Shown here piece by piece: positions 1-8,232 of a DNA stretch of 8,232 bases (the first letter of the stretch is position 1; the number at the start of each line of letters is the position of its first letter). Location: the NCBI GenBank assembly GCA_015493625.1, contig WGCT01000178.1, positions 1 through 8,232 of the forward strand. Direction: 5' to 3'. Origin of the DNA: Draconibacterium sp. (GTDB taxonomy: Bacteria; Bacteroidota; Bacteroidia; Bacteroidales; Prolixibacteraceae). The translations under genes were made by a program, and so were the position numbers. Below the pieces are notes generated by a model. The model searched no databases. It worked only from the letters and a program-made list of their open reading frames with translations, and was not told where the DNA came from.

Positions 1-135
1 CATTTGGGCGAGGGATTAGAGTCGTTTTTTAACTTTTTAAGGAGATTTTATACAGGGAATGGTCAAACTTACGCACTTTATGTAATTGTATTTTTGGTTA
101 TTCTTATACTATTTTCAAAACAGATATTTTTATAA
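1..135 (+). CDS. C-terminal tail of a NuoL/NuoM-type proton/sodium-pumping membrane subunit (partial, 5' end outside window)
   Basis: Reading frame 1 is open from the first base to a TAA at 133-135 and gives 44 residues. They comprise a short amphipathic part with 'FLRRFYTGNGQTYALY' followed by a very hydrophobic segment ending 'LFSKQIFL'. A positively charged stretch, then a 'TGNGQTYALY'-like motif, then one last transmembrane helix is the usual end of antiporter-like subunits of complex I and of group 4 hydrogenase-type complexes (NuoL, NuoM, HyfB, MbhH types). The stop lies 26 nt before the NuoH-type gene, so it belongs to the same operon. These subunits carry the H+ or Na+ translocation. 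Which antiporter paralogue this is, and whether more lie upstream, cannot be decided from 44 residues. Confidence 0.72.
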   Translation, partial: HLGEGLESFFNFLRRFYTGNGQTYALYVIVFLVILILFSKQIFL

Positions 136-161
136 TCTACTGAATATTTATACATCGGAAT

Positions 162-1082
162 ATGAACATTTGGATAACAATATTAGGATTTTTAGCCACC
201 GTATTTCTGGCTTTTGTAGTTGGTGTATTTTATGGTGGTTTTGTTCGTAAAATTACAGCCCGCGTTCAAAACAGAGTTGGGCCACCTGTTTATCAGAATT
301 TTCTTGATATCGTAAAACTGTACAGTAAAAAAACAGCAATTAACCATGGGTGGATGCAGCACCTTGGGCCGGCTTTTGCAATTACAGCATCGGTTACAAG
401 TTTAATGTTTATTCCTATTTTAAATGGTACGGGTTGGTTTCCATGGTTCGAAAACCTCAATTTTAAAGGCGATTTAATTTTTCTTCTTTATATGATGGTG
501 TTTGGCTCTTTGGGAATGGCACTCGGGGCAGGGCAAACTGGTAACCCCAATTCGGCGATTGGCGTTTCGCGTGGATTATCGCAAATGGTAGGGTACGAAA
601 TTCCATGGGTTTTGGCACTTGTGGCATTAATGCTTCAAACCAAAACTACTTCGTTAACAGGGCTGCTCGATTATCAGGTTTCAAACGGAACATGGATGAT
701 GTTTGAATCGCCGTTTGCATTTGTAGCCGCTGTATTAGCCATGCTCGGAATGTTTCATTATGCACCGTTCGATGTGCCTTTTGCGCCTGCAGAACTTTCG
801 TCGGGGCCGGCATCCGAATTTGGCGGTAAATATCTGGCATTAATGATGTCGTCGGGGTCAATATTTTCGTTTGTAAAACTTGTACTCATTGTCGATGTTT
901 TTATGGGAGGAGCTTCAAACCTTATTATGTTGGTTGTTAAAACATTCGCTCTTTATATGATTCCGGTATTGTATGGTATTGTGAGCCCACGATATAGAAC
1001 TGAGCAGTCAATCCGGTATTTTTGGGGATGGCCGACTTTTATTGGAATATTGGGAGTTATTTATGCCGTTTTTGTTCGATAA
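162..1082 (+). CDS. NuoH/HyfC-type membrane anchor subunit of a complex I-like oxidoreductase
   Basis: This 306-residue integral membrane protein has about eight hydrophobic segments, near residues 4-26, 70-88, 103-123, 147-160, 184-200, 226-247, 252-275 and 288-304. The family joins the peripheral redox arm to the antiporter subunits. Diagnostic features are the first-loop motif RVQNRVGP (34-41), the segment RGLSQMVGYE (137-146) with its conserved Glu146, and the loop starting PFDVPFAPAE (202-211) and ending EFGG (219-222). In most homologues this last loop reads PFD-x-PEAE-x-E. Here Phe207 and Pro209 replace the first two glutamates, while Glu211 and Glu219 remain. The length is close to that of HycD/HyfC/MbhM-type proteins. 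The ATG at 162 begins directly before the first membrane helix; no clear Shine-Dalgarno sequence is seen. The next gene starts 18 nt after the stop. Family membership is sure; whether it moves H+ or Na+ is unknown. Confidence 0.93.
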   Translation: MNIWITILGFLATVFLAFVVGVFYGGFVRKITARVQNRVGPPVYQNFLDIVKLYSKKTAINHGWMQHLGPAFAITASVTSLMFIPILNGTGWFPWFENLNFKGDLIFLLYMMVFGSLGMALGAGQTGNPNSAIGVSRGLSQMVGYEIPWVLALVALMLQTKTTSLTGLLDYQVSNGTWMMFESPFAFVAAVLAMLGMFHYAPFDVPFAPAELSSGPASEFGGKYLALMMSSGSIFSFVKLVLIVDVFMGGASNLIMLVVKTFALYMIPVLYGIVSPRYRTEQSIRYFWGWPTFIGILGVIYAVFVR

Positions 1083-1100
1083 AAAATAAAATCTGAAAAG

Positions 1101-1646
1101 ATGATAAATGATAAGAATTCAAAAAAAATAGTTGATATTATACAGGACTTTTCCCGTAGGCACTCTCTTTTTGTGCTTGCCTACGGAACAGGTTGTGGAG
1201 CCATTGAAATTCCTCCAACCATGACTTCGCGCTACGATGCGGAACGGTTTGGAATTAGAGGAATGGCCACTCCGCGCCAGGCCGATTTACTACTTATTAC
1301 AGGTTATTTGGCTTCGAAAACATTAAAACGGGTAATTCGTGCTTACGAACAGATGCAAGACCCGAAATATGTAATTGGTTTTGGAAGTTGTACAATTAAT
1401 GGAGGAATGTATTGGGATTCGTACAACACAATTAAAATCTTGTCCGACTATATTCCTGTCGATGTATATATTAACGGTTGTATGCCACGTCCCGAAGCCG
1501 TTATCACCGGTTTTATAGAGTTGCAAAACCTTATTAAAGAGGGGAAAGCAAATGGCGCTCAGAAATATAAAGAAAACCTTGAGTGGTATCGCGAAAACCA
1601 GAAAAAAGTTATTAAAGACTGGAAAATGCCCGACTATAATTGGTAG
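1101..1646 (+). CDS. NuoB/MbsJ-type iron-sulfur subunit with a three-cysteine proximal cluster site
   Basis: This 181-residue soluble subunit belongs to the NuoB / [NiFe]-hydrogenase small-subunit family, which holds the proximal [4Fe-4S] cluster (N2 in complex I) beside the large-subunit active site. Family landmarks are 'SRYDAERFGIRGMATPRQAD' (43-62), 'GFGSC' (93-97) and 'PVDVYINGCMPRPEA' (119-133). Complex I has tandem cysteines in the first motif (CCAxE); here it reads Gly-Cys-Gly-Ala-Ile-Glu (31-36). Cys32 is therefore present but its partner is Gly33. The whole protein has only three cysteines: 32, 97 and 127. A three-cysteine cluster with one open iron site is what I recall for the archaeal sulfur reductase MbsJ. 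The C-terminal tail (about 145-181) is charged and ends 'DYNW'. Start ATG 1101 gives a normal N-terminus. The family call is firm; the Mbs-type assignment rests on the cysteine pattern. Confidence 0.92.
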   Translation: MINDKNSKKIVDIIQDFSRRHSLFVLAYGTGCGAIEIPPTMTSRYDAERFGIRGMATPRQADLLLITGYLASKTLKRVIRAYEQMQDPKYVIGFGSCTINGGMYWDSYNTIKILSDYIPVDVYINGCMPRPEAVITGFIELQNLIKEGKANGAQKYKENLEWYRENQKKVIKDWKMPDYNW

Positions 1647-1676
1647 TAGTTTTAACGAATAATAAATTATTGAAAA

Positions 1677-2258
1677 ATGACTGATACAATTTTAGATAAA
1701 GAACAAAAGTTGGTTCAACTACTGGAGCAGACATTTAAAAAGCTTTCGGGTAAAGTTGTACGCCAACGCCGGGTAACCGTTTCTGTAGAAAAAGAGTTGG
1801 TTCCTTCGGTGTTGTCGTATGCAAAATCGCAACTCGGATACATTCATCTTTCACATATGTCATGTGTCGACTGGCCGGAGAATAATAACTTCGAAATTAT
1901 TTATATTTTATGGTCGCCCGCCGATAAAGTTCAGTTGTTTATAAAAACATTAATTAACCGCGAAAATCCGGAAATTGATAATGTTGACATGATTTGGAAG
2001 CATGCTAACACTTACGAACGCGAGATTCGCGAAATGTATGGCATTCAGTTTAACGGACTGGTGGGAGCACAAGAGTTTATTTTAGAAGATTGGGACGATA
2101 TGCCACCTATGCGCCGCGATTTTGACACGGTTGAATATGTCGACGATAATTATACATTCAGACCCGGACGCGAAGATGCCGGAGATGTTAGAGAAGAGAT
2201 TGTAAAACGGAGCGGTGAAGATATTCCCGACTTTGCAAAAAAATATTCGAGAGATTAA
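1677..2258 (+). CDS. NuoC-type (30 kDa) subunit
   Basis: This 193-residue cytoplasmic subunit is of the NuoC / HycE-N-terminal type. It binds the NuoB- and NuoD-type subunits structurally and carries no cofactor. The family signature is clear at about 113-149: 'YEREIREMYGIQFNG' followed by 'FILEDWDDMPPMRRDF', matching the ExEIxDMFGIxFxGH...LPEDWxGxPLRKD pattern. The usual His-Pro after the glycine is Leu-Val here, as in many hydrogenase-type relatives. The N-terminal 40 residues are charged and variable. The C-terminal tail after 150 is acidic and extends beyond the signature by about 40 residues. NuoC and NuoD are separate genes here rather than fused as in HycE. The ATG at 1677 lies 30 nt after the previous stop; a 47-nt gap follows before the NuoD-type gene. 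Confidence 0.92.
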   Translation: MTDTILDKEQKLVQLLEQTFKKLSGKVVRQRRVTVSVEKELVPSVLSYAKSQLGYIHLSHMSCVDWPENNNFEIIYILWSPADKVQLFIKTLINRENPEIDNVDMIWKHANTYEREIREMYGIQFNGLVGAQEFILEDWDDMPPMRRDFDTVEYVDDNYTFRPGREDAGDVREEIVKRSGEDIPDFAKKYSRD

Positions 2259-2305
2259 AAGAGCTGAAAGCCGGTAGAGCAAAGTTCCTATTAAATTTTC
2301 AAAAA

Positions 2306-3409
2306 ATGAGAGAAAAAGCGACAACATTATATTTAGGACCACAACATCCGGGAATTACCGGAAATATGATGATAAAACTCAAAGTGGAGGGCGATACAGT
2401 TGTAAAGGCCGAAACTCATGTGGGATATTTACATCGTGGTTTCGAAAAACTGATGGAGAGGCGAAACTGGCTGCAAAGTTTTACCATTGTTTGCCGCATT
2501 TGCGTTCCCGAACCCGACCCAAATGAGTTAAACTATTCGCGTGCCGTAGAAGAGATAGAGGGCAGGACAGTACCTGAAAGAGCCGAGTGGATTCGTACAA
2601 TGATGATGGAACTGAGCCGGTTAGCAAGTTACCTGCTTTGGTTTGGCGGGCAAAATGGTTCGTCGGGGTTATACACCATGCCACAGTGGAGTGTGGGCGA
2701 CCGCGACTATATTCTCGATCTTTTTGAAGAACTTACAGGTGGCCGCGTCTATCATATGTATATCTGGCCGGGTGGTGTTCGCCGCGATTTACCCGACGGT
2801 TTTGCCGATAAAGTTTTGCAAACAATGGATTACCTCGAAAAGAGGCTTAAAAAGTACGACGATCTGATGTTCGCAAATACAATTTTTCAAAAACGTGCAC
2901 AGGGAATTGGTTGGATAGACCCGAAGAAAGCAGTGGAATGGGGAGTGGTTGGCCCGCCGTTACGAGCCGCCGGTATTAAATCGGATGTTCGTATCGACGA
3001 CCCGTATCTTATTTACGATAAACTCGATTTTGAAGTTCCTACGCAAACCGGTTCCGATGTTTGGTCGAGAGCACTAATTCGCCGTTTCGAATTCGAACAG
3101 TCTATATCGATGGTTCGCCAGTGCATCGAGAAAATGCCCAAAGGCGAGGTGTACAATAAAATTCCGAACCCGATGAAATGGACAATTCCTGCCGGCGATG
3201 CATATGTAAAAGCAGAATCGGCCAGAGGAGAGTTTGGTTATTACGTAGTTAGCGACGGTAGCGACAAGCCGCGCAGGGTGCATGTAAAAGGACCTGCATA
3301 TGTTCACGGTGTAACGCTTTTAGAGCGTATTCTGGTTGGAGCAAACATTGCCGACGTTTCGTTTATTATGAATAGCCTCGGTACATGCCCTCCTGAAATT
3401 GAAAGATAG
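2306..3409 (+). CDS. NuoD/MbsL-type large subunit, lacking a complete [NiFe] site and the quinone-binding residues
   Basis: This 367-residue protein is homologous to the complex I 49 kDa subunit and to [NiFe]-hydrogenase large subunits. N-terminal landmarks are GPQHPG (11-16) and 'HVGYLHRGFEKLMERRNW' (38-55). At the hydrogenase site ERICGIC the sequence reads Cys63-Arg-Ile-Cys66-Val-Pro-Glu69, so the second metal-binding cysteine is Glu. The C-terminal DPCxxC site reads Gly-Thr-Cys361-Pro-Pro-Glu364, again with Glu in place of the second Cys, and the protein ends three residues later. The complex I quinone ligands, His in HPxxH and Tyr in DRxDY, align with Thr18 and Val67. It is thus neither a normal hydrogenase nor a quinone reductase. 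With the three-cysteine NuoB partner it best matches Mbx/Mbs-type large subunits. It is intact with no frameshift, so the changes look evolved rather than decayed. The ATG at 2306 leaves only seven residues before the conserved block. Confidence 0.9.
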   Translation: MREKATTLYLGPQHPGITGNMMIKLKVEGDTVVKAETHVGYLHRGFEKLMERRNWLQSFTIVCRICVPEPDPNELNYSRAVEEIEGRTVPERAEWIRTMMMELSRLASYLLWFGGQNGSSGLYTMPQWSVGDRDYILDLFEELTGGRVYHMYIWPGGVRRDLPDGFADKVLQTMDYLEKRLKKYDDLMFANTIFQKRAQGIGWIDPKKAVEWGVVGPPLRAAGIKSDVRIDDPYLIYDKLDFEVPTQTGSDVWSRALIRRFEFEQSISMVRQCIEKMPKGEVYNKIPNPMKWTIPAGDAYVKAESARGEFGYYVVSDGSDKPRRVHVKGPAYVHGVTLLERILVGANIADVSFIMNSLGTCPPEIER

Positions 3410-3441
3410 ATAGTTAAAGATAATAAGGAAAAATATACAAC

Positions 3442-5229
3442 ATGGCATTTTTTGATATTAAAGGACTTGTAACTCCTTTCACAGCTCTCACACAGTTAGG
3501 GAAGGCACCGCATACTGTTACATTTCCATACCATAAAAAAGAGACAGCCGAACGTTATCGTGGGTTACACTACAACAATATAGAAGAGTGTATCGGATGT
3601 GGAAACTGTTCAACAATTTGTATGAACGAAGCCATCGATATGATTCATGTTGACGGAGTTGAAGGTGGAAAAGGCGACTCGGGATTGCGTCCGCGTGTCG
3701 ACAATGGTCGCTGTTGCTGGTGTGCTCTCTGCGTTGAAGTTTGCCCAACGGGTTCGTTAAATTTAACCAAAGAGTATATTTATGTTACTCCCGATGCCGA
3801 TGCTTTTTTGTGGACACCCGGAGTTAGCAACCCCGAGGGAAAAGAAATAATATCGTTTAACAGCAGCGTTGAAACTTCGTTGGGTATGTACAACCGTATT
3901 CCAATGCCCGAACTCGAAGGAAAAGAGCGGGTAAAATCGTTTGCCGAAGTTATGTTGTATTATTCCGAAGAAGAGGCACGCGAAGAGGCAACACGCTGTA
4001 TCTCGTGTGGGCTGTGTACCGAAGTTTGTCCGGCTCACATGCACATTCCCGAGTATATTAATGCCATTGCAAAAGGCGACGATAACGAAGCTATTAAAAT
4101 TATTTACGACAACAACCCGCTTGGCGAACTGTGCGGTAAAGTGTGTACTCGCCGTTGCGAAGATGTTTGTGCCATGCAGGTACGCGGCGATGCCGTTGCC
4201 ATTCGTTGGTTAAAAGAGTATGCCGTTGGCCGTGCCGAAACTGCCGATATTATTAAAGAGATTGTGAATCCGGAAATTAAAGAACCGAACGGATTTAAAG
4301 TGGGAATTGTTGGTGCGGGCCCGTCGGGGTTAACGGCCGGATATTATCTGGCACTTAAAGGGTTCGACGTAACCATTTACGAAGCAAATAAATATGCCGG
4401 GGGAATGACCATGTACGGAATTCCAAAATACCGGTTACCCATGGAATCGCTCGATAAACAAATCGATTATATGAAATCGATAGGAGTAAAAATCGAGTTC
4501 AATACAAAGGTTGGAAAAGACATTACATTCGATAAAATTTATAAAAGCCACGATGCCGTATTTGTTGGTGTTGGCTTCCAGGTGCCGTATAAAATGGGAA
4601 TTAAAGGCGAAGAGGCCGTTGGCGCATTCCCGGCAGTGAATATGCTGTTCGATGTAAATAATGGTAAAACACCCGATATCGGCAATAAAGTTGTTGTCAT
4701 TGGTGGAGGAAATGTTGCTATCGACGGAGCACGAGTTTCGCGCCGTTTGGGTGCCGAGGTTACCATTATGTATCGCCGTCGGGTGGTTGATATGCCGGCC
4801 GATTGGGAGGAGATTGAAGGAGCAGAACACGAAGGCGTTGAAATTATGCCGCAAACCATTCCGGTTGAAATTATTACCGACGAGAACAGTAAAGTTAAAG
4901 CAATAAAATATTTGAAAGCCGAAATGGTTGCCGACGACAAAGGCGGCCGTCCACGACCGGTGCCAATAGAAGGAAGCGAAACCATTATGGAAGTTTCGTC
5001 GGTAATTGGTGCAATTGGTCAGGAAGCTGATTATTCATTCTTTACCGAAGAGGCACTAAAAGAGATTGAAATTAACCGCGGACGAATGGTGGTTGACGAG
5101 AATATGATGACAGGAATGAAAGGAGTATTTGCCGGTGGCGATGCAGTAAACCGAACTGCCGATGCAATTTCGGCAATTGCCGACGGCTTTAAAGCTTGTA
5201 AGTCAATTGAGAAAATGCTGGTAAAATAG
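3442..5229 (+). CDS. NuoI-type ferredoxin fused to a GltD/NfnB-type FAD-dependent NAD(P)H oxidoreductase
   Basis: This 595-residue single frame contains two proteins usually encoded apart. Residues 1-115 resemble the NuoI subunit, with CxxCxxCxxxC at Cys50/53/56/60 and Cys91/94/97/101, giving two [4Fe-4S] clusters. Residues from about 155 form a GltD/NfnB-type unit. It has a cysteine-rich N-terminal domain (Cys186/189/192/196 and Cys231/235/239/243, probably two more clusters), an FAD-binding GAGPSG (291-296), a nucleotide-binding GGGNVAIDGAR (421-431), 'YRRRVVDMPADW' (444-455) and a C-terminal FAD motif GVFAGGDA (561-568). The Arg triplet 445-447 is typical of NADP(H)-using relatives; this preference is inferred. 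The joint is near residues 150-155; Met155 (codon at 3904) aligns with where stand-alone NfnB-like proteins begin, so an internal start is conceivable. It ends the operon and probably carries electrons between NAD(P)H and the NuoB-type cluster, replacing NuoEFG. An AAGGA lies 12 nt before the start, a rather long spacing. Confidence 0.93.
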   Translation: MAFFDIKGLVTPFTALTQLGKAPHTVTFPYHKKETAERYRGLHYNNIEECIGCGNCSTICMNEAIDMIHVDGVEGGKGDSGLRPRVDNGRCCWCALCVEVCPTGSLNLTKEYIYVTPDADAFLWTPGVSNPEGKEIISFNSSVETSLGMYNRIPMPELEGKERVKSFAEVMLYYSEEEAREEATRCISCGLCTEVCPAHMHIPEYINAIAKGDDNEAIKIIYDNNPLGELCGKVCTRRCEDVCAMQVRGDAVAIRWLKEYAVGRAETADIIKEIVNPEIKEPNGFKVGIVGAGPSGLTAGYYLALKGFDVTIYEANKYAGGMTMYGIPKYRLPMESLDKQIDYMKSIGVKIEFNTKVGKDITFDKIYKSHDAVFVGVGFQVPYKMGIKGEEAVGAFPAVNMLFDVNNGKTPDIGNKVVVIGGGNVAIDGARVSRRLGAEVTIMYRRRVVDMPADWEEIEGAEHEGVEIMPQTIPVEIITDENSKVKAIKYLKAEMVADDKGGRPRPVPIEGSETIMEVSSVIGAIGQEADYSFFTEEALKEIEINRGRMVVDENMMTGMKGVFAGGDAVNRTADAISAIADGFKACKSIEKMLVK

Positions 5230-5247
5230 CAGTCATCTCTCTTTTAT

Positions 5248-5285
5248 AAAAAATCCTCCGTAGTTTTCTACGGAGGATTTTTTTT
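5248..5285. terminator. Bidirectional intrinsic terminator between convergent transcription units
   Basis: A perfect inverted repeat has a 16-bp stem (5248-5263 pairing with 5268-5283) and a TTTT loop (5264-5267). The GC-richer core is ATCCTCCGTAG. On the + strand it ends in a run of eight T (5278-5285). On the - strand the A-run at 5248-5253 supplies a matching T-run. It lies 18 nt after the stop of the fusion gene and 22 nt beyond the end of the convergent peptidase gene, so it can end transcription from both sides. It also marks the 3' end of the oxidoreductase operon. Confidence 0.92.
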
Positions 5286-5307
5286 GTATGAAAAGTTTCA
5301 AATAAAT

Positions 5308-8103
5308 TTATTCACCAAACTCGTAACCCAATTCTATCCCTTTTTTTGTTGCCGGAACTCCCGATTTCATCCATTTGGGCATTGGTTTATCTTTTAAGTA
5401 GTGGTCGAAAAACTGCGACATTCGAATCTGAAAATCTTTTATGTCGGGAAATTTTGTTGGCCAGTGGCCGGCCTCGTTGTAATTGAGCAGCCATGCTGGT
5501 TTTTGTAGCCGCCTTAATCCTATGAAAAATTCAATTCCCTGATACCACGGTACAGAACCGTCGTCGTCGTTGTGCATAATAAGTATTGGTGTGTTTATTT
5601 TGTCGATTGTAAAGAGCGGCGAATTCTCAATGTAGCGCAATGGCGATTCCCAAATCGATTTCCCAATGCGGCTCTGTGTATGCTCGTACTGAAACGAACG
5701 GCTGAGACCCGAGCCCCATCGAATTCCACCGTATGCGCTAAACATATTAACCACCGGTGCTCCCGATTCGATTGCCGCAAACATATTTGTGCGGGTTGCC
5801 AGATAAGCAACCTGATATCCACCCCAACTGTGTCCCTGTGCACCAATGTGGTTTTTGTCAACAAAACCTTTGTCAATCAGTGCGGTAACGCCCGGCATAA
5901 CACAGTTAAAAGCCGACTCGCCGGGGTAGCCCTCTTTGTAATATACATCGGGGTTAAAAACAAGGTAGCCGTGGCTGGTGTAATAGTGATACCCAATTGT
6001 TGAACGGCCAATTTGCGGAAGATGATAACTCAACAGCCCCTGAGAACTTTTTTCATAAAAATTTACAATCATCGGGTATTTTTTCTCGGGGTCGAAATTT
6101 GCCGGTTTGTGCAGAGTTCCTTCCAGCTTTTGTCCGTCGAGCGAGACCCACGAAACCAATTCGGCTGTTCCCCATAAAAAATTGCTTTGTTGCGGAGCGG
6201 CATCACTAATTTGTTGTTCGTTTTTAAAACTTAAATCGGTTGCAAGTAGGTTCGGATAGAGCTCGAAATTTTCTTTTGTAAAAAGTACTATGTCGGCATC
6301 TTTGGCTTTCCGTAGCGAGCTGAGTTTATAGTTTCCCGAATAAATATCTTCCGGTTTTGTATCCCCTTCAATAGTAAAACTATAGTAATGATCGGCGCGT
6401 GTAATTTCGTTGTGTCCTTTTAAAAATACTGTTTTAGCAGGGTTAATTCCTTCTTCGTTTTTTAGTTCCTGATTTGTAGTTTTTGGAAAATTAATCAGGC
6501 GGTACGAGATGCTGTTTGCTCTGCCATTTTTGGTAATATTTACCGGTTCTGTTTTGTTTTCAGGATTGATTTTCCAAATATCGAAACGGTCGTAAATTAA
6601 AAGTGCTGCATCGTTTTTTAACCATCCTGCAATTCCGTACGAGCCAGGCAGATTGGGAATATCGTTTAATTCATTAGCAACCTGCACAACAGCAGGCGAT
6701 GTAATTTTAAATTCTTTTCCGGCTTCAACAGAATAGGTATTCCATGTTGTGTCGATGGCATTGTACCAGTATAAATAATTTCCGTTGGTCGACACTCGCG
6801 GTGTGGCACGACAATCGGTTTTTATCTGTTTGGCCTTGCCACTGTTAATATCAACCAAATAAAAGTCGTTATGGCATGGACTACCCTCCCACATTGCCTG
6901 AATTGCATACGGCCTGTTCGACCAGGCCAAAAGTTTGTCGCAGTTGCCTTTTTTTATTTTTTTTATTCCGCTAAACTGTTCGGTTTCGAGCTGTACCATT
7001 TTTTTGCTGTCGAGATGAACAACGGCAAGATACGATCTTTTTAAATCGCTTTTTACCCTTTTTACCTGAACGGTGTGCAGTGTCTCTTCATTCCATGTCC
7101 ATACATCAACTTTGGGCTGTTCCTCATCTAAAATAGTGGTGTCTTTTTGCTCTTTTACAGGAGCTGTCCCCAAAAACAGACGTTCACTATTTTCCGAAAA
7201 CGAGAGTGTGCCATTCTCGCTAATCTCCCAATTATCAGGCAGTGCATCGTTTTTATTGTTGGCAATTGCTGTTGCATTTCCATTGCCATTCCAAAAATAT
7301 AATGTGTAATCGGCAGGTTTCTTTTTAACGAACGAAGTGTCGGCAAGAAAGGCAATTTTATCGCCGGTTTTATTTATTGTCAGATTTTTAAACTTTCCTT
7401 TTCCCGAAAGAATTTTTATAGTATTGTTTTCAGCCAAATTATAAACATAAACTCCGGCATCAAACGTGCTGTCTTTCCCCTCCGAGATGTAGGTAAGAAC
7501 TTTGCTCTTCGCGGCAAAAACATAGCTGCTAACGGCAGGTATTTCTGTAATATTAGCACTGTTCAGGTTTTTAATAAATAGTGGATAAACGTGCTCCGAA
7601 TTAGATTTTTTCTCTTTTCCTTTTTTTGTTGAATCTTGCGGTGTGTCGGTTTGCCAGGCAATCCAACCGGCCCATTTGTCAGGTATTTCCGAAGTCTTTA
7701 TTGCATTTATTGTATCGGCTTCTGCACGCTCCGGGTTGTAAATTACCAACTTGTCTTTTGGCATTTTTTCTTTTTTTGTCTTTTTGAGTTTTAACTCTCG
7801 AACCGTCTCTTTAAGCGGTTTTAATGTGAAAATTACAAATTTTGAATCGGCAGTTATTTTGGCATTTGTACCACCGGTGACCGAGGTTTTTTCGTTTCCG
7901 TCGGGTGTAGTTATTTTTAAAACCGGGTCGCCTTTTTGGGGTTGCAGTTTATACACAATAAAAGCTCCGTTATTCGAAATGTGTGTTTCGGTAATGCGGT
8001 TCCAGTTTTGAACATCGTCGAATGTTAGCGGGCGTTTTTTTGGTTGTGCAGTTGCTAAAAGCCCCAGACTTAGAAGAGTAAAAAGAGTGAATATTTTTTT
8101 CAT
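5308..8103 (-). CDS. Secreted S9-family (prolyl oligopeptidase/DPP-like) serine peptidase
   Basis: This 931-residue exported peptidase has a Sec signal peptide at residues 1-20: Lys-Lys, a hydrophobic core, then 'LLATAQ', with cleavage likely near 19-20. Residues 25 to about 640 should form the beta-propeller typical of S9, judged from repeated strand-like segments and position rather than clear motifs. Two Lys-rich stretches (about 98-120 and 154-168) interrupt it. The C-terminal alpha/beta-hydrolase domain (about 645-905) has the nucleophile motif Gly-His-Ser759-Trp-Gly-Gly, acid Asp848 in 'HNDDDGSVP' (844-852) and His880 in 'NEAGHW' (876-881), so the triad is complete. The usual YGGP-like oxyanion region reads Tyr683-Glu-Lys-Ser. 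It probably cleaves oligopeptides in the periplasm or at the cell surface; the exact specificity (DPP, acylaminoacyl- or prolyl-type) is not readable. It is transcribed alone, convergent to the operon, and has no evident link to it. The ATG at 8103 is fixed by the signal peptide. Confidence 0.93.
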   Translation of the reverse strand: MKKIFTLFTLLSLGLLATAQPKKRPLTFDDVQNWNRITETHISNNGAFIVYKLQPQKGDPVLKITTPDGNEKTSVTGGTNAKITADSKFVIFTLKPLKETVRELKLKKTKKEKMPKDKLVIYNPERAEADTINAIKTSEIPDKWAGWIAWQTDTPQDSTKKGKEKKSNSEHVYPLFIKNLNSANITEIPAVSSYVFAAKSKVLTYISEGKDSTFDAGVYVYNLAENNTIKILSGKGKFKNLTINKTGDKIAFLADTSFVKKKPADYTLYFWNGNGNATAIANNKNDALPDNWEISENGTLSFSENSERLFLGTAPVKEQKDTTILDEEQPKVDVWTWNEETLHTVQVKRVKSDLKRSYLAVVHLDSKKMVQLETEQFSGIKKIKKGNCDKLLAWSNRPYAIQAMWEGSPCHNDFYLVDINSGKAKQIKTDCRATPRVSTNGNYLYWYNAIDTTWNTYSVEAGKEFKITSPAVVQVANELNDIPNLPGSYGIAGWLKNDAALLIYDRFDIWKINPENKTEPVNITKNGRANSISYRLINFPKTTNQELKNEEGINPAKTVFLKGHNEITRADHYYSFTIEGDTKPEDIYSGNYKLSSLRKAKDADIVLFTKENFELYPNLLATDLSFKNEQQISDAAPQQSNFLWGTAELVSWVSLDGQKLEGTLHKPANFDPEKKYPMIVNFYEKSSQGLLSYHLPQIGRSTIGYHYYTSHGYLVFNPDVYYKEGYPGESAFNCVMPGVTALIDKGFVDKNHIGAQGHSWGGYQVAYLATRTNMFAAIESGAPVVNMFSAYGGIRWGSGLSRSFQYEHTQSRIGKSIWESPLRYIENSPLFTIDKINTPILIMHNDDDGSVPWYQGIEFFIGLRRLQKPAWLLNYNEAGHWPTKFPDIKDFQIRMSQFFDHYLKDKPMPKWMKSGVPATKKGIELGYEFGE

Positions 8104-8232
8104 GTGTTAAAAATTTAGAATTAAGATACAAGAATCAAGACACAAGACAGGAAAAACTAGTGCTTTAACTTAATCATGTTTCTGTGTGTGAAATCTTTTG
8201 TCATACTCGTTTCATTTTAAAATATTTAAAAC
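8104..8232. other. Upstream region of the S9 peptidase gene
   Basis: This AT-rich stretch precedes the peptidase start on the - strand and has no plausible gene in either direction. Read toward the peptidase, a weak match to the Bacteroidota promoter form (TTG, 18 bp, TAAATTTT) lies at 8110-8138. Its last base departs from the TAnnTTTG consensus, and the -7 box would sit only six bases before the ATG, so I do not call it a promoter. No Shine-Dalgarno sequence is seen, which is normal for the phylum. Confidence 0.5.
8123..8150. repeat. Short imperfect tandem repeat (two 14-bp units)
   Basis: Two adjacent units, AAGATACAAGAATC (8123-8136) and AAGACACAAGACAG (8137-8150), agree at 11 of 14 positions. 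The shared core is AAGAnACAAGA. The repeat lies 20-47 nt upstream of the peptidase ATG. Low-complexity A/C/G-rich strings like this are frequent between genes in Bacteroidota genomes. It could be a regulatory site or simple-sequence drift; nothing further supports a function. Confidence 0.4.

Follow-up and report, generated by a model that had tools for sequence, protein, structure and literature searches.

A MbsN/NuoI-type ferredoxin fused to an NfnL/GltD-type flavoprotein in a predicted MBS/MBX-type operon of Draconibacterium sp.

In the portion of PMC7684303 that was available, the sulfane sulfur reductase MBS (Mbx) of Pyrococcus furiosus is regarded as evolutionarily intermediate between the hydrogenases and complex I. 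Its electron donor is ferredoxin. Only three Cys residues, all from MbsJ, bind its proximal cluster, the open iron of which reduces an S–S bond. The enzyme is without the His38 and Tyr87 of complex I, and only two of the four [NiFe] Cys are left. A bacterial homologue, the 13-subunit MBX of Thermotoga maritima, is upregulated with sulfur and drawn as ferredoxin-driven in passages of PMC9431562 that name no NAD(P)H module; the words GltD, NfnB, glutamate synthase and fusion do not occur in its main text. NfnAB and three patterns of Nfn fusion are covered in the available part of PMC6405883, which makes no mention of a NuoI-type fusion; likewise, the parts at hand of PMC6349859, PMC6085437, PMC10451490 and PMC2246101 hold no account of a NuoI–NfnL fusion.

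The window, by which is meant the entire 8,232-nucleotide stretch of Draconibacterium sp. DNA analyzed here (contig WGCT01000178.1), carries one such fusion as the 3′-most gene of an operon, on the same strand as NuoH, NuoB, NuoC and NuoD. The features are as follows:

1..135, plus strand: 3′-end (44 codons) of a putative MbsH′-type antiporter-like subunit, truncated where the window begins (open frame to the stop at 135)
162..1082, plus strand: NuoH/MbsM-type membrane anchor (PF00146, E 1.2e-52)
1101..1646, plus strand: NuoB/MbsJ-type subunit with three Cys and a predicted site-differentiated catalytic [4Fe-4S] cluster (best match 6u8y_J)
1677..2258, plus strand: NuoC/MbsK-type subunit (PF00329; best match 6u8y_K)
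2306..3409, plus strand: NuoD/MbsL-type subunit with Thr and Val at the quinone-site His38 and Tyr87 positions and with Cys63, Cys66 and Cys361 present (best match 6u8y_L)
3442..5229, plus strand: fusion of a MbsN/NuoI-type two-cluster ferredoxin to an NfnL/GltD-type FAD/NAD(P)H module with two further [4Fe-4S] sites (ORF, profile and PDB matches)
5308..8103, minus strand: S9-family (prolyl oligopeptidase) peptidase of 931 aa, convergent and downstream (family match)

The peptidase is probably unrelated to the operon. Scanning of positions 5150–5400 for a terminator and a promoter found neither.

The fusion gene is a single ORF of 595 aa with an ATG start and no internal stop. The first-pass annotation had read it as one frame joining a NuoI-type ferredoxin to a GltD/NfnB-type flavoprotein, and a domain search of the product agrees: residues ~8–120 match NuoI/MbsN (6u8y_N, E 7.7e-21), residues ~150–594 match NfnL/GltD (5jca_L, E 1.5e-94; PF14691 and PF07992), and the NCBIfam model NF010590/PRK13984, “putative oxidoreductase,” covers residues 6–594 (E 1.1e-183). 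Despite this coverage of the whole fusion, the score of 612 bits lies below the curated equivalog cut-off of 946, the window protein being of a diverged class (type I, see below) with a different motif at the nucleotide site. In P. furiosus, MbsN is a separate 208-aa chain fed by ferredoxin, whereas its homologue here carries the NfnL-type FAD/NAD(P)H module at its C-terminus. An AlphaFold2 model of the fusion has a pLDDT below 70 for most of the first ~130 residues, leaving the NuoI half and the linker at low confidence. A fold search conducted mainly with residues 146–595 returned NfnL as the closest fold, with 41% identity over the aligned part, and no NuoI folds among the 50 matches listed. 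The fold, the FAD and NAD(P) domains and two [4Fe-4S] sites are thus held in common with P. furiosus NfnL, from which the fusion differs in being joined to a MbsN-type domain, in having Lys258 in place of Glu126 and in the absence of an NfnS gene from the window.

A genome-collection search gave 155 confirmed relatives, and the best 80 loci were kept, 77 of which contributed fusions of at least 580 aa to an alignment. Of the 18 Cys residues in the window protein, 17 are conserved without exception across the 77, and C586 is not. The 17 comprise C50/53/56/60, C91/92/94/97/101, C186/189/192/196 and C231/235/239/243; the four predicted [4Fe-4S] sites previously placed at Cys50–60, 91–101, 186–196 and 231–243 are as claimed, with C92 in addition. 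The same 17 positions are Cys in a second class of sequences (type II; n = 119), apart from one Arg at position 196. Four clusters of four Cys require only 16, and C92, beside the cluster motif of the NuoI part, is one above this number; it is retained in 77/77 type I and 119/119 type II proteins.

Separate genes for the two halves were looked for and are ruled out by the single ORF and by the unbroken frames of the relatives. No stop closes a separate NuoI half in the window frame, and one frame of at least 580 aa is found at 77 of the 80 loci (a few being cut by contig ends). Of the three shorter loci, L016 (545 aa) and L083 (561 aa) lie at contig ends; L084 alone has two ORFs in place of one, of 67 and 530 aa. 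At the domain junction, M155 (the internal ATG at 3904–3906) is Met in 76/77 relatives, and a second start at this codon, from which the flavoprotein would be made on its own, may exist. Judged by these comparisons, the fusion is real, strongly conserved and part of an MBS-type operon.

The first-pass annotation had described the surrounding genes as a complex I-like operon; a complex of the complex I type was not supported. Among solved structures the closest relative of NuoB, NuoC, NuoD, NuoH and the NuoI half is P. furiosus MBS (6u8y). NuoD scores 382 bits against 6u8y_L, 253 against complex I and 144 against MBH; NuoB, 219.5 against 6u8y_J (next best, 126.1); NuoH, 152.8 against 6u8y_M (next best, MBH, 76.7); and NuoC, 55.2 against 6u8y_K (next best, 49.4). 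The MbsH and MbsH′ of a relative, L012, are also closest to 6u8y. NuoB possesses C32, C97 and C127 in 67/67 relatives and tandem Cys in none (0/67), its total Cys being three in 64, five in two and four in one; on this evidence the three-Cys proximal cluster of the MBS type is predicted throughout. The position of MbsJ C25 is Gly, and there is no Cys where complex I, or MBS with its C25, has a neighboring one. In NuoD, Thr and Val occupy the His38 and Tyr87 positions of the quinone site in 71/71 sequences (His/Tyr in 0/71), while the [NiFe]-ligand positions, as assigned by motif, retain C63, C66 and C361 and have Glu at the fourth (364), again in 71/71. No hypD was found in the window genome (94% complete). 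The three-Cys NuoB, the missing His/Tyr, the incomplete set of [NiFe] Cys and the lack of hypD indicate that the catalytic end is MBS-like rather than that of complex I or MBH, and on sequence grounds the host complex is of the MBS/MBX type and not complex I. A quinone-reducing complex I was rejected on the NuoD and NuoB residues, and a [NiFe] hydrogenase on the NuoD residues, with Glu at the fourth position, and the lack of hypD.

Homologues of NuoB, C, D, H and I and the general plan are nonetheless held in common with respiratory complex I, from which the locus departs in the quinone-site His/Tyr, the tandem NuoB Cys and NuoEFG. With P. furiosus MBS it shares the 13-subunit set (as read in L018), the Mrp-type membrane arm, the three-Cys proximal cluster and the lack of the quinone-site His/Tyr, and it differs in the replacement of MbsJ C25 by Gly and in one extra Cys (C63) in the window NuoD. 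The residues of the pump axis named in the available part of PMC7684303 were compared one by one. Eight of ten are identical in the MbsH and MbsH′ of L012 (MbsH E138, E219, K250 and K393; MbsH′ E128, K217, K248 and K399), and three of five in the window MbsM, where D196, E203 and E211 are unchanged and Val and Ala stand in for E104 and E193. MbsH H330 and MbsH′ H336 are both Leu in L012, and four residues beyond each a His is shared. The replacement of both named His residues rules out a fully conserved pump axis; the coupling machinery is mostly, not wholly, like that of MBS.

The window contig begins inside MbsH′, and the 13-subunit set was read from L018, whose fusion is 71% identical to that of the window. 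The end encoded by 1..135 resembles that of the L012 MbsH′, which aligns with 6u8y_X; the 44-codon fragment itself had no Pfam match. Read gene by gene, L018 contains all 13 MBS-type subunits, including a pair of MbsH-type subunits together with an Mrp-type Na+ module; the gene-order counts were made with 20 reference proteins, MrpF and MbhD not among them, and it is the presence of these two as well that brings L018 to the full set. The order NuoH-B-C-D-fusion is found in 62/62 loci with at least 3.4 kb upstream (taking the last four reference-matching plus-strand genes before the fusion), and MrpE-MrpG-MrpB/MbhE-MrpC-MrpD-NuoL-NuoH-B-C-D in 45/45 with at least 9.3 kb. The placing of the fusion beside complex I-like genes, as first described, thus holds generally: a NuoD-type ORF is upstream in 76/80 loci, the other four (L016, L029, L073 and L074) having 555 bases or less of upstream sequence, and under a stricter gap (NuoD within about 340 bases of the fusion) the count is 67/76.

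In eight of these 76 loci the gap between NuoD and the fusion exceeds 300 bases. Seven hold one ORF of 126–294 aa, and the eighth, L080, ORFs of 68–100 aa. The extra ORF of L050 (9482–9913), before the fusion, belongs to the 23S rRNA-intervening-sequence family (PF05635, checked in L050) and has relatives in L022, L028, L029, L030, L031 and L069. In the loci that show NuoD, it sits between that gene and the fusion, a place taken in L021 by a different ORF, of 294 aa.

Equally in line with the first-pass reading, no NuoEFG input module is present in the window or among the operon genes of L018. In the window genome, the best NuoF match falls short of the cut-off and belongs to a HydABC-like cluster; a second match is on contig C489. 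The ORFs at 299–4507 of contig C247 (L010) were read as a putative electron-bifurcating HydABC-type [FeFe] hydrogenase cluster.

The fusions fall into two classes. The two protein searches made covered the best 120 of 1904 and the best 120 of 4004 matches, and Prolixibacter bellariivorans and Tenuifilum are among the type II carriers. An Arg-Arg pair follows the second β-strand of the NAD(P) domain in every type I fusion counted (77/77; 119/119) and in 3/3 nearby NfnL-like proteins. Type II has Leu-Glu at this position and Arg-Arg in none (0/116 in one count, 0/119 in another). The pair presumably binds the 2′-phosphate of NADPH; type I, the class of the window, is predicted from this motif to use NADPH, and type II is predicted to use NADH. 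The position of Glu126 of P. furiosus NfnL, which we take to be a cluster ligand, is Lys258 in 77/77 and 119/119 fusions, and this sets the fusions apart from three nearby NfnL-like proteins and from 5jca. The gain of Cys231 was considered as a mark of the fusion and ruled out, this residue being present in the same three proteins. In a tree of the flavoprotein half, drawn without four of the 23 chosen fusion rows (I_L062, II_P0168, II_P0205 and II_P0239), types I and II were grouped with support of only 86/87; a single origin of the fusion is no more than a possibility.

Both classes occur in the window genome, the type II copy being frameshifted. The latter (contig C186, 2339–4131, minus strand; L008) is broken near the domain junction, leaving two ORFs that overlap, one of 254 and one of 400 aa. 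The break may reflect an error in sequencing or assembly, decay of the gene, or a site of frameshifting; its relatives are unbroken.

The earlier proposal that an NAD(P)H-type module is tethered to the electron-entry subunit of a pump is borne out at the level of sequence. Since the entry subunit is covalently joined to a flavoprotein in which an NADPH site is predicted, NADPH would likely feed the predicted pump directly, and we lean toward an NADPH-oxidizing complex of the MBS/MBX type in which the fused NfnL-type flavoprotein supplies electrons for sulfane reduction at NuoB coupled to ion pumping. NADPH would reduce the FAD of the fusion protein, and electrons would pass over the two clusters of the NfnL part and the two of the NuoI part to a fifth, the three-Cys cluster of NuoB, where the S–S bond of polysulfide or some other sulfane-sulfur compound would be broken; by the known layouts of MBS and NfnL, these clusters would form one chain. 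Sulfur compounds rather than quinone are probably the acceptor, as the NuoB and NuoD residues suggest. The energy released would be used by the NuoD/NuoH coupling loops and the two MbsH-type subunits to move ions. Flow in this direction is predicted, as are ion pumping and the ion itself. The flavoprotein would take the place of ferredoxin, which feeds the archaeal enzyme, or work alongside it. The potential of NADPH is about −320 mV and that of polysulfide about −260 mV; as the driving force is smaller than with ferredoxin, the pumping would be modest.

The same parts could be wired otherwise. Reduced ferredoxin might dock on the complex, its electrons being split between sulfur, via the pump, and the FAD, where NADPH would be made, so that the flavoprotein would serve as output as well as input. 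NfnL, the closest fold, comes from an enzyme that exchanges electrons with ferredoxin, and in three Flavobacteriaceae loci (L074, L077 and L082) NfnS-, NfnL- and DHOD-like genes follow the fusion; the available part of PMC6349859 notes an earlier description of Mbx from P. furiosus as a ferredoxin:NADP+ oxidoreductase. Transfer from ferredoxin to FAD would, however, by the MBS layout, skip the NuoB/NuoD/NuoH coupling site and bypass the pump, and the Glu126 position of NfnL is Lys258 in all fusions of both counts (77/77 and 119/119). We regard such a branch as rather unlikely. The absence of NfnS from the window, an NfnS-like gene being beside the fusion in only 3/80 loci, argues against bifurcation. 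An NAD(P)H:quinone oxidoreductase, in effect a complex I in which the fusion stands in for NuoEFG, could be argued from the homology of NuoB, C, D, H and I, from a NuoD that exceeds the cut-off of the NuoD equivalog PRK06075 (437 versus 360 bits) and from a NuoB above the cut-offs of two NuoB subfamily models; the loss of His38 and Tyr87 in 71/71 NuoD and of tandem Cys in 67/67 NuoB, together with the closer relationship of the tested subunits to MBS, makes it improbable.

Preferring NADPH-driven sulfane reduction, we also weighed its reversal, in which an ion gradient would power reverse electron transport to NADP+, with sulfide or polysulfide as the source, or the complex would work in both directions. 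The two couples are close enough in potential that the reaction may be reversible, and the sample labels of 6/80 loci (SulCav, HyVt, Guay) read as sulfidic cave or vent. No sulfide-oxidation gene was seen among the annotated recurrent neighbor clusters, and in the available text of PMC7684303 MBS is described as a reductase; such use is considered quite doubtful. A hydrogenase-like activity of NuoD would draw on the Cys at three of the four [NiFe]-ligand positions (C63, C66 and C361 in 71/71, assigned by motif), yet with Glu at the fourth in 71/71 and no hypD in the genome it is very improbable indeed.

The fusion itself is not new: a protein model already describes it, under a name that assigns no specific function. 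Of 14 control genomes, T. maritima alone matches PRK13984, and does so above the curated cut-off; the fusion is therefore already in the databases as “putative oxidoreductase.” A match of this strength to a whole-fusion model fits badly with the separate GltD-like gene that had been proposed for the Thermotogae and points to the fused architecture in that genome. An NAD(P)H module on MBS/MBX was not named in the titles and abstract openings searched, a coverage with subscription journals mostly outside it; a reading of MBS as NAD(P)H-driven, with one class for each nucleotide, was not found stated, and may well be in print. A broader proposal, which we put forward as tentative and somewhat short of an even chance, is that some Bacteroidota possess a matched pair of ion-pumping sulfane-sulfur reductases, an NADPH-wired type I (that of the window) and an NADH-wired type II, so that sulfur respiration would draw on either pyridine nucleotide pool without ferredoxin, and that the bacterial MBX as a whole, including that of T. 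maritima, would be driven by NAD(P)H and not by ferredoxin. A covalent NAD(P)H module on the MBS entry subunit would be an independent counterpart of the NuoEFG of complex I, the donor, NADPH or NADH, would be told by two residues across Bacteroidota, Ignavibacteria-type lineages and Thermotoga, and the assumption of a ferredoxin-driven bacterial MBX would be called into question.

Matches to PRK13984 at E ≤ 1e-100 were found in 10/61 genomes (the window's own included), with 7/37 in the same genus, and at E ≤ 1e-150 in 2/296 genomes of a phylum-wide draw (own included); the low counts indicate that the fusion is accessory and patchy. The labels of the 80 loci include Bacteroidales, Marinilabiliaceae, Saprospiraceae, Flavobacteriaceae, Melioribacteraceae and Ignavibacteriales, among others, as well as Caldithrix- and Neomarinimicrobiota-labeled bins, labels which may be wrong.

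Outside the operon, only a gene for a dihydroorotate dehydrogenase (DHOD)-like flavoprotein (NF005741) recurs in more than 7/80 loci. It is upstream in 22/80 and downstream in 13/80, many loci being short, and clustering gives 33. It stands at the start of the operon or just past its end in L008 (1337–2323), L017, L018, L027, L042, L044, L075, L086 and others; in the window genome one DHOD-like gene follows the type II cluster on C186 and another is on C77. The trio of the Flavobacteriaceae loci (L082, 11817–15160, where the NfnS-like assignment was checked with Pfam) hints at a wider flavoprotein set, as though soluble Nfn genes shared a location with the pump. No sulfur genes were seen among the recurrent neighbor clusters annotated in the 80 loci, most clusters of 2–4 loci being outside the annotation. 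In L018 the genes of a proton-translocating transhydrogenase (two pntA parts and pntB; 12031–14962) lie directly 3′ of the fusion; PntAB as a standing partner was rejected, being behind the operon in this one of the 80 loci only, and in the window genome pntB is on another contig. Directly behind the fusion in L088 (11840–12307, family checked), L089 and L062 is a gene of the rubrerythrin family.
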